NCBI RefSeq assembly: GCF_003096675.1
Contig: NZ_QEKW01000008.1
Span: forward strand, 62,001 to 126,000
Reading direction: 5' to 3'
DNA length: 64,000 nt
Origin: Actinomycetospora cinnamomea
Lineage (GTDB): Bacteria > Actinomycetota > Actinomycetes > Mycobacteriales > Pseudonocardiaceae
Made by a program: the position numbers and the translations under genes. The stretch's first letter is position 1; each line of letters opens with the position of its first letter. The notes under the pieces are model-generated. The model had not been told where the DNA came from, ran no database searches, and was given only the letters and a program-made list of their open reading frames with translations. This document shows positions 1 to 64,000 of the stretch, one piece after another.

Positions 1-81
1 CTCGAGGGCGGCGTCCACGCCCGGCCCGTGGGTCTCCAGCACGCCCTCGGGCACGGCCCCGACAGCGGCGCGGCGCGTCAT
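1..81 (-). CDS. 5' fragment of an unidentified protein (runs off left edge)
   Basis: An open frame starts at an ATG (cat at 79-81) and runs leftward out of the window, giving 27 residues beginning MTRRAAVGAVPEGVLETHGP. No family is recognisable from so short a piece and no clear ribosome binding site is seen upstream. It lies downstream of the MFS transporter on the same strand, separated by a short tandem repeat, so it may be the next gene of that transcription unit. It is called mainly because the frame stays open to the edge and the neighbouring genes are packed on this strand. Confidence 0.35.
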   Translation of the reverse strand, partial: MTRRAAVGAVPEGVLETHGPGVDAALE

Positions 82-122
82 GCGCGGCGGGTGCCCGCGT
101 CCCCGGGAGGTGAACCCCCTGT

Positions 123-167
123 CGGCGTGCTCCCCCTATCGGCGTGCTCCCCCTAACGGCGTGCTCC
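123..167. repeat. 17-bp tandem repeat, 2.6 units
   Basis: On the plus strand the unit cggcgtgctccccctat begins at 123, 140 and 157. The third unit is partial and carries one change. Read leftward, each unit is GGAGCACGCCG(A/T)TAG, so it holds a GGAG motif and a stop codon, and the upstream transporter terminates inside it. A 16-bp match to the unit recurs at 5924-5939 in front of ftsX. This looks like slippage expansion of an intergenic ribosome-binding segment. Confidence 0.8.
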
Positions 168-1406
168 TCCGGACGTCTCGGGCATGCGCACCCAGACGAG
201 CAGCGCCGCGACGGCGATCGCGGCCGAGAGCCCGAACGCGGCGCCGAACGAGGCCCCCTGCGCCAGGGCCCCCGCGGCGATCGGGCCGACGATGGCCCCG
301 ACGTCGGCGGCCATCTGGAACCCCGAGAGCGCCGGCCCGCCGGAGCGCCGCGAGCCGACGAGGTCGGCGACGGCCGCGCCCTGGGCGGGCTGCAGCAGCC
401 CGGCGCCCGCGCCGGCGATCGCCGAGGCCCCGAGCAGGACGGCGAGGCCCGCCGCGCCGGGGAGCGTCGCGAGGCCCAGCGAGCCCGTGCCCAGTGCGAC
501 GAGCCCGAGTCCCGCGACGATCACGGGGCGGCGCCCCCGGCGGTCGGACAGGCCGCTGGTCGCGAGAAGGACGAGGCCGTCGCCGACCGCGAAGACGGTG
601 AGCGCGATGCCCGCCCACAGCGGCTCGCGGCCCAGGGCGACGGCCACGAACAGCGGGACGAGCGCGATGCGCACGCCCTGCACGGCCCAACCGGTGGCGA
701 GCGAGGAGACCAGCGAGGCCCGGTAGACGGGCAGGCGCAGCGCGGCGCCGAGGGTCAGCGGGGTCTCCTCCTGACCGTCGCGGCGCACCCCGACGTTGCG
801 GGAGCGGGCGAGCAGCGCGCCGACCACGATCGTCGCGAGCACGAGGGCGATCGCGTAGACCACGAACGGGGCGCGCAGGTCGACCGCCACGAGCGCGCCG
901 CCGAAGGCGGGGCCGGTGACCCCGCCGAGCAGGAACGCGCCGGTGAACAGCCCGCTCGCCTGCCCGCGGCGGCCCTCGGGGGCCAGGCGGAACATCAGCG
1001 AGAACGCCGAGACCGTGAACATCGTCGACCCGATGCCGCCGAGGCCGCGGAAGACCAGCAGCTGGGTGTAGCTCGTGGCCAGCGCGCACGCCCCGGTGGA
1101 CGCGGCGACGACCAGCAGGCCCGCGAGGTACATCGTGCGCTCGCCGGTGCGGGCGACCAGCCGCCCCGAGACCGGCGCGAACAGCAACCGCATCACCGGC
1201 AGGGCGCTCACCACGGCCGACGCCGCGGTCACCCCCACCCCGAAGCTGCTGGCGAACACCGGGAGGGCGGGCGCGACGATGCCGTAGCCGGCGGCGACGA
1301 GGAAGCTCCCCGCCAGCAGCGCCCAGACCTCCCACGGCAGGGCCGCCTGCGGGGGGTCGTCCGGACGATCGCCGGGCACGCGGTCCCGCTGCGGTGCGGC
1401 ACCCAT
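153..1406 (-). CDS. MFS transporter, drug-efflux type
   Basis: This 417-residue protein has about twelve hydrophobic segments and no large soluble domain, as expected of a major facilitator superfamily member. The loop after the second segment reads SGRLVARTGERT, matching the family motif A position G-x-L-a-D-r-x-G-r-k. GGIGSTMFTV and GLFTGAFLLGGVTGPAFGGAL resemble the glycine-rich motifs of proton-driven exporters. The substrate cannot be told from sequence. The gene lies 96 bp downstream of the pseudokinase gene on the same strand. The stop codon sits inside a 17-bp tandem repeat, so the C-terminal residues GGARR are encoded by repeat DNA. Confidence 0.85.
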   Translation of the reverse strand: MGAAPQRDRVPGDRPDDPPQAALPWEVWALLAGSFLVAAGYGIVAPALPVFASSFGVGVTAASAVVSALPVMRLLFAPVSGRLVARTGERTMYLAGLLVVAASTGACALATSYTQLLVFRGLGGIGSTMFTVSAFSLMFRLAPEGRRGQASGLFTGAFLLGGVTGPAFGGALVAVDLRAPFVVYAIALVLATIVVGALLARSRNVGVRRDGQEETPLTLGAALRLPVYRASLVSSLATGWAVQGVRIALVPLFVAVALGREPLWAGIALTVFAVGDGLVLLATSGLSDRRGRRPVIVAGLGLVALGTGSLGLATLPGAAGLAVLLGASAIAGAGAGLLQPAQGAAVADLVGSRRSGGPALSGFQMAADVGAIVGPIAAGALAQGASFGAAFGLSAAIAVAALLVWVRMPETSGGARR

Positions 1407-1502
1407 CAGGGGTCGGGGCTCCTCATGGTGGGGGGCGACGGCGCCCCCAGTCTCCCCCTCCCCCTCGCCGGCCGCGCGCGGCCCACGTCACCTCGGGGCC
1501 CG

Positions 1503-2897
1503 TCAGGGCGCGGCGAGGGTGGCCGCGCCGGGGGCCGCGCTGGTCGTGGTGGTCGGAGCCGTGGTGGGGCCTGTGGGGCTCGTCGGCCCGGTGGTGGGTC
1601 CGGTCGTCGGACCCGTGGTCGGGGCCGTCGTCCCGGTCGTCGGCGGGACGGTCGGCGGCACGGGGACCGTGGACGAGACGGTCGGGGCCACGGACGGCGG
1701 GAGCGGCACGTCGGGGGACGAGGGGACCGTGGTGACGTCGGTGATGGCGCTGCGGGTCGTCGTCTCCCGGACCGCGCGGTCGGTCCCCTCGTCGTCCTCG
1801 GGGTAGCCGGTCGACGCACTCCCCGTGGGACCGGGCCCGGGCCCGGACGCCGCGGGCGGGACCGCGGGCCGGTCCGGCGTGGTGAGGCCGGAGACGCCCA
1901 CGTCGTGCCGGCCCGGCCCCTCGGCGGCCAGGAGCACGATCCCCGACGCCGTGGCCAGCGCCAGCGCCGCACCGCCCAGCACCGCCATCTGCACGCCGCG
2001 CCGGGCCCGTCGACGCGGGCGCGCCGGGTCCGGGGCGACCGCGGTGGCACCCGCTGCGGCCGCCGGCGCCACGGTCGCCGGCACGGGGACCGCGTCGGGG
2101 ACGGGAGCGGGGACGGCGCGGCGCACGATCCCGGTCTCGTCCTCGTCGACGCGGCGCAGGATCTCGGTGGTGCGGGCCAGCGTCTCGGCCGCCTCGCGGG
2201 CGGTGGTGCGCCCGCCGCTCATGTCCGCGAGCGCCCGCTCCAGAGCCGGCGCCGCGGGGGCGGTCGGGTCGAGGACCAGTGCGAGGGCGTCGCCGAGGTC
2301 GGCGACGTCGGCGTCGGGGTGGGCCGGGGGCACCGCCGGCGTGTCCGTCCCGACCGGGTCGGCCGGTGGGGTCGGGCGCAGCGCCGCGGTGAAGCCGGTG
2401 AGCCACGCGAACGGCGCGCCCGGCGTCCCGCCGACCACGATGCTGGCCGGTCCGATGCGCCCGTGCACCACGCCCCGTCCGTGGGCGTGCGCCAGGGCCG
2501 AGGCGCACTGCGCCCCGATGTCGGCCACGACCAGCGGGGACCAGGCGCCACGGTCGCCCTCCGGGTCCAGACCGCGACCGGCGACGCTCTGGAGCACCAG
2601 CGTGCTCTCGGTGTCCTCGGCGAGCCCGTCGACGTCGAACACCTCGACGAGGTGGGCGTGGTGCAGCCCCGCCAGGCGTCGGACCTGCTCGGTGCGCACG
2701 ACGAGGTCCTCACCGCGCACGGGCGGCAGCGTGACCATCGCGACCTCGCGGCCGAGCACGGCGTCCAGGCCGCGGGTGGCGTCGTCCACGGCGCCCGCGC
2801 CGGGCACCTGCTGGGGGCCGGCGTCGTCCACCCCGGCGGGACGCTCCTCGTGCGGGCCCGAGCAGGACGCGTCCCCGTCCCCCGAAGCCGTGGTCAT
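1503..2897 (-). CDS. membrane-anchored kinase-like protein (pseudokinase) with Thr/Pro-rich outer tail
   Basis: The ATG at 2897 follows GGAGGT with 6-nt spacing, giving 464 residues. Residues about 45-250 resemble a Ser/Thr protein kinase fold of the Pkn type but with the key residues gone. No Gly-rich loop is visible, the usual VAIK lysine is absent (EVAMVTL, residues 51-57), HRD is replaced by HGR at 145-147, and DFG is replaced by LTGF near 166-169. A single membrane segment spans about 302-325 after an Arg-rich stretch. It is followed by a Thr/Pro-rich low-complexity tail with TTGP repeats, predicted outside the cell. A role as a catalytically dead sensor or scaffold is inference. A TACCGT -10-like element lies at 2950-2955. 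Confidence 0.75.
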   Translation of the reverse strand: MTTASGDGDASCSGPHEERPAGVDDAGPQQVPGAGAVDDATRGLDAVLGREVAMVTLPPVRGEDLVVRTEQVRRLAGLHHAHLVEVFDVDGLAEDTESTLVLQSVAGRGLDPEGDRGAWSPLVVADIGAQCASALAHAHGRGVVHGRIGPASIVVGGTPGAPFAWLTGFTAALRPTPPADPVGTDTPAVPPAHPDADVADLGDALALVLDPTAPAAPALERALADMSGGRTTAREAAETLARTTEILRRVDEDETGIVRRAVPAPVPDAVPVPATVAPAAAAGATAVAPDPARPRRRARRGVQMAVLGGAALALATASGIVLLAAEGPGRHDVGVSGLTTPDRPAVPPAASGPGPGPTGSASTGYPEDDEGTDRAVRETTTRSAITDVTTVPSSPDVPLPPSVAPTVSSTVPVPPTVPPTTGTTAPTTGPTTGPTTGPTSPTGPTTAPTTTTSAAPGAATLAAP

Positions 2898-3034
2898 GCC
2901 CGCACCTCCCCACCTCGGGCGCTCAGCCGGACGGGTGAGCGCGATGACCACGGTAGCGCGCGGCGTCACGCTGAGTCGACCGGCCCATCGGCCAGAGCCG
3001 TCCGGCCGAAAGGACGAGGGGTTCGGAACGAAGG

Positions 3035-3065
3035 AAGGGCCGGAGAGCGTCGCTCTCCGGCCCTT
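3035..3065. terminator. strong hairpin terminator after tmRNA
   Basis: A near-perfect inverted repeat has 14-15-bp GC-rich arms (AAGGGCCGGAGAGCG and its complement) and a minimal loop. It begins 16 bp past the tmRNA 3' end and, like most actinobacterial terminators, lacks a U tract. Confidence 0.85.
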
Positions 3066-3080
3066 CGGTGTGGTGACCTC

Positions 3081-3454
3081 GGTGGAGGTGCCGGGAATCG
3101 AACCCGGGTCCTCCGATCAGCAATCAGGACTTCTCCGTGCGCAGTCCGCCTCGTCTCTGCTCGGATCCACCGGTCCTGCGGACGGGCCGGTGTGACGATC
3201 CCAGTCGCTGTGCGATGTCCCGACGGGCCCCGCGACCGGGCCCGGCGGTGAGTCACCTAGTCGATGCCGGCGACCGGGTCGGTGACGAACCCGGGCCGAC
3301 AGACCTCACCTCTGGCTGTCAGGCAGCCAGAGCGAAGTCGCGCTGACTAGAGTCGGCGCTTATTGCGTTGCGACGCATGGTTAACGAGATCATCGTCGCC
3401 TTCCTCGGCACGCTTCTCCTGATGAACCACTCGGAGTCGAAACCAGTCACCCCC
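3081..3454 (-). ncRNA. ssrA: tmRNA (transfer-messenger RNA)
   Basis: This is the tmRNA that rescues stalled ribosomes together with SmpB, whose gene lies 1 kb upstream on the same strand. The 5' end GGGGGUG pairs with the 3' end CACCUCC to form a seven-base acceptor stem containing the G3-U70 pair that marks alanine charging. The T-arm GGGTTCGATTCCC is present. CC is encoded after the discriminator A, so the final A must be added. The tag frame occupies 3319-3357 and reads ADSSQRDFALAA then UGA, close to the mycobacterial ADSHQRDYALAA. Whether the resume codon is the GCC or the next GAC cannot be settled here. Length is 374 nt, normal for the family. Confidence 0.95.
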
Positions 3455-3483
3455 TCGGGCCCGCACCGTGCGGGCGGCCACCG

Positions 3484-3512
3484 ATCATAACGCGCCGCCG
3501 CGCCCGGTTCAT
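3484..3512 (-). promoter_or_regulatory. candidate promoter of ssrA
   Basis: Read leftward, ATGAAC (3507-3512) and TATGAT (3484-3489) are separated by 17 bp and resemble -35 and -10 boxes. Transcription would start near 3477, about 20 nt before the mature 5' end, and the leader holds a small CCCGCA/TGCGGG hairpin that could assist processing. The element overlaps the 3' end of the amidohydrolase gene. Confidence 0.5.
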
Positions 3513-4468
3513 CCCCGCCGCACGGCTCCGTCCGGGCTCGGACCGTCCCGGCCCACGAGCCGCGCCGGCGCGTCGTGCAGCACCGAGCGCAGGAACCCGG
3601 CACCCAGGCGGTCGTCCGCCGCGGCCCACGAGGCGATGGCGGCCAGCTGCTCGTGGTAGCCGTACGGGATGTTCGGGAAGTCGGTGCCGAGCAGCACGCG
3701 GTCGGCAACGGCGACGAGCCGCGCCGGCCAGTCGGGCGGCACGGGGGCGAACGCCTCGGTGAAGGGCGTGCCGACCATCGTCGTGTCGAGGTGCACGTTC
3801 TCGAAACGCTCGAGCAGGCCCAGCGCGGCGTCGTACTCGGGCAGTCCGGCGTGCGCGAGGACGGCGGTCAGGCGCGGGTGGCGGGCGAGCACCTCGGCGA
3901 AGACGTCCATGCCCGTGTACGCGCCCGGGATCGGTCCGTCGCCGCAGTGCACGATCACGGGCACGCCCGCCTCGGCGACCAGCCCCCAGGCGCGGTCCAG
4001 CAGCGGGTCGCGCGGGTCGTACGCGCCCACCTGCACGTGCGCCTTCACCACTCGGGCACCGGCGTCCAGGGCGTCACCGAGGTAGGTCGTCACCGACTCC
4101 TCGGGATAGAGCGTGGCGGTCGGGACGGCCTCGGGCACCTCCGCGGCCCACTCCAGGGCCCACGACGTCAGCCACGCCGCCATGTCCGGCTTGTGCGGGT
4201 AGACCAGCGGCGCGAACATGCGCACCCCGAACCCGCGCAGCAGGTCGAGCCGCGTCTGCTCGGGCTCGCGGTAGTGGATCGGCCATGCCCGCCCGTAGTG
4301 CTCCTCGGCGTCGTCGAAGTACGCCCACACCTTCTGCAGCATCCGGTCGGGCAGGAAGTGCACGTGGAGGTCGACCAGCCCGTCGACACCCGTCGCGGCC
4401 ACCCACGTCGGGACGTCGGCGTCGTCGACAGGAGGGCTCACCAGCGGGTCGCGAGCAGGGCTCACCAC
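3509..4468 (-). CDS. amidohydrolase-2 family TIM-barrel hydrolase
   Basis: This 319-residue protein has the metal-dependent hydrolase layout of the ACMSD/amidohydrolase-2 group. DLHVH at about 33-37 supplies the first two His ligands. VIVHCGDGP supplies a mid-barrel His, VLAHAG a further His, and LLGTDFP the C-terminal catalytic Asp. The GTG start overlaps the smpB stop (GGGTGGTGAG), so it is probably translated by coupling with smpB. The substrate is unknown. The link to trans-translation looks like operon convenience, not function. Confidence 0.8.
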
Positions 4469-4974
4469 CCCTTGATCCGCCGCCCCACGATCCGCTCCGC
4501 CTCGCGCTTGGCGTCACGCTCGGCCATGGCCTCGCGCTTGTCGTGCTTCGCCCTGCCGCGCACCAGCGCGAGCTCGACCTTGCAGAGCCCGCCGGAGAAG
4601 TAGAGCGACAGCGGCACCAGGGTCAGGCCGCTCTCGCGCGTCTTGCCCACGAGGCGGGCGATCTCGCTGCGGTGCAGCAGGAGCTTGCGGGCGCGGCGGG
4701 GCTCGTGGTTGGTCCAGGAGCCGAAGTCGTACTCCTGGATGTGCAGGCCGCGCAGCCAGATCTCGCCGTCGGTGACGGTCGCGTACGCGTCGTTCAGCGA
4801 GACGTGCCCGGCGCGCAGGCTCTTGACCTCCGTGCCCTGCAGCGCGATGCCGGCCTCGTAGACGTCGAGGACGGTGTAGTCGTGCCGCGCCTTGCGGTTG
4901 GTCGCGACGACCTTGCGCCGCTCCTCGGGACGGTTGCTGCTGGCCTTGGCGGGTGCCGTCCTGGTCTTCGCCAC
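4462..4974 (-). CDS. smpB: SsrA-binding protein SmpB
   Basis: This 170-residue protein carries the conserved SmpB core: [61 protein letters not shown], and the C-terminal [19 protein letters not shown] tail that mimics an mRNA-tRNA contact in the A site. It binds tmRNA and delivers it to stalled ribosomes. Its partner ssrA lies about 1 kb downstream. It follows ftsX by 19 bp, as in mycobacteria, so ftsE-ftsX-smpB form one transcription unit. Confidence 0.97.
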
Positions 4975-4993
4975 AGTTCCCCTCCCCGGATGC

Positions 4994-5890
4994 TCAGGTG
5001 CGCACGTACCACCGCAGCGTCACGTACCCCGTCAGCGTGGCGATCACCGCACCGACGATCACCAACACCGGTCCAACGTATCCGAGCACGTCGCTCATCC
5101 CGATCGGCGGGATCGTGTTCGCCAGCAGCCGCCCGGACAGCAGCCGGTCGACGAAGAAGACCTTCCCGAGGACGAGCCCGCCGGTCGCCAGCAGGGCTCC
5201 GACCACGCCGGTGACCACCGCCTCGATGAGGAACGGCACCTGCGTGTACCAGCGGCTGGCGCCGACGAGACGCATGATCCCGACCTCGGTCCGCCGGGTG
5301 AACGCCGAGAGCTGGATGGTGTTCGAGATCAGCAGCAGCGCCGCGAGCGCCTGCACGATCGCCAGCCCGAACGTCGCGTTGCGCACGTTGCCGAGGAACG
5401 CGAACAGGTCCGCGACGGTGTTGCGCTGGTCGACGACGTTGCGCACGCCGGGCCGCCCGGTGAACTGCTCGACGATCTCGGTGCCGCGCAACGGGTCGGC
5501 CATCGTCACGCGCAGGGTCGCGGGCAGGCTCTGCGGGCGCACGAGCTGCAGGATCGACTGGCCCGCGTAGATGCGCTGGAAGCGCTCGAACGCCGCGGCG
5601 CGGCTCTCGTACTCGACGCCGGCGACCAACGGATTCGCCTCGAGCTCCGCGCGCAGGCCCGTGCACACCGGGCTCGAGCAGTCGGGGTCGGCGGCGCTGG
5701 TCGGCTCGTCGAGGGCGACCTGCACCGCGACGAGCGAGTAGTAGAGGTCCTCGGTCCGGTCGATCGTGCGCACGGCGAGCAGGCCCGCACCGAGCAGGCC
5801 GAGCGAGATCGCGGTGGTGATGACCATGGCGATCGACATCGTGAGGTTGCGCCGCAGACCGACGAGCGCCTCGCGCCACACGAAGAGCAC
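4994..5890 (-). CDS. ftsX: cell division ABC transporter permease-like protein FtsX
   Basis: The GTG at 5890 is preceded by GGAGG at 5898-5902 with 7-nt spacing. This start gives [19 protein letters not shown] and 298 residues, matching the usual FtsX length. An upstream ATG at 5941 sits in repeat-like DNA and is less likely. The protein has one N-terminal membrane segment, a large extracytoplasmic domain of about 130 residues (with the Cys pair CSSPVC), then three C-terminal membrane segments. FtsX pairs with FtsE to activate peptidoglycan hydrolases at the septum. The ftsE-ftsX gap is 87 bp, larger than usual. Confidence 0.95.
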
Positions 5891-5977
5891 TGAAGATCCT
5901 CCAAGCCGACCGCCGTCTCGGTCCCTATCGGCGTGCTCCATTGTTCTGTCACGCCCGACCCCGCCTTCGGCGGAGGC

Positions 5978-6667
5978 TTACCGCCCGACCCCGTAGACGC
6001 CGCGGCTGTCGTCACGCGCGAGCCTGCCCGACGACAGCTCGACCACCCGCCGCCGCATGGTGTCGACGATCTGGCGGTCGTGGGTGGCCATGACCACCGT
6101 GGTGCCGGTGCGGTTGATCCGCTCGAGCAGCGTCATGATCCCGGTGGAGGTCTCGGGGTCGAGGTTGCCGGTGGGCTCGTCGGCCAGCAGCACCAGCGGG
6201 CGGTTGACGAACGCGCGGGCGATGGCGACGCGCTGGGCCTCGCCGCCGGAGAGCTCCGAGGGCATGCGGTCGGCCTTGCCCGCGAGGCTGACGAGGTCGA
6301 GGACCTCGGGCACCACCGTGCGGATCGTGTGCCGCGGCCTGCCGATCACCTCGAGGGCGAACGCCACGTTCTCGGCCACCGTCTTGTTGGGCAGCAGCCG
6401 GAAGTCCTGGAACACCACGCCCATGCGCTGGCGCAGCCGGGGCACCCGGCGGCTCGCGAGGCGGCCGACGTTCCAGTTGGCCACCCACACGCTGCCCCGG
6501 CTGGGCACGTCCTCGCGCAGCAGCAGGCGCAGCAGCGTCGACTTGCCCGAGCCCGACGGGCCGATGAGGAAGACGAACTCGCCCCGGTCGATCTCCACGC
6601 TGACGTCGTCGAGGGCCGGCCTCGTGGAGGTCGGGTAGACCTTCGAGACGTTCTCCAGCCGGATCAC
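5978..6667 (-). CDS. ftsE: cell division ATP-binding protein FtsE
   Basis: This 229-residue ABC ATPase has Walker [10 protein letters not shown] (residues 36-44), the Q-loop in [10 protein letters not shown], the signature [14 protein letters not shown], Walker [12 protein letters not shown] and the switch His in [15 protein letters not shown] after the Q-loop is typical of FtsE. It works at the inner face of the membrane with FtsX, coupling ATP hydrolysis to septal wall hydrolysis. It lies between prfB and ftsX as in M. tuberculosis, except that fprA is absent from the interval. Confidence 0.96.
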
Positions 6668-6712
6668 GGCCCGGGATGCTACTGGGCCGTACCCCGGGTG
6701 CCCGTCAGGCCG

Positions 6713-7852
<1,140 letters not shown>

Positions 7853-8121
7853 GCCGCGACCTCCAACGCGGCGGTGCGGCCGGCGGTGCGACGTGACCGG
7901 CCGGCGGCTCGCGAGAGGCACCTTCGGGCAGGCCCGCGAGCCTCCTGATCATGCGGAACGTACCCCTCGCCCGGCGCGCCTCGGCGAGAGACGCGACCTG
8001 GTCGCGCCAGCACGCGGCGGCGTTCGCCCGCCCGCCCTCGAGCGGGAGGACGTCACCGTGCTGTGACTGCCGGGGAGCCGTTCCGGCTCGTTGCGGGACC
8101 GGTCGACGACCCGCCGCCGTT

Positions 8122-9468
8122 CTAGTCGCCGGCCCGGGCCCCCACCACGAACTCTTCGCGCTCGGCGGCCGACCCCTCGCGCAGCGCGAGGACGGCGGCC
8201 AGCGTGATGAGGCAGACCAGGACCATGTAGACCGAGACCGACAGCGAGGTCCCGGTCGCGCCGATGAGCGCCTGGGCGATCAGCGGCGCGAAGCCGCCGC
8301 CGAGCACCGCGCCCAGGGCGTACGCGAACGAGGCGCCGCTGTAGCGCACCGGCGCGGGGAAGAGCTCGGCGTAGGCCGCGGCCTGCGGACCGTAGGTCAG
8401 GCCGAGACCGACGCCCAGCACGGCCACCGCGAGCAGCATGAGCGGCAGCGACGCCGTGTCCAGCAGCAGGAAGAACGGGAACGACCACACGAGCAGCCCG
8501 ACCGTGCCCACGAGGTACACCCGGCGCCGGCCCACCCGGTCCGACCAGGCGCCGCTCGTCATGATCGCGACGCCCCACACCACCGCACCGACGATGCCCA
8601 CGGCGAGCATCGTCGCGCTGGAGACACCGAGGCTGCGGGTGCCGTACGAGGTGACGAAGGCGATCAGCAGGTAGCCGATCATGTTGTTGGCGACGAAGAG
8701 CCCGATCGCCACGAGGACCGCGCGGGGATGGTCGCGCAGCACGACGACCAGCGGCGCGGTGCGGCGTGCCCGCTGCTCGCGCAGCCGCGCGAAGACCGGG
8801 CTCTCGGACACCCGCGCCCGCACGAAGAACCCGACGGCGATGAGCACGATCGACAGCAGGAACGGCACCCGCCAGCCCCAGGCCAGGAACTGCTCCTGCG
8901 TGGTCGACGTGGAGACCACGAGGAACACCAGGTTGGCCAGGACGAGGCCGATCGGCACCCCGACCTGGGGATACGTGCCGAAGAAGCCGCGTCGCCCCTC
9001 CGGGGCGTGTTCCACGGCCATCAGCGCGGCCCCGCCCCACTCCCCGCCCGCGGAGAGCCCCTGCAGCAGCCGCAGGGCCACCAGCAGGATCGGTGCGGCT
9101 ACACCGATGCTCTCGTAGGTGGGCAGCAGGCCGACGCCGACGGTCGAGACGCCCATGAGCAGCAGCGTGGCGACCAGCATCCCCTTGCGCCCGAAGCGGT
9201 CGCCGAGGTGTCCCGCCACGATCCCGCCCAGCGGGCGCGCCACGAAGCTCACCCCGATCGTCGCGAACGACACGAGCAGGGCGGAGCTGGCGTCGAGCGC
9301 GGTGAAGAACAGCTGGCTGAACACCAGCCCCGCCGCGCCGGCGTAGATGAAGAAGTCGTACCACTCGATGGTCGTGCCCACGAGGCTGGCGAGCGCGACC
9401 CGGCGGACGTCGCCCGGCGACGGTTCGGTTTCCTCGTCGCGGGACCTGCTGGCCGGGCTCTGCGTCAT
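8122..9468 (-). CDS. MFS transporter, MHS (metabolite:H+ symporter) family
   Basis: This protein of about 448 residues has twelve membrane segments. ASLVGTTIEWYDFFIY at the N-terminus and GLSAGGEWGGAALMAVEH in the middle are characteristic of the KgtP/ProP-type MHS family, which imports dicarboxylates, proline/betaine or similar small solutes. RPLGGIVAGHLGDRFGRK is the conserved loop 2-3 motif. The ATG at 9468 follows GGGAG with 6-nt spacing and is preferred to the longer upstream frame. It is not clearly in an operon, and its substrate cannot be assigned from neighbours. Confidence 0.88.
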   Translation of the reverse strand: MTQSPASRSRDEETEPSPGDVRRVALASLVGTTIEWYDFFIYAGAAGLVFSQLFFTALDASSALLVSFATIGVSFVARPLGGIVAGHLGDRFGRKGMLVATLLLMGVSTVGVGLLPTYESIGVAAPILLVALRLLQGLSAGGEWGGAALMAVEHAPEGRRGFFGTYPQVGVPIGLVLANLVFLVVSTSTTQEQFLAWGWRVPFLLSIVLIAVGFFVRARVSESPVFARLREQRARRTAPLVVVLRDHPRAVLVAIGLFVANNMIGYLLIAFVTSYGTRSLGVSSATMLAVGIVGAVVWGVAIMTSGAWSDRVGRRRVYLVGTVGLLVWSFPFFLLLDTASLPLMLLAVAVLGVGLGLTYGPQAAAYAELFPAPVRYSGASFAYALGAVLGGGFAPLIAQALIGATGTSLSVSVYMVLVCLITLAAVLALREGSAAEREEFVVGARAGD

Positions 9469-9550
9469 CGCGGGCTCCCTCGTCGGTGGCGCGGGGACGG
9501 TAGCCAGCCGGACCGACACCGCGGAAGACCCCACCGACGTGCCCCGGGGC

Positions 9551-11713
9551 TCAGCCCCCCGCCACCGGCTCGTAGCGGCTGAAGCGCCGGGTGAAGCTCG
9601 CGGTCCCCGAGGTGAGCGACCGCAGGTCCACCGCGTAGCGCAGCAGCGCCTGCTCGGGGACCTCGGCGCGCACGAGGGTGCTGCCGGGGCCCGCGGGCTC
9701 GGTGCCCACGACCCGGCCGTGCCGGGACGCGAGGTCGCCGAGCACCGTCCCGAGCTGGCTGTCGTCGACGGTCACCTCGACCTCGTAGAGCCGCTCCATG
9801 ACGATCGTGCCCGCCGCCGCGACCGCCTCCTTCACCGCCAGCGACCCGGCGGTCTGGAAGGCCTGGTCGGAGGAGTCGACGCTGTGGGCCTTGCCGTCGA
9901 CCAGCGTCACGCGCACGTCCACCACCGGCCGCCCGGGCGTGACGCCCGCCTCGAGCTGCGCGCGTACGCCCTTCTCGACGCCGGGGATGTAGGCCCGCGG
10001 GATCACCCCGCCCACGATCCTGTCCACGAACTCGACGCCCGACCCCCGCGGCAGCGGCTCGATCTCGATGCGGCACACCGCGAACTGCCCGTGCCCGCCG
10101 GACTGCTTGACGTGCCGGCCCAGGCCGGACGCCGGCCCGGCGACGGTCTCGCGTTCGGGCACGGCCACATCGGTCACCTCGACGGTGGCCCCGGCCGCCC
10201 GCAGGCGCGCCAGCACGACGTCGGCGTGCGCCTCGCCCGTGCACCACAGCACGATCTGGTGGGTGTCCTCGTTGCGCTCGACGCGCAGCGTGGTCTCGGT
10301 GGCGGCGAGGCGCGCGAGCCCGCGGGCCATCGCGTCCTGGGCCGACCGGTCCGCCGCCGTCACCGCGACGGGCAGCAGCGCCTCGGGCAGCTCCCAGCCG
10401 TCGAGACCGACGAGGTCCTCGGCGCCGCACAGCGTGTCACCCGTGGCGACGGCGCCGAGCCGGGTGAGCGCGCAGACGTCGCCCGCGACGCACCACGGCA
10501 CCTCCCGCAGCGTCGCGCCGAGCGGGGCGTAGACCCGGTTCACGCGCACGGTCTCCCGGGCGCCGTGGCCCGCGTCGGCGGCGCCCGTGGGGTCCTCGCC
10601 GTCGCGCGGCGCCGGGACGCGCAGCGGGTCGGCGCAGACGTTCAGCGTCGTGTCCGGCGTCAGGCGGCCCGAGAACACGCGCACGAGCGAGACCCGGCTG
10701 CCCTGGGCGTCGGTGCCGGTGTGCACGACCTCGGCGACCAGCGGGCCGTCCGGGTCCGGGGCGACCGGGTCGTGCCCGGCGCCGTCGGGGGCGTGCGCGG
10801 GCAGCGGCGGGTGGGCGGTCGGCGGCGGGACGGCGTCCACGACGAGGTCGAGCAGGGTCTCGAGGCCCGCGCCCGCGGGTGCGCAGACGCCGGCCACGGG
10901 CACGAGGGAGCGCCGCGCCACCGCGGTGGCCAGGTCGGTGCGCAGGGCGGCGAGCGACACGGGCTCCCCGGAGATCCAGCTCTCGAGCAGCGCTTCGTCC
11001 TCGCTCTGCTCGATGAGGGTCTCGACGAGCTCGCGGCGCAGGTCGTCCTCGTCCTCCGCCGTGTCCTCCGCCGTCGGGTCGGGGCCCTCGGGGTCGAGCA
11101 GGGGACGGACGGCGGTCACCGTGCCGTCCGCGGCCCGCTCGGTGCGCGTCACCGGGACGAGGACCTCCCCCGATCCGGCCGCCACCTCCCGGCACGTCGC
11201 GAGCGCCGCGGCCTCGTCGGCCCGCTGGTGGTCGAGGCGCGAGAGCACGAGCACCGCGGGCAGCCCGGCGCGGCGGCACTCGGCGAGCAGCGCCGAGGTC
11301 GGGGCGGCGGCGCCGTCGGCGGCGTCGGCCGTGCCGACGACGAAGAGCACGGCGTCGGCGGCACGCAGGCCCGCGCGCACCTCTCCCAGGAAGTCGGGGC
11401 AGCCCGGGGTGTCGACGAGGTTGATCTTCATGTTGCGGTGGGTGAGCGAGGCCACCGCCGGCGCGACCGAGCGCTGCTGACGCCGGGCGTCCGGGTCGTG
11501 GTCGGTGACGGTCGTCCCGGCGGTCACCGAGCCGGCCCGCGGGATCGCGCCGGCGCACGCCAGCAGCTCCTCGACCAGCGTCGTCTTGCCCGCCGCCATC
11601 GGGCCGACGATCGCGACCGAGCGCAGGGCGGCCGGGTCGTCGGGCGCCAGCCCGTCCCCGGTCCGCCCGCCCCGTGCTCTCCGTGTGCTGTCGCCTGCCT
11701 TCGTGCCACCCAT
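9551..11713 (-). CDS. elongation factor G-like GTPase (EF-G2/FusA2 type)
   Basis: This 720-residue protein has all five EF-G domains but a divergent GTPase domain. G1 is GPMAAGKT (37-44) instead of AHIDAGKT, the RGITI switch I motif is not visible, G3 is DTPG (101-104), and the guanine-specificity motif NKxD is replaced by SRLD (158-161). Domain IV includes QSGGHGQFAVCRIEIEPL and FVDRIVGGVIPRAYIPGVEKG as in EF-G. The ATG at 11713 has AGGTGG about 5 nt upstream. It matches the mycobacterial FusA2 type, whose role is unsettled and which is distinct from the essential FusA in the str operon. It is monocistronic here. Confidence 0.88.
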   Translation of the reverse strand: MGGTKAGDSTRRARGGRTGDGLAPDDPAALRSVAIVGPMAAGKTTLVEELLACAGAIPRAGSVTAGTTVTDHDPDARRQQRSVAPAVASLTHRNMKINLVDTPGCPDFLGEVRAGLRAADAVLFVVGTADAADGAAAPTSALLAECRRAGLPAVLVLSRLDHQRADEAAALATCREVAAGSGEVLVPVTRTERAADGTVTAVRPLLDPEGPDPTAEDTAEDEDDLRRELVETLIEQSEDEALLESWISGEPVSLAALRTDLATAVARRSLVPVAGVCAPAGAGLETLLDLVVDAVPPPTAHPPLPAHAPDGAGHDPVAPDPDGPLVAEVVHTGTDAQGSRVSLVRVFSGRLTPDTTLNVCADPLRVPAPRDGEDPTGAADAGHGARETVRVNRVYAPLGATLREVPWCVAGDVCALTRLGAVATGDTLCGAEDLVGLDGWELPEALLPVAVTAADRSAQDAMARGLARLAATETTLRVERNEDTHQIVLWCTGEAHADVVLARLRAAGATVEVTDVAVPERETVAGPASGLGRHVKQSGGHGQFAVCRIEIEPLPRGSGVEFVDRIVGGVIPRAYIPGVEKGVRAQLEAGVTPGRPVVDVRVTLVDGKAHSVDSSDQAFQTAGSLAVKEAVAAAGTIVMERLYEVEVTVDDSQLGTVLGDLASRHGRVVGTEPAGPGSTLVRAEVPEQALLRYAVDLRSLTSGTASFTRRFSRYEPVAGG

Positions 11714-11848
11714 GACGACCACCTCGCCGCGCGTCGAATCCGCCGTCGGCGGCCGGGCCACGGGAGATCCAGCGGCCCGTCATCGCGCCGACACCCTCAG
11801 TCCACATGAGTGACCGAGATCACGACAAGGGGGTGGTCCGGGTCCGAT

Positions 11849-12979
11849 CTACTCGATCGTGAGGGCGGCGAGGCGCTCGCGGTGCTCGTCGGCGGTGCCG
11901 AACAGCGGCGCCCGGCGCCGGGCGCGCTTGTAGAAGAAGTGGGCCTCGTGCTCCCAGGTGAAGCCGATGCCGCCGAAGAACTGGATCATCGCCCCGGTGG
12001 CGGCCCACGCGGCGTCGGCGGCCTTGGCCTTGGCCACCGAGACCGCGATGTCCGTGGCCGGGTCGCCCGCGTCGGCCGAGTCCACCGCGTGCGCGGCGAA
12101 GAGCACGGCGTGCTCGGCCATGGTCACGCCGACGTGCAGGTCGGCCATCGTGTGCTTGATCGCCTGGAACGACCCGACCGGCACGCCGAACTGCTTGCGG
12201 TCCCGGTCGTAGTCGACGGTGCGCGTGAGGGCCTCGCGCGCGAGGCCGACGAGGTCGGCCGCGGTGAGCACCGCGCCGCGGGCGAGCACCGCCGACACCG
12301 CGTCGGCCCCGGCGAGGCCGCCACCGGCGAGGGCCTCGGCCGGGGTGTCGGTGAGCTCGACCGCCGCGACGCGGGCCGTGCCGTCGTACGTGCGCTGGTC
12401 GCGCACCGCGAGGCCCTGCGCACCGGCCTCCACCAGGTAGAGCCCGGGCGCGCCCGACGGGTCGGTGGCCGCGACGACCATCAGCCCGGCGACGTTCGCA
12501 TAGTCGACCGGCGACGCCGTGCCGGAGAGACGGACCGCGTCGGAGGCGCCCGCGGCGTCCACCGTGATGCCCCTGCCGTCCCACGACCCGGCCTCGCCGC
12601 GCAGCGCCACCGTGCCGACGGTCTCGCCCGCGGCCAGCGCGGGCAGCCGGCGGGCCTGCTGCTCGTCCGAGCCGGCGAGGCGCACCGCTTCGGCGGCGAG
12701 GACGGTCGCGGTCCAGGGCCCGGGCGCCACGCCGGCGCCGAGCTCGCGGGCCACGACCTGCGCGTCGAGCAGCCCGAGGCCCAGGCCGTCGTGCTCCTCG
12801 GGGACGAGGACGGCCAGGGCGCCCTGCTCGGCGAGGCCCTTCCACAGCGTCAGCGGGTGCCCGTCACCGTCGGGATCCTCGACCACGCCGCGCACGGCGT
12901 CGAGGTCGAAGCGGTCGGCGAGGAACTCCCGGACCGTGGTGGCGAACGCCTGCTGGTCGTCGGTGAGCGCGAAGAACAC
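11849..12979 (-). CDS. acyl-CoA dehydrogenase, smaller partner subunit
   Basis: This 376-residue protein has the acyl-CoA dehydrogenase fold: an N-terminal helical domain (FFALTDDQQAFATTVREFL), a middle beta domain and the C-terminal flavin/tetramer helices (ATGAMIQFFGGIGFTWEHEAHFFYKRA). The GFTWEHE motif is typical of shorter subunits of heteromeric alpha2beta2 mycobacterial-type enzymes used for CoA thioesters of steroid side chains or branched acids. It lies 10 bp after the larger dehydrogenase gene, so the two are very likely co-translated and assemble together. Which subunit carries the base is not certain from inspection. Confidence 0.85.
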   Translation of the reverse strand: MFFALTDDQQAFATTVREFLADRFDLDAVRGVVEDPDGDGHPLTLWKGLAEQGALAVLVPEEHDGLGLGLLDAQVVARELGAGVAPGPWTATVLAAEAVRLAGSDEQQARRLPALAAGETVGTVALRGEAGSWDGRGITVDAAGASDAVRLSGTASPVDYANVAGLMVVAATDPSGAPGLYLVEAGAQGLAVRDQRTYDGTARVAAVELTDTPAEALAGGGLAGADAVSAVLARGAVLTAADLVGLAREALTRTVDYDRDRKQFGVPVGSFQAIKHTMADLHVGVTMAEHAVLFAAHAVDSADAGDPATDIAVSVAKAKAADAAWAATGAMIQFFGGIGFTWEHEAHFFYKRARRRAPLFGTADEHRERLAALTIE

Positions 12980-12989
12980 GCCGACGCTC

Positions 12990-14162
12990 CTATCGGGGCA
13001 GGCCGAGCACGCGCTCGGCGACGATGTTGCGCTGGACCTGGGACGAGCCGCCCCAGATGGTGACCGACCGCGACCACATGGCCTGGTGCTGGAACGGCGC
13101 GAGGTCGACGTCGGGACGCGGGGCGGCGAGCGAGGACTCCGGGCCGAGCACGTCGTCGAAGGCCTCCCAGAGGTCCTGGAACGTCTCCGACCACTGCAGC
13201 TTGGTCATCGACGACTCGGCGCCGAGGTCACGGCCCTGCTCGACCTGCGTGAGGATGTGCATCGCGTGGTAGCGCAGGCACTCCAGCTCGACGAGGCAGT
13301 GCGCGAGCTTCTGGCGGGCCACCGGGTCGTCCGACCGGCCGAAGCGCCGGGCGTGGGAGACGATCTCGTCGTACTGGCGGCGGAACTCGGTGTACTGCCC
13401 GACGCCCGAGGCACCCCGCTCGAAGGAGAGCAGCAGCATCGCGGTGCGCCAGCCCTCGCCGATCTCGCCGAGGCAGTCGCTCGCCTCGACCCGCGCGTCG
13501 GTGAAGAACACCTCGCCGAACTCGCTCGCGCCGCTCATCTGCTTGAGCGGGCGGGCCTCCACGCCGGGCTGGTCCATGTCGATGAGCAGCATCGACAGGC
13601 CCTTGTGGCGCTCCGAGCCCGGCTCCGTGCGCACGATGGTGAAGATCTTGTCGCCGTGCATGGCGTTCGTGGTCCAGATCTTCTGGCCGTTGACCACGAA
13701 CTCGTCGCCGTCGCGCACCCCGCGGGTCGACACCGCCGCCAGGTCGGACCCGGCGCCGGGCTCGGAGAAGCCCTGGCACCAGATGACCTCGTTGCGCAGC
13801 ATCGGGCCGATGATCTCGGCCTTCTGCTCCGGCGTGCCGATCGCCATGATCGTCGGCGCGAGGAAGGTGAGGCCGAGGACGTTGACGGTCTGTGGCGCGC
13901 GGGCGCGCACCGTCTCCTCGTCGTAGATCGCCTTCATGCCCGGCGTGCCGCCGCGCCCGCCGTACTCGGTCGGCCACTGGATGCCGGAGAAGCCGGCAGC
14001 GGTCTTGCGGGCCTCCCACTCGCGCCGGAGGCGGAACGACTCGTCCGGGTCGAGGGACTCCCAGAAGCCCGGCACGGTCCACTCGGCCGGGATGTTCTCG
14101 GCGAGCCAGGTGCGCAGCTCCGTGCGGAACTGCTCCTCCTCGGCGGTGTAGCTCAGGTCCAC
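12990..14162 (-). CDS. acyl-CoA dehydrogenase, larger partner subunit
   Basis: This 390-residue FAD-dependent dehydrogenase oxidises an acyl-CoA at the alpha-beta bond. IWCQGFSEPGAGSDLA is the standard flavin-binding motif, and WSRSVTIWGGSSQVQRNIVAERVLGLPR is the usual C-terminal segment. LAENIPAEWTVPGFWESLDP resembles FadE subunits that pair with a shorter partner. It is the first gene of a two-gene operon. A 16-bp palindrome 43 bp upstream of the start is a candidate repressor site. The physiological substrate is unknown. Confidence 0.88.
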   Translation of the reverse strand: MDLSYTAEEEQFRTELRTWLAENIPAEWTVPGFWESLDPDESFRLRREWEARKTAAGFSGIQWPTEYGGRGGTPGMKAIYDEETVRARAPQTVNVLGLTFLAPTIMAIGTPEQKAEIIGPMLRNEVIWCQGFSEPGAGSDLAAVSTRGVRDGDEFVVNGQKIWTTNAMHGDKIFTIVRTEPGSERHKGLSMLLIDMDQPGVEARPLKQMSGASEFGEVFFTDARVEASDCLGEIGEGWRTAMLLLSFERGASGVGQYTEFRRQYDEIVSHARRFGRSDDPVARQKLAHCLVELECLRYHAMHILTQVEQGRDLGAESSMTKLQWSETFQDLWEAFDDVLGPESSLAAPRPDVDLAPFQHQAMWSRSVTIWGGSSQVQRNIVAERVLGLPR

Positions 14163-14204
14163 GGCGCCACCCTGGCAGAAGCCCCGGGTCGTCGCAGGAC
14201 CGGG

Positions 14205-14220
14205 CCTACCGACCGGTAGG
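14205..14220. promoter_or_regulatory. 16-bp palindrome, candidate TetR-type operator of the acyl-CoA dehydrogenase operon
   Basis: CCTACCGACCGGTAGG has perfect 7-bp arms around a 2-bp centre. It lies 43 bp upstream of the first dehydrogenase start and overlaps the last codon and stop of the GH3 gene. Size and position fit a TetR-family operator. The regulator is not in the window. Confidence 0.45.
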
Positions 14221-15453
14221 GGGAGCCTCGCAGCCGATCACCCCGCGGTCGGCCTTGAGGGCGAGGACCCGGCGCGCGCTCTCCTCCAGGCGCCCGGCGA
14301 AGTCCGGGTCGTCGGCGGCCTCGGCAGCCAGCGCCGCGACCATCGGCGACACGTCGCCCGGCCGGACGGTGAGGACCTGGTCGCCTCCGGCCTGGACGAA
14401 GCGCACGGCCCGCTCGCCGACCGGGACGTCGGCCAGGGCGGCGGCGGCGCCGACGTCGTCGGTGGTCACCACGCCGGTGAAGCCCAGGCGTCCGCGCAGC
14501 AGGTCGGTGACGACGGCCCGGGAGAACAGGGCCCGGCGGTCGGGGTCGATCTTCTCGTAGACCGCCGAGGACATCATCACCACGGGGGCGCCGGCCTCGA
14601 TGCCCGCGCGGAACGACGCGAGCCCCGGATCGTCGACCCCGGTGACGTCGTCGGCGGCGTCGGCGAAGTCGGTGTTCTCCCGCACGCGCCCGAGCCCCGG
14701 GAAGTGCTTGAGCGTGGTGGCCACCCCGCCGGCCTCCATGCCCTCCACGAAGGCGGCCACGGCACGCCCGACACGCTGCGGGTCGGTGCCGAAGCCCCGG
14801 TCCAGGGCCCCGACCGGCTCGTTGTCCTCCCCGAGCGCGGGGTCGACGACGTCGGCGACGGGGGCGAGGTCGAGCGTCACGCCCGCGCCCGCCATCTCCC
14901 GCGCCCAGTCCTGCGCGTCGGCGCGCAGCCCCGCGACGTCGCGGCCCTGGGTCGCCGCCGCCGGGATGCGGGAGAACCCGTCGCCGGCGAGGTCCTGCAC
15001 GCGCCCGCCCTCCTGGTCCACCGCCACGATGACGGGGATCTCGGCGGCCTCCTGCACCTCGCGCACGGTGGCGGCGACCTGGGTGGCCGACGCCTCCCCG
15101 CCCGCGGCGTCGGTGAGGATCACCCCACCCGCACCCTGGGCCAGGGCCGCGCGCCCGCCCTCGGTCAGGCCGTCGGCGGGCACCCCGGCCATGACGAGCT
15201 GGGCGGCCCGACCGCGGGTGTCCAGGCGGCCCAGCACCGCGTCGACGCACGCCACGGCCGGGTCGACGGGGGCCGCCGCGGTCGGCGACGTCGGCGCCGA
15301 GCGGGCGCCGGGCGCCCCGGACGGGCCCGGGGCGGGGGGCGGCGCGGCGGGCTCCGCGCCGCAGGCGGCGGGCGCCAGGGCCAGCACGGCCGCGGCCAGG
15401 GCGACCAGGACGCGGGAGGGGGCGCCGGACGTGGCGGCGCGGGCACCGGGCAT
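14206..15453 (-). CDS. GH3-family glycosidase lipoprotein, LpqI/NagZ-like
   Basis: The ATG at 15453 opens a signal peptide (LVALAAAVLALAPAACGAEP) with Cys31 as the probable lipidation site, although Pro at -3 is unusual. The mature protein starts with a Pro/Ala-rich linker and then a glycoside hydrolase family 3 barrel. VDQEGGRVQ binds sugar, KHFPGLGRVRENTDF resembles the mycobacterial LpqI loop, and FTGVVTTDDVGAAAA holds the predicted catalytic Asp. LpqI-type enzymes release N-acetylglucosamine from muropeptides at the cell surface, in cell wall recycling. The protein has 415 residues. It is divergent from the hydrolase gene 86 bp away. Confidence 0.88.
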   Translation of the reverse strand: MPGARAATSGAPSRVLVALAAAVLALAPAACGAEPAAPPPAPGPSGAPGARSAPTSPTAAAPVDPAVACVDAVLGRLDTRGRAAQLVMAGVPADGLTEGGRAALAQGAGGVILTDAAGGEASATQVAATVREVQEAAEIPVIVAVDQEGGRVQDLAGDGFSRIPAAATQGRDVAGLRADAQDWAREMAGAGVTLDLAPVADVVDPALGEDNEPVGALDRGFGTDPQRVGRAVAAFVEGMEAGGVATTLKHFPGLGRVRENTDFADAADDVTGVDDPGLASFRAGIEAGAPVVMMSSAVYEKIDPDRRALFSRAVVTDLLRGRLGFTGVVTTDDVGAAAALADVPVGERAVRFVQAGGDQVLTVRPGDVSPMVAALAAEAADDPDFAGRLEESARRVLALKADRGVIGCEAPPTGR

Positions 15454-15539
15454 GGTGCCGGGATTGTGCCGTACGGGCACGGGGCACCTGGTGGCGACCG
15501 GCCCCCGGTGGCCAGCAGACGGGGAGGGACGGGCGCCGC

Positions 15540-16478
15540 ATGACCACCACACGCCGGACCCGGACGCTGCACGGGGCCCGGATGTCGTACGTGGAGGCGT
15601 GCCCGGACGCCGTGCGCGGCACGGACGATCCGGAGGTCGTCGTTCTCGTGCACGGCGTCGCGGGCAGCGCCGAGACGTGGACCCCGGTCCTGCAGGCGTT
15701 CGAGCGCTCCGGCTGCGATCGGCTGTTGCTCGCGCCCGAGCTGCTCGGACACGGGGAGTCCGCCGGCGTCGGCGGCGACCACTCCCTCGGCGCCTACGCC
15801 AACGGGCTGCGCGACCTGCTCGCGGTGCTCGGTCACCGCCGGGTCACGCTCGTCGGGCACTCGCTCGGCGGCGGCGTGGCCATGCAGTTCGCCTACCAGT
15901 TCCCGGAGATGTGCTCGCGGCTGGTGCTGGTCTCCTCCGGCGGCCTGGGTCGCGGCGTGAGCCCGCTGTTGCGCCTGGCCTCGCTGCCCGGCGCGGAGTG
16001 GGTGCTGCCGGTGCTCGCGTCCTCGGGCCTGCTCGGGCTCGGGGTGCGGGCGCTGCGCACGGCCGCGGCGCTGCCGGGCCTGGCCGCCGAGGCGGTGTCG
16101 CTGCGCGAGACCGCCCGCCACGCCGCCTCGCTCACGGAGCGGGCGCACCTCGACGCCTTCGTCGACACGGTCCGGGCCGTGATCGGGCCGGGCGGGCAGC
16201 GGGTCAGCGGCACCGACCGGCTCTACCTCACCGAGGGCCTGCCGACGATGGTCGTGTGGGGCGCGCGCGACCCGGTGATCCCGGTCGGGCACGCCCGGAG
16301 GGCGGCCACGCTCATCCCCCACGCGCGCCTCGAGCTGTTCGGGCGTGCCGGGCACTTCCCGCACTGCGACGAGCCGGAGCGCTTCGCGGCGCTGCTCACC
16401 GACTTCTGCGACGCCACCGCGCCCGCCGACCTCGACGTCACGAGCATCGGGCCGCGCGTCGCCTCCCGCGGCGCCTGA
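15540..16478 (+). CDS. alpha/beta hydrolase
   Basis: This 312-residue alpha/beta hydrolase has an oxyanion motif in VVVLVHGVAGS and a nucleophile elbow VGHSLGGG holding the catalytic Ser. The acid is probably in WGARDPVIP and the His is in GRAGHFPHCDEP. It resembles a family of mycobacterial hydrolases that carry a cap domain of about 70 residues in the middle (here about 150-220). GGGAGG about 10 nt upstream supports the ATG. The substrate is unknown. It is transcribed divergently from the GH3 lipoprotein gene. Confidence 0.85.
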   Translation: MTTTRRTRTLHGARMSYVEACPDAVRGTDDPEVVVLVHGVAGSAETWTPVLQAFERSGCDRLLLAPELLGHGESAGVGGDHSLGAYANGLRDLLAVLGHRRVTLVGHSLGGGVAMQFAYQFPEMCSRLVLVSSGGLGRGVSPLLRLASLPGAEWVLPVLASSGLLGLGVRALRTAAALPGLAAEAVSLRETARHAASLTERAHLDAFVDTVRAVIGPGGQRVSGTDRLYLTEGLPTMVVWGARDPVIPVGHARRAATLIPHARLELFGRAGHFPHCDEPERFAALLTDFCDATAPADLDVTSIGPRVASRGA

Positions 16479-16485
16479 GGTCCCG

Positions 16486-17088
16486 CTACCGGGGGTGCCG
16501 GCACTGGTAGGCCAACGCCGGGGGCAGGTTGCGCCACACCGTCGGCGTCACCCGCACCTCGGAGAACGCCTCCTCGAGCACCGCGCGGAACCGTCGCTGG
16601 GTGGGTAGCACCCGCACGTGGCTGTAGGCGAACGTCGTGAACGGCGCGCCGGGCGCCAGGACCCGGGTGACCTGCTCGATGATGCCGCGCTGCGCGTTCT
16701 CCGGGAACAGCGTCCACGGCAGGCCGCTGACCACGGCGTCCACCCGGTCGACCCCGGCGTCGGCGAGCAGCTTCTGCAGGTCGGCCGCGTCGCCCTGCAC
16801 GACCTCCAGCCACGGGCGCGTGCCGCGCAGGTGCTCGACCATGCCCGGGTCGATCTCGACGGCGAGGTGGCGCCCGCCCAGGGGCAGCCGGCGGCGCACG
16901 GCCCCGCTGACCACACCCGTCCCGGGTCCGAGCTCGACCACGACGGGACGCCCGTCGGCGGGGACCACGGAGGCCAGCAGGTCGGACAGGGCCCGCCCGC
17001 TGGGGGCCACCGCGCCGATGACGGCCGGGGAGCGCACGGCCGAGGAGAGGAACGTGACGAGGTCGCGAACGGGGCTCACAGCGGACAC
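16486..17088 (-). CDS. SAM-dependent methyltransferase, phospholipid N-methyltransferase-like
   Basis: This 200-residue class I methyltransferase has motif I VVELGPGTGVVSGAV, a conserved acidic end of strand 2 in LAVEIDPGMVEHL, and VVQGDAADLQKLL before motif IV (VDAVVSGLPWTLFP). The SGLPW motif and overall size match PmtA-type phosphatidylethanolamine methyltransferases and rRNA dimethylase relatives. The methyl acceptor is therefore uncertain. It is convergent with the hydrolase gene, with only 7 bp between them. Confidence 0.8.
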   Translation of the reverse strand: MSAVSPVRDLVTFLSSAVRSPAVIGAVAPSGRALSDLLASVVPADGRPVVVELGPGTGVVSGAVRRRLPLGGRHLAVEIDPGMVEHLRGTRPWLEVVQGDAADLQKLLADAGVDRVDAVVSGLPWTLFPENAQRGIIEQVTRVLAPGAPFTTFAYSHVRVLPTQRRFRAVLEEAFSEVRVTPTVWRNLPPALAYQCRHPR

Positions 17089-17128
17089 AGTGGCAGCTCC
17101 GCATCCGGATCGCCCACCCGAGGGGCGG

Positions 17129-17413
17129 TCAGCGCGGGTCGACCACGCGCATGAGGATGAAGGTCACGAGCAGCAGGATGAGGATCGACAGGTCGAGGCT
17201 GACGTTGCCGATGCGTACCGCCGGGATGATGCGGCGCAGGAGCTTGACCGGCGGGTCGGTCACCATGAACAGCACCTCGAGCCCGGCCGCGGTCGCCCCC
17301 GCCGGACGCCAGTCGCGGGCGAAGCTGCGCACGATCTCGACGACGAGCCGCCCCACGATGAAGAGCCACAACAGGAAGAGGGCGTAGTAGACGAGCAGCA
17401 GGGCGAGCTCCAT
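17129..17413 (-). CDS. YggT family membrane protein
   Basis: This 94-residue protein has two hydrophobic segments flanking a conserved central region, VVEIVRSFARDWRPAG then TDPPVKLLRRIIPAVRIG. That pattern is very close to the mycobacterial YggT protein encoded in the division cluster. Here it is not beside sepF or wag31, so it is either a relocated gene or a second copy. The family is thought to act at the membrane in division or osmotic tolerance. The ATG at 17413 fits the family length, and the longer upstream frame does not. Confidence 0.85.
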   Translation of the reverse strand: MELALLLVYYALFLLWLFIVGRLVVEIVRSFARDWRPAGATAAGLEVLFMVTDPPVKLLRRIIPAVRIGNVSLDLSILILLLVTFILMRVVDPR

Positions 17414-17545
17414 GGGTCCAGAGTGCCTGACGCGGCGCTCCACCGGTCACGCCGGTCTCCTCGGCGGGTGGGTCCGCGCCCGGTGGGAGGGCAGCACCGG
17501 CTACCGTCGTCGACCGGCCCGTTCCGGACGCGGACTGGAGGTGAC

Positions 17546-18115
17546 GTGGTCGTCCTGGTGCCCGTCGACGAGCGGCTGACCGGTCCGGCCGCCCCGGGTC
17601 TCGCCGAGATCCGCACGACGGGGGTCGAGTCGCTGGTCGAGGCCGTGCTGCGCTCGGAGTCGGATGCGGGGACGGACCCGGGGTGGCCCGACGCGCCGTG
17701 CCGCGCGGGGACCGACGAGGTCGTCCGCCCGCGCACGTTCCTCGCCGTCGACCCCGAGGACCGCCAGGTCGTCGGCACCTGCGGGTTCCGCGGCCCGGTC
17801 CGCGCGGGCCGGGTGGAGATCGCGTTCTGGACGTTCCCGCCGTTCGAGGGCCGGGGCTGGGCCACGGCGATGACGCGGGCGCTGGTGAACCGGGCGTTCG
17901 CCGACCCGACGGTGCTGACCGTCGTCGCCCACACCCTCGCCGAGCGCACCCCGGCGGGCAGCGTGCTGACCGCCAACGGGCTGGTTCGCGTGCAGGCCCG
18001 GCGGCGCGACGAGTCCGGGCCCGGCGGCGCGGTGCGCGGGAAGGTGTGGCGCTGGGAGGCCCACCGGCCGACCCGCGCGGACGTGCCCGCCGCCGCCTCG
18101 TCCATCCGGCGCTGA
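17546..18115 (+). CDS. GNAT family acetyltransferase
   Basis: The GTG at 17546 lies just after GGAGGTGAC and gives 189 residues. The fold of GCN5-related acetyltransferases is visible: VVGTCGFRGPVRAGRVEIAFWT as the central strands, FPPFEGRGWATAMTRALV as the acetyl-CoA binding motif (Q/RxxGxG/A-like), and LTANGLVRVQARRR as the end strand. It resembles the ribosomal-protein or small-molecule RimJ-like group. The acceptor is unknown. The DUF952 gene starts 7 bp downstream, so both are probably on one transcript ending at the hairpin at 18531-18560. Confidence 0.8.
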   Translation: MVVLVPVDERLTGPAAPGLAEIRTTGVESLVEAVLRSESDAGTDPGWPDAPCRAGTDEVVRPRTFLAVDPEDRQVVGTCGFRGPVRAGRVEIAFWTFPPFEGRGWATAMTRALVNRAFADPTVLTVVAHTLAERTPAGSVLTANGLVRVQARRRDESGPGGAVRGKVWRWEAHRPTRADVPAAASSIRR

Positions 18116-18122
18116 CGCGCCC

Positions 18123-18497
18123 GTGATCCTGCACCTCTGCACCCGCGACGAGCTCGCCGCGGCGCGGGCCGAGGGGGCCCGCCGGCCGCCGTCGCTCGAC
18201 GAGGTCGGGTTCGTGCACTGCTCGGAACCCGGCACCGTGCACCTGCCCGCCTCGCGCCTCTACGCGGGCCGCACCGACGTCGTCGTGCTGGTCGTCGACC
18301 CGGCCCGGCTCGCCGCCCACGGCGTGACCGTGCGCTGGGAGCCCGGCGTCGGCCCGCAGGGCGGCGAGGATCCCCGCGGCCCCTGGTTCCCCCACGCGTA
18401 CGGCCCGCTGGTGCTCGACGCCGTCGTCGCCGTGCACGACCTCGTCCCCGAGCCGGACGGCAGCTTCCGCCCGCCGCCGGCCATCGCGTCGCCCTAG
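18123..18497 (+). CDS. DUF952 family protein
   Basis: This 124-residue protein starts with ILHLCTRDELAAA and contains GFVHCSEPGTVHLPASRLYAG and WFPHAYGPLVLDAV, the signature blocks of DUF952. The family folds like an ADP-ribosyl/RNA ligase-associated domain and often occurs next to acetyltransferases, but no function is established. It has a GTG start 7 bp after the GNAT stop, which suggests coupled expression. Confidence 0.85.
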   Translation: MILHLCTRDELAAARAEGARRPPSLDEVGFVHCSEPGTVHLPASRLYAGRTDVVVLVVDPARLAAHGVTVRWEPGVGPQGGEDPRGPWFPHAYGPLVLDAVVAVHDLVPEPDGSFRPPPAIASP

Positions 18498-18530
18498 CGG
18501 CCCGGGCTGACGCTCCGGGCGGATACGACG

Positions 18531-18560
18531 ACGGCCCCCGACCGTGTGGTCGGGGGCCGT
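18531..18560. terminator. bidirectional hairpin terminator
   Basis: ACGGCCCCCGACC, loop GTGT, then the exact complement form a 13-bp stem. It lies between the rightward DUF952 gene and the leftward initiator tRNA genes and can end both transcripts. Confidence 0.85.
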
Positions 18561-18570
18561 CGCCGTCGCG

Positions 18571-18644
18571 TAGCGGGGACAGGATTCGAACCTGTGACCT
18601 CTGGGTTATGAGCCCAGCGAGCTACCGAGCTGCTCCACCCCGCG
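18571..18644 (-). tRNA. initiator tRNA-fMet (CAU), copy 1
   Basis: The cloverleaf is complete: acceptor CGCGGGG against CCCCGCU with the C1-U72 mismatch, anticodon CAU in loop CTCATAA, and the three consecutive G-C pairs (CTGGG/CCCAG) that mark an initiator. The T-arm is GGTTCGAATCC. CCA is not encoded. It is identical to the copy 65 bp upstream and very like the mycobacterial metT sequence. Confidence 0.96.
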
Positions 18645-18709
18645 TCGTTGCCCGTTGGCCCCGGGCCGGGGGTTCCCGGCGTCCGGGATCACTCCCGGCG
18701 CCGGTGTCG

Positions 18710-18783
18710 TAGCGGGGACAGGATTCGAACCTGTGACCTCTGGGTTATGAGCCCAGCGAGCTACCGAGCTGCTCCACCCCGCG
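18710..18783 (-). tRNA. initiator tRNA-fMet (CAU), copy 2
   Basis: This copy is identical across all 74 nt to the one at 18571-18644. It is the first of the tandem pair in the direction of transcription. A TACCGT element at 18800-18805, 16 bp upstream of its 5' end, may be the -10 box, though no good -35 is seen. Confidence 0.96.
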
Positions 18784-18830
18784 CTGCGTTGTGCCTCCTA
18801 CGGTACACGCCGCCTCCGGACGATCCGGGG

Positions 18831-18859
18831 GCGGGGGTGGGTCGCTCGCCCACCCCCGC
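18831..18859 (-). terminator. hairpin after the UPF0182 gene
   Basis: GCGGGGGTGGG and its complement form an 11-bp stem with a 7-nt loop, 11 bp past the stop of the UPF0182 gene and before the tRNA pair. Confidence 0.7.
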
Positions 18860-18870
18860 GGCCCGGCCGG

Positions 18871-21800
18871 TCAGCCGCCGGCGGTCGCCGCCGGCGCCGC
18901 GCCCGTCGCGTTGCGGAACCGCTGGATCGCGGCGTCGAGGGCGGCCTCGGCGTCCCCGATGCCCCGGAAGTCCCGCGCCGCCTGGGCCTGCGCCAGCCGG
19001 TCGAGGGCGTCGTTCATCGCCGTGACGGCCTCCGAGAGCTCCGGGCTCAGCGTCTGGCCCGGGGCGCCGCTGGGCAGCGGGCCGCTGCCCGTGTTGGCGC
19101 CGGGCGCGGGCTGCGCCGGCTGGGCCTGCGTGCCGCCCAGGCCCGGCACCGTCAGGCCCGGGGGCAGCGGGACGCCCTCGAACGCGGCCTGCAGCGCGCC
19201 CTGCAGCGTCGGCGCGTAGCCGATGTCGCCGTTGTTGAACCGGGCGATGACGCCGAACAGCTGCGGGAACGAGGTCTGGGCGTTGCGCTCGACATAGATC
19301 GGCTCCACGTAGAGCAGCCCGCCCGCGACCGGGAGGGTCAGCAGGTTGCCGTACTGCACCTGCACCGGTGCGCCGGACTGGCGCAGCGGGAACAGGCCCT
19401 GGTTGACCGAGTTGCTGGTCAGCAGCTCGGCCTGGACCTGCTGGGGACCCTGCGGACCCCGCTGGTCACCGGTGAGCTGGGCCGGGAGCTCGAGCACGGT
19501 CATCTGGCCGTAGGTCTCCGGCTCCGAGCTCACCGACAGGTAGGCCGAGAGGTTCGGGCGGGACAGGGCCAGCAGCGTGCTGGTCATCTGGAACTGGGTG
19601 TCCGGCGGCGCGCCGGGCCGGGGGTCACCGCCGAGCAGGTAGTACGGCGGGATCGAGGCGTTGGCCTCGCGCGTCGGGTCCTCCGGGATGGTCCAGAAGT
19701 TCTGGGTGGAGAAGAAGTCCCTCGGGTTCTCGACGTGGTAGCGCGTCAGGAGCTCGCGCTGCACCTTGAAGATGTCCTCGGGGTAGCGGAAGTGCGCCCG
19801 CAGGCTCGGCGAGATCTCCGACGCTGGCCGGACGACGTCCGGGAAGACGCCCATCCAGGCGCGCAGCACGGGGTCCTGCTCGTCGACCTGGTAGAGCCGC
19901 ACCTCGCCGCTGTAGGCGTCGACGGTGGCCTTCACCGAGTTGCGCATGTAGCCCGCCGAGCCGGCCGGGGTCGCCGGGCGCAGCGAGTCGGCGGTCGCCT
20001 GCCCGAGGTCGACCTGCTGGGCGTAGGGGTAGCGCGGCAGCGTGGTGTAGCCGTCGACGATCCACTGCAGGCGCCCGTCGACGACCGCCGGGTAGGGGTC
20101 GACGTCGGTGCGCAGCCACGGCGCGACCTTCTCGACCCGCTCCAGCGGGGTGCGGTTGTACATGATCCGCGACTCGCTGCCGATCGAGCCGTTGAACAGG
20201 ATGTTCCGCTCGCCGTAGGCCGCGGCGAAGATCATTCGTTGGGCCCAGTTGCCGAGCGGCACGCCGCCGGGGCCGGTGTAGGTGAACGCGGGGCGGCCCG
20301 GGCCGTCGAACTCGCCGGGCGCGGAGCCCGGGTTGGCGCCGACGATCGCGTAGTCGTCGGCGCCGCCGACGAACTCGCCGTAGTAGATGCGCGCCCCGTC
20401 GGGGCTCAGGCCGAAGGGGCCGGGGTTGCTCGAGTCGCTGACCTCGAACTGCGGCAGCCCGCCCTGGCTCGCCTCGGCGTTGCTCGGGGTGTTCACCCGG
20501 TCCGCCGGCGCCGAGACGATGCCCTGGCCGTGCGTGTAGACGAGGTGACGGTTGATCCAGTCCTGCTGGTTCCCGATCAGGGCGTCGGGGTTGATCTCGC
20601 GGGCCGCGAGCACGAAGTCCTGGCGCTGCCCGTTCACGGTGTACCGGTCGATGTCGAGCTGCGGGGCGAACGCGTAGAAGTTCGTCAGCTGCTGCTGGAC
20701 CGCGAACGTCCGGTTCAGGCGCGACGGGTCCTGGATGCGGATGTTGTCCAGCGTCGCCTGGCTGTTGGCGACGTCCTGCGGGGGCACCGTGGCGCTCCCC
20801 GCGGCCGAGGCGACCTGCGGGGCGTAGGGCACGACCCCGACGTTGTTCAGCGCGAAGGCGTTGCGCGTCGCGGTGATGTTCCGCGAGATGGACTCGGCCT
20901 CCCGGTCGATCGCGTTGGGGCGCACCGAGAACTGCTCGAGCACCGCGGGCCAGGCCGCGCCGACCAGCACGCTCGAGAGCACCAGCAGGGCCAGCGCGAT
21001 CGCGGGGATCTGCAGGTTGCGCAGCACGACGGCGGAGAAGAACGCCGCGGCGCAGATCAGCGCGATGATGAGCAGGATGAGCTTGGCCGGCATCGCGGCG
21101 TTGAGGTCGGTGTAGGTGGCGCCGAAGAAGTTGGCGCCGCCCTCGGCGGCCTTGCGGTCGCTGAACAGCAGCTCGTAGCGGTCGAAGAAGTACGCCACGG
21201 CCTTGAACAGCACGAAGGTCCCGGCGAGCACCGCCAGGTGGGCCCGCGCCGCGGGGGCGACCGAGCCGTTGCGCCCGGCGAGCCGGATGCCGCCGAAGAG
21301 GTAGTGGGCGACGAGCGCGGCGATGAAGCTGACCGCGATCGCCACGAACAGCCAGCTCAGCAGCCACCGGTAGAAGGGCAGCTGGAAGACGTAGAAGGCG
21401 ATGTCGTTGCCGAAGACCGGGTCCTGGATCCCGAACGGCGTCGAGTTCAGGAACAGCTGCACGGTCTGCCAGTCGGCCTGCGCGGACAGGCCGGCGATGA
21501 GCGCGACCACCGCGGGGATGCCGATCGCGAACCAGCGGGGCCGCGCCAGCACGACGGTGCGGTAGCGGGCCACCGGGTCGTCCGCGCCGGTGCCGGCCAC
21601 GGGCACGAACACCGGACGCACCCGGTAGGCGATGACGAGGTTGAGCGCCAGCAGGCCGCCCATCAGCACCGCGGCGACGGCGAACTGCAGCACGCGGGTC
21701 CACAGGATCGTCGTGAACACGCCGCGGAAGCCGACCTCGCCGAACCACGCCCAGTCGACGTAGACGTCGACCAGACGGGCCCCACCGAGCAGCACGACGA

Positions 21801-21879
21801 GCGCCACCGCGCCGGCGATCAGCAGCGTCTTGGTCCGTCGCGACAGCTGGGGGGTCGCCGTCGGGGGCCGGTTGGCCAC
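18871..21879 (-). CDS. UPF0182 family large membrane protein
   Basis: This 1002-residue protein has about seven membrane segments in the first 330 residues (starting TLLIAGAVALVVLLGGARLV) and then a large extracytoplasmic domain of about 600 residues. That domain contains UPF0182 blocks such as DWAWFGEVGFRGVFTTILWT, NRHLVYTHGQGIVSAPADRVN and LLTRYHVENPRDFFSTQNFW. It ends in a Pro/Ala-rich stretch and a helical segment. It is the counterpart of M. tuberculosis Rv3193c, whose function is unknown. It is followed upstream by the PDZ protease as in mycobacteria. A TAGAGT -10-like motif near 21946-21951 is the probable promoter. Confidence 0.92.
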   Translation of the reverse strand: MANRPPTATPQLSRRTKTLLIAGAVALVVLLGGARLVDVYVDWAWFGEVGFRGVFTTILWTRVLQFAVAAVLMGGLLALNLVIAYRVRPVFVPVAGTGADDPVARYRTVVLARPRWFAIGIPAVVALIAGLSAQADWQTVQLFLNSTPFGIQDPVFGNDIAFYVFQLPFYRWLLSWLFVAIAVSFIAALVAHYLFGGIRLAGRNGSVAPAARAHLAVLAGTFVLFKAVAYFFDRYELLFSDRKAAEGGANFFGATYTDLNAAMPAKLILLIIALICAAAFFSAVVLRNLQIPAIALALLVLSSVLVGAAWPAVLEQFSVRPNAIDREAESISRNITATRNAFALNNVGVVPYAPQVASAAGSATVPPQDVANSQATLDNIRIQDPSRLNRTFAVQQQLTNFYAFAPQLDIDRYTVNGQRQDFVLAAREINPDALIGNQQDWINRHLVYTHGQGIVSAPADRVNTPSNAEASQGGLPQFEVSDSSNPGPFGLSPDGARIYYGEFVGGADDYAIVGANPGSAPGEFDGPGRPAFTYTGPGGVPLGNWAQRMIFAAAYGERNILFNGSIGSESRIMYNRTPLERVEKVAPWLRTDVDPYPAVVDGRLQWIVDGYTTLPRYPYAQQVDLGQATADSLRPATPAGSAGYMRNSVKATVDAYSGEVRLYQVDEQDPVLRAWMGVFPDVVRPASEISPSLRAHFRYPEDIFKVQRELLTRYHVENPRDFFSTQNFWTIPEDPTREANASIPPYYLLGGDPRPGAPPDTQFQMTSTLLALSRPNLSAYLSVSSEPETYGQMTVLELPAQLTGDQRGPQGPQQVQAELLTSNSVNQGLFPLRQSGAPVQVQYGNLLTLPVAGGLLYVEPIYVERNAQTSFPQLFGVIARFNNGDIGYAPTLQGALQAAFEGVPLPPGLTVPGLGGTQAQPAQPAPGANTGSGPLPSGAPGQTLSPELSEAVTAMNDALDRLAQAQAARDFRGIGDAEAALDAAIQRFRNATGAAPAATAGG

Positions 21880-22077
21880 GGGGTCACACTCCTGGAGAAC
21901 GAGGTCGTGCGCCGGCGCGTCCGGTCGCGCGGTGCGGACGCCACTCTACGAACACGGTGTGGGATCGCCGTGGCCCGGATGTCCGGATCCGCTCGTGCCC
22001 TGCTCGGAGGCTCGGTCGGCGCGGGTCCGGGCGGTGTCCCCGCGCTCACCAGCGACGTCGACGCTCCCGCCGGACGC

Positions 22078-23121
22078 TCAGCAGGGAACCGGCGGGCGTC
22101 CCTCGCGGACGGCCTCGAGCGCGGCGATCCCCTCCGAGAGCGTCCCCACGCGGGCGAGCTCCAGGCCCTCGGGCGCCGCGCCCACGGCCTCCGCGCAGTT
22201 CCCCGCGGGTACGAGGAACACGGTCGCGCCGTCCTCGCGCGCCGCGTCCATCTTGAAGCGGATCCCGCCGATGTCGCCGACGCGCCCGAGGGCGTCGATC
22301 GTCCCGGTGCCCGCGACCACGCGCCCGCCGGTCAGGTCGCCGGGGGTGAGCTTGTCGACGATCGCCGAGGCGAAGACCAGCCCGGCGGACGGCCCGCCGA
22401 TGTCGCCCAGGCTGATCCGCACGTCGACCGGCGAGTCGACGACGTTGGTGGGCGTGATGCCGAGGAAGCCGCGCGGGTCGCCGTCGGGACGGGCCGCGGC
22501 CACCACGCGCACGTCGGTGCGCGGACCCGGCGCACCGAGCGGGCCGCGCTGGATCGTCACGGTGACGGTCTGCCCCGGCCGCGTCGGGGCCAGCGCGTCG
22601 ACGACCTCCTGCGGTGTCGAGACCGGGCGCCCGTCGACGGCGACGATCCGGTCGCCGGGCGCGAGCAGGCCGGCCGACGGTGACCCGTCGAGCACCGAGC
22701 CGACCTGGACCGCGGTCGGGTAGCCGAGGTAGCGCAGCGCCGCGGCCTCGGCGTCGGTCTCGGACTGGACGAACTGGCGGGTGTTCTCCTGGTCGACCTG
22801 CTCGCTGGAGCGCCCCGGCGGGTAGACCGCCTCGCGCGGGAGCACTTGCTCCTGGCCCGAGGCCCACATCGCCATCGCCCCGAACAGCGTGACCTGTGTC
22901 GTCACCGCGACCGTCGTCATCCGCAGCTGCCCGGCGGGCGGGTAGACGGGCACCGGTCCCGTCACCTCGACGACGGTGCGGCCGTCCGCGCCGGCGCCGA
23001 GGACGTCGAACGTCGGCCCGTCGCCGAGGCCCACGAACGGGACGCGCACGGTCGCGCCGAGCAGGCCCAGCACCCCGGCCAGGACGAGTCCGAGCGCCAG
23101 GGTCGCTCGCAGCCGGGTCAC
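22078..23121 (-). CDS. PDZ/Lon-like (S16) membrane-anchored serine protease
   Basis: This 347-residue protein has an N-terminal membrane anchor (TLALGLVLAGVLGLLGATV), a PDZ-like domain (about 145-225, with VGSVLDGSPSAGLLAPGDRIVAVDG) and a C-terminal S16 protease domain. DIGGPSAGLVFASAI holds the nucleophile Ser and IGGIRFKMDAAREDGA holds the catalytic Lys, so the Ser-Lys dyad is intact. It matches Rv3194c, found beside UPF0182 in mycobacteria. The GTG at 23121 lacks a ribosome binding site but has TACCCT 8 nt upstream, so the mRNA is probably leaderless. It is divergent from the DUF2342 gene. Confidence 0.88.
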   Translation of the reverse strand: MTRLRATLALGLVLAGVLGLLGATVRVPFVGLGDGPTFDVLGAGADGRTVVEVTGPVPVYPPAGQLRMTTVAVTTQVTLFGAMAMWASGQEQVLPREAVYPPGRSSEQVDQENTRQFVQSETDAEAAALRYLGYPTAVQVGSVLDGSPSAGLLAPGDRIVAVDGRPVSTPQEVVDALAPTRPGQTVTVTIQRGPLGAPGPRTDVRVVAAARPDGDPRGFLGITPTNVVDSPVDVRISLGDIGGPSAGLVFASAIVDKLTPGDLTGGRVVAGTGTIDALGRVGDIGGIRFKMDAAREDGATVFLVPAGNCAEAVGAAPEGLELARVGTLSEGIAALEAVREGRPPVPC

Positions 23122-23260
23122 GGCCGGACAGGGTAGTGATCCGGTGGTCGTGGGCGAGCGCGGGCCGGTTCCTGAGCGGCCCCTGTGCGTTCGCCGTGGG
23201 CGTGCGTCCCGGCGCCCGCCGGGCCCCCGATCAGCCCTGCGTCCGCGTACCGTCGACACC

Positions 23261-24790
23261 ATGAGTGACCTGCCCTTCGGTTTCGGGCCGTCCGACCCCG
23301 ACGACGAGTCCCGCCGCTCCGGTCCCGGCGGATCCGGCTCCGGTCCGGGGGGTCCCGGCGGGCCCATGGGCTTCGGCCTGCCCGGCATGGGTGGTCTCCC
23401 CGGGGGCCAGGGCGGCGCGGGCGGGTTCGACATGGGCCAGCTCGGGCAGATGCTCACCCAGCTCGGGCAGATGCTCAGCCAGTCGTCCGGGCCCGGCTCC
23501 GACGGGCCGGTGAACTACAAGCTGGCCACGCAGATGGCGCACCAACAGCTCGGCGCGGAGGGCACGCAGGCCCCGACCGAGGAGCAGCGGCGCGCGGCCG
23601 AGGAGTCGGTGCGCCTCGCCGAGCTGTGGCTCGAGGACGCGACGACGCTGCCGTCGGGCACCTCGCAGGTCGCCGTGTGGTCGCCGGCGCAGTGGATCGA
23701 CACGACGATGCCCACCTGGCAGCGCCTGTGCGACCCGGTGGCCCGCCGCGTCGCCGGCGCGTGGGTCGAGGGCCTGCCCGAGGAGGCCCGCCAGATGGCC
23801 GGGCCGATGCTGGGCATGATCTCTCAGGTCGGCGGCATGGCGTTCGGCTCCCAGCTCGGCGCCGGGCTCGCGCAGCTGGCCAAGGAGGTGCTCACCTCCT
23901 CCGACGTCGGGCTCCCGCTCGGCCCGGAGGGCACGGCGGCGCTCCTGCCCGGAGCCATCGCGACGTTCACCGAGGGCCTCGACCGCCCCGCCGGCGAGGT
24001 GCTCGTGTTCCTCGCCGCCCGCGAGGCCGCACACCAGCGGCTGTTCGGGCACGTGCCGTGGCTGCGCCAGCGCCTGCTCGCCACCGTCGAGGAGTTCGCG
24101 CACGGCATCTCCATCGACACCTCGCGCATGGAGGAGCTCGCCCGCGAGGTCGACCCCACCAACCCCGCGTCGCTGCAGGAGCTCATGAGCTCCGGGATGT
24201 TCGAGCCGCAGACCACCGAGTCGCAGAAGGCCGCGCTGCGGCGCCTGGAGACCCTGCTCGCCCTGGTCGAGGGCTGGGTCGACGTCGTGGTCGCCGACGC
24301 GGTGGGCGACCGCCTGCCCGGCGCGGGCGCGCTCGGCGAGACGCTGCGCCGGCGCCGCGCCTCCGGCGGCCCCGCCGAGCAGACCTTCGCCACGCTCGTC
24401 GGGCTGGAGCTGCGTCCGCGCCGGCTGCGCGACGCCGCGGCCCTGTGGCGGCGGCTCACCGACGAGCGCGGCATCGCCGGGCGCGACGCCGTGTGGTCCC
24501 ACCCGGACCTCATGCCCACCGCCGACGACCTCGACGACCCGACCTCCTTCGTCGGCGGGCGCGGTCGCGTCGAGGCCGGCGAGACGTCCGGCGAGGCGCA
24601 GAGCTTCACCGACCTCGACGACCCGCTCGCCCGCCTCGAGGCCGAGATGCAGGCCGAGGAGGAGGCGAAGGGGTCCGCCGACGACTCCGGCGACTCCGGC
24701 GACTCCGGCGACTCCGGCGACTCCGACGACTCCGGGGAGAGCGGCGAGGGCGGGCAGGGCGGCGAGGGCAGGGGCCCGTCGTCGTCGTAG
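23261..24790 (+). CDS. DUF2342 family protein (zinc-dependent metalloprotease-like)
   Basis: This 509-residue protein starts with about 80 Gly/Pro/Met-rich residues and continues into a DUF2342 domain (about 85-440). The domain includes FLAAREAAHQRLFGHVPWLR, where H258 is in a degenerate HExxH-like site, and the conserved block LVEGWVDVVVADAVGDRLPG. The acidic C-terminus contains about five DSG repeats encoded by a 9-bp tandem repeat (gactccggc, about 24684-24735). The family lies beside the PDZ protease gene across Actinobacteria. The protease activity is an annotation inference, not proven. TACCGT 7 nt upstream of the ATG and no SD suggest a leaderless mRNA. Confidence 0.85.
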   Translation: MSDLPFGFGPSDPDDESRRSGPGGSGSGPGGPGGPMGFGLPGMGGLPGGQGGAGGFDMGQLGQMLTQLGQMLSQSSGPGSDGPVNYKLATQMAHQQLGAEGTQAPTEEQRRAAEESVRLAELWLEDATTLPSGTSQVAVWSPAQWIDTTMPTWQRLCDPVARRVAGAWVEGLPEEARQMAGPMLGMISQVGGMAFGSQLGAGLAQLAKEVLTSSDVGLPLGPEGTAALLPGAIATFTEGLDRPAGEVLVFLAAREAAHQRLFGHVPWLRQRLLATVEEFAHGISIDTSRMEELAREVDPTNPASLQELMSSGMFEPQTTESQKAALRRLETLLALVEGWVDVVVADAVGDRLPGAGALGETLRRRRASGGPAEQTFATLVGLELRPRRLRDAAALWRRLTDERGIAGRDAVWSHPDLMPTADDLDDPTSFVGGRGRVEAGETSGEAQSFTDLDDPLARLEAEMQAEEEAKGSADDSGDSGDSGDSGDSDDSGESGEGGQGGEGRGPSSS

Positions 24791-24791
24791 G

Positions 24792-25373
24792 TCAGGCGTC
24801 CTCGGTGTCGTCGGTGCCCTCGTCGGTGCCGGTGATCTCCGGGCCGGCGCCCGCGGAGAGCCCCTCGAGGTAGCCGATGGCGCGCTCGCTGCGCGGGTAG
24901 GCCGCCTCGGCCGCCCGGAACGCGGGCCCGTGACCGGGCTCGCGCAGGTGCACCAGCTCGTGCACCAGCACGTGGTCGAGCACCCAGCCCGGCACGTCGC
25001 GGAGGCGCTCGCTGACGCGGATCGTGGCCTCGGCCGGCGTGCAGGACGCCCAGCGGGTGCGCATCGGCCGCGTCCAGCGCACCGACGCCGGGCGGGGCCA
25101 CGGGCCGTCCGGGGCGATCGGGTCGAGGTGGGCGCGGGCGAGCGCGTCGGCCCGCGCGGCGAGGTCGGCGTCGCCCGCGCGACGGCCGGGCCGGCGGCGG
25201 GCGTCGCTGCGCTCGAGGCGGCGCAGTGCCTCGTCGACCCACCGCCGCTCCTCGGTGCGCGACATCGAGGCCGGGATGCTGACCACGACGGTCGCGCCCT
25301 CCCGCCGCCACGACACCGTGCGCGTGCGGCGGGCGCTGCGGCGCACCTCCACCTCGGGACGGGGCTCGCTCAC
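24792..25373 (-). CDS. YgjP-like (DUF45/M48-type) metallopeptidase
   Basis: This 193-residue protein has the zinc motif HELVHLREPGHGPAF, with HELVH and a downstream His, and the preceding RWASCTPAEATIRVSERL, which is characteristic of the YgjP/DUF45 family. The substrate is unknown. The GTG at 25373 is preceded by TACCCT 6 nt away and no SD, again suggesting a leaderless transcript. It is convergent with the DUF2342 gene, separated by one base. Residues 40-110 are Arg-rich. Confidence 0.85.
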   Translation of the reverse strand: MSEPRPEVEVRRSARRTRTVSWRREGATVVVSIPASMSRTEERRWVDEALRRLERSDARRRPGRRAGDADLAARADALARAHLDPIAPDGPWPRPASVRWTRPMRTRWASCTPAEATIRVSERLRDVPGWVLDHVLVHELVHLREPGHGPAFRAAEAAYPRSERAIGYLEGLSAGAGPEITGTDEGTDDTEDA

Positions 25374-25426
25374 ATCGCGAGGGTAGAGAGCGGATCCGGA
25401 GGGGCTCCCGCTGCGTCCAAGACGGT

Positions 25427-26557
25427 GTGCTCCCAGCTCCCGTGATCCTCCCCGACCGGCCGCCGGCTCCCGTGCCGGCGGCGCGACCTCCCCTGCCCGC
25501 CCGACCGCGGCTGCGGCACCCGGCGCTGCACCGCGCGCCCGACGTCCTGCAGTTCGGCGTCGACCCGCCCGATGCGCTCGTCCTCGACGGCCTGACCCCG
25601 CCGCTGGCGCGGATGATCGACGCCCTCGACGGCTCCCGCCCCGTGGCCCGGGTGCTCGCCGACGCCGTCGCCACGGGGGCCTCACCCACCGCGGCGCGGG
25701 GCCTGCTCGACTGCCTGCACACCGCGGGCCTGCTCGCCGCGCCGGACGCGCCCGACGGGAGCCGCGCCCCGTCCCGGCGGCGGGTCGTGGTGCACGGCGG
25801 CGGACGGGTCGCGGTGGCGGTCGCGTGCCTGCTGGCCGCGGCCGGCGTGGGCCGGGTGCTCGTCGAGGCCGAGGGCACGGTCGTGCGTGGTGACACCGGC
25901 ACCGGGCTGCTCCCCGACGACGTCGGACGGCCCGCCCGGATCGCCGCCGCGGAGGCCGTCGCCCGCACCGCGGGCCGCATCCCGCCCGACCACCGCCCGG
26001 GCGCCCGGCGCGCCGCCGCGGCGCGCGCCGATCTCGTCGTCCTCGCCGACGCCGCGCGTCCCGACCCGGTGACCGCCCAGCGGCTCGTCCTCGACGGGCG
26101 CCGCCACCTGCCGGTCGCGGCCGACGGCGGCGCCGGGACGGTCGGTCCCCTCGTCGTCCCCGGTCGCACGCCGTGCCTGCGCTGCGAGGACCTCGTGCGC
26201 GCCGAGGAGGATCCGGCATGGCCGCGCGTCGCCGCGGAGCTCGGCCGGCGACGGGACCCCGCCCCGGTGGCGCTGGCCGCGGCGACCGCCGCCCTCGCCG
26301 CCGCCGAGGTCCTCGCCCTGCTCGACGACGCCGGCCCGGCGTCGTGGGGCGCGACGCTCCGGCTCGGCGCGGACGGCACGCGCCACGACCGGGCGGTGCG
26401 CCGCCATCCCGCCTGCGGCTGCGACGTGATGGCCCGCCGGCCCGGCCCCGCGCCGCGGTCGATGGCGGCTCCGGAGGCCCCGAGAGAGGCGGAGGTCGCG
26501 CGACCTGGCCGCGCCGTCCGCGCGCGAGCGGGGGACAATGGAGATCGTGCCCGATGA
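25427..26557 (+). CDS. ThiF-like / TOMM leader-peptide-binding domain protein
   Basis: This 376-residue protein has an N-terminal region (PDVLQFGVDPPDALVLDGL) like the leader-binding half of TOMM (azole-peptide) cyclodehydratase partners. It is followed by a Rossmann-type segment (RRRVVVHGGGRVAVAVACLL) and Cys pairs in PCLRCEDL and HPACGC that could bind zinc. No YcaO or precursor peptide gene is nearby. The family is conserved beside the ABC1 kinase in mycobacteria (Rv3195-like position). The GTG at 25427 or the in-frame GTG at 25442 may be the start. It overlaps the kinase gene by 11-20 bp. Confidence 0.7.
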   Translation: MLPAPVILPDRPPAPVPAARPPLPARPRLRHPALHRAPDVLQFGVDPPDALVLDGLTPPLARMIDALDGSRPVARVLADAVATGASPTAARGLLDCLHTAGLLAAPDAPDGSRAPSRRRVVVHGGGRVAVAVACLLAAAGVGRVLVEAEGTVVRGDTGTGLLPDDVGRPARIAAAEAVARTAGRIPPDHRPGARRAAAARADLVVLADAARPDPVTAQRLVLDGRRHLPVAADGGAGTVGPLVVPGRTPCLRCEDLVRAEEDPAWPRVAAELGRRRDPAPVALAAATAALAAAEVLALLDDAGPASWGATLRLGADGTRHDRAVRRHPACGCDVMARRPGPAPRSMAAPEAPREAEVARPGRAVRARAGDNGDRAR

Positions 26558-27860
26558 CATCCCCCGTCGGTCGGTCCAGCGATCGGCGCGGCTGGCCTCG
26601 CTGCCACTGGGCTTCGCGTCCCGGACGGCCGCGGGCTGGGGCCGGCGCCTCGCCGGGGGCGACCAGGGACAGATCTCCGCCGACGTCGCCCGCCGTGGTG
26701 CCGAGCAGCTCTTCGCGGTGCTCGGCGAGCTCAAGGGCGGGGCCATGAAGTTCGGCCAGGCCCTGTCCGTGTTCGAGGCCGCCGTCCCGCCCGAGCTCGC
26801 CGAGCCCTACCGCGAGGCGCTGACCAAGCTGCAGACCGCGGCGCCCCCGATGCCCGTCGCGCGCACCCACCGGGTGCTCGCCGAGCAGTTCGGGCGCGGG
26901 TGGCGCGAGCGCTTCCGCGAGTTCGACGACACCCCCGCGGCCTCGGCCAGCATCGGCCAGGTGCACCGCGCGGTGTGGCACGACGGGCGCGAGGTGGCCG
27001 TCAAGGTGCAGTACCCGGGCGCGGAGGAGGCCGTCATGGCCGACCTGCGCCAGCTGCAGCGCTTCAGCCGCATGGTGCAGCCGCTCGTGCCCGGCATGGA
27101 GATCAAGCCGCTGCTCGCCGAGCTGCACGACCGCATGGCCGAGGAGCTCGACTACCGCGACGAGGCCGACGCCCAGCGCACGTTCGCCGCGGCGTACGAC
27201 GGCGACGAGCACATCACGATCCCGCGGGTCGTCGCGTCGGCGCCCAAGGCCATGGTCTCGGAGTGGGTGACGGGCACACCGCTGTCGGCGATCATCCGCG
27301 CGGGCGAGCCCGAGGAGCGCGACCGCGTCGGGATGCTGCTGGCGCGCTTCCACTTCTCCTCGCCGGCCCGGGTCGGGCTGCTGCACGCCGACCCGCACCC
27401 GGGCAACTTCCAGCTCCTGTCCGACGGGCGGCTCTGCGTGATCGACTTCGGGGCCGTCGCCCGGCTGCCCGACGGGCTGCCCTACGAGCTCGGGCACATG
27501 TTGCGCCTGGCCGTCGAGGACCGCGCCGACGAGCTGCTCGAGCTGCTGCGCGAGCTGAACTTCGTGCTGCCCGGGGTCGAGATGTCCCCGGACGAGGCGA
27601 TGACCTACCTCGGGCCGCTGACCGACCCGCTGCGCACCGAGAAGTTCCACTTCACGCGCGCCTGGATCCGCGGGCAGGCCGAGCGCCTGGGCGACCTGCG
27701 ACGCCCCGAGTTCAACACCGGCCGCGGGCTCAACCTGCCGCCGCAGTACCTGCTGGTGCACCGCGTGACGCTCGCGTCGGTGGCGGTGCTCTGCCAGCTC
27801 GATGCGGAGATCCCGCTGCGCTCGGTCTTCGAGCAGTGGCAGCCCGGCTTCCGCGCCTGA
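26538..27860 (+). CDS. ABC1/UbiB-family atypical kinase
   Basis: This 440-residue protein carries UbiB hallmarks: KGGAMKFGQALS (the KxGQ motif in the N-terminal extension), ASIGQVHRAVW replacing the Gly-rich loop, VAVKVQYPG with the nucleotide Lys, EELDYRDEADAQ, LLHADPHPGNFQL as the catalytic loop and VIDFGAVARL as the metal-binding DFG equivalent. UbiB proteins hydrolyse ATP and support isoprenoid-lipid pathways, so a quinone-related role is possible. It is translated with the upstream ThiF-like gene. The start may be the ATG at 26538 or the GTG at 26547. The next gene on the opposite strand is whiB7, as in M. tuberculosis (Rv3197). Confidence 0.9.
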   Translation: MEIVPDDIPRRSVQRSARLASLPLGFASRTAAGWGRRLAGGDQGQISADVARRGAEQLFAVLGELKGGAMKFGQALSVFEAAVPPELAEPYREALTKLQTAAPPMPVARTHRVLAEQFGRGWRERFREFDDTPAASASIGQVHRAVWHDGREVAVKVQYPGAEEAVMADLRQLQRFSRMVQPLVPGMEIKPLLAELHDRMAEELDYRDEADAQRTFAAAYDGDEHITIPRVVASAPKAMVSEWVTGTPLSAIIRAGEPEERDRVGMLLARFHFSSPARVGLLHADPHPGNFQLLSDGRLCVIDFGAVARLPDGLPYELGHMLRLAVEDRADELLELLRELNFVLPGVEMSPDEAMTYLGPLTDPLRTEKFHFTRAWIRGQAERLGDLRRPEFNTGRGLNLPPQYLLVHRVTLASVAVLCQLDAEIPLRSVFEQWQPGFRA

Positions 27861-27882
27861 CCCGACCCGGGGCTCCCGTGGT

Positions 27883-27935
27883 GGAGCGAGGGACGCCCTG
27901 GCTGCGTGACACGCAGCCAGGGGCTCCCTCGCTCC
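27883..27935. terminator. long bidirectional hairpin between ABC1 kinase and whiB7
   Basis: A 53-nt inverted repeat (GGAGCGAGGGA... and ...TCCCTCGCTCC, then CCCTGGCTGCGTG with CACGCAGCCAGGG) forms a stem of about 24 bp with a 3-nt loop. It ends the two convergent transcripts. Confidence 0.9.
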
Positions 27936-27951
27936 GACCTCGACGGTCGGG

Positions 27952-28320
27952 TCAGGCGACCCCGGCGGCCGCCCGGGCGGCGGCGAGCTCGGCGTCGCGG
28001 GCCAGGTCGGCCTTCGACGGCCGGCCCCGGGGACGCTTGCGGGCGATCACGGCACCCCGGTCGAAGATCTCTCCGCCCCAGACGCCGCAGTACTCCCGCC
28101 GTTCCAGCGCGCCCGCGAGGCAGGCGCGCCGGACGGGGCAGTCACCGCAGAGCACCTTGGCCCGCTCCAGGTCGGCGGGCGTGTCGGAGAACCAGAGGTC
28201 CTCGGCGGCCTGCCGGCACGGCAGGTCGGCGGTGGTGAGCGCGTCGAAGAGGTCGAGGTCGGGGATCCCGGATCCCGTCTCGGGGGCGGACGGGGGAACG
28301 GCGAGTCCGGCGGGGGACAC
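27952..28320 (-). CDS. whiB7: WhiB7 transcriptional regulator of intrinsic antibiotic resistance
   Basis: The GTG at 28320 has GGAGGT 6 nt upstream, giving 122 residues. The four cluster ligands are C35, C58, C61 and C67. GVWGGE (79-84) is the turn that contacts sigma factor, and KRPRGRPSK (95-103) is the AT-hook (RGRP) that distinguishes WhiB7 from other WhiB proteins. The Fe-S protein activates its own promoter and drug-resistance genes when translation is inhibited. Position between the ABC1 kinase and uvrD2 is the same as in mycobacteria. A leader of about 390 nt with an upstream ORF and an attenuator precedes it. Confidence 0.95.
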   Translation of the reverse strand: MSPAGLAVPPSAPETGSGIPDLDLFDALTTADLPCRQAAEDLWFSDTPADLERAKVLCGDCPVRRACLAGALERREYCGVWGGEIFDRGAVIARKRPRGRPSKADLARDAELAAARAAAGVA

Positions 28321-28391
28321 GGTGCTACCTCCGGTTGGCGGGTCGGCGGGGGCCGGGAGCCGCGACAGGAGCGTCGTCACCTCGGGCGACG

Positions 28392-28458
28392 AAGGCCGCG
28401 GTCCCTGAGCGGGTCCGCGGCCTCGTGGGGTCGGGTGGGTTCCCGGGTGTCAGGGACC
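28392..28458 (-). promoter_or_regulatory. whiB7 leader attenuator (terminator and antiterminator alternatives)
   Basis: Read leftward, GAGGCCGCGG (28415-28424) pairs with CCGCGGCCTT (28392-28401) to form a terminator-like hairpin. Its loop contains TCAGGGACC (28400-28408), which can instead pair perfectly with GGTCCCTGA (28450-28458). The two structures share bases and exclude each other. The upstream arm contains the stop codon of the leader ORF, so a terminating ribosome would cover it. Confidence 0.65.
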
Positions 28459-28644
28459 CCACCGACGGGGCGCGGACGTCCGCTGCGGGTCGGTCGGGAG
28501 CAGATCGCGCTGGCGCAGGCGGGAGCTCAACGGCTCCGACACCTGCTGCTCGCACACGACGACGCCGCGCAGCGGCATCGCGACGGTGTGGGAGCGCCAG
28601 CCCGCGACGTGGCTCCCGGTGCCCGCGAAGGTGACGATGCTCAT
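28450..28644 (-). CDS. upstream ORF in whiB7 leader
   Basis: A 64-codon frame starts at the ATG at 28644 (MSIVTFAGTGSHVAGWRSHT...) and ends at a TGA within the antiterminator arm, 130 nt before whiB7. A purine-rich AAGGGGG lies upstream at long spacing. It is probably a regulatory leader peptide: its translation would report ribosome function to the attenuator, as described in general terms for whiB7 leaders. The exact start is uncertain. Confidence 0.55.
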   Translation of the reverse strand: MSIVTFAGTGSHVAGWRSHTVAMPLRGVVVCEQQVSEPLSSRLRQRDLLPTDPQRTSAPRRWGP

Positions 28645-28720
28645 CTCGACGGGCCCCCTTCCTGGTGCCACGTGGCGGTGTGCCGCCCGACCGGCAGCCT
28701 CGTGCGCCGGTGTGCGATCG

Positions 28721-28760
28721 ACCGTAGGGGGAGGCCGCGCGTCGCGGCAACGCATTTTCC
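28721..28760 (-). promoter_or_regulatory. WhiB7-type autoregulated promoter
   Basis: Read leftward: AT-rich GGAAAATG (28753-28760), -35 TTGCCG (28745-28750), 18-bp spacer, -10 TACGGT (28721-28726). An AT-rich stretch immediately upstream of the -35 box is the signature of WhiB7-dependent promoters bound by the AT-hook. The start site would be near 28714, giving a leader of about 390 nt. The whole 28321-28809 gap is occupied by this leader and promoter. Confidence 0.8.
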
Positions 28761-28809
28761 GAGAAGTTCCCGACCGGTTCGCCGAGCGCGGACGGCGGGT
28801 GCCGTCGGC

Positions 28810-30939
28810 CTACGACGCGTGCTCGCGCAGGAGGGTGAGCACCTCGGTGCCGTAGCGCTCGAGCTTCGAGGACCCGATGCCCGGGATGGCGACGAGCCCC
28901 GACGGGTCGTGGGGCCGCTGCTCGGCCAGCGCCATCAGCGTCGCGTCGGTGAACACGACGTACGCGGGCACCGAACGCGCCTTCGCCTCCGCCGAGCGCC
29001 AGGCCTTGAGGGCCTCGAGCAGCTCCTCGTCGACGTCGGAGGGGTGGGTGCTGCAGCGCCCGAGCTTCGCCGACGCCGGGTCGGGCAGCGGCTTGCCGCA
29101 CAGCCGGCACACCGGCTTGCCCCGTGACCCGCCGTCCCCGCGGCCCGTGGGCACGCGCGCGGCCGGGTGCTCGTCGGGCACGAGGCCGTAGAGGAAGCGG
29201 CTGCGCCGCCGTGACCGCCGCCCGCCGGCGTTGCGCGACAGCGCCCACGACAGCCGCAGGTGCACGCGGGCGCGGGTGACGCCGACGTAGAACAGCCGCC
29301 GCTCCTCCTCGATCGCGGCGTCGTCGCCCTCGGCGTGCTGGATGGGCAGCGTGCCGTCGGTGAGCCCGACGAGGAACACGGCGTCCCACTCGAGGCCCTT
29401 GGCCGCGTGCAGCGACGCGAGCGTGACGCCCTGCACGGTCGGCGGGTGCTGGGCCTGCGCGCGGGTGGTGAGCTCCGCGAGGAAGGCGCCCAGGTCGGCG
29501 TCCGGCACGGTCGCGACGAGCTCCTCGGCCAGCTCGGCGAGCGCGCGCAGCGACTCCCAGCGCTGCCGTGCCGCGCCCTGGCCCGCGGCGCCCGCCGGGG
29601 GTTCGTCGGTGAGCCCCTGCTCGCCGAGGACCGCGCGGACCAGCGACACCATGCCCGCGCCGGTGGCGTCCTCGGGTGCCCGCGCGGCCGCGGTGCGCAG
29701 GGCGGCGACGGCCGTGCGGACCTCGGTGCGGCCGAAGAAGCGCTCGCCGCCGCGGACCTGGTAGGCGATGCCGGCGTCACCGAGGGCCTGCTCGTAGACC
29801 TCGGACTGCGCGTTGACCCGGTAGAGCACCGCGATCTCGGCGGGCGGCACGCCGTCGTCGATCAGCTCGCGGACCGCGACCGCCATGGCGGCGGCCTCGG
29901 CGGGCTCGTCGTCGTGCTCGGCGAAGTCCGGCGCCGGCCCGGGCGGGCGCTGGCCCTCGAGGCGCAGCCGCGACCCGGCGGCGCAGCCGCGGGCGGCGCC
30001 GATCACCGTGTTGGCCGCGGCCACGACCTGCGGGGTCGAGCGGTAGTCGCGCACGAGGCGCACGACGGTGGCCTCGGGGAACACGCGGGGGAAGTCCAGC
30101 AGGTAGGACGGGCTGGCCCCGGCGAACGAGTAGATCGTCTGGTTGGCGTCGCCCACCACGGTGAGGTCGTCGCGCCCGCCGAGCCAGGCGCGCAGCAGGC
30201 GGTGCTGCGCGGGGGTGACGTCCTGGAACTCGTCGACGACGAAGCAGCGGTAGCGCTCGTGGAACTCGTGGGCGACCTCGGGGTGCTCCTCGAGGGCTGC
30301 GGCGGTGTGCAGCAGGAGGTCGTCGAAGTCGAGCACCTCGGCGCGGTTCTTCAGCGACTCGTAGGTCGCGTACACCGCCGCCACCTGCTCGACGGGCGCG
30401 GGGACGTCGCGCCCGGCCCTCCCGGCGGCTCCTGCGTAGTCGTCGGCCGGGACGAGCGAGGCCTTGGCCCACTCGATCTCCGAGGCGAGGTCGCGCAGCG
30501 ACTCGCGCGTGGTGGGCGCCCCGGCCCGCTGGGCGGCCTGCCCGACGAGGCGCAGCTTGCCGTCGAGGACCTCCCAGGGCGCCCCGCCGACCACGCGCGG
30601 CCAGAAGTAGCGCAGCTGGCGCAGGGCCGCGGCGTGGAACGTGCGGGCCTGCACCGGCGGGCGCCCGGGCCCGTCGACGCCGAGCGCGCGCAGGCGGGTG
30701 CGCATCTCCCCCGCGGCCCGCGCGGTGAACGTGACCGCGAGTACCTGGCCGGAGCCGACGTGGCCGGCCCCGACGAGGTGGGCGATGCGGCGGGTGATCG
30801 TGCGCGTCTTGCCCGTGCCGGCGCCGGCGAGCACGCACACCGGCCCCCGCGGCGCCAGCACCGCCGCGCGCTGCTCGGGATCCAGCCCCGCCACCGCGTC
30901 CGACCCCGCACCCCCACCCGCACCGTCGCCCCTGCCCAC
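28810..30939 (-). CDS. uvrD2: superfamily 1 DNA helicase UvrD2 with HRDC domain
   Basis: This 709-residue helicase has Walker A AGAGTGKT (38-45), motif [11 protein letters not shown], motif [17 protein letters not shown], motif [21 protein letters not shown] and motif [14 protein letters not shown]. After the motor comes a zinc-type cysteine cluster (CRLCGKPL...GRC) and a C-terminal HRDC domain (about 620-709, ending [21 protein letters not shown]). That order is the UvrD2 architecture of mycobacteria (Rv3198c). It unwinds DNA 3' to 5' in repair. It lies just upstream of the whiB7 promoter on the same strand and diverges from the ABC exporter genes. Confidence 0.94.
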
Positions 30940-31038
30940 CCCGCCATGCTCTCAATCCGGACCGACGTCCGGGGCCGGGACGGGCCCGGCGCCGAAATGT
31001 CCATGACCACTGTCGGACCCCTCTGTCACGGTGTCGGG

Positions 31039-31998
31039 GTGCCACCTGCCATCGAGGCCGAGGGTCTCGTCAAGCGCTTCGGCGCCACCACCGCGCTCGC
31101 GGGCGCGAGCCTGTCCGCCGCCGAGGGCACCGTGCTCGGCGTGCTGGGTCCCAACGGGGCCGGCAAGACCACCGCCACGCGGGTGCTCGCGACGCTGCTC
31201 ACCCCGGACGAGGGACGGGCCCTCGTGGGCGGCCACGACGTCCTGGTCGAGCCGCACCGGGTGCGCAGCCTGATCGGCCTGACGGGCCAGTACGCCGGGG
31301 TCGACGAGGCGCTCACCGGCACGGAGAACCTCGTGCTCATCGCCCGCCTGCTCGGGCAGCGCCGCGGGGCCGCCCGCGCCCGGGCGGCCGAGCTCCTCGA
31401 GCAGTTCGGGCTCACCGACGCGGGCGGTCGCGCGGCACGCACCTACTCGGGCGGGATGCGCCGCCGGCTCGACCTCGCGGCGTCGCTGGTCGGCCGCCCG
31501 CGCATCCTGTTCCTCGACGAGCCCACCACGGGGCTCGACCCGGCGAGCCGCAACGAGCTGTGGGGCATGGTCCGCACGCTCACCGACGACGGGGTCACGG
31601 TGCTGCTCACCACGCAGTACCTCGAGGAGGCCGACCAGCTGGCCGACGACATCGTCGTCATCGACCGCGGTGCGGTGGTGGCCACGGGCACGCCGGACGA
31701 CCTCAAGGCGCGCGCCGGCGCCGCGGTGCTGCAGATGCGCCCCACCGCGCCCGAGCAGGTGCCGATCGTGGCGCGCGTGGCCGGCGAGGTCGCGGGCGCG
31801 GCGCCGACGGTGGAGCAGGGCACGGTGTCGGTGCCCGCCGGCGACGAGGCGCTCATGCCGGCCGTGGTCCGCCGGCTCGACGACGTCGGGGTGCGGCTGG
31901 CCGAGCTGACCCTGCGCCGCGCGACGCTCGACGAGGTCTTCCTCGCGCTCACGGGCCACCGCGCGGTCACCCAGGACGACGCCAAGGAGGCGGTGTGA
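31039..31998 (+). CDS. DrrA-type ABC exporter ATPase
   Basis: This 319-residue ATPase has Walker A LGPNGAGKTTA, signature YSGGMRRRLDLAASLVG and Walker B ILFLDEPTTGLDP, followed by the switch segment TTQYLEEADQLAD that is typical of DrrA drug/lipid exporters. The C-terminal domain of about 90 residues (VLQMRPTAPEQ to the end) is also DrrA-like. The GTG at 31039 is chosen because it begins IEAEGLVKRFG just after; ATGs at 30997 and 31003 are possible. Its stop overlaps the permease start (GTGTGAGC). The substrate is unknown. It is an insertion relative to the mycobacterial gene order. Confidence 0.88.
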   Translation: MPPAIEAEGLVKRFGATTALAGASLSAAEGTVLGVLGPNGAGKTTATRVLATLLTPDEGRALVGGHDVLVEPHRVRSLIGLTGQYAGVDEALTGTENLVLIARLLGQRRGAARARAAELLEQFGLTDAGGRAARTYSGGMRRRLDLAASLVGRPRILFLDEPTTGLDPASRNELWGMVRTLTDDGVTVLLTTQYLEEADQLADDIVVIDRGAVVATGTPDDLKARAGAAVLQMRPTAPEQVPIVARVAGEVAGAAPTVEQGTVSVPAGDEALMPAVVRRLDDVGVRLAELTLRRATLDEVFLALTGHRAVTQDDAKEAV

Positions 31999-32828
31999 GC
32001 ACCATCCGGGATCTGCCGGACACGGCGGCGCCGACGGTGCGCGCGGGCGACCCGCCGCGGCGCGTCACGCCCGCGCAGTGGGCCGGCCAGTCCGTCACGA
32101 TGGCCTGGCGCAGCATCGTCCAGATCAAGCACAACCCCTCCGAGCTGCTCGACCTGTCGATCCAGCCGATCATGTTCGTGCTGCTGTTCACGTTCGTGTT
32201 CGGCGGGGCGATCAGCGGCTCCGCGGACGACTACCTGCAGTTCGCGCTGGGCGGGCTCATCGCGCAGAACGCGCTGTTCCTCACCATCTACACGGCCACC
32301 GGCCTGGCCACCGACCTGCAGAAGGGCACCTTCGACCGGTTCCGGAGCCTGCCGATCGCCCGGTCCGCGCCGCTGACGGGGCGCATCCTCGGTGACGTGC
32401 TGCGCCAGCTCTGGTCGCTGGTCGTGCTGCTCGCGATCGGGGTGGTCCTCGGGTTCCGCATCACCACGAGCCCGCTGGCCGTGGTCGCCGCCTTCGGCCT
32501 GCTCGTCGCGTTCAGCGTGGCGTTCTCCTGGACGTCGGTGCTGCTCGGCGTGCTCGCGCGCGACCCCGAGAAGGTTCAGATCTACGGGTTCACCGTGCTC
32601 TTCCCGCTGACCTTCGCCAGCAACGCGTTCGCCCCGACCCGGACGATGCCGGGGTGGCTGCAGGCGTGGGTGTCGATCAACCCCGTGTCGCGGATGGCCG
32701 ACGCGCTGCGCGGGCTGCTCGTCGGCGGGCCGGTCGCGGCCAACGCGGTCGCGACGCTGCTGTGGGGCGTCGCCTTCGCGGCGGTGTTCGGCCCGCTCGC
32801 GGTGTGGGCGTTGCGCACGCGGGTGTGA
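31995..32828 (+). CDS. DrrB-type ABC-2 exporter permease
   Basis: This 277-residue protein has six membrane segments of the ABC-2 type. LLDLSIQPIMFVLLFTFVFGG is the first, and DLQKGTFDRFRSLPIARSAPLTGR is the conserved cytoplasmic loop that touches the ATPase. FASNAFAPTRTMPGWLQAWVSINPVSRMADALR is the conserved outer segment. It forms a heteromeric exporter with the ATPase encoded immediately upstream by translational overlap. Confidence 0.88.
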   Translation: MSTIRDLPDTAAPTVRAGDPPRRVTPAQWAGQSVTMAWRSIVQIKHNPSELLDLSIQPIMFVLLFTFVFGGAISGSADDYLQFALGGLIAQNALFLTIYTATGLATDLQKGTFDRFRSLPIARSAPLTGRILGDVLRQLWSLVVLLAIGVVLGFRITTSPLAVVAAFGLLVAFSVAFSWTSVLLGVLARDPEKVQIYGFTVLFPLTFASNAFAPTRTMPGWLQAWVSINPVSRMADALRGLLVGGPVAANAVATLLWGVAFAAVFGPLAVWALRTRV

Positions 32829-32832
32829 GCCC

Positions 32833-33585
32833 CTACCGGGTCCGGCGCCGGTACTGGCCGGGCGTCTCCCCCGCCAGGCGGGCGAACTGCCGGGTGAAGG
32901 CCGGCTGGTCGTGGAAGCCGCACGCCGCCGCGATCTCGGCCAGCGGCACGCTCGTGCCCGTGAGCAGGGCCCGCGCGTGGTCGATCCGGGTGCGCAGCAC
33001 GAACTGTGTCGGCGCGAGCCCGAACACCCGGCGCATGCGCCGCTCGAGGGTGGAGGTGGAGCAGCCGGCCGCAGCCGCCATCTCCTCCACCCGCGGCGGC
33101 CGGTCCGGCCGGGACGCGGCCAGCTCGACGGCCCGGGCGAGCGCGGGCAGGCCCGGGTCGGAGTCCTCCGGGCTGCGGAGATCCTCCGACACGCTGACCA
33201 CGCCGACCACCGCGTCCGGGCCGTGCACCGGGATCTTCGTCGTGACGTACCAGCCGGCGGTGCCGCGGCCGCGGCGGATCAGCTCGAGCTCGTGGCGCAG
33301 GGGGCGCCCCGTGGCCAGCACCGCGGCGTCCTGCTCCTCGTACCGCTCGGCCAGGGCGGGGGCGAACAGGTCGCTCGCCCGGCGACCCACGACGGCCGCC
33401 CGGGTCCGCTCGTTCGTGCGGCGGACGAACGCCTCGTTGACGTCGGTGTAGCGGCCCTGTGCGTCCTTCGCGCAGAACATCACCCCGGTGAGCTCGCCGA
33501 ACAGCTCGAGCAGGGCCTCGGTCGAGGGCGGGGCTGACGGCGGGGCGGGCGGCGGGGCGGGCGGTGGGGCGGGCGGTGGGGGCAC
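32833..33585 (-). CDS. PAS domain - AraC family transcriptional regulator
   Basis: This 250-residue protein begins with a Pro-rich tract (PPPPAPPPAPPPAPP, repeat-encoded), then a PAS sensor domain (about 25-125: FGELTGVMFCAKDAQGRYTDVNEAF) and two AraC helix-turn-helix motifs (VEEMAAAAGCSTSTLERRMRRVFG and LAEIAAACGFHDQPAFTRQFARLAGETP). It is divergent from putA 116 bp away and convergent with the exporter. Control of putA is a reasonable inference. The GTG at 33585 is the probable start. Confidence 0.85.
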   Translation of the reverse strand: MPPPPAPPPAPPPAPPSAPPSTEALLELFGELTGVMFCAKDAQGRYTDVNEAFVRRTNERTRAAVVGRRASDLFAPALAERYEEQDAAVLATGRPLRHELELIRRGRGTAGWYVTTKIPVHGPDAVVGVVSVSEDLRSPEDSDPGLPALARAVELAASRPDRPPRVEEMAAAAGCSTSTLERRMRRVFGLAPTQFVLRTRIDHARALLTGTSVPLAEIAAACGFHDQPAFTRQFARLAGETPGQYRRRTR

Positions 33586-33701
33586 CCGCCGAGCATGCCC
33601 CTGCCGCGCCGGGCCCGAGCGGTGGCCGTGGTGCCGATCCCGCGGCCGGAGCGCCGAATCCGGACAAGACCCCGCCGGGTGGTCGGGGCCACCATGGACC
33701 C

Positions 33702-36700
33702 ATGACCGAGCAGCTCGCGCCCGTCCCCGGGAGCACCGGCGGCATCCCCGACGACCTCGTCGAGCGGGCGGTCGCCCGCGCCGACCAGTGGGCGCGCGCC
33801 GGGGCCGCCGCGACGGGCGACGACCCGGGGCCGTCGGCGCAGCTCGCGGCGCTGATGCACGACCCGGACGGCGTCGACTTCACCCTGCGCTTCGTCGACC
33901 GTGTCGCCCGTCCCGAGGACCACGGCGTCGCCGCTCGCGAGCTCGCTCGTCTCACCGGCCCCGGCGCGCCCCTGCCGTCGTTCGTCGGCGGGGCGGACCG
34001 GGCGCTGCTGCGGGCCGGCGCGGTGCTCGCGCCCCGGGCACCGCACGTGGTGGTGCCGCTCGCACGGCGTCGGCTGCGGCAGCTGGTCGGGCACCTCATC
34101 GTGGACGCAGGCGGCCGCGGGCTCACGCGGCGGCTGCAGGAGGCCCGCGACGAGGGCTTCCGGCTCAACCTCAACCTGCTCGGCGAGGCGGTGCTGGGCG
34201 AGGACGAGGCCGATCGGCGGCTCGCGCGCACGATGGACCTGCTGCGCCGCGACGACGTCGACTACGTGTCGGTGAAGGCGTCGTCGGTGGCGAGCCAGCT
34301 CGTGCCGTGGGACCTCGAGGGCAGCCGTGACCGGCTCGTCGAGCGCCTCACCCCGCTGTACCGGCTGGCGCGGGAGACGGGGTCGTTCGTGAACCTCGAC
34401 ATGGAGGAGTACAAGGACCTCGACCTCACGGTCGCCCTGTTCACCACGCTGCTGGCGCGGCCGGAGTTCCACGACCTCCCGGCGGGGATCGTGCTGCAGG
34501 CCTACCTCCCCGACTCGGTGGGAGCGCTGGAGGAGCTCGCGGCGTTCGCCCGCGAGCGGGTCGCCGCGGGCGGGGCGCCGATCAAGGTGCGGCTGGTGAA
34601 GGGTGCCAACCTGTCGATGGAGCAGGTCGACGCCGAGCTGCACGACTGGCCGCAGGCCCCGTACCCCACCAAGGCCGAGGTCGACGCGAACTACGTGCGG
34701 CTGCTCGACCGCGCGATCGGCGGTGACCTCACCGACGCCCTGCGCCTCGGGGTCGCGAGCCACCACCTGCACCACGTCGCCCTGGCCGTCGAGCTCGCCG
34801 CCGACCGCGGGGCCGAGCGTCAGCTCGACGTCGAGATGCTGCAGGGCATGGCGCCGGCGCAGGCCCGGGTGGTGGCGCGCGACGTCCGGGAGCAGCTCGT
34901 GCTCTACACCCCGGTGGTGCACGCCGGCGACTTCGACGCCGCCGTCTCCTACCTCGTGCGCCGCCTCGAGGAGAACGCGTCGCCGGAGAACTACCTCTAC
35001 GCGCTGTTCTCGGACGCCGGCCCGGCGTCGTACGAGGAGCGGTTCCGCGCGTCGGTACGCGACCGCGACGCGGTGCCGGCCACGCCTCGTCGGACGCAGG
35101 ACCGCGCGACGGAGACGCCGACGATCCCGGGGACCTTCCGCAACGAGCCCGACACCGACCCCTCGCTCGCCGCCAACCGCGACTGGGCCCGGCGGGCGAT
35201 CGGCGCGCCGGTGCCGCGGGTCCGCGAGCCGGAGCTCACCGACCCCGACGCCGTGGACCACGTCGTCGACCGGGCCGCCGCGTCCCCCTGGAGCGAGCGC
35301 TCGCCCGGCGAGCGGGCGGCCGTGCTCCGCGACGCCGCCCGGGCCCTCGTCGCGGCTCGCGGTGAGCTGCTCTCGGTCATGGTCGGCGAGGCGGGCAAGA
35401 CGATCGCCGAGGCCGACCCGGAGATCTCCGAGGCCGTCGACTTCGCGGCCTACTACGCCGACCGGGCCGCCGAGCTCGAGGGCGCGCCCTTCACACCCGA
35501 CCGCGTCGTGGTCGTCACCCCTCCTTGGAACTTCCCGATCGCCATCCCGCTCGGCGGGTGCGTGGCCGCGCTGGCCGCCGGGGCGTCCGTGGTCATCAAG
35601 CCGGCGCCGCAGGTGCGGGCGTGCGCCGAGGTCGGCGTCGCCGCCCTGCACCGCGGCGGCGTCCCGGCCGACGCCCTGCAGCTCGTGCACACCGACGAGG
35701 GGGACGCGGGGCGCCGGTTGATCACGCATCCGTCGGTGGACCACGTCGTGCTCACCGGCGCGTCGCAGACCGCGGAGCTCTTCCGGTCGTGGCGCCCCGA
35801 CCTGCGCCTCGTCGCCGAGACCAGCGGCAAGAACGCGCTGGTGATCACCCCGAGCGCCGACCCCGACCTCGCCGTCGCCGACCTCGTCCGCTCCGCCTTC
35901 GGCCACGCCGGGCAGAAGTGTTCGGCCGCGTCGCTGGCGATCCTCGTCGGCTCGGTGGCCTCGACGCGCACGCCCGCCGGCCAGCGGTTCCACCGCCAGC
36001 TCGTCGACGCCGTCCGCACCCTGCGCGTCGGCCGGGGCACCGACCCGTCGACGACGATGGGCCCGCTCATCGGCCCGCCCGACGAGAAGCTGGAGCGGGC
36101 CCTGACCCGCCTGGACCCGGGCGAGCGGTGGCTCGTCGAACCCCGTCGCCTCGAGGACACGCTCTGGACACCGGGGGTGAAGGAGCCCGTGGCCGCGGGC
36201 TCCTGGTTCCACCGCACCGAGTGTTTCGGCCCGGTGCTGGGGCTGATGCACGCGGCGACGCTCGACGAGGCGCTCGAGCTCCAGAACGCCACCGGCTACG
36301 GGCTCACCGGCGGGCTGCACGCACTCGACCCCGACGAGATCGCCCACTGGACCGCGCGGGTCGAGGTCGGCAACGCCTACGTCAACCGCCACATCACCGG
36401 CGCGATCGTCCAGCGGCAGTCGTTCGGGGGCTGGAAGGGCTCGGTCGTGGGACCGGGCGCCAAACCGGGCGGACCGAACTACGTCGCCCAGTTCGGCACG
36501 TGGCACGACGGTCCGCTCGAGGCGCTGGCGTCGGCACCACTGTCCACGCCGGTCGCGGACCTGCTGGCGACGGCGGCCCGGGAGTCGGGGCCGGACGACC
36601 TGACGTGGCTGCGCGCCGCGGCCGGGTCGGACGCCGCGGCGTGGCGCGACGAGTTCGCCGTCGAGCACGACCCGACCGGCCTGCGGGCGGAGGCCAACGT

Positions 36701-37043
36701 GTTCCGGTACCGGCCGCTGCCGTCGCTGCGGGTCGTCGCGGCGCCCGACGTCGCACCGCGCGACGTGCTGCGGGTGCGGCTGGCGGCGGCGTGCGCGGGG
36801 GTGCCGGTGACCGTGGTGGGCCCCGACGTCGACCCGGGCCCGGCGGAACGGCTGCGGGTCGTGGGCACGGCGCCCGACGCGCTGCGCCGCGCGGCCGCGT
36901 CGGTCGGCGCGTCGCTGGTCGACACGCCGGTCGTGGCCGACGGGCGGCGGGAGATGCTCACGGTGCTGCGCGAACAGGCGGTCAGCCGCACGCGCCATCG
37001 CTTCGGTCACGTCGAGGACGCGGGCGGCGCCGTCCCGGACTAG
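33702..37043 (+). CDS. putA: bifunctional proline dehydrogenase / L-glutamate semialdehyde dehydrogenase PutA
   Basis: This 1113-residue protein oxidises proline to glutamate. The proline dehydrogenase barrel (about 90-460) includes VDYVSVKASSVASQL, LDMEEYKDLDLT, KVRLVKGANLSMEQ and GVASHHLHHVALA. The aldehyde dehydrogenase half (about 510-980) includes VVVTPPWNFPIAIPLGG, E706 in LVAETSGKNAL and nucleophile C740 in HAGQKCSAAS. No DNA-binding RHH domain is present at the N-terminus, so unlike E. coli PutA it is not its own repressor. The last 130 residues are less conserved. The ATG at 33702 is selected by the position of the first conserved block. A PAS-AraC gene lies divergently upstream. Confidence 0.94.
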   Translation: MTEQLAPVPGSTGGIPDDLVERAVARADQWARAGAAATGDDPGPSAQLAALMHDPDGVDFTLRFVDRVARPEDHGVAARELARLTGPGAPLPSFVGGADRALLRAGAVLAPRAPHVVVPLARRRLRQLVGHLIVDAGGRGLTRRLQEARDEGFRLNLNLLGEAVLGEDEADRRLARTMDLLRRDDVDYVSVKASSVASQLVPWDLEGSRDRLVERLTPLYRLARETGSFVNLDMEEYKDLDLTVALFTTLLARPEFHDLPAGIVLQAYLPDSVGALEELAAFARERVAAGGAPIKVRLVKGANLSMEQVDAELHDWPQAPYPTKAEVDANYVRLLDRAIGGDLTDALRLGVASHHLHHVALAVELAADRGAERQLDVEMLQGMAPAQARVVARDVREQLVLYTPVVHAGDFDAAVSYLVRRLEENASPENYLYALFSDAGPASYEERFRASVRDRDAVPATPRRTQDRATETPTIPGTFRNEPDTDPSLAANRDWARRAIGAPVPRVREPELTDPDAVDHVVDRAAASPWSERSPGERAAVLRDAARALVAARGELLSVMVGEAGKTIAEADPEISEAVDFAAYYADRAAELEGAPFTPDRVVVVTPPWNFPIAIPLGGCVAALAAGASVVIKPAPQVRACAEVGVAALHRGGVPADALQLVHTDEGDAGRRLITHPSVDHVVLTGASQTAELFRSWRPDLRLVAETSGKNALVITPSADPDLAVADLVRSAFGHAGQKCSAASLAILVGSVASTRTPAGQRFHRQLVDAVRTLRVGRGTDPSTTMGPLIGPPDEKLERALTRLDPGERWLVEPRRLEDTLWTPGVKEPVAAGSWFHRTECFGPVLGLMHAATLDEALELQNATGYGLTGGLHALDPDEIAHWTARVEVGNAYVNRHITGAIVQRQSFGGWKGSVVGPGAKPGGPNYVAQFGTWHDGPLEALASAPLSTPVADLLATAARESGPDDLTWLRAAAGSDAAAWRDEFAVEHDPTGLRAEANVFRYRPLPSLRVVAAPDVAPRDVLRVRLAAACAGVPVTVVGPDVDPGPAERLRVVGTAPDALRRAAASVGASLVDTPVVADGRREMLTVLREQAVSRTRHRFGHVEDAGGAVPD

Positions 37044-37071
37044 ATCGTCGGCACGACGCGTTGTACGGGAC

Positions 37072-37326
37072 ATGGCGCAGATGACGATGTACACGACCAG
37101 CTGGTGCGGTTTCTGCCGTCGGCTCAAGATGCAGCTCGACCGCGAGGGCATCGGGTACGACGAGGTCGACATCGAGCGCACTCCCGACGCCGCGCAGATC
37201 GTGATGCAGGTCAACGGCGGCAACCGGACCGTGCCGACCGTCGTCTACCCCGACGGCACCGCCGCCACCAACCCCACCTTCGGCGAGGTCAAGTCGACCC
37301 TGGCCCGCGTCGAGGCCGCCTCCTGA
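37072..37326 (+). CDS. mrx1: mycoredoxin-type glutaredoxin
   Basis: This 84-residue thioredoxin-fold protein has the active site C12-G-F-C15, the cis-Pro in RTVPTVV and YPDGTAATNPTFGEV near the end. Mycoredoxins reduce mycothiol mixed disulfides. The usual motif is CGYC, so F is a conservative change. The neighbourhood (uvrD2, nudC) matches Rv3198A in M. tuberculosis. A strong hairpin follows 19 bp after the stop. Confidence 0.93.
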   Translation: MAQMTMYTTSWCGFCRRLKMQLDREGIGYDEVDIERTPDAAQIVMQVNGGNRTVPTVVYPDGTAATNPTFGEVKSTLARVEAAS

Positions 37327-37345
37327 CGCACCCCGTGTGACGGGA

Positions 37346-37390
37346 CGAACGCGCTGTTCGCTGCTTCTAGGCGTACGAACAGCGCGTTCG
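37346..37390. terminator. bidirectional hairpin between mycoredoxin and nudC
   Basis: CGAACGCGCTGTTCG (37346-37360) and its exact complement (37376-37390) flank a 15-nt loop. It separates two convergent genes. Each arm is itself partly palindromic. Confidence 0.85.
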
Positions 37391-37431
37391 CTGCGTCCGG
37401 GGGGCGCGAACGGGACCGGGGTGCGGGCGGT

Positions 37432-38520
37432 TCAGCCCGCGGCGGCCCAGGCCTCGAGCATCGCGCGGGCGATGGACACCCCGCCGGGCAGGATGAGCTC
37501 GCGGCCCGAGCCCGCCTCGAACGCCGTCCCGCCGACGCCCCGTGCGCTCTGCCGTCGCCCGTCGCGGTGCGACCACTCCCCCGCGGCGAGGGCCTTCTGC
37601 AGCTCCGCGCGGGTCACCCAGCGCGCGCTCTCGATCTCGCCCTCCTGCAGCTTCAGCGGCTGGTCGGGGTCGGCGACGGCCGCGAACCCGATCATCAGCG
37701 AGCGCGGGAACGGCCACGGCTGGGACCCGAGGTACGAGATCGTGTGCACGTCGACACCGACCTCCTCGGCGCACTCGCGCGCCACGCACGCCTCGAGCGA
37801 CTCCCCCGCCTCGACGAAGCCGGCCAGCACCGAGTAGCGGCCCGCCGGCCAGATCGGCTGACGCGCGAGCAGCACGCGGGCATCGTCACCCACCGCGCCG
37901 TCGTGCACCAGGCAGATCATCGACGGGTCGGTGCGCGGGTACTCCTCGTGTGCGTTGGCGGTGCACAGCCGTGCCCACCCGGATTTGACCGCGTAGGTCG
38001 CCGACCCGTCGCGGGCGCAGAAGCGGCTGCGGTCGTGCCAGTTCAGCAGCGCCACCGCGGTGGTCAGCAGCCCGGCGCCGCGGGCGTCGAGGTCGGCGCC
38101 CGACGAGCGCAGGTCGGTCCAGTTCTCGTGGTCCGGCCCGCCGCCGCTGCGCGCCCACTGCTCCTCGGTGAGGAACCCCGAACCGGCGTCGTTGCTCTCC
38201 GCCTCGGTCGGGTCGGGCACGCGCAGCGCCCAGTACGCGGTGCCGTCCTCCTGCCCGAGCAGCACCGCGCCGTCGGGGACCGCGTCGCCGATCGCCGGGG
38301 TCGCGGCGAGGGTCAGCGCGAGCGTCCCGTCGTCGCCCCGCTCGACGGGCGTGCGCCCGTGCGGGTCGACCAGCACCACCCGAGCGTCCGGCCACAGCGC
38401 GTGCACGTGGTCGGGGTCGACGCGCAGCTGCTCGCGCCGGTCGACCGTCGAGCGGGAGAGCGCCGGGTCCGCGTCGAGGTGGAACGCGGCGCGCAGGTCG
38501 GGGCCGGCCGTCCCGGTCAC
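37432..38520 (-). CDS. nudC: NAD(+) diphosphatase / NAD-cap decapping Nudix hydrolase NudC
   Basis: This 362-residue Nudix enzyme has the full box GFVEAGESLEACVARECAEEVGV and the family-specific YLGSQPWPFPRSLM. It cleaves NAD and NAD-capped RNA. The middle zinc ribbon is altered: FCARDGS and LCTANAHEEYPRTDP keep only one Cys of each expected pair. The GTG at 38520 overlaps the stop of the upstream M16 gene (CCGTGAC). In M. tuberculosis the same enzyme is Rv3199c, also beside mycoredoxin. Confidence 0.92.
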   Translation of the reverse strand: MTGTAGPDLRAAFHLDADPALSRSTVDRREQLRVDPDHVHALWPDARVVLVDPHGRTPVERGDDGTLALTLAATPAIGDAVPDGAVLLGQEDGTAYWALRVPDPTEAESNDAGSGFLTEEQWARSGGGPDHENWTDLRSSGADLDARGAGLLTTAVALLNWHDRSRFCARDGSATYAVKSGWARLCTANAHEEYPRTDPSMICLVHDGAVGDDARVLLARQPIWPAGRYSVLAGFVEAGESLEACVARECAEEVGVDVHTISYLGSQPWPFPRSLMIGFAAVADPDQPLKLQEGEIESARWVTRAELQKALAAGEWSHRDGRRQSARGVGGTAFEAGSGRELILPGGVSIARAMLEAWAAAG

Positions 38521-39899
38521 GGGGTCTCCACCCCGCCGAGCGCCCGCAACCCGTACCCGGCCCGGGCGGCGTCGGCGACGACCACGCCGGTGAACGCGGT
38601 GGGGGCGAAGAACTCGGCAGCGGCCGCGGCGACCTCGTCGGCGGTGACCGCCTCGATCCGCGCCGGGTGCTCGCGCACCCACGACGACGAGAGCCCGTGC
38701 GCGGCCAGCGCGGCGACGGTCGAGGCGTAGCCGGCCTGGGTGGTCATCGAGATCAGCAGCGAGCCGACGAGGTAGCGCCGCGCCGACTCGACCTCGTCCG
38801 CGGTCGGCGGCACCACCGCGAGCCGGCCCAGCTCGTAGCGCGTCTCGAGCAGCGCCGGCGCGGTCACCTCCGAGGCCACGTCGGTCTCGACCACCAGCAC
38901 CGCGCCGTGCGGGTCCAGCTCCAGGCTCGACGACGCGTGGTAGGTGTAGCCCTTGTCCTCGCGCAGGTTCTCCACCAGCCGGGACGAGAAGTAGCCACCC
39001 AGCGCCAGGTTCGCCAGCTGCAGCGCGGCGTACCGCGGGTCGGTGCGCCCGACGGCCGGGGCCGACAGCCGCAGTTGCGACTGGACCGCGCCCGGCCGGT
39101 CGACGAGCAGCAGGTCGCGGGCCGTGAGTGCGGGCAGGGCCGGCAGCTCCGCGGCCCGCCCACCGGTCCACCCGGCGAGGGCCCGCTCGACCCGCGACAC
39201 CGCGTCGGCCGGGTCGAGGTCGCCGACGAGCACGAGCACCGAGCCACCCGGCTGCAACGCCGACGCCTGCAGGGCGCGGACCGCGTCGGCGGTGACGCGC
39301 GTGACCTCCTCGGGCCGCGGCATCTCCCGCGTGACGGGATGGGCGCCGTAGCGGCGCTCCTGCAGCGCTCGACGGGCGATCACCGACGGCTGCGCAAAGG
39401 CCAGCTCGATCCGCTCGACGAGCCGCGCGCGCTCGCGGGCCAGCTCGTCGTCCGGGTGCGTGGCCGAGAGCAGCAGGTCGGCGAGGACGGCGAGCAGCGT
39501 GTCCGTCCCGTCGGCCAGCGCGTGGCCGGAGACGGTGAGGCGCTCGGGGTCGACCGAGAACCCGAGCTCCCCGCCCACGCCCGCGAGCTCGTCGTCCACG
39601 GCGACCCGGCCGCGGCTCGCGGTGCCCGAGAGGATCGTCGTCGCGAGGACCTCGGCCACCGCGGCGTGGTCGGACTCCTCGCGCCCGCTGGTGTCGGCGA
39701 ACGGGACGCGCAGGCGTAGCTCGACCATCGGCACCTCGGCCCGACGCACCGCGATCACGCGCAGGCCGGAGTCGAGGACGGTGTCGACCTCCTCGGGCGC
39801 GGGCACCGAGCGCTGCGGACCGAGCGGGGGCAGCGGGCGCGGGCCGGCGGGGGTGCTGCCGATCTCGTCGGCGCCGCGTCGTGTCGAGGTGCTCGTCAC
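38517..39899 (-). CDS. M16 family peptidase, non-catalytic subunit
   Basis: This 460-residue M16-fold protein lacks the HxxEH zinc motif and instead reads FADTSGREESDHAAVAEVLA at that place. It keeps the C-terminal half features LALGGYFSSRLVENLREDKGYTY, where the Arg-Tyr pair closes the chamber in M16B enzymes. It therefore serves as the partner of the active subunit encoded just upstream, with which it overlaps by 4 bp. Such pairs degrade short unfolded peptides. The first 40 residues are Pro-rich. It is translationally coupled to nudC. Confidence 0.88.
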   Translation of the reverse strand: MTSTSTRRGADEIGSTPAGPRPLPPLGPQRSVPAPEEVDTVLDSGLRVIAVRRAEVPMVELRLRVPFADTSGREESDHAAVAEVLATTILSGTASRGRVAVDDELAGVGGELGFSVDPERLTVSGHALADGTDTLLAVLADLLLSATHPDDELARERARLVERIELAFAQPSVIARRALQERRYGAHPVTREMPRPEEVTRVTADAVRALQASALQPGGSVLVLVGDLDPADAVSRVERALAGWTGGRAAELPALPALTARDLLLVDRPGAVQSQLRLSAPAVGRTDPRYAALQLANLALGGYFSSRLVENLREDKGYTYHASSSLELDPHGAVLVVETDVASEVTAPALLETRYELGRLAVVPPTADEVESARRYLVGSLLISMTTQAGYASTVAALAAHGLSSSWVREHPARIEAVTADEVAAAAAEFFAPTAFTGVVVADAARAGYGLRALGGVETP

Positions 39900-41206
39900 G
39901 CGGCACCCCCGGGCGTCACGGTGAGGACGGCGCGGGCGTCGGGACGCAGCCGTCCGGCGGCGTCCGCGACGGCGGCCGGCTCGACCGCGGCGAGCAGGCC
40001 GGGCAGCTCGTCGGCGAGCTCCGCGCGGCCCTGGACGAGCTCGGCGGCGCCGAGGGCGAGCATGCGGCTCATCAGCCGGTCGTGCTCCCGGTGCAGCGAG
40101 GACGCCCAGCGCGCGGTGACCCGGCGCAGCTCCTCGGCGTCGGGGCCGTCGGTGGCCAGGCGCGTGAGCTCGTCGTCGACGGCCGCGGTGATCCGCTGCG
40201 GGTCGACGTCCCCGGGGTGCACCGCCGTGATCGTGAACGTGTCCGGGTCGCGGGCGTCCAGCGGCGCGCCCATCAGCCCGCAGGAGGCCGAGACGTCGGT
40301 GACCAGCTCGTCGCCGTAGACCAGGCGCTGGGTCAGCCGCGCGGCCTCGCCGTCGGTGAGCAGGCTCGCGAGCACCGCGTGGGCGAGGTAGCCGTGCAGG
40401 TCGGCACCGGGGTCGGGCAGGCGGTAGCCGAGGGCGAGCGCGGGCAGCGGGGCGTGCGCGTCGGTGACGGCGTCACGACGCTCCCCGTCGGGTGCGGGCT
40501 CGGCGAAGCTCGGGCGCGACGGCACCGGGCGCGCGGGGATGTCGCCGAAGTGCTTCTCCACCAGCGCCGCGGTCTCGTCGGGGTCGAGGTCGCCGACGAC
40601 GGTCAGCACCGCGTTGCCCGGCGCGTAGTAGGCGTCGAAGAAGGCGGCGGCGTCGTCGAGGTCGGCCTGCTCGAGGTCGGTGAAGTCGCCGTAGCCGTTG
40701 TGGGCGTTCGGGTAGGTGTCGTAGAGCACCGGAGGCAGCAGGATCCAGGGGAAGCCGCCGTAGGGGCGGTTGAGGACGTTGAGCCGGATCTCCTCCTTGA
40801 CCACGTCCACCTGGTTGCGCAGGTTCTCCGCGGTCAGTTTCGGCGCGCGCAGACGGTCGGCCTCGAGGAACAGCGCGCGCTCCAGCGCCGCGGACGGCAG
40901 GACCTCGAAGTAGTTCGTGTAGTCCTGATGCGTCGAGCCGTTGAACACGCCGCCCGAGGACTGCACGTGGCGGAAGTGCGCGAGTTTCTCCAGGCTCTCC
41001 GAGCCCTGGAACATGAGGTGCTCGAAGAGGTGGGCGAAGCCGGTCCTCCCCTCGGGCTCGGAGCGGAAGCCGACGTCGACGTGGACGGCGACACCCACCA
41101 CCGGGGCGGCCGGGTCGGGCACCAGGAGCACGCGCAGCCCGTTGTCGAGCTCGCGGCGGTGCAGCCCCTTCTCAGTGCCGTGGGGGGCGGTCACGCTGGA
41201 GGTCAC
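39896..41206 (-). CDS. M16 family zinc peptidase, catalytic subunit
   Basis: This 436-residue peptidase has the inverted zinc motif H59-L-F-E62-H63 (TGFAHLFEHLMFQGS) and a distal Glu in VVKEEIRLNV (about 138-139), so it should be active. GGVFNGSTHQDYTNYFEVLP is the conserved following segment. It forms the first gene of a three-gene operon with its inactive partner and nudC. The GTG at 41206 is chosen because TAGGGT lies 8 nt upstream, fitting a leaderless mRNA; the GTG at 41194 is an alternative. Confidence 0.92.
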   Translation of the reverse strand: MTSSVTAPHGTEKGLHRRELDNGLRVLLVPDPAAPVVGVAVHVDVGFRSEPEGRTGFAHLFEHLMFQGSESLEKLAHFRHVQSSGGVFNGSTHQDYTNYFEVLPSAALERALFLEADRLRAPKLTAENLRNQVDVVKEEIRLNVLNRPYGGFPWILLPPVLYDTYPNAHNGYGDFTDLEQADLDDAAAFFDAYYAPGNAVLTVVGDLDPDETAALVEKHFGDIPARPVPSRPSFAEPAPDGERRDAVTDAHAPLPALALGYRLPDPGADLHGYLAHAVLASLLTDGEAARLTQRLVYGDELVTDVSASCGLMGAPLDARDPDTFTITAVHPGDVDPQRITAAVDDELTRLATDGPDAEELRRVTARWASSLHREHDRLMSRMLALGAAELVQGRAELADELPGLLAAVEPAAVADAAGRLRPDARAVLTVTPGGAA

Positions 41207-41217
41207 ACGGCGAGACC

Positions 41218-42063
41218 CTATCCGCGGTGCGGTCCGGCGGCCGGACGGCGCGTGCCGCCCCCGCCGGCGCCCCGCGCGCGGGTGCTGCGCGAGGAGCCGG
41301 TGCGCTGGGCCGGGACGCGGCGTCCGGCGTCGAGTCCGGCCGGTCGGCCGGCGCGGGTGGAGCGTGCGGGGCGCGCCGCCGGACGGTGGGCGGTGCGTCG
41401 GGGGCCGTCGTCGCGCGTGCGCCGGGTCGTGGTCGTCGGGCGCGTCGGGCGGGCCGGGGCCGCCGCGCGGGCCGCGCGTCGCCGGCGCTCGTGCACCACG
41501 GCGACGAGCAGGCCGGCCATCCCGAGGCCCGCGACGCCGGTGAGCAGGATCGCCAGCCGGCCGGTCAGCGGGGAGGTCCCCGCCCCCTCGGTGACGAGGG
41601 CCGCCGACGAGCCCGTGCCGAGCACCCGCGCCGGGGCGTCGGCGGGCTCGCCGCCCACGAACGCCATCCGCACGGTCATGCGCGCGCCCAGCGGGCTCCC
41701 GCAACCGTCAAGGGGCATGAGCCGGCGTCCGGCCGGGCCGTCGACGGCGACGGTGTCGCGGGGGTCCGCGCCGACGCACGAGCTGGTGGCCACGACCGTG
41801 GCGGGACCGACGAGCTCGACGGGTGCCGGCGGCGCGGCCGCCGCCCCCGCGCCGGTCTCGCGGCCGCCCTCGGCGTGCGCCCCGAGGGAACCTGCGAGGA
41901 TCAGCCAGAGCGCCACGGCGGCGCCGAGGGCCAGCGCGAGCAGCAGCGCGAGCACCGGCCGCCCGCGCCCTGTCCGCGCGACGGGCACCGGGGCGCGACG
42001 CCCGCCGCGCACCAGGTGGGAACGATCCAGAGCCGACCCCGCCGCTGCCCTCGTGGATGACAC
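41218..42063 (-). CDS. two-pass membrane protein of unknown function
   Basis: I do not recognise a family for this 281-residue protein. It has one membrane segment near residues 36-56 (LALLLALALGAAVALWLILAG), then an outer domain of about 100 residues with two Cys in SSCVGADPRD and LDGCGSPLG. A second membrane segment follows at about 170-190 (LAILLTGVAGLGMAGLLVAVV), and the tail is basic, Arg/Pro/Thr-rich and about 90 residues long. The paired Cys suggest a disulfide in the exported domain. The GTG at 42063 is the likely start. It lies 11 bp upstream of the M16 operon on the same strand. Confidence 0.6.
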   Translation of the reverse strand: MSSTRAAAGSALDRSHLVRGGRRAPVPVARTGRGRPVLALLLALALGAAVALWLILAGSLGAHAEGGRETGAGAAAAPPAPVELVGPATVVATSSCVGADPRDTVAVDGPAGRRLMPLDGCGSPLGARMTVRMAFVGGEPADAPARVLGTGSSAALVTEGAGTSPLTGRLAILLTGVAGLGMAGLLVAVVHERRRRAARAAAPARPTRPTTTTRRTRDDGPRRTAHRPAARPARSTRAGRPAGLDAGRRVPAQRTGSSRSTRARGAGGGGTRRPAAGPHRG

Positions 42064-42338
42064 GGGCAGGATTCAAACACCCGCGACGCCCCCACGATCG
42101 AGGTATCCGCACTGCTCACGATCCGGCGTCTGCTAGGGCGATCCGGGGACGTCGCGACGCTCCGCGCCCCGCGGGCACCCCGCTCGGCGGTGCCGGTCGG
42201 TCACCCCCTCGGCGGTCGTTGCGACGGGCGGGTGACCGGCCGGCCACCACCCGACACGCCGGCCGGGGCGTCACACCTTTGGCTGACGCCTCGTGCGTGC
42301 TTGCCTGTGCTGGGGCACGGACAACCACGCACACGCCG

Positions 42339-43310
42339 TCAGGCAAATGCGTCCACCCCGGTCCGCTCCGCCGAGACCGCCCAGAGGCGGGCGGCGGCGT
42401 CGGGATCGACGGCGTAGGGCCGCACGCCCTGGGCGCCGGCCTCCTCGGCGGGCCCCGCGACCTCGCAGTCCTCGAGGTAGAGCCCGCCGCGGCCCGCGAG
42501 CTGCGGCGACGTCGCGGCCCACACCTCGGTCGCGGCGCCGGCTCCCGGTGTCTTGAAGCCCGCAGCGGCCTCCGGTGTCGGGTTGCCCTCGTCGTCGATC
42601 CAGCCGAGGGCGACCATCTCCTCGCGCGGCAGGTGGCGCTGCAGCGGCGTCAGGATCCCGCCGGGGTGCAGGGAGAACGCGCGGACGCCGTGCGGCGCGG
42701 CGAGCGTGTCCAGGTGCAGGGCGAAGAGGATGTTCGCGGTCTTCGACTGCCCGTAGGCCGCCCACTTGTCGTAGGGCTCCGCGCGCCAGTCGAGGTCGTC
42801 GAAACGCACCGGAGAGCGGTGGTGGCCGCGCGAGGACACCGAGACGACGCGGGCGTCGCGTCCCCGGGCGATCGCCGGCCACAGCCGGTTGACCAGCGCG
42901 AAGTGCCCGAGGTGGTTGGTGGCGAACTGCGCCTCCCAGCCCGGGCCCACGCGCGTCTCCGGCGTGGCCATGATGCCGGCGTTGTCGATCATCATGTCGA
43001 TCGCGCGGTCGGAGGCGAGGAAACGGTCGGCGAAGGCGGCCACGCTGTCCAGGTCGCCGAGGTCGAGGGCGTCGACCTCCGTGCGCTCGAGGCCGTCGAG
43101 GGCGTCCTTCGCCTGGTCCGGGCGTCGGGCGGGGACGACGACGTGCGCGCCGGCCGAGGTCAGGGCGCGCGTCGCCTCCAGCCCGAGGCCCGAGTAGCCG
43201 CCCGTGACGACGGCGAGCCGGCCGGCGAGGTCGAGGCCGTCGAGGACCTCGGCGGCGGTGGTGGTGTCCTTGCCGAAGCCGGAACCGAGGGGGCGCTGCT
43301 GTTCGATCAC
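42339..43310 (-). CDS. short-chain dehydrogenase/reductase
   Basis: This 323-residue Rossmann oxidoreductase has the cofactor motif TGGYSGLGLE, NNAG-like MMIDNAGIMATPE and the catalytic Ser and Y-x-x-x-K in VSVSSRGHHRS and YGQSKTANILF. Its length and the AAYGQSKTANILFAL block resemble the retinol-dehydrogenase/protochlorophyllide-reductase-like SDRs common in Actinobacteria. The GTG at 43310 is preceded by TAGCGT 7 nt away, consistent with a leaderless mRNA. The substrate is unknown. Confidence 0.88.
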   Translation of the reverse strand: MIEQQRPLGSGFGKDTTTAAEVLDGLDLAGRLAVVTGGYSGLGLEATRALTSAGAHVVVPARRPDQAKDALDGLERTEVDALDLGDLDSVAAFADRFLASDRAIDMMIDNAGIMATPETRVGPGWEAQFATNHLGHFALVNRLWPAIARGRDARVVSVSSRGHHRSPVRFDDLDWRAEPYDKWAAYGQSKTANILFALHLDTLAAPHGVRAFSLHPGGILTPLQRHLPREEMVALGWIDDEGNPTPEAAAGFKTPGAGAATEVWAATSPQLAGRGGLYLEDCEVAGPAEEAGAQGVRPYAVDPDAAARLWAVSAERTGVDAFA

Positions 43311-43369
43311 GGTGTCGACGCTAGGTCTTCGAGCGCGCTCGAACGCAAACCCGCCGGGGCGCCGACGGG

Positions 43370-43786
43370 TCAGCGGCGTGCGAGCAGGGTGGGCACCTCG
43401 CGGATCTCCGCCCGGCGCAGCCAGGCCACGACAGCGAGCAGGAGGCCGAGGATCGCCGGCGTGTACCAGTAGCCCTCGGACAGGAAGAACAGCTGCGCCC
43501 CGGTGGCCCCCACCATGAGCGCGACGAGGCACGCCGCAGCGAGGCCCGCCAGGCGCGGCACCAGCAGGCCGATGCCTCCGGCGATCTCGAGCAGGCCGAC
43601 GACGATCCGCAGCCACTGGCCGGTGCCCAGGTCCTCGAAGATCTGGACGGCGTAGGCCTCGCCGATCAGCTTCGGCGCCCCGGACGCGACGACGAACATC
43701 AGCGCCAGGAGCACCTGCAGCGTCCAGAGCGCGATCGTCGCGGGTCGTGAGCGCGTGGTGCGGACGGGCGCGGACGTCGTGGTCAT
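43370..43786 (-). CDS. DoxX family membrane protein
   Basis: This 138-residue protein has four membrane segments, with the DoxX blocks LMFVVASGAPKLIGE and RIVVGLLEIAGGIGLLVPRLAG. The ATG at 43786 has GAGGAGA 4 nt upstream. DoxX proteins partner with quinones or oxidoreductases at the membrane. The CAATACT/AGTATTG palindrome 60 bp upstream is a candidate operator, and a second DoxX-like gene lies divergently across it. Confidence 0.88.
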   Translation of the reverse strand: MTTTSAPVRTTRSRPATIALWTLQVLLALMFVVASGAPKLIGEAYAVQIFEDLGTGQWLRIVVGLLEIAGGIGLLVPRLAGLAAACLVALMVGATGAQLFFLSEGYWYTPAILGLLLAVVAWLRRAEIREVPTLLARR

Positions 43787-43845
43787 CGTGTCTCCTCGGG
43801 ACCGGGGTGCGGTGGGGAGAGCCTGGCGCACCCATGGTGCTGCGT

Positions 43846-43863
43846 CAATACTTTCTAGTATTG
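43846..43863. promoter_or_regulatory. 18-bp palindrome between two divergent DoxX-like genes
   Basis: CAATACT-TTCT-AGTATTG is an exact inverted repeat and one of the few AT-rich segments in the window. Read leftward it is followed by TTGACG, a plausible -35 box. Both features suggest a repressor-controlled divergent promoter, for example of the HxlR or MarR type. Confidence 0.55.
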
Positions 43864-43922
43864 AAACAGGAGCAGAATCCGGCGTGCTGCGCTCCGGTGG
43901 AGGCCTCTGCCAGGGTGCCGAC

Positions 43923-44309
43923 GTGATCCGCCTCCGCCGCCCCTCGTCCACCGCGCCCCCGGCCGCGCTCGCCGGGGCGCTGATGACGACGGGCGTCCTG
44001 CACGGTGTGGCCCCGCGGCCGTTCGACACGATCGTCCCGCCGTGGCTGCCGGGCTCGGCGCGGTTCTGGACGTACGCGAGCGGCGTCGCCGAGCTCGCCG
44101 TCGGCGCCGCCGTCGCCGCGCCGCGCACCCGGCGGGCGGGCGCGCTGGTCGCCGCGGCGCTTTTCGTCGCGGTGTTCCCGGCGAACGTGCAGATGGCGTG
44201 GGACTGGCGCCACCGGCCGTGGCCCTACCGGGCGATCGCCTACGGGCGCCTGCCACTGCAGTGGCCGATGATCGTCCACGCGCTGCGGGTGAGCCGCGAG
44301 GCCCGCTGA
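43923..44309 (+). CDS. small DoxX-like membrane protein
   Basis: This 128-residue protein has about four short membrane segments. FWTYASGVAELAVGAAVAA, FPANVQMAWDWR and LPLQWPMIVHAL resemble a branch of the DoxX superfamily found as single-domain proteins in Actinobacteria. The GTG at 43923 gives the expected length. It is convergent with the FAD oxidase gene and divergent from the other DoxX gene. The function is unknown. Confidence 0.75.
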   Translation: MIRLRRPSSTAPPAALAGALMTTGVLHGVAPRPFDTIVPPWLPGSARFWTYASGVAELAVGAAVAAPRTRRAGALVAAALFVAVFPANVQMAWDWRHRPWPYRAIAYGRLPLQWPMIVHALRVSREAR

Positions 44310-44359
44310 CGCCGGCCCCGCGGCCCGCCCCCCAACCGTCCCCCCGCCCCTGGTCGGCG

Positions 44360-45760
44360 TCAGCCGGCCACGCCCATGCGTGCCGCCGCGAGCACGCCGC
44401 CGGGGTCGACACGGCGGCGCACGGCCCCGATGCGCTCGATCTCCGCCGGGCCCCACGCGAGCTCCGGTCGTGCGGCGACGGCGTACGGGTTCACCCAGTT
44501 CAGACCGGTGCGCGACGCGGCCCACGGCGCCAGGGAGTCGATGAGCCCGCGACCCAGGGCCGGGACGACCTCCTCCAGCCCGGGCATCATCGGTCCGACG
44601 ACGCCGATCAGGAAGCGCACGTCCCGGGGCGCGAGGCCCTGGGTCTCGCGCTCGAGGGCACCCGCCAGGTGGCGCACCTCGACGAGGAAGAGCGGGATGT
44701 CGCGGTCCGGGCCGGCAGCGGTGAGCACGGCCTCGAGGCAGGCCTCGTCGACCTCGGCGAGGAAGCAGCCGTCGGCCCAGAACGGCATCGGGTCCGGCGG
44801 GTCGAGGTGCACGGTGTCGATCGCGGCGTAGGACATCTCGTCGATCATGTCCATCATCGGCGGCCCCACCGCGCGCATCGGGGCGAGCAGCTCGCAGCCC
44901 TCCTCGGCCGACCCGAGGTACGCCACCCTCAGGTGCGCCAGCGTCCGGCCGCGCAGGGGCGGCGGGACGGCCTCGATGTCGGGTGCGCGCAGGATCGCGA
45001 CCGAGGTGGTCATTTCCTCCGGCAGCGTCGGCGCCCACTCGCGCCACGCGCGCAGCACCGCGGGGATGTCGGGCGCCTCCCAGAAGGCGCTGCCGCCGTA
45101 CATGCGCGGCCCCTCGATGAGCTCGAACTCGAGCTCGGTGACGATGCCGACCGCGTCCTTGCTGCCCAGCACCACGTCGAACAGCTCGGGGTCCGCCTCG
45201 CGGGAGACGTCGCGGACCGCGCCGTCCCCGGTGACGACGGTGAGGCGCCGCACGCGGTCGCTCGCGAAGCCGTAGCGCCGGACGAACGGTCCGACACCGC
45301 CGCCAACGGTGTAGCCGGCGATGCCGACGTCGGACGAGGAGCCGTTGAGCCCGGCGAGCCCGAGCGGCGCGGCCGCCTCGACGAGCCGGGCCCACTTCAC
45401 GCCCGCGCCGACGGTGGCGCTCCGGGACACGGGGTCGATCTCCAGCCGGTCCAGCCGACGCGTCGTGATCGCGAGGGTGCCCCGCTGGGAGAGGTCGCCG
45501 TGTCCCGTGGCCAGCACGCCGACCGGGATGTCGTGCGCGGCCGCCCACCGCACCGCGGCGGCCACGTCGTCGGCCGACGTCGCCCCGACGACGGCGACGG
45601 GGGCGTGCTCGAGCGCGAGGTTGTAGCCCGCCAGCTCGGCGACCAGCTCGACGTCGCCGGCTCCGAGCACCGGCCCGGCGACCGCCCGGCGCAGCTCCGC
45701 CAGGACGCTCACCTCCACCCGGCCGGTCGTCGTGGCGGCGCTCTCGCCCAGCTCGGTCAT
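44360..45760 (-). CDS. FAD-linked oxidoreductase, BBE/PCMH type
   Basis: This 466-residue protein has the PCMH FAD-binding domain (about 40-220): VVGATSADDVAAAVRWAA, VLATGHGD (the position of the covalent-FAD His in relatives), GLNGSSSDVGIAGYTVGGGVGPFVRRYG and VLGSKDAVGIVTELEFEL. A substrate domain follows, with the C-terminal BBE-like segment LNWVNPYAVAARPELAWG. It probably oxidises an alcohol or sugar. The ATG at 45760 with GGAG 6 nt upstream is chosen over an earlier ATG. A TACCGT element lies upstream at about 45818-45823. Confidence 0.87.
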   Translation of the reverse strand: MTELGESAATTTGRVEVSVLAELRRAVAGPVLGAGDVELVAELAGYNLALEHAPVAVVGATSADDVAAAVRWAAAHDIPVGVLATGHGDLSQRGTLAITTRRLDRLEIDPVSRSATVGAGVKWARLVEAAAPLGLAGLNGSSSDVGIAGYTVGGGVGPFVRRYGFASDRVRRLTVVTGDGAVRDVSREADPELFDVVLGSKDAVGIVTELEFELIEGPRMYGGSAFWEAPDIPAVLRAWREWAPTLPEEMTTSVAILRAPDIEAVPPPLRGRTLAHLRVAYLGSAEEGCELLAPMRAVGPPMMDMIDEMSYAAIDTVHLDPPDPMPFWADGCFLAEVDEACLEAVLTAAGPDRDIPLFLVEVRHLAGALERETQGLAPRDVRFLIGVVGPMMPGLEEVVPALGRGLIDSLAPWAASRTGLNWVNPYAVAARPELAWGPAEIERIGAVRRRVDPGGVLAAARMGVAG

Positions 45761-45902
45761 CGCACGCTCCGTGTCCTCGACGTCATCGCCCAGAAGTGGG
45801 GACAACAGTGGCGACCCACGGTAGGGAGTCACTGTACGTGCAACAAGCCCGAGTCCCGTGGTCCGTTCGGTACGGAGAGTGAGATCAGGAGGCGCAGCCT
45901 GG

Positions 45903-46889
45903 TCACCGCGGGTTGCCGCGCGGACGGATCGTGGCGTTCGGCAGGGCGGGCGCCGGCAGGCGCGCCGCGGCGCCGCGCCGCCCGTCGCGCGCGACGTAGC
46001 CCTCGACCTCGCCGAAGCGCTCGCTGCCGGCCTCCCACGCCTCCCGGAACGCGACGATCTCCTCGTGGCTGCGGCCGACGAAGTTCCAGAACATGACGAT
46101 CTGCTCCCCGAACGGTGGGCCGCCGAGCAGGACGAGACGCGCGCGGCCGTCCGCCGCCGTGATCTCCAGCCTGCGGGGACCGGGGTCGACGACGCCCAGC
46201 TCGCCGGGCCCGAGCGGCTGCCCCTGCAGTGCCACGCGACCGCCGTCGACGAGCAGGCCGTGCTCGAAGGCCGGATCGACGTCCAGCGCGAGGCGGGCGC
46301 CGGCGTCGACGAGCAGCTCCGCCCCGAGCAGCGGGGTCGTGGTGACGACGGGCGAGGAGGCGCCGGCGAGGTCGCCGAGGAACACCCGCACCGTCGCCCC
46401 TTCCAGCGTCACCGGCGCCGGCACGTGGTGGGCGAAGTCGCGCGGGGCGTCGCGGGCGTGCTCGGGCAGCGCGACCCACAGCTGCACCCCGTGGAGCACG
46501 GTGGTGCCGGGCGTGCTGACCTCGGAGTGGGCGATGCCGTGCCCGGCGGTCATGAGGTTGAGCTCGCCCGGGCGCACGATCGCGTGCACGCCCAGGCTGT
46601 CGCGGTGCTCGACCTCGCCGGTGAACAGCCAGCTCACCGTGGCCAGACCCGTGTGCGGGTGGGGCGGGACGTCCATGCCGCCGGAGGCCGAGGTGTCGTC
46701 GGGGCCGTAGTGGTCGACGAAGCACCACGCGCCGACCAGCGAGCGCTGCCGCTGGGGCAGCGTGCGCCGCACGGACATCGCCCGCGGGCCGCCGAGCGGC
46801 ACCGCGCGCGGGGTGAGGACCTCGACCTGCGGCGCCGCACCCCCGGGCGCGCAGTGGACCTCGGGCGGCGCGATCTCGGTGTTGCTCAC
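45903..46889 (-). CDS. pirin family protein
   Basis: This 328-residue bicupin has the N-terminal metal site HPHTGLATVSWLFTGEVEHRDS and GIAHSE, where three His and a Glu are expected to bind iron, and the C-terminal pirin domain (FWNFVGRSHEEIVAFREAWEAG). Pirins can act as quercetinases or redox-sensing cofactors. The GTG at 46889 follows a GGAGG-containing purine run. The gene lies 19 bp downstream of adnB on the same strand and may be read through from it. Confidence 0.9.
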   Translation of the reverse strand: MSNTEIAPPEVHCAPGGAAPQVEVLTPRAVPLGGPRAMSVRRTLPQRQRSLVGAWCFVDHYGPDDTSASGGMDVPPHPHTGLATVSWLFTGEVEHRDSLGVHAIVRPGELNLMTAGHGIAHSEVSTPGTTVLHGVQLWVALPEHARDAPRDFAHHVPAPVTLEGATVRVFLGDLAGASSPVVTTTPLLGAELLVDAGARLALDVDPAFEHGLLVDGGRVALQGQPLGPGELGVVDPGPRRLEITAADGRARLVLLGGPPFGEQIVMFWNFVGRSHEEIVAFREAWEAGSERFGEVEGYVARDGRRGAAARLPAPALPNATIRPRGNPR

Positions 46890-46908
46890 GCCCCGATCCT
46901 CCTCCGGT

Positions 46909-49900
46909 TCACCGCGGCTCGGGGTCGACGTCGGGCGGCGGCCCGTGGTCGGCGTCGGGGTCGGGGCCGGCCCCGGGAGGCGCCGCCGGGTCGCCCTCGG
47001 GAACACGCTGCTCCTCGGGGACCGTGGCGACGAGTGCGCGCAGGCCCGCGGCGTCGAGCAGATCGGCCGGGGCCACGGTGTGGTCGTGGCGCACGTAGTG
47101 CAGCGCCGCGCGCACCCGCTCGACGGGGATCCCCGACAGCGACGACCACGCCAGCCGGTAGGCCGCGAGCTGCACGGCCAGCGCCGGCAGGGCCTCGTCG
47201 CGCGGCAACGCGCCCGTCTTCCAGTCGACGACCGTCGCGCCGCCGTCGGCGTCCGCGAACACCGCGTCGATGCGCCCGCGCACCAACGTGCCCGCGACCT
47301 CGGTCTCGAACGGCACCTCGACCGCCACGGGCGTGCGCGTGGCCCAGCGGCTGGCGGTGAACCGCTCGCGCAGTTCCGCGACGTCGGCGGCGCCCGCCGG
47401 GTCGGCGGCGTCGGCGGCGTCGGCGTCGGCGGCGCCGGGGAGCTCGTCGAACTCCAGCAGCTCGGTGGCCGAGAACCAGCGCTCCAGCCACGCGTGGAAC
47501 TCCGTGCCCCGCCGCGCGCGCGGGTCCGGTGGCCGCGGTACGGGTCGGCGCAGCCGGCGGGCCAGCGCGTCGGGATCGGCGGCGAGGTCGACCAGCTGGC
47601 TGACCGAGAGCTGCGGCGGGAGCAGCACCCGTGCGTGGCGGTCCCGCGCCGCGGCCCGCTCGGCGAGCAGGACCTCGATGTCGGCGGCCCAGCCGTCGGG
47701 GTCCTCGGCCTGCCCGTCACCGGGTGCCTCCGCGCGGCGCCGGCGGGCGGCCCGGACCAGGGCGGCGCCCTCGTCGACGGCGGCACGGCGGTGGCCCAGC
47801 GGGTCGACGGGCCACCCGGCCTCGTGCACCGCGGCCGCCAGGGGGTTGGTGTCGCCCTCGGCCGGCGGCTCGGCCCAGGTGTCGACGACCCCGCATCGCC
47901 CATCGCCCGCCGCGGCGAGCTCCCCGACCTCGGCCAGCAGATCGGACGGCCCGCGCGGGGTGTCGCCGGTCTCGCCCCACCAGTGCCCGGAGACGAGCAG
48001 GGCACGCTCGGCGCGGGTCAGCGCGACGTAGAACAGGCGCCGCTCCTCGACGAGGCGGCGGTCGTCGAACGCCCGCTCGTGGACGTCCAGGCGCTCCTGG
48101 ACCTCCTTGCGGTCGGCGGCGCCGTCGAGCTCGAGCTCGGGGAGGTCGGGGCGGTCGCCGCGCAGGTGCACGGGCAGCGACGCGACCGAGGTCAGCCAGG
48201 ACCCGGAGCGCTTCGAGGCCGGGAACACCTTGTCGACGACGTGGGGCAGCGCGACGAGCTCCCACTCGAGGCCCTTCGCGGCGTGCACGGTGAGCACCTG
48301 CACCCGCGTGCCGCCGGTGGCCGGATCGGCCACATCCACCTCGCCGGGCGTCAGGCCGTCCTCGGCCTCCTCGGCGGCGTCGAGATACGCCAGCAGCGCG
48401 GTGACCGTCGCCGCGCCGCCCGACGACGCGGCCCCGGCAGCGAAGTCGGCCACGACCTCGGCGAACGCGTCGAGGTGCGCCCGCCCGACCGGTCCGGGAC
48501 GCGCGGCGGTCTCGACGTCGAGCAGCAGCACCCGCTCGACGTCGGCGACCAGGTCGACGAGCGGCGCAGTGACGCGACGGCGCAGCATCGCGAGCTCGCG
48601 GGCGAGGTGCGTGAGGCGCTCGAAGCCCGCAGACGAGTAGCGCGCCGCCGGGCCCGGGTCGTCGAGCGCGTCGACCAGCCCGGCCCGCTCGGCGTGCTCG
48701 CCGGGCAGCGCGGCGGCGACCGGGTCGGGGACGGCGTCGCTGACGGTCGCGGGGTGGTCGGCCGGTGCCGCCAGCTCGCGCGCCCGCCGCCAGAGCGCGG
48801 CGAGGTCGGCGCCGCCGATGCGCCAGCGCGCGCCGGTGAGCAGCCGGACCGCGGCCCCGCCCGCCAGTGGGTCGACCACGAGGCGCAGCGCCGAGACGAC
48901 GTCGCGGACCTCGGGCTCGTCGAGCAGCCCGCCCAGGCCCACGACCTCCACGGGCAGGTCGCGGGCGCGCAGGGCGGCGGCGAGCGCGCTCATGTCCGCG
49001 CGCCGGCGCACCAGCACCGCCGTGGTCGGGGGTTCCTCGCCCGCGTCGGCGGCGGCGCGCCAGCGGTCGGCGATCGCGTCGGCGGTCCACGCCCGCTCGG
49101 CCTCGACGTCGGCGTGCAGCGCGACCCGCACGTCGCCCGCCGGCGCCCCGGGGCGGGGCCGGAGCTCGTCGACGGGCACCCCGGAGGCGCGCAGCGGCTG
49201 GGCGATCCCGTTGGCCAGCGCGAGCACCTCGGGCGGGTTGCGGAAACTCGTGAGCAGGCCGTACCGCGCGGCGGCGACGGGCTCGCCGTCGGCGTCGGTC
49301 CGCGGGAAGTCGGTGACGAAGCGCGGCAGGTTGGCCGCGCTGGCCCCCCGCCAGCCGTAGATCGACTGGAAGGGGTCTCCGACCGCGGTCACCGACGTCG
49401 CCTCGTCGCCGGCGAACAGCGACCGCAGCAGGATGCGCTGCGCGTGGCCGGTGTCCTGGTACTCGTCGAGCAGCACGGCCCGGTAGCCCTCGCGCTCGGC
49501 GGCTCCGACCTCCTCGTGCTGCTCGGCCAGGCGGGCCGCCGCGGCCATCTGATCGGCGAAGTCGAGGCAGCGCTCGGCCCGCTTGCGCGCGGCCAGCTCC
49601 TCGACCAGCGGCAGCAGCGCCGCCCGGAACCGCTGGGCGGCCACCTGGTTGGCCAGCGCCTGCGGCAGCGCCGCCCGCTGGCCCTTCGCCCGGGGAGCGT
49701 CCTCGACGGCGCGGGCGAAGCGTTCGGCGTGGACGCGCAGCGCCTCGGGGTCGGCGAGGTGCTCGCCGAGCTCGCCGGCGAGCGCCTGGACGAGCGCGGT
49801 GACGGTGGCGGGCACGCGGTCGGTGTCGAGGTCGGCCGCCCAGGTGGACACGATGCGGTGCGCGAGCTGCCAGGACGCGGTGGGCGAGAGCAACCGGGCG

Positions 49901-50337
49901 CCGGGATCGACCGGCAGGCGCAGGCCGTGCTCGGTGAGCAGGCGCCCCGCGTAGGCGTGGTAGGTCGAGATGGCGGGCTCGCCCGCGCGGGCTGCGAGCC
50001 GGCGGTCGCCGCTGGGGTCGAGCTCGTCGAGCAGCGGCGAGGCCGCGAGCACCCGCAGCCGGCGCCGCACCCGGTCGGCGAGCTGGCCCGCGGCCTTGCG
50101 CGTGAACGTCAGGCCGAGGACCTGCTCCGGGCGCACGAGGCCGTTGGCGACGAGCCACACCACCCGCGCCGCCATCGTCTCGGTCTTGCCCGAGCCCGCC
50201 CCGGCGGTGACCAGCGCCGGTTCGAACGGCGCGCCGATGACCTCGGCCTGCTCCTCGGTGGGGCGGCGCAGGCCGAGGCGCTCGGCGAGCTCGACGGGGT
50301 CGACCAGCTCGGCCCCCGGGGGTGCCACGAGCGTCAC
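46909..50337 (-). CDS. adnB: AdnB helicase-nuclease subunit (RecBCD/AddAB functional counterpart)
   Basis: This 1142-residue protein has a UvrD-type motor in the first about 700 residues (Walker A TAGAGSGKTETM, DEYQD in [44 protein letters not shown]) and a C-terminal RecB-family nuclease (RIDAVFADADGG, VVDWKTGALP, QLAAYRLAW). AdnA and AdnB together resect double-strand ends in Actinobacteria. The motor motifs are intact, consistent with AdnB being the leading motor. The GTG at 50337 overlaps the adnA stop by 4 bp. The C-terminal tail is Asp/Pro-rich. Confidence 0.93.
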   Translation of the reverse strand: MTLVAPPGAELVDPVELAERLGLRRPTEEQAEVIGAPFEPALVTAGAGSGKTETMAARVVWLVANGLVRPEQVLGLTFTRKAAGQLADRVRRRLRVLAASPLLDELDPSGDRRLAARAGEPAISTYHAYAGRLLTEHGLRLPVDPGARLLSPTASWQLAHRIVSTWAADLDTDRVPATVTALVQALAGELGEHLADPEALRVHAERFARAVEDAPRAKGQRAALPQALANQVAAQRFRAALLPLVEELAARKRAERCLDFADQMAAAARLAEQHEEVGAAEREGYRAVLLDEYQDTGHAQRILLRSLFAGDEATSVTAVGDPFQSIYGWRGASAANLPRFVTDFPRTDADGEPVAAARYGLLTSFRNPPEVLALANGIAQPLRASGVPVDELRPRPGAPAGDVRVALHADVEAERAWTADAIADRWRAAADAGEEPPTTAVLVRRRADMSALAAALRARDLPVEVVGLGGLLDEPEVRDVVSALRLVVDPLAGGAAVRLLTGARWRIGGADLAALWRRARELAAPADHPATVSDAVPDPVAAALPGEHAERAGLVDALDDPGPAARYSSAGFERLTHLARELAMLRRRVTAPLVDLVADVERVLLLDVETAARPGPVGRAHLDAFAEVVADFAAGAASSGGAATVTALLAYLDAAEEAEDGLTPGEVDVADPATGGTRVQVLTVHAAKGLEWELVALPHVVDKVFPASKRSGSWLTSVASLPVHLRGDRPDLPELELDGAADRKEVQERLDVHERAFDDRRLVEERRLFYVALTRAERALLVSGHWWGETGDTPRGPSDLLAEVGELAAAGDGRCGVVDTWAEPPAEGDTNPLAAAVHEAGWPVDPLGHRRAAVDEGAALVRAARRRRAEAPGDGQAEDPDGWAADIEVLLAERAAARDRHARVLLPPQLSVSQLVDLAADPDALARRLRRPVPRPPDPRARRGTEFHAWLERWFSATELLEFDELPGAADADAADAADPAGAADVAELRERFTASRWATRTPVAVEVPFETEVAGTLVRGRIDAVFADADGGATVVDWKTGALPRDEALPALAVQLAAYRLAWSSLSGIPVERVRAALHYVRHDHTVAPADLLDAAGLRALVATVPEEQRVPEGDPAAPPGAGPDPDADHGPPPDVDPEPR

Positions 50338-53300
50338 GGGACCTGCCTCCCCGACACGTGCACCGGGCAGGCGGTGCGCACCGGGCAGCGCGGGCACGCG
50401 TCGTTCTCGCGCCCGACGAAGGCCGGGCCCTCGGTGGCGCGGGCCGCGGCGGCGACGGCGTCGCGCCACTGGGCCAGGCCCTCGTCGTCGAGCGGGGCCT
50501 GGGCGCGCTCCTTGGCCGCGCCCCCCGCCCGCGAGAGGTAGACGAGGCGGGCGCCGCCCGGCGCGGTGCGCGCCGCCGTGCGGTCGGGCCCGGCGAGGGT
50601 CTCGGCGAAGGCCCCGAGGGCCGTGGCGAGCTGGTAGACCGCGAGCTGCGGGTGGGCCTCGGCGTCGGCCTTGGAGATCGGCGTCTTGCCGGTCTTCACG
50701 TCGATGATCACCGGGCGGCCGTGCGGGTCGATCTCGAGGCGGTCGACCCGGCCGCGCACCCGCACGCCCTCGGCCACCGCGACCTCCAGCTCGCGCTCCA
50801 CCGCGGCCTCGGTGAGATGGGCGCGGGTCTGCTCACGCCACGCGAGGAACGACGCCAGCATCCGCCGGGTGTTGGCGAGCTCGCGCCGCGAGAACCACGG
50901 CGCGCCCGCGTCCACCGACGCCCACGCGACGTCGAGGGCCTCGGTGAGCTCGCGCTCGTCGGCTCCCTCGGCGGCACGCTGCACCAGGGCGTGCACGAGC
51001 GAACCGGTGACCGAGGCGAGCGAGTCGGAGTCGTCCCCGCCGTGGGTCTGCAGCGCCCAGCGCAGCGGGCAGGTCAGGATCGTCTCCACCGCGCTGGGGC
51101 TGACCGAGACCGGCGTCCCGGGCGGGCGCAGCGGCTCGCCGGTGGAGGGCGCGAGCAGGCCGTACCAGTCGGCGGGGTCGGCGCCCGGCACGCCGGCGTC
51201 GGCGAGGCGTGCGAGGCCGTCGGCGGCACGTCCGCGGCGCTCCGTGTCGGCGTCCGGGTCGGTGACGACGCGGCGCAGCTCGCCGACGAGCTCGGCCATC
51301 ACGAGCGCGCGTCCGGGGCGGCTGCGGGGACGCTGCGCCGCGGCCGGGTCGTCCGGAGCGGCGGCCGGGCCGCCGTCGACGTCGTCGAGGAACCGCGAGG
51401 GCGTGACGTCCTCGGCCTCGACGGCGCTGACGTGCACCGCGTGTCGGGCCCGGGACAGGGCGACGGCGAACAGGCGCCGCTCCTCGGCGAGCAGGGGCGC
51501 CTGGCCGGACACCGCCGGGTCGTCGGGGACGCCGGCGAGGACGTCGACCAGCCGTTCGACACCGAGCAGCGTGCCCCGTCGCCGCAGGTCGGGCCAGCTG
51601 CCCTCCTGGACGTCGGGGATGACGACGACGTCCCACTCGCGGCCGCGGGAGGCGTGGGCGGTGAGGACGGCGACGGCCTCGCCGTCCGGGGCGCGCGGGG
51701 CGAGGGTGTCGGCGCGGATGCGCTGGTCGTCGGCCTGGGCCACGAACCCGGCGACGGTGCCGCCGGGCAGGTCCTCGACGAAGCGGGCGGCACGCTCGAC
51801 CAGGGCCACGACGGCGTCGAGGTCGCGGTCGGCCTGCGCCCCGGCGACCCCGCCGCGCTCGCTGGCCGCGACCCACCGACGCTGCAGGCCGCTGCGCTCC
51901 CACACCGCCCACAGCACGTCGGGCACCGAGGCACCCGCGCGGATGGCGTGCGCCGCGGCGGCGAGCAGCTCGCCGACGCGAGCCAGCGGGTCGGCCTCGG
52001 AGGGGCTGAGCAGGGCCAGGGGGTTCTTCTCCTCGTGGACGTGGGCGAGCAGCGCCTCGACGATCAGCGCGTCGCTCGGGGTGTCGGCGGCGCCCCCGCC
52101 GGCCTCGTGGAGCCGCAGCAGCCCGCGGCGCAGGCGGCGCACGGCCAGCGGGTCGGCGCCGCCGAGCGGGGACGCGAGCAGCGTGAGCGCGGTGTCGGCG
52201 TCGAGACGCGCGGGGTCGGCGGCGCAGCGCAGCACGGTGAGCAGTGGGGCCACGGCGGGCAGCGCGGCGAGCGGGGTGTCGTCGGCGGGGACGGCCAGCG
52301 GCACGCCCGCCGCGAGCAGGGCCCGGCGCAGCGGCGGCAGCGAGCCCGCCACCGAGCGCACGAGCACGGCCATCCGCGACCAGGGCACGCCGTCCTGGAG
52401 GTGGGCACGGCGCAGGCGGTCGGCGACGGCCGCGGCCTGGCGGCCCGGGGTGGCGAAGACGTCGACGGTCACGGCGCCCTCGGGCCCGTCGTCGTGCCCC
52501 GGCGGGGCGGTGCGGGTGCGCCCCGGGCCGGCGCCGGGCAGGGCGGCGACGACGCGGGCGACGGCGTCGCGGAGAGCCGGGCGGCTGCGGTGGTCGGCGC
52601 GCAGCACCACGGTCGCGAGGCCACCGGGGTCGGCGTCGCGCAGCAGGGCCGGGTCGGCGCCACGGAACCCGAGCACCGAGGAGTCGGGGTCGCCGGCGAG
52701 CACCCAGTCGTCGGCGGCCTCGCCGAGCGCGCGGGCGAGCTCGACCTGCTGGGGATCCATGTCGTGGGCGTCGTCGACGACCAGGTGGCGCACGGCGGCG
52801 CGCTCGGCCTCGAGCAGCTCGGGGTCGGCGACGAAGGCGTCGAGGACGGCGGCGACGAGCTCGGCGGCGTCCAGCGGCGGGGCCGAGGCCAGCGGGTTGG
52901 CCGACCCGGCCGCGGCGCGCAGGAGCGTGACCTCCTCGTACGTGCGGTAGAACCGCCCCGCCGCGACCCAGGCCGGCGTGTGGTGGCGCTTGCCGAGGTC
53001 GGCGAGCTCGCGGGGCCCGAGCCCGCGTTCGGCGGCGCGGAGCAGGAGATCGCGCACCTCGCCGGCGAAGGCGGGCGCCTCGAGCGCCGGGCGCATCCGC
53101 ACCGGCCAGCCCGACGGCACGCCCGCGCCCGCGACCTCGCCGGCGAGGAGCTCGCGCACCATGGCGTCCTGCTGGGCGCCGGGCAGCAGGCGCGGCGGCG
53201 CCTCGCCCCGGCGGGCGGCGTGCCGGCGCAGCACGGCGAAGGCGTAGGAGTGGACACTGCGCACGAAGGGCTCGCCCACCGCGGAGGCCCCCGGCTCCCG

Positions 53301-53603
53301 GCCCGCGTCCTGGCCCGCGAGCGCACGGCGGCGCGCGGCGATCCGCTCGCGCAGCGCGGCGGCGGCCCGCCGGTCGCCGACCAGGACGAGGGGGCGGGCA
53401 TCGGGCTCGGCGTGGAGCAGGCGCGCCACCCGCTCGGCGAGCAGCGTCGTGCGGCCCGTGCCCGGCCCGCCGAGGACGCGCAGGAACCCGGCGTCGTGCT
53501 CGAGCACCCGGCGCGCGGCGTCGTCGAGCACCAGCTCGCCCGGCACCCACGGCGCGGCGCGGCGCAGCTCGGGCGCACGGCCGGCGCTCGTCGGGTGGCT
53601 CAC
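50334..53603 (-). CDS. adnA: AdnA helicase-nuclease subunit
   Basis: This 1089-residue protein has a UvrD-like N-terminal domain with a degenerate motor. Walker A reads GGPGTGR51TTLL, with Arg instead of Lys, and motif II reads VVDDAHDMD instead of DExxD. The C-terminal RecB-type nuclease is intact (VIIDVKTGKTP, QLAVYQLA). The cysteines in LTCPLRWAL and ACPRCPVRTACPVH near the end look like an AddB-type Fe-S cluster. The GTG at 53603 follows GGAG at 8 nt. It is the first gene of the adnA-adnB operon and the counterpart of Rv3202c. Confidence 0.92.
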   Translation of the reverse strand: MSHPTSAGRAPELRRAAPWVPGELVLDDAARRVLEHDAGFLRVLGGPGTGRTTLLAERVARLLHAEPDARPLVLVGDRRAAAALRERIAARRRALAGQDAGREPGASAVGEPFVRSVHSYAFAVLRRHAARRGEAPPRLLPGAQQDAMVRELLAGEVAGAGVPSGWPVRMRPALEAPAFAGEVRDLLLRAAERGLGPRELADLGKRHHTPAWVAAGRFYRTYEEVTLLRAAAGSANPLASAPPLDAAELVAAVLDAFVADPELLEAERAAVRHLVVDDAHDMDPQQVELARALGEAADDWVLAGDPDSSVLGFRGADPALLRDADPGGLATVVLRADHRSRPALRDAVARVVAALPGAGPGRTRTAPPGHDDGPEGAVTVDVFATPGRQAAAVADRLRRAHLQDGVPWSRMAVLVRSVAGSLPPLRRALLAAGVPLAVPADDTPLAALPAVAPLLTVLRCAADPARLDADTALTLLASPLGGADPLAVRRLRRGLLRLHEAGGGAADTPSDALIVEALLAHVHEEKNPLALLSPSEADPLARVGELLAAAAHAIRAGASVPDVLWAVWERSGLQRRWVAASERGGVAGAQADRDLDAVVALVERAARFVEDLPGGTVAGFVAQADDQRIRADTLAPRAPDGEAVAVLTAHASRGREWDVVVIPDVQEGSWPDLRRRGTLLGVERLVDVLAGVPDDPAVSGQAPLLAEERRLFAVALSRARHAVHVSAVEAEDVTPSRFLDDVDGGPAAAPDDPAAAQRPRSRPGRALVMAELVGELRRVVTDPDADTERRGRAADGLARLADAGVPGADPADWYGLLAPSTGEPLRPPGTPVSVSPSAVETILTCPLRWALQTHGGDDSDSLASVTGSLVHALVQRAAEGADERELTEALDVAWASVDAGAPWFSRRELANTRRMLASFLAWREQTRAHLTEAAVERELEVAVAEGVRVRGRVDRLEIDPHGRPVIIDVKTGKTPISKADAEAHPQLAVYQLATALGAFAETLAGPDRTAARTAPGGARLVYLSRAGGAAKERAQAPLDDEGLAQWRDAVAAAARATEGPAFVGRENDACPRCPVRTACPVHVSGRQVP

Positions 53604-53690
53604 GTCCACCACTCCACCACGACCCCCCGACAACACCGTGCCGGGTCGGCGTGTGTGTCGGCGCGAGCGTGCGGCGTGCCCGGTGGGGGC

Positions 53691-53771
53691 GCACACGGGG
53701 GTGTGCGAGCAATGCGGCTTTCCTGGCGTTGAACGCCAGGATCGCCACATCCTCGCCGTCGCGACACGCCG
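53691..53771 (+). repeat. 80-bp palindromic element, copy A
   Basis: It contains two hairpins: GCACACGG...GTGTGC at the outer end and the palindrome CTGGCGTTGAACGCCAG at 53723-53739. The conserved core CGAGCAATGCGGCTTT lies between them, then CACATCCTC, then CGACACGCCG at the inner end. It lies in the divergent promoter gap between adnA and the alkyltransferase-like gene and is inverted relative to copy B. Confidence 0.85.
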
Positions 53772-53872
53772 GGCACGTCGTGGCCGGTCTGACGGCCACC
53801 GGACGTCGGGAAGCCCGCACGGGTCGCCGAGGTCCGGTGCGCACACTCCGGGCGTCGTGCTGGACTGCGCGT

Positions 53873-54181
53873 GTGGACGAGGCGCGCCACGAGCGCATCC
53901 GTGCGGCGGTGACAGCGATCCCCGAGGGTTGGGTGGCGACGTACGGCGACGTGGCCGCGGCGGCCGGCGAGCGCTCCGCCCGGGTGGTCGGGCACGTGCT
54001 GCGCGAGGACGGCGCCGACCTGCCCTGGCATCGCGTGCTGCGCTCCGACGGCACCTGCGCCCCGCACCTCGTCGAGGAGCAGCACGCGCGCCTCCGTGCA
54101 GAAGGCGTCGAGATCCGCGACGGCCGCGTCGTCCTCGCGAACCACCGCCTCGCCGGCGGGAGCCGCGCTCCTGATGTCTGA
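53873..54181 (+). CDS. alkyltransferase-like protein (MGMT/Atl fold)
   Basis: This 102-residue protein matches the DNA-binding domain of O6-alkylguanine methyltransferase: VTAIPEGWVATYGDVAAAAG, SARVVGHVLREDGADLPWHRVLRSDG. The active site PCHR is PWHR here, so the alkyl-accepting Cys is replaced by Trp. That makes it an Atl protein, which flags alkylated bases for excision repair instead of repairing them. It sits where M. tuberculosis has Rv3204, next to adnA. It is flanked by an inverted pair of 80-bp palindromic elements. The GTG at 53873 is the probable start. Confidence 0.88.
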   Translation: MDEARHERIRAAVTAIPEGWVATYGDVAAAAGERSARVVGHVLREDGADLPWHRVLRSDGTCAPHLVEEQHARLRAEGVEIRDGRVVLANHRLAGGSRAPDV

Positions 54182-54208
54182 CGTTCGCGGGGACGACACG
54201 CCTCGCGT

Positions 54209-54288
54209 CGGCGTGTCGCGCGAATGAGGATGTGGCGATCCTGGCGTTGAACGCCAGCAAAGCCGCATTGCTCGCACACCCCGTGTGC
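54209..54288 (-). repeat. 80-bp palindromic element, copy B
   Basis: It is the reverse complement of the copy A layout: CGGCGTGTCG at the inner end, GAGGATGTGG, the palindrome CTGGCGTTGAACGCCAG at 54241-54257, AAAGCCGCATTGCTCG, and GCACACCCCGTGTGC at the outer end. It lies between the convergent alkyltransferase-like and glycosyltransferase genes, so its hairpins may also terminate both. Confidence 0.85.
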
Positions 54289-54335
54289 GAAACGCTCTGT
54301 CGCTCCGCTCGCGCCCGCGGCTCGGACGCGTGTCC

Positions 54336-55466
54336 TCACGCGCCCGGAGCCCCGCGGCGGTAGAGCGCCAGGTGAGCGCGGGCCGCGGCGTCCCAGGTGT
54401 GGGCGGCGGCGAGGGCCCGGCCGACGGTGGCGTGGGCCGGGTCGCGCTCGGGGTCGCCACCGACACCACCGCCGTCGAGCACGCGCGCGATCTGCTCGGC
54501 GAACCCCGCCGGCCCCTCCGCGAACCGCGCCGCGCCGCCGAAGACCTCGCGCAGCACCGGCAGGTCCCGCGTCACGAGTGGCACGCCCGCGGCCAGCGCC
54601 TCCATCGCCGCCAGCCCGAAGCCCTCCTTGGTCGACGGGAACGCGAACACCGCCGCGCCCGCCACGAGCCCCGGCAGCTCCACGTCGTCCACGGGCCCGA
54701 GCACCACCGGCTCGACGCGCAGCGCCGCGGCGCGCGCGAACACCTCGTCGCGATAGCCCCGGTAGTCGAACAGCGTGTCCCCGCCCGCCAGGAGCAGCGG
54801 CACCTCGGGACGCCCCAGCACCGCCATCGCCTCGACCAGCTCGAGCGTCCCCTTGCGCGGCTCGATCCCGCCGACGGCGAGCACGTAGCGCCCGTACCGC
54901 GCCCGCCACGGCTCCCCCGCCCCCGACGCGGCCGCGTCCGCGAACCGCGCGGCGTCCACCCCGTTCGCGATCACCGTCGCCGCGCGTCCCCAGCCCGACC
55001 GCACCTCGCCCGCCACCGCCGCCGACACGCACACCAGCCCGCCGGGCAGGGCGATCGCGCGCTCGTGGCACGCCGCGAGCTCGGGGGTGGTGAACGCGTC
55101 GACGTGGTGCACGGTCCGCCACAGCCCGGCGTAGCCCCGCGCCCGCCCCACCGCGTTCGCCGTCAGGCAGTCCTGCGCGTGCACCACGTCGTAGGGGAGG
55201 GCGGGGGAAGCACCGAACGCCGCGGCCAGCAACGAGATCGACCGCAGGATCCGCTCCCCCACCGCCTCGCCGTCGACCTCCGGCACCGCGACCAGCCGCA
55301 CGTCCACGTCGGCGGAGACCGGCCGGAAGAACCCCGTGTCGCCGCCGCGGGCCAGCGCCCACACGGTCACGTCGTGGCCCGCCCGTGCGAACGCCTCGGC
55401 CAGCGCGAGGGTGTGCACGACCCCGCCGCGCGGCTTCGTCGAGTACGTCAGCAGCGCGATCCGCAT
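54336..55466 (-). CDS. GT4-type glycosyltransferase of the Nit1C cluster (MSMEG_0565-like)
   Basis: This 376-residue glycosyltransferase has two Rossmann domains. RIALLTYSTKPRGGVVHTLALAEAFA opens the acceptor half, and the donor half holds LAVGGIEPRKGTLELVEA and FAFPSTKEGFGLAAMEALAAGVPLV (the E-x7-E pattern). The opening and the strict link to nitrilase, radical SAM and AIR-synthase-like genes match the MSMEG_0565 family. It is the last gene of a six-gene operon, starting 2 bp after the stop of the nitrilase paralogue. What it glycosylates is unknown. Confidence 0.87.
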   Translation of the reverse strand: MRIALLTYSTKPRGGVVHTLALAEAFARAGHDVTVWALARGGDTGFFRPVSADVDVRLVAVPEVDGEAVGERILRSISLLAAAFGASPALPYDVVHAQDCLTANAVGRARGYAGLWRTVHHVDAFTTPELAACHERAIALPGGLVCVSAAVAGEVRSGWGRAATVIANGVDAARFADAAASGAGEPWRARYGRYVLAVGGIEPRKGTLELVEAMAVLGRPEVPLLLAGGDTLFDYRGYRDEVFARAAALRVEPVVLGPVDDVELPGLVAGAAVFAFPSTKEGFGLAAMEALAAGVPLVTRDLPVLREVFGGAARFAEGPAGFAEQIARVLDGGGVGGDPERDPAHATVGRALAAAHTWDAAARAHLALYRRGAPGA

Positions 55467-55467
55467 G

Positions 55468-56313
55468 TCAGGACCCGTAGGCCTCGGGGCGGCGCTCGGC
55501 GAGGTGGTGCAGCACCCCGCGGGCGGCGCCCACGACGCCGGGCAGGTCGACCTCGGCCACGGCGAGCCCGCCCTTCGACCACGTCCGCGCCAGGATCTCC
55601 CCGCCGGGGCCGACGACCTTCGCCCGGCCGAGGAAGTGCAGCGCGCCGTGGCGCCCGCTCTGGTTCGCCGACAGCCACACGACCTGGTTCTCGGCGGCCC
55701 GCGCCTGGTCGTAGAGGTCGAACAACCGCGCCTGGCGGTCCTGCGCCATGCGCGGCGCCCGGTTGGTCAGCGACGTCGGCCACGCCGACAGGCAGGCGAT
55801 GAGCTCCGCGCCGTCGAGCGCGAGCGTCCGCGGCGCCTCCGGGAACGTCTTGTCGTGGTCGATGAGCAGGCCCATCCGCCCCGCGGGGGTGTCGAACGCG
55901 CGGAACGCGTCGCCGGGCGCGAAGAGGGGCGCGATGCCGGCCGGGAGGTGGACCTTGCGGTGCCGGCCCAGGATGCCGTCGCCGGACAGGCACACCGCGG
56001 CGTCGTAGCGCACCGGCGCCCCGTCGGCGGGCCCGGCGTCCCGCCCGCGCTCGCTGTAGCCGAGACAGACGACCATCTCGCCGGCGATGTCGATCACCGA
56101 ACGGACCTCGTCGCCGTTGGGGTCGAGCAGCGGCGGCAGGCACGTCTCGTCGGGGTGGCGCAGGTCGGTGAGGTAGCCCCCCAGCGCCCCGTCGGGCAGC
56201 GCGAGCACCGCCACCCCGGCGTCCCGCGCGTGCGAGACGATCATCTTGATGCGGTCGAGGTCGAACCCGATGTCGCGGGTGAAGTGGGCCGCGGCGGCGG
56301 CGAGGCGGACCAC
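55468..56313 (-). CDS. nitrilase-superfamily paralogue without catalytic Cys and Glu
   Basis: This 281-residue carbon-nitrogen hydrolase fold is closely related to the gene just upstream. The triad is broken: Glu is D41 (LALPDGALGG), Lys is kept at K120 (GRHRKVHLP), and Cys is D152 (LLIDHDKTFPE in place of VICYDKAFPE). The second Glu region after the Lys is also changed. The rest of the fold, including ACLSAWPTSLTNRAP and QVVWLSANQSGRHG, is well kept with no frameshift, so it is selected as a protein. A regulatory or structural partner of the active nitrilase is the likeliest role (inference). A GTG start fits. Confidence 0.85.
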   Translation of the reverse strand: MVRLAAAAAHFTRDIGFDLDRIKMIVSHARDAGVAVLALPDGALGGYLTDLRHPDETCLPPLLDPNGDEVRSVIDIAGEMVVCLGYSERGRDAGPADGAPVRYDAAVCLSGDGILGRHRKVHLPAGIAPLFAPGDAFRAFDTPAGRMGLLIDHDKTFPEAPRTLALDGAELIACLSAWPTSLTNRAPRMAQDRQARLFDLYDQARAAENQVVWLSANQSGRHGALHFLGRAKVVGPGGEILARTWSKGGLAVAEVDLPGVVGAARGVLHHLAERRPEAYGS

Positions 56314-56323
56314 CCGCGAGCCC

Positions 56324-57199
56324 CTAGCCGGCCCGCGCCGGGAGGGGCAGCGCGGCGTACGACGCGGGGCGCCGGTCGCGCAGGTGGCCCATGACCCGCC
56401 GCGCCCGGTCCACCGCGTCGTCGACGTCCACCGACGCGACGGCCAGGCCCGCCTCGGTGCCGGTGGTGGCGAGCACCTCCCCGCCCGGGTCGACGACCTT
56501 GGCGCTGGCCACCAGCCGCATGTCGCCGAACGTCCCGGCCTGGTTCGCCGACACCCAGACGATCTGGTTCTCCAGCGCGCGGGCGCGGTCGAACAGGTCG
56601 AAGCGGCGGGTCCAGCGGTCGTCGGCGAGCACCGGCGCGGGGTCGGTGCGCGACGCGGGCCAGGCCGACAGGCAGACCACGACGCGGGCCCCGTCGACGG
56701 CCAGCGCGCGGGCGGCCTCGGGGAAGGCCTTGTCGTAGCAGATCACCATGCCCAGCCGGCCGATCGGCGTGTCGAACGCGGTGAACCGGTCGCCCGCGGC
56801 GTACGAGGTGTTCTCGTTGAGCGGCTGGTGGACCTTGCGGTGGTGCCCGAGCACGCCGTCGCCGGTCACGGCCACGGCGCTGTTGTAGGGCCGGTACCCC
56901 GACGCCGCGTCCCCGCGCTCGCAGAACCCCGCGGTGACGACCAGGTCCCCGGCCAGGGCGACCAGACGGGCCACCTCCGGCCCGTCGACCTCGAGCTGTG
57001 GTGGCACGTCCGCCGGATCGTTCATGGCCGGGTCGTCGTGCAGCGACGACAGGTACCCGCCGAGCGCGGCCTCGGGCAGGGCCAGCAGGTCGGCGCCCGC
57101 CGCCCGGGCCCGGCTGATCAGCGACGCGATCGTCGCGAAGTCCTCGTCGAGGTCGCGGCCGAAGCCCGCGGCCGCGGCGGCGAACGTCCTGAGGGTCAT
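56324..57199 (-). CDS. nitrilase of the Nit1C cluster
   Basis: This 291-residue carbon-nitrogen hydrolase has a complete Glu-Lys-Cys triad: E43 (LALPEAALGGYL), K122 (GHHRKVHQP) and C154 (GMVICYDKAFPE). It hydrolyses a nitrile or amide bond; the natural substrate in this cluster is not established. In pseudomonads the Nit1C cluster is known to be needed for growth on cyanide as nitrogen source. The ATG overlaps the upstream stop (ATGA, 57196-57199), so it is coupled to the GNAT-AIR protein. The catalytically dead paralogue follows after 10 bp. Confidence 0.9.
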   Translation of the reverse strand: MTLRTFAAAAAGFGRDLDEDFATIASLISRARAAGADLLALPEAALGGYLSSLHDDPAMNDPADVPPQLEVDGPEVARLVALAGDLVVTAGFCERGDAASGYRPYNSAVAVTGDGVLGHHRKVHQPLNENTSYAAGDRFTAFDTPIGRLGMVICYDKAFPEAARALAVDGARVVVCLSAWPASRTDPAPVLADDRWTRRFDLFDRARALENQIVWVSANQAGTFGDMRLVASAKVVDPGGEVLATTGTEAGLAVASVDVDDAVDRARRVMGHLRDRRPASYAALPLPARAG

Positions 57200-58713
57200 G
57201 GGTTCCCTTCCGTCCGAGGTGCCCTGCCGAGCCCGGTCACGCCACCGGAGATCGCCTCGGTGACCTCGCCGTCGGGCCAGCGCAGGGCCACCCCGGCGGT
57301 CCCGGTGAGCTCCCCGCACACCGCGCTCGTCGCCGGGCCCGCCGACGGCGCGGGCGCGCCGGGCTCGTCGGCGGTGAGCAGCCCGAAGCCGGGGAAGCAG
57401 GTCAGCCAATCGGCGACGCTCGCCCCGACCGGTCGCGGGACGGCGGCGACGTCGAGCACCGCGCCGGTGCCCGAGGCCTCGGCGAGCATCCCGAGCGTCC
57501 CGACGACACCGGCCATCGACACGTCCTTGGCCGCGGCCGGGCGGTGGGCCGCGTCGGGCCCGATCGCGGCGACCATCGCGCGCAGGTCGGCGGGCGCGCG
57601 CGTCGAGGTCGAGTCCCACTGGCGGCCGGTGTAGCCCGGGCGCCAGGTGCCACCGAGGTCGGCGGTGAGGCGCACGGCCATCCCGGGCCGCCCGCCCGCG
57701 GCGGGGACGGGCCGCCGGGACGCGGGGCCCGCCGCAGCCGGACCCGTCGGCGTGGTCCGCCCGAGCGCGGTGATCGCGAGCGACGCCGGCACCTCGAGCT
57801 GGGTGTGCCCCCCGATCACCGGCACCCCGTAGGCGTCGGCGGCGGCACGCACGCCGGTGAGCACGCGGTGGGCGAAGGAGGCGTCGCGCGCGCCGACGGC
57901 GTCGAGCAGCGCGACCGGCGCGGCGCCCATCGCCGCGAGGTCGTTGACGTTGACGAGCACGCCGCACCACCCGGCCCACTCGGGGTCGCGCTCGACCATC
58001 GCGGGCAGGACCGCGTCGCACGCGGCGACCACGTCGCTGCCGGGCACCGGCGCGCCGTCGTCGCCGAGGTGCACGCCGGAGCCGGCCAGGCCCACGACGA
58101 GCTCGCCGAGCGGGGCCTTGGTTGCCGCCACGAGGTCGGCGACGCGGCCCACCGGCCAGCGCATCCGGACGTGCGGCCGGCCGGCGACCGTCGTCGCGCG
58201 GACCCGCTGCCAGCCCAGACGGCGGAAGAGGCTCTCGTTGGCGGCCTGGACGTCGGCCTCGAAGCGCAGGACGCCGGCGGCCTCGGCGCGGGCGCAGGCG
58301 GCGCGCACGAGGGCCGCGCCGACACGCGTCCCGGCGCGTCGCCGGGCCGTCGGGGCGACGACGAGGCGGCTGCCGGCCCACCAGCCGAGGTCGTTCCGGG
58401 AGGCGTCGGGGTCGGCGGGCGCGAGGCGCACCCCGCCGAGCACCGCGCCGGCGGCGTCCCGGGCGACGAGCACGACGGCCCGCGGGTCGTGGTCGTGCTC
58501 GTCGAGGTCGCCGACCGGGTCGTCGCGGAACAGGGCCTGCTCGTCGACGAACACCGCGCGGCGCAGGGCCCGGTGCGCGCGCACGTCGGGGTGACGCGCG
58601 TCGACGGCCGGCGCCTCGGCGATCGTCACGTCGCGGGTGGGGCGGCGCGCCCGCCCACCGAGGATCTCGTCGGCGGCACCCAACGCGACGGTGTGATCGT
58701 CGAGGAGCGGCAC
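57196..58713 (-). CDS. GNAT acetyltransferase fused to AIR synthase-like domain (MSMEG_0567/Sll0787 type)
   Basis: This 505-residue fusion has a GNAT domain at residues about 35-190 (HRALRRAVFVDEQALF, GSRLVVAPTARRRAGTRVGAALVRAA). A PurM/AIR-synthase fold follows at about 195-505 (GWCGVLVNVNDLAAMGAAPVALLD, GVPVIGGHTQLEVPASLAITALG, AAKDVSMAGVVGTLGMLAEASG). In many Nit1C clusters these are separate or fused in this same order. PurM-type domains bind ATP and activate a carbonyl oxygen, so the protein may build or modify a small nitrogen metabolite. The GTG at 58713 overlaps the radical SAM stop region by 3 bases out of frame. Confidence 0.85.
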   Translation of the reverse strand: MPLLDDHTVALGAADEILGGRARRPTRDVTIAEAPAVDARHPDVRAHRALRRAVFVDEQALFRDDPVGDLDEHDHDPRAVVLVARDAAGAVLGGVRLAPADPDASRNDLGWWAGSRLVVAPTARRRAGTRVGAALVRAACARAEAAGVLRFEADVQAANESLFRRLGWQRVRATTVAGRPHVRMRWPVGRVADLVAATKAPLGELVVGLAGSGVHLGDDGAPVPGSDVVAACDAVLPAMVERDPEWAGWCGVLVNVNDLAAMGAAPVALLDAVGARDASFAHRVLTGVRAAADAYGVPVIGGHTQLEVPASLAITALGRTTPTGPAAAGPASRRPVPAAGGRPGMAVRLTADLGGTWRPGYTGRQWDSTSTRAPADLRAMVAAIGPDAAHRPAAAKDVSMAGVVGTLGMLAEASGTGAVLDVAAVPRPVGASVADWLTCFPGFGLLTADEPGAPAPSAGPATSAVCGELTGTAGVALRWPDGEVTEAISGGVTGLGRAPRTEGNP

Positions 58714-58718
58714 CGCGG

Positions 58719-59858
58719 TCAGCCCCCCGCCGCGGACAGCGCCGAGCACGCGCCGCACGCCGCGCAGCCGGCGGCCTGGTCGGCGCCGCGCATGCCGGCG
58801 GCCTGCAGGACCTTCGCGACGCGGGCGGTGACCTCGGCGAGCAGCTCGGGGTCGGGCGCGGGGTCGCCGTCGGCGAACGCGAGCGTGCCGGGGATCGGGC
58901 GGTAGGGCACGACGAAGGGGTAGACGCCGCGGTCGACGAGGTCGGCGGCGCCCGCGACCAGCTCGTCGGGGTCCTCGCCGAGACCGACGATGAGGTAGGT
59001 GGAGACGGCGTTCGGGCCGAAGAGGCGCACGCTCTCGTCCCACGCGAGCCGGTACTGGCTCAGGGGCACGGTGGCCTTGCCCGGCATCCACCGGGCGCGC
59101 ACGGCGTCGTCGAGCGACTCGACGTGGATGCCGATGGCGTCGGCGCCGGCCTCCCGCAGCTCGTGCAGGACGGCGAGGTCGGACGGGGCGGGCGGCTCGC
59201 ACTGCACCTGGACGGGCAGTCCGGGCACCGCGACCTTGATCGCGCGCACGCACCGGGCGAGGTGGCGGGCGCCGCGGTCCCGACCGTGCGAGGTGCCGGT
59301 GGTCAGCACCATCTGCCGCACGCCGTCGAGGCGCACCGCGGCCTCGGCGACCTCGGCGAGCTGCTCGGGGGTCTTCACCGCGGTGGTGGCGCCGCTGCGC
59401 AGCGACTGCTCGATGGCGCAGAAGCGGCAACGGTCCTGTTCGCCGTAGCGCACGCAGGTCTGCACGACCGTCGTCGCGAGCACGTCGTCCCCGTGCAGGC
59501 GCGCGATCTTCGCGTAGGGGACGCCGTCGGCGGTGGTGAGGTCGTAGAACGCAGGGCGCCCGATGGTGGCGACCTCGACGCCGAGGTCGGTGACGCCGCC
59601 GTCGGGGCCGGTGCGCACCAGGCGGCCGTCGCGCAGGCGGTAGGGGCTCGCCGGGTCGATCGGGATCGTGGTCCTGAGGCCGTCGACGAGGACGTGGCCG
59701 TCGGCGGACGGTCCGGCCCCGCCGGGGCGGCGCAGGGGGATGGTGGCGCCGAGGTCGACGGGGCCGGTGCCCGCCGTGTCGGGGAGGTCGAGCGCGACGC
59801 CGCGGACGGCCACTGCGGAGCGGGCGGACAACCCGAGGTCGGGTTGGGGGGACGACAT
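58719..59858 (-). CDS. radical SAM protein of the Nit1C cluster (MSMEG_0568-like)
   Basis: This 379-residue radical SAM enzyme has C135, C144 and C147 in a C-x8-C-x2-C spacing instead of the common C-x3-C-x2-C, a biotin-synthase-like relative pattern that is typical of this family. IGIHVESLDDAVRARWMPGK lies in the barrel. C365, C368 and C371 (GCAACGAC) at the C-terminus could bind a second Fe-S cluster. The ATG at 59858 follows AGGAGGT at 6 nt, one of the best ribosome binding sites in the window. It is the second gene of the operon. Confidence 0.88.
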   Translation of the reverse strand: MSSPQPDLGLSARSAVAVRGVALDLPDTAGTGPVDLGATIPLRRPGGAGPSADGHVLVDGLRTTIPIDPASPYRLRDGRLVRTGPDGGVTDLGVEVATIGRPAFYDLTTADGVPYAKIARLHGDDVLATTVVQTCVRYGEQDRCRFCAIEQSLRSGATTAVKTPEQLAEVAEAAVRLDGVRQMVLTTGTSHGRDRGARHLARCVRAIKVAVPGLPVQVQCEPPAPSDLAVLHELREAGADAIGIHVESLDDAVRARWMPGKATVPLSQYRLAWDESVRLFGPNAVSTYLIVGLGEDPDELVAGAADLVDRGVYPFVVPYRPIPGTLAFADGDPAPDPELLAEVTARVAKVLQAAGMRGADQAAGCAACGACSALSAAGG

Positions 59859-59938
59859 CAGCGGACCTCCTGGGCGCTCGACTCGGGCGTCGCGGGCGGG
59901 GTGCGGTGTCGGTGCGGCCCGCACCCCCGCCGGGCGCG

Positions 59939-60457
59939 TCAGAGCTGGTAGGTCGAGTTGATGATCGCGCCCTTGCGGGCGTAGTGGATGAGCGCGTCCT
60001 GGACGTCGAGCGGGTGGGTCGGGATGACACCGGAGATGAGGTCCTCCTCCCGGGCGCCGTGCAACGACAGCCCGAAGCGGCAGCAGTAGACCTTGCCGCC
60101 CTCGCCCATGAACGTCTTGAGCTGGTCGTTGATGTTGTGCTCGCCGGGGAACGCGGAGGTGCCCGTGGTGGGGAAGCCGCGCGTGGCCAGGCAGTTCAGC
60201 GAGCCCGGGCCGTAGAAGTACATCGCCGACTCGAAGCCCTTGCGCAGCGCGCGCGTGGCCTGGAGGACGGCGACGAAGCTGACCGACGACTCGTGGGCGA
60301 TGCCGTGGACGAGGGTGAAGTAGGCCTCGCCGTTCTCCGCCTGCAGGTCGGGGAAGACCTTCGTGCCGCCGTAGATGCTCGACCCCTCGGGCAGCGAGGG
60401 GTGCGGGATCTCCTCGAGGCTCTTCTTCTCGACGTCGGAGAGCTCGGTGCTGGTCAT
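59939..60457 (-). CDS. MSMEG_0572/Sll0783-family nitrogen-starvation protein
   Basis: This 172-residue protein is the first gene of the Nit1C-type operon. It belongs to the family that marks this cluster in mycobacteria and cyanobacteria. Its blocks are SSIYGGTKVFPDLQAENGEAYFTLVHG, FYGPGSLNCLATRGFPTTG and KVYCCRFGLSLHG. The fold resembles DsrE-like proteins by eye, with Cys residues in YCCRFG and LNCLA that may be reactive. Its function is unknown. The ATG at 60457 follows GGGAGAAC by 6 nt. A GlnR-like site lies about 190 bp upstream. Confidence 0.87.
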   Translation of the reverse strand: MTSTELSDVEKKSLEEIPHPSLPEGSSIYGGTKVFPDLQAENGEAYFTLVHGIAHESSVSFVAVLQATRALRKGFESAMYFYGPGSLNCLATRGFPTTGTSAFPGEHNINDQLKTFMGEGGKVYCCRFGLSLHGAREEDLISGVIPTHPLDVQDALIHYARKGAIINSTYQL

Positions 60458-60556
60458 GCTGGTGTTCTCCCTCGGGGACGCGGGGTGGAGCGGCCTCGGC
60501 ACCCGACGCCGGCCGGGTACGAGGTGAACTCGGGGATGCGCTGCCGGCCGCGTGAT

Positions 60557-60595
60557 CGGCCGGTTCCTCGCTGCGCTCAGCTCACCAACCGGCCG
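60557..60595. repeat. hairpin upstream of the Nit1C-type operon
   Basis: CGGCCGGTT (60557-60565) and AACCGGCCG (60587-60595) are exact complements around a 21-nt loop that contains its own GCTG/CAGC stem. It could lie in the 5' untranslated leader of the operon or serve as a protein site. Confidence 0.55.
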
Positions 60596-60646
60596 TTGCC
60601 GAAGTGTTTCCTCGTGACTACGAGGGCGGGTCGTCCTCCGCCCCGT

Positions 60647-60662
60647 GTTTCACGGCGGTGAC
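60647..60662 (-). promoter_or_regulatory. GlnR-like binding motif upstream of the Nit1C-type operon
   Basis: Read leftward, GTCACCGCCGTGAAAC fits the actinobacterial GlnR half-operator gTnAc-n6-GaAAc exactly. A second, imperfect copy (GTCAC-n3-GAAAC, followed by n6-GCAAC) lies at 60595-60618. GlnR activates nitrogen-scavenging genes under nitrogen limitation, which fits this operon. Confidence 0.45.
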
Positions 60663-60700
60663 CCTCGTCCCGACGTGTCCGGGGGACGGGTGGACGGCTC

Positions 60701-60780
60701 GAACACGGGGTGTTCGAGCAATGCGGCTTTGCTGGCGTCCAACACCAGGATCACCACATCCTCGTCGCGACGACACGCCG
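60701..60780 (+). repeat. 80-bp palindromic element, copy C
   Basis: It has the same layout and orientation as copy A: GAACACGGGGTGTTCGAGC outer hairpin, AATGCGGCTTTGCTGG core, a weaker central palindrome (CTGGCGTCCAACACCAG), CACATCCTC, and CGACACGCCG as inner end. It lies in a divergent promoter gap, like copy A. Confidence 0.85.
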
Positions 60781-60944
60781 TGAGCGGCGACGCGACGCGC
60801 GGGCGCAGCAGGCGGAGCGCACTACACCCCACGGGCGCACGCGGCGGCCATCGCGAGCCGCGTCCGTCCCCACCCCGCTCCGCGGTCCACAGGGACGCCG
60901 GCGGCGCTCGGCTCCGAGCACGCGCCGGGCCGACCGTGGGCGGC

Positions 60945-61922
60945 ATGCGACGAGGAGAGTGGGCGGTCAGCCCCGACCTGCTGATGGCGGCGAGCACCGA
61001 GGGCGTCATCTCGGTCCGGGCGCTGGTGGCCCTGGGCGTCGACGAGACCACCGCCTACCGTCGCTGCCGCCAGGGTGGGCCGTGGCAGCGTCTCCTGCCG
61101 GGGATCGTCCTGCTCCACAACGGCACCCCGACGCGGCGCGAGCGGGAGATCGCAGCGCTCCTGTACGCCGGCGACTTCGCCGTCCTGACGGGCCTCGCGG
61201 CTCTGCGACACCACGGCCTGCGCCGTGTCGACGAGAAGGGCGAGACCGTGCACGTCCTCGTGCGGGCGGACCGGCAGGTGCGCAGCGCGGGGTTCGTCGT
61301 CATCGAGCGCACGACCCGCCTCCCGCGGCCGCTCGAGCGCGACGGGCTGGCGGTCGCGCCGTTGGTGCGGGCGGCGCTGGACGAGGCGCGCCGGCGCCGC
61401 GACCCCGCCCTGATCGCCGCGCTGCTCGCCGAACCCGTCCAGCGCCGCATGCTCGTGCCCGAGCAGCTGGCCGAGGAGCTCGAGGCCGGGTGCCGTCGCG
61501 GGACGGCGGCGCCGCGGGTCGTGGTCCGATCCCTGCTCGCCGGTGTGTGGTCGGCGGCGGAGTTCGAGGCACGGGACTGGTGGATCGCGCGGGGACTGCC
61601 CGACGCCCGGTTCAACGTCGGCGTGCTCGACCCGCGGGGCCGCCTCCTCGGCATCGTCGACGTGATCGTCGAGGACGTGGGGTTCGGCTGGGAGATCGAT
61701 TCGGTCGAGGCCCACTTCGCGACGCCCGACCAGGTCGAGGCGACGGCCCGGCGTCGGCGACTGCTGCGCGGCGCCGGGCTGGTCGTCGTCGGCTCGCGGC
61801 CGACACAGGTGCGCGACGACGGGGACGGCGTCGAGCAGGACATCCTCGACGGCCTGGCCGTGGCCGCCCTCCTCCCGGCGCCCGATGTCCGCTACGTCGA
61901 CGACATGCCGCGGGAAGCCTGA
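60945..61922 (+). CDS. AbiEi-like / DUF559-like protein, single-gene unit
   Basis: This 325-residue protein has an N-terminal winged-helix region (SPDLLMAASTEGVISVRALVALGVDETTAYRRCRQG, then RLLPGIVLLHNGTPTRREREIAALLYAG and TGLAALRHHGL) like AbiEi-type antitoxin domains. It has a C-terminal region (ARGLPDARFNVGVLDPRGRLLGIVDVIVEDVGFGWEIDS) like the nuclease-fold DUF559 group. Proteins of this layout are abundant in Actinobacteria, usually without a recognisable toxin partner, and none is present here. It is bracketed by inverted palindromic elements C and D, and the stop is 7 bp from D. DNA binding is inferred only. Confidence 0.65.
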   Translation: MRRGEWAVSPDLLMAASTEGVISVRALVALGVDETTAYRRCRQGGPWQRLLPGIVLLHNGTPTRREREIAALLYAGDFAVLTGLAALRHHGLRRVDEKGETVHVLVRADRQVRSAGFVVIERTTRLPRPLERDGLAVAPLVRAALDEARRRRDPALIAALLAEPVQRRMLVPEQLAEELEAGCRRGTAAPRVVVRSLLAGVWSAAEFEARDWWIARGLPDARFNVGVLDPRGRLLGIVDVIVEDVGFGWEIDSVEAHFATPDQVEATARRRRLLRGAGLVVVGSRPTQVRDDGDGVEQDILDGLAVAALLPAPDVRYVDDMPREA

Positions 61923-61929
61923 CGCGCTC

Positions 61930-61992
61930 GAGGATGTGGCGTTCCTGGCGTTGGACGCCAGCAAAGCCGCATTGCTCGCACACCCCGTGTGC
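61930..61992 (-). repeat. palindromic element, copy D (lacks the inner end)
   Basis: It is the reverse orientation of copy C: GAGGATGTGG, palindrome CTGGCGTTGGACGCCAG at 61945-61961 (one mismatch), AAAGCCGCATTGCTCG, then GCACACCCCGTGTGC. The CGGCGTGTCG inner end is missing, probably replaced by coding sequence. It lies between convergent genes and can act as a terminator. Confidence 0.85.
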
Positions 61993-62031
61993 GGCCGCCC
62001 CACTCGGCGGGCGAGCGCGGGATCGGCGAGG

Positions 62032-62337
62032 TCAGGGGGTGGGCGGGGCGGAGCCGTCGCCTGTCTCCACACCGCCGGCGGGGTAGCTCGACGAGCTCGA
62101 GCCGGACGACGAGCCGGACGACGAGCCGGACGACGAGCCGGACGACGACCCCGAGACACTGATCGACTCGAGGTCGCTGACGAGGCTGCTGAAGAAGACC
62201 GTGAGCGACGAGCCCGCGTCGCCGGCGGTGGACAGCCCGCTCTGCACGCTCTCCGCCGAGTCCTGGGGTTCGGTGATGATCGCGAACAGCACGAGGATGA
62301 TCACGATGGTTCCGATGACGCGGGCGAGCACGACCAC
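62032..62337 (-). CDS. small Ser-rich membrane protein
   Basis: This 101-residue protein has one N-terminal membrane segment (VLARVIGTIVIILVLFAIIT) and an outer tail of about 80 residues. The tail ends in four SGSS-type repeats encoded by a 12-bp tandem repeat (gagccggacgac on the plus strand, about 62100-62148). I recognise no domain. Small one-pass proteins of this kind are common in this group. The GTG at 62337 is the likely start, just after a GGGGTG run. It is convergent with the AbiEi-like gene across element D. Confidence 0.55.
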   Translation of the reverse strand: MVVLARVIGTIVIILVLFAIITEPQDSAESVQSGLSTAGDAGSSLTVFFSSLVSDLESISVSGSSSGSSSGSSSGSSSGSSSSSYPAGGVETGDGSAPPTP

Positions 62338-62380
62338 AGCATCACCCCAACGTGACCATCGGTAAACACCGGGGTGGCGC

Positions 62381-62743
62381 TCAGTCGCCGACCAATCGGT
62401 GAGCTGCGACGTCGACGTACCCGATCGGGGGCGGCACGGCGATCGTCCGGTCGACATCGGGTGGGCCGACCGGACGCTGGGGCTCCGGGACGCGCGCCGG
62501 CACCGGGCGGGGCAGGCGGGCCGTGCGCGCGAGCAGGCGGTCGCCCACAACCGTGCCGAGGTACGCGTCGTGCGGGTCGAGGACGTCGTCACGGACTCCC
62601 GGCGTCGGCTCGTCGCACCACGGGAACCAGCCGATCCAACGGTCGACGGTGTTCCACAGGTACGGCAGCCCCGGCCGGTACCACGCGATCCAGCGACCGT
62701 CCGACGCGTAGAGGTGCACGGCGAGCCCGACGGGGCTGCTCAC
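62381..62743 (-). CDS. protein with repeated aromatic GRWIAW/DRWIGWFPW motifs
   Basis: This 120-residue protein opens with AVHLYASDGRWIAWYRPGLPYLWNTVDRWIGWFPWCDE, a repeated W-I-x-W pattern that resembles small beta-rich domains of the four-fold beta flower type. Then come DPHDAYLGTVVGDRL and a Pro-rich C-terminus. There is no assigned function. The GTG at 62743 overlaps the stop of the chelatase gene (GTGA), so it is translated after it. No signal peptide is seen. Confidence 0.6.
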   Translation of the reverse strand: MSSPVGLAVHLYASDGRWIAWYRPGLPYLWNTVDRWIGWFPWCDEPTPGVRDDVLDPHDAYLGTVVGDRLLARTARLPRPVPARVPEPQRPVGPPDVDRTIAVPPPIGYVDVAAHRLVGD

Positions 62744-63465
62744 GGCACGACCTCCGCGGGCACCGCCGCCCGGTACCGCGCGACGGCGACGCCGACGACG
62801 TCCGGGTGGTCGCCGAGCGGCTCGGCCACGACCGCCGCCCCGGCGTCGGCCAGCCACCGGTGGAAGGCGCCCGGCGCGAGCAGCCAGCTCGCGAGCACCA
62901 CCCGCTGTCCCCGCGGCGCCGCCGACGCCACGACCGACGCGACCCGTGGCTCGCCGCCCGCGACGTAGCCGACCGGAACCTCGTGTCCCACCCGCGCGGT
63001 GAGCAGCGCCGCCGCGGTCCGCAGGTCCTCCTGTGCGCCCGGGTCCCGCGACCCGGCCGCGGCGAGCACCACCGTGTCCCCCGGCCCCGCGCCGGCCTCC
63101 TCGAGACGGTCGAGCAGCACGCCGACCAGCGCCGGATCCGGTCCGAAGGGCTCGGCGACCACGACGTCGGTGCGCCCCGTCGCGGCCAGCTGCTCGGGCA
63201 CGTCGACGCGCACGTGGTACCCCGCGGCCAGGAACGCGGGCACGATCACGACCGCCGGTCCGGCCCCGCCGCGCGGCGCGTCCGGGGGCCCCGGAAGCTC
63301 CGCCAGCGCCTCGGCCATCGTCGGGCTCACCACGTCGGCGTACGCGAGGCGGACCTCGACCCCCGGCAGCGCGCGGCGCACGGCGAGCAGCAGGCGCTCC
63401 CACGTCGCGCGGCCGGCGGCGTCGGAGGTGCCGTGGGCCAGGAGCAGCAGCGCGGGCGCCGTCAC
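62740..63465 (-). CDS. CbiX-type sirohydrochlorin chelatase-like protein
   Basis: This 241-residue protein has two similar halves of the CbiX fold. LLLLAHGTSDAAG holds the N-terminal metal His (H11) and IVPAFLAAGYHVRVDVPEQL the second His. CbiX inserts iron or cobalt into sirohydrochlorin. The gene overlaps hemD by 4 bp, as in the Rv0259c-Rv0260c pair of M. tuberculosis, so a role in sirohaem supply is likely. The C-terminal half lacks clear metal ligands. Confidence 0.85.
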   Translation of the reverse strand: MTAPALLLLAHGTSDAAGRATWERLLLAVRRALPGVEVRLAYADVVSPTMAEALAELPGPPDAPRGGAGPAVVIVPAFLAAGYHVRVDVPEQLAATGRTDVVVAEPFGPDPALVGVLLDRLEEAGAGPGDTVVLAAAGSRDPGAQEDLRTAAALLTARVGHEVPVGYVAGGEPRVASVVASAAPRGQRVVLASWLLAPGAFHRWLADAGAAVVAEPLGDHPDVVGVAVARYRAAVPAEVVP

Positions 63466-64000
63466 GACGAGACCGGCACGGAGGCTGGTCCGGCTCCGCG
63501 GCGCCGCGCGTCCGCGTGTTCCTCCAGGCGCTTCACCATCGCCCCCAGCCGGAAGCGGTCCGGCGCGATGCCCTCCACGCCCAGGCGCGCCAGCGGCGCC
63601 GCGGTCACCGGCCCCACGCAGCAGGCCAGCACCGCGTGCGACCGCAACGCCTCGAGCACCGCGTTGCGCACCCCCCGCTCGGCGGCCCGGTGCACGAGCC
63701 CCTCCACCGCGGGCGCGCTGGTGAACGTCACGGTGTCGACCTCGCGCGCGACGATCGCGTCGAGCAGCGTGTCGACCGCGGGCAGGTCCGGCGGTGGCTC
63801 CCAGCGGTACACGCCCACGGTCACCACGTCGGCGCCCGCGGCGCGCAGGGCGGCGAGGAAGTCGGTCATCGGGTCGCCGTGCAGCTGCACCGCGACGCGC
63901 GCACCGTCGACCCCCGACGCGAGCAGGTGCTCGAGCACCTCGGGCGACGACTCCGTCGCGTCGGCCGACCACGCCTCGCGCAGCCCCGCCCCGCGGATCG
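63462..64000 (-). CDS. hemD: uroporphyrinogen-III synthase, C-terminal part (runs off right edge)
   Basis: The frame stays open to the window edge, giving about 179 residues of the C-terminal part: RVAVQLHGDP, ADVVTVGVYRWEPP, VDTVTFTSAPAVEGLV, VLACCVGPVTAAPLARLGVEG and LGAMVKRLEEHA. These are HemD blocks; the enzyme closes hydroxymethylbilane to uroporphyrinogen III. The related mycobacterial protein carries a C-terminal winged helix, but this one ends soon after the last HemD helix. It is coupled to the chelatase gene by GTGA overlap. The start lies outside the window. Confidence 0.85.
   Translation of the reverse strand, partial: IRGAGLREAWSADATESSPEVLEHLLASGVDGARVAVQLHGDPMTDFLAALRAAGADVVTVGVYRWEPPPDLPAVDTLLDAIVAREVDTVTFTSAPAVEGLVHRAAERGVRNAVLEALRSHAVLACCVGPVTAAPLARLGVEGIAPDRFRLGAMVKRLEEHADARRRGAGPASVPVSS

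Follow-up and report, generated by a model that had tools for sequence, protein, structure and literature searches.

Enzymes of the nitrilase superfamily are known by a Glu-Lys-Cys triad. Two described kinds of cluster are close to the one that contains the gene pair considered here, namely the MSMEG_0565–0572 ("gpr") operon of Mycobacterium smegmatis and the Nit1C clusters. According to the available portions of the report on the former, the operon is induced by GlnR, its expression restored peroxide resistance in a glnR mutant, and deleting it reduced NADPH/NADP and biofilm growth, especially at low nitrogen; single genes complementing the deletion were sought, and none was found (PMC6039565). 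The same portions call MSMEG_0566 a putative aliphatic amidase and a possible contributor to nitrogen assimilation, and suggest selenocysteine read-through of MSMEG_0571 into MSMEG_0569 (PMC6039565). Some Nit1C clusters, as described in the accessible parts of the literature, also contain a glycosyltransferase (PMC1199592, PMC11049912).

In the window—that is, the whole stretch of 64,000 nucleotides that was analyzed—six consecutive minus-strand genes stand in the order MSMEG_0572-type gene, MSMEG_0568-type radical SAM gene, MSMEG_0567-type fusion, two genes for C-N hydrolase-fold proteins (referred to here as the EKC and DKD copies), and MSMEG_0565-type glycosyltransferase gene (Table 1). The ATG of the EKC gene and the stop codon of the gene before it share bases (ATGA), the DKD gene starts 10 bases past the EKC stop, and the glycosyltransferase gene starts 1 base past the DKD stop, at a TGA-C-ATG junction.

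Table 1. Features of the cluster, with positions in the window and scores against family models.
Feature	Position	Strand	Details
MSMEG_0565-family glycosyltransferase	54336..55466	-	TIGR04047 409.7 bits, cut-off 259.85
DKD copy (C-N hydrolase-fold paralogue, D41-K120-D152)	55468..56313	-	281 aa, GTG start
EKC copy (E43-K122-C154 and second Glu E129)	56324..57199	-	291 aa
MSMEG_0567-type fusion, GNAT part	57196..58719	-	TIGR04045 94.6 bits, cut-off 68.45; start approximate
MSMEG_0567-type fusion, AIR-synthase-like part	within 57196..58719	-	TIGR04050 435.5 bits, cut-off 312.2
MSMEG_0568-family radical SAM protein	58719..59924	-	TIGR04043 490 bits, cut-off 303.7; scanned span 58722-59861
MSMEG_0572/Sll0783-family nitrogen-starvation protein	59939..60502	-	TIGR04044 249.1 bits, cut-off 109.85; likely ATG at 60457
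GlnR-box-like half site GTCACCGCCGTGAAAC	60647..60662	-	predicted; upstream of cluster

The cluster is of the actinobacterial gpr type, and its families are the same as those listed for gpr in the available text, which are MSMEG_0572, 0568, 0567, and 0565 together with two C-N hydrolases (PMC6039565). The full gpr set is, however, not gathered in the window: 0572, 0568, 0567, EKC, DKD, and 0565 are present, whereas the flavoprotein MSMEG_0569 is encoded outside the cluster, on contig C24 of the genome, and there is no room for MSMEG_0570 between the six genes. The EKC and DKD genes are adjacent in the window but apart in the gpr gene order, which at two other loci (L115 and L137) reads 0572, EKC, 0570, 0569, 0568, 0567, DKD, 0565; by this order, MSMEG_0571 should be the EKC copy and MSMEG_0566 the DKD copy. 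If so, the amidase role of MSMEG_0566 in nitrogen assimilation would be doubtful, and a missing Cys in that protein is not mentioned in the available gpr literature (PMC6039565). In the Rhodococcus plasmid pLP1 (L183:4489-6984), EKC, MSMEG_0570, and MSMEG_0569 are separate annotated genes, which, together with the succession of EKC and DKD without 0569 in the window, argues against a general selenocysteine read-through.

GlnR control is reported for gpr in the accessible text (PMC6039565), and a GlnR-type half box is predicted upstream of the cluster in the window. The pattern has one match in the window, compared with a mean of 0.08 in shuffled sequences. It was built on what we take to be the GlnR-box consensus. 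Of the 12 named Actinomycetospora loci that have an MSMEG_0572 gene, six show it between −186 and −225, and the overall count is 9 of 116 loci. In addition, a 27-base element occurs four times in the window (53707-53733, 54247-54273, 60716-60742, and 61951-61977) with at most three mismatches, and in none of 100 shuffles; it is a dispersed repeat.

Radical SAM, GNAT, AIR-synthase-like, and MSMEG_0572/Sll0783-type relatives are common to the window and to Nit1C clusters as these are described in the accessible texts (PMC1199592, PMC11049912), with the models TIGR04043, TIGR04045, TIGR04050, and TIGR04044 over their cut-offs in the window and the sll0787-type AIR model TIGR04049 below its own (180.3 vs 321.3). 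The Nit1C subfamily-1 nitrilase, by contrast, is missing from the cluster. Against the model of that family, TIGR04048, the EKC copy scores 24.7 bits where the cut-off is 502.6, and a search of the genome with it gave no match at E ≤ 1e-10; the EKC copy was therefore rejected as a nitrilase of the Nit6803/NitC family. Thus, the preliminary description, which had spoken of a nitrilase pair in a Nit1C cluster, was right about the superfamily (PF00795) and inexact about the family and the cluster, which is a related MSMEG_0565–0572 type with a different C-N hydrolase. At nine loci with another radical SAM type (L112, L122, L123, and L125-L130), no EKC- or DKD-type copy was found. The genome of the window has a second cluster on contig C12 (L112:2837-10590 and L182:8654-9616), containing MSMEG_0572, 0568 radical SAM, and 0565 relatives, with genes for the two subunits of nitrile hydratase directly after 0572 (alpha, 285.2 bits, cut-off 249.85; beta, 150.3 bits, cut-off 152.2) and an AIR-like gene of the sll0787 family about 10 kb away (252.7 bits, cut-off 321.3).

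Direct reading of the residues bore out what had been noted of the two copies: EKC has the complete triad E43, K122, and C154 (ICYDKAFPE), and DKD has D41, K120, and D152 (IDHDKTFPE) in place of Glu, Lys, and Cys. The copies are 49% identical over 273 aligned positions. Both belong to the C-N hydrolase superfamily by sequence and fold, scoring 132.4 (EKC) and 98.7 bits (DKD) against PF00795 (cut-off 23.2), with CN_hydrolase as the only Pfam domain in the window's DKD copy. That DKD had kept its fold and reading frame likewise held up, its frame having no internal stop and its AlphaFold2 model a mean pLDDT of 90.4 (EKC, 88.2). In Foldseek searches, both models gave a probability of 1.00 and query TM-scores of about 0.70-0.83 among the 50 matches listed for each, the best solved matches being amidases, N-carbamoyl amidases, and a Pyrococcus nitrilase. 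N-carbamoylputrescine amidase, N-carbamoyl-D-amino-acid amidase, and the Pyrococcus amidase (5h8i, 1uf4, and 6ypa) share the fold with both copies at 22-27% identity, but their Glu-Lys-Cys triad is present in EKC and absent from DKD. Thus, DKD is a superfamily homologue by fold and not an enzyme of the EKC kind, and the missing Cys suggests that amidase/nitrilase activity has been lost. No PDB sequence matched the DKD-clade profile at E ≤ 1e-30, so there is no close solved structure; the best single-sequence match was 3ivz (1.8e-18). A sequencing or frame artefact was rejected because the frames are open and the same state recurs in many genomes, and a known defence gene because neither copy had a PADLOC match at E ≤ 0.001.

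Within Actinomycetospora, matches were found in 17 of 18 genomes, 16 of which have two copies; the two exceptions have a completeness of 59% and 84%. Scanning named genomes, from which the best 80 of 101 relatives (60-90% identity) were taken, extended the distribution to Pseudonocardia, Amycolatopsis, Nocardioides, Aeromicrobium, Modestobacter, and others. An EKC copy is also present at 75 of these 80 loci, always with Lys and Cys and, apart from one incomplete copy, with Glu. At the other five (L040, L063, L087, L097, and L107), no EKC copy was found in the fetched stretch; in the L087 genome it lies on another contig than DKD, and no close EKC copy was found in the L040 and L097 metagenome-assembled genomes, the latter having one 40% match. 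The L040 contig, from an Actinomycetospora (L040:6767-7810), carries a DKD copy with Lys120 replaced by Gln and no matches to other cluster genes, perhaps a relic or an assembly effect.

Because the scan used six peptide patterns including DHDKTFPE, and so leans towards DKD, a second sample free of that lean was drawn with TIGR04050. Among 394 genomes of the class, this model found 48 places above its cut-off in 47 genomes. Counting the window, 31 places have both copies, 14 have EKC alone, and three have neither, two of these being on short contigs or contig ends and one a partial second cluster. Whole-genome searches of the 16 genomes lacking DKD gave a single match per genome, in every case a CYDK copy; by genome, therefore, both copies occur in 31, EKC alone in 16, and DKD alone in none of the 47. 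EKC thus does not need DKD everywhere. In an evenly drawn sample of the phylum, 9 of 396 genomes matched at E ≤ 1e-40, with a DKD copy in five of the nine, and presence or absence of DKD on the EKC-copy tree requires four changes. There are also signs that the two genes travel between genomes together. In the tree, Pseudonocardia CNS-004 sits with Geodermatophilaceae for EKC and again for DKD, and DKD has matches of 57.6-58.4% identity in four Rhodococcus plasmid records. One of these is R. qingshengii pLP1 (L108, L183), in which the DKD residues were read, all eight genes are annotated, and the pair consists of WP_231783813.1 and WP_231783810.1; identity is 31-33% in five further plasmid records.

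The replacement of the nucleophile is uniform. All 81 DKD-type copies from the 80 named loci and the window have Asp in place of Cys, 80 retain Lys, and 80 have Asp in place of Glu; in the overlapping set of 105 paired loci, Asp at the Cys position and Lys are found in every DKD copy, just as the full triad is found in every EKC copy (105/105). The Glu position is D in 97, G in six, H in one, and Q in one of these DKD copies, which means that the fixed feature is Asp at the nucleophile together with Lys rather than a mirror image of the triad. Of the 105 DKD copies, 87 retain the second catalytic Glu; the copy in the window has Ile there. DKD has as many columns with an invariance of 99% or more as EKC (73), and the KVH, SAWP, and DxxRA motifs, which presumably line the pocket, are conserved in both clades. 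Several records are likely to be the same (L111/L147, L091/L156, L075/L157, L104/L159, and L086/L162), so the 105 paired sets stand for fewer than 105 species. The set used for conservation and dN/dS leaves out L147, single-copy loci, and short stretches, its copies being cut at their tblastn ends.

A quick-type tree of 112 copies, with four EKC-type copies that do not belong to the cluster as its root, places the 46 DKD copies together in a single clade (SH-aLRT 99), next to the 62 EKC copies of the cluster (support 82). A tree in which the duplication follows the branching-off of the DKD-less family f43 was not rejected (p-AU 0.593), its log-likelihood being 5.37 above that of the free quick tree; the EKC clade is therefore not firm, and the duplication is not exactly dated. 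Dating by a tree, as the preliminary description had proposed, thus yielded the single DKD clade but not the date. For 194 genome pairs from the paired sets with dS of 0.05-0.5, dN/dS was 0.223 in DKD and 0.243 in EKC, and in two other dS bands 0.390 vs 0.421 and 0.240 vs 0.284; as these are Nei-Gojobori estimates on GC-rich genes, only the comparison between copies counts. When the window is taken together with 30 loci from the class and phylum samples, mean identity is 67.4% in DKD and 63.9% in EKC. DKD is more conserved than EKC in 355 of the 465 pairs of this set, and in 3718 of 5460 pairs of all 105 sets. DKD is therefore a maintained clade under purifying selection after loss of a catalytic residue, not a case of local decay, and a recent or decaying duplicate was rejected on its single clade, its dN/dS no higher than that of EKC, and its constant Asp. 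Two points of the preliminary description were tested in this way: the search it proposed for a co-occurring dead paralogue found one in 31 of 47 cluster genomes and never alone, and the decay it had envisaged—a copy found in this genome only, with relaxed rates—disagrees with these genomes, the 81 of 81 Asp, and the dN/dS values.

Ten sites are fixed at 90% or more within each clade of the paired set but differ between EKC and DKD: E43/D41, C154/D152, A158/T156, W196/Q194, R199/L197, F203/Y201, L209/A207, V230/L228, M270/L268, and D275/E273. Four of the ten, W196/Q194 to L209/A207 in this series, fall in a predicted helix at 193-209, where 4 of 11 sites conserved in both clades are diagnostic, compared with 6 of 75 elsewhere (hypergeometric p 0.021, post hoc and uncorrected). 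In cyanide dihydratase, according to the available part of the source, helices α5 and α6 form the A dimer surface and have been suggested to position the catalytic Cys (PMC4981594), and the underlying dimer is said, again in partial text, to be common to all known functional superfamily members (PMC4700190). With helix 193-209 equated with α6 by its order in the fold rather than by superposition, there appears to be a modest enrichment of diagnostic sites in the presumed dimer helix. A 12-member EKC clade lacking DKD showed no preferential change at the sites where DKD differs (3 of 12, vs 12 of 83 conserved sites; Fisher p 0.40); at first sight, F203, M270, W196, and C93 are more variable among the 16 unpaired EKC copies.

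The most constant neighbor of DKD is the glycosyltransferase gene, which adjoins it at 29 of 30 loci, followed by the flavoprotein (17), EKC (9), and MSMEG_0567 (4). At three Pseudonocardia loci (L064, L074, and L089), EKC and DKD stand side by side with MSMEG_0572, and no radical SAM, MSMEG_0567, or MSMEG_0565 match was found in the fetched stretches; the L064 flavoprotein ahead of the pair is TIGR04046, radical SAM relatives occur elsewhere in the L064 and L074 genomes, and none was found on searching the L089 genome. In two genera (g282 and g296) of family f92, the cluster lacks DKD and has a FAD-type protein between EKC and the glycosyltransferase (L144:10769-12322, L145:6016-7617, L167:10596-12527, and L172:10481-12280). 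The L144 protein, of 517 aa, was scanned with profiles, and TIGR04046 was absent among its best 25 NCBIfam matches; the other three were seen as frames.

Overall, DKD is tentatively regarded, with confidence a little short of even, as an old, selectively maintained pseudo-hydrolase that acts as a non-catalytic partner subunit of EKC. This reading draws on the invariant Asp, the single clade, the dN/dS values, the absence of DKD without EKC in 47 genomes, the helix sites, the confidently modeled fold, and the side-by-side EKC and DKD genes of the stripped Pseudonocardia loci. We infer that the two proteins are in physical contact and that DKD acts on EKC: DKD would pair through the A-surface (helices α5 and α6) of the superfamily, the D152-K120 pair may keep the empty pocket either fixed or occupied by a ligand, and the pocket so held might activate, shape, or gate the active EKC subunit, much as "prozyme" or ClpR-type dead subunits would suggest by analogy. 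Against this reading stand the lack of preferential change in unpaired EKC copies, EKC alone in 16 of 47 genomes, the five named loci without EKC in the fetched stretch, and the glycosyltransferase rather than EKC as the most constant neighbor. A bolder form, possible but held with real reserve, is that Cys was replaced by Asp once and that, in a mixed EKC–DKD complex, the Asp-Lys pocket gates EKC or uses Asp to carry out a new, second step on the nitrogen-starvation metabolite that EKC acts on.

The invariance of D152 and K120, the frequent second Glu, and the equal number of invariant columns would also suit a rebuilt enzyme, in which Asp152 and Lys120, often with that Glu, use Asp as a base or nucleophile on a pathway intermediate independently of EKC, whose involvement the position beside the glycosyltransferase would not require. 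For a working acid-base site, however, the variation at the Glu position is odd, the second Glu is replaced in 18 of 105 copies, that of the window included, and DKD is never without EKC in the 47-genome sample; this explanation is considered rather doubtful. Unlikely, too, is a ligand-binding sensor or carrier, whose old pocket would hold the pathway substrate or product with or without EKC contact: the conserved KVH, SAWP, and DxxRA motifs agree with it, and an Asp-Lys pair could hold an amine or carboxylate ligand, but no DNA-binding or signaling domain was found by Pfam in the window's DKD copy.

The adjacency to the glycosyltransferase and the TGA-C-ATG junction might instead point to a structural chaperone or scaffold for other operon proteins, the glycosyltransferase above all, yet DKD is kept at five loci whose fetched stretches gave no match to MSMEG_0565 (L041, L064, L074, L089, and L164) and the glycosyltransferase is kept without DKD at 14, which makes such a role improbable. 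Decay of a duplicate of the active gene can practically be discounted. The lost catalytic residues, the 16 of 47 cluster-bearing genomes that lack DKD, and the isolated L040 copy, which has lost Lys as well, are what decay would give; for the clade as a whole it is contradicted by the same replacement in 105 of 105 copies, the single clade, dN/dS values the same as or lower than those of EKC, and the confident fold.

The DKD copies break the Glu-Lys-Cys rule at a defined place, as a whole clade in which the nucleophile Cys has become Asp and whose conservation is no less strict than that of the active sister. The finding also bears on how the MSMEG_0565–0572 operon is read, because the gene in the DKD position is annotated there as an amidase possibly feeding nitrogen assimilation. 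The chemistry of the cluster is left open in the available parts of both gpr and Nit1C studies (PMC6039565, PMC1199592), and the EKC–DKD pair offers a direct way to test it. Among the papers listed in a survey of open-licence PMC text, no description of a pair of this type was found.

Pseudoenzyme-enzyme pairs are represented by trypanosome AdoMetDC-prozyme and by ClpP-ClpR. Like EKC and DKD, both combine a conserved dead paralogue with an active sister. They differ in having other folds and in that contact between the partners is established, whereas for EKC and DKD it is proposed.
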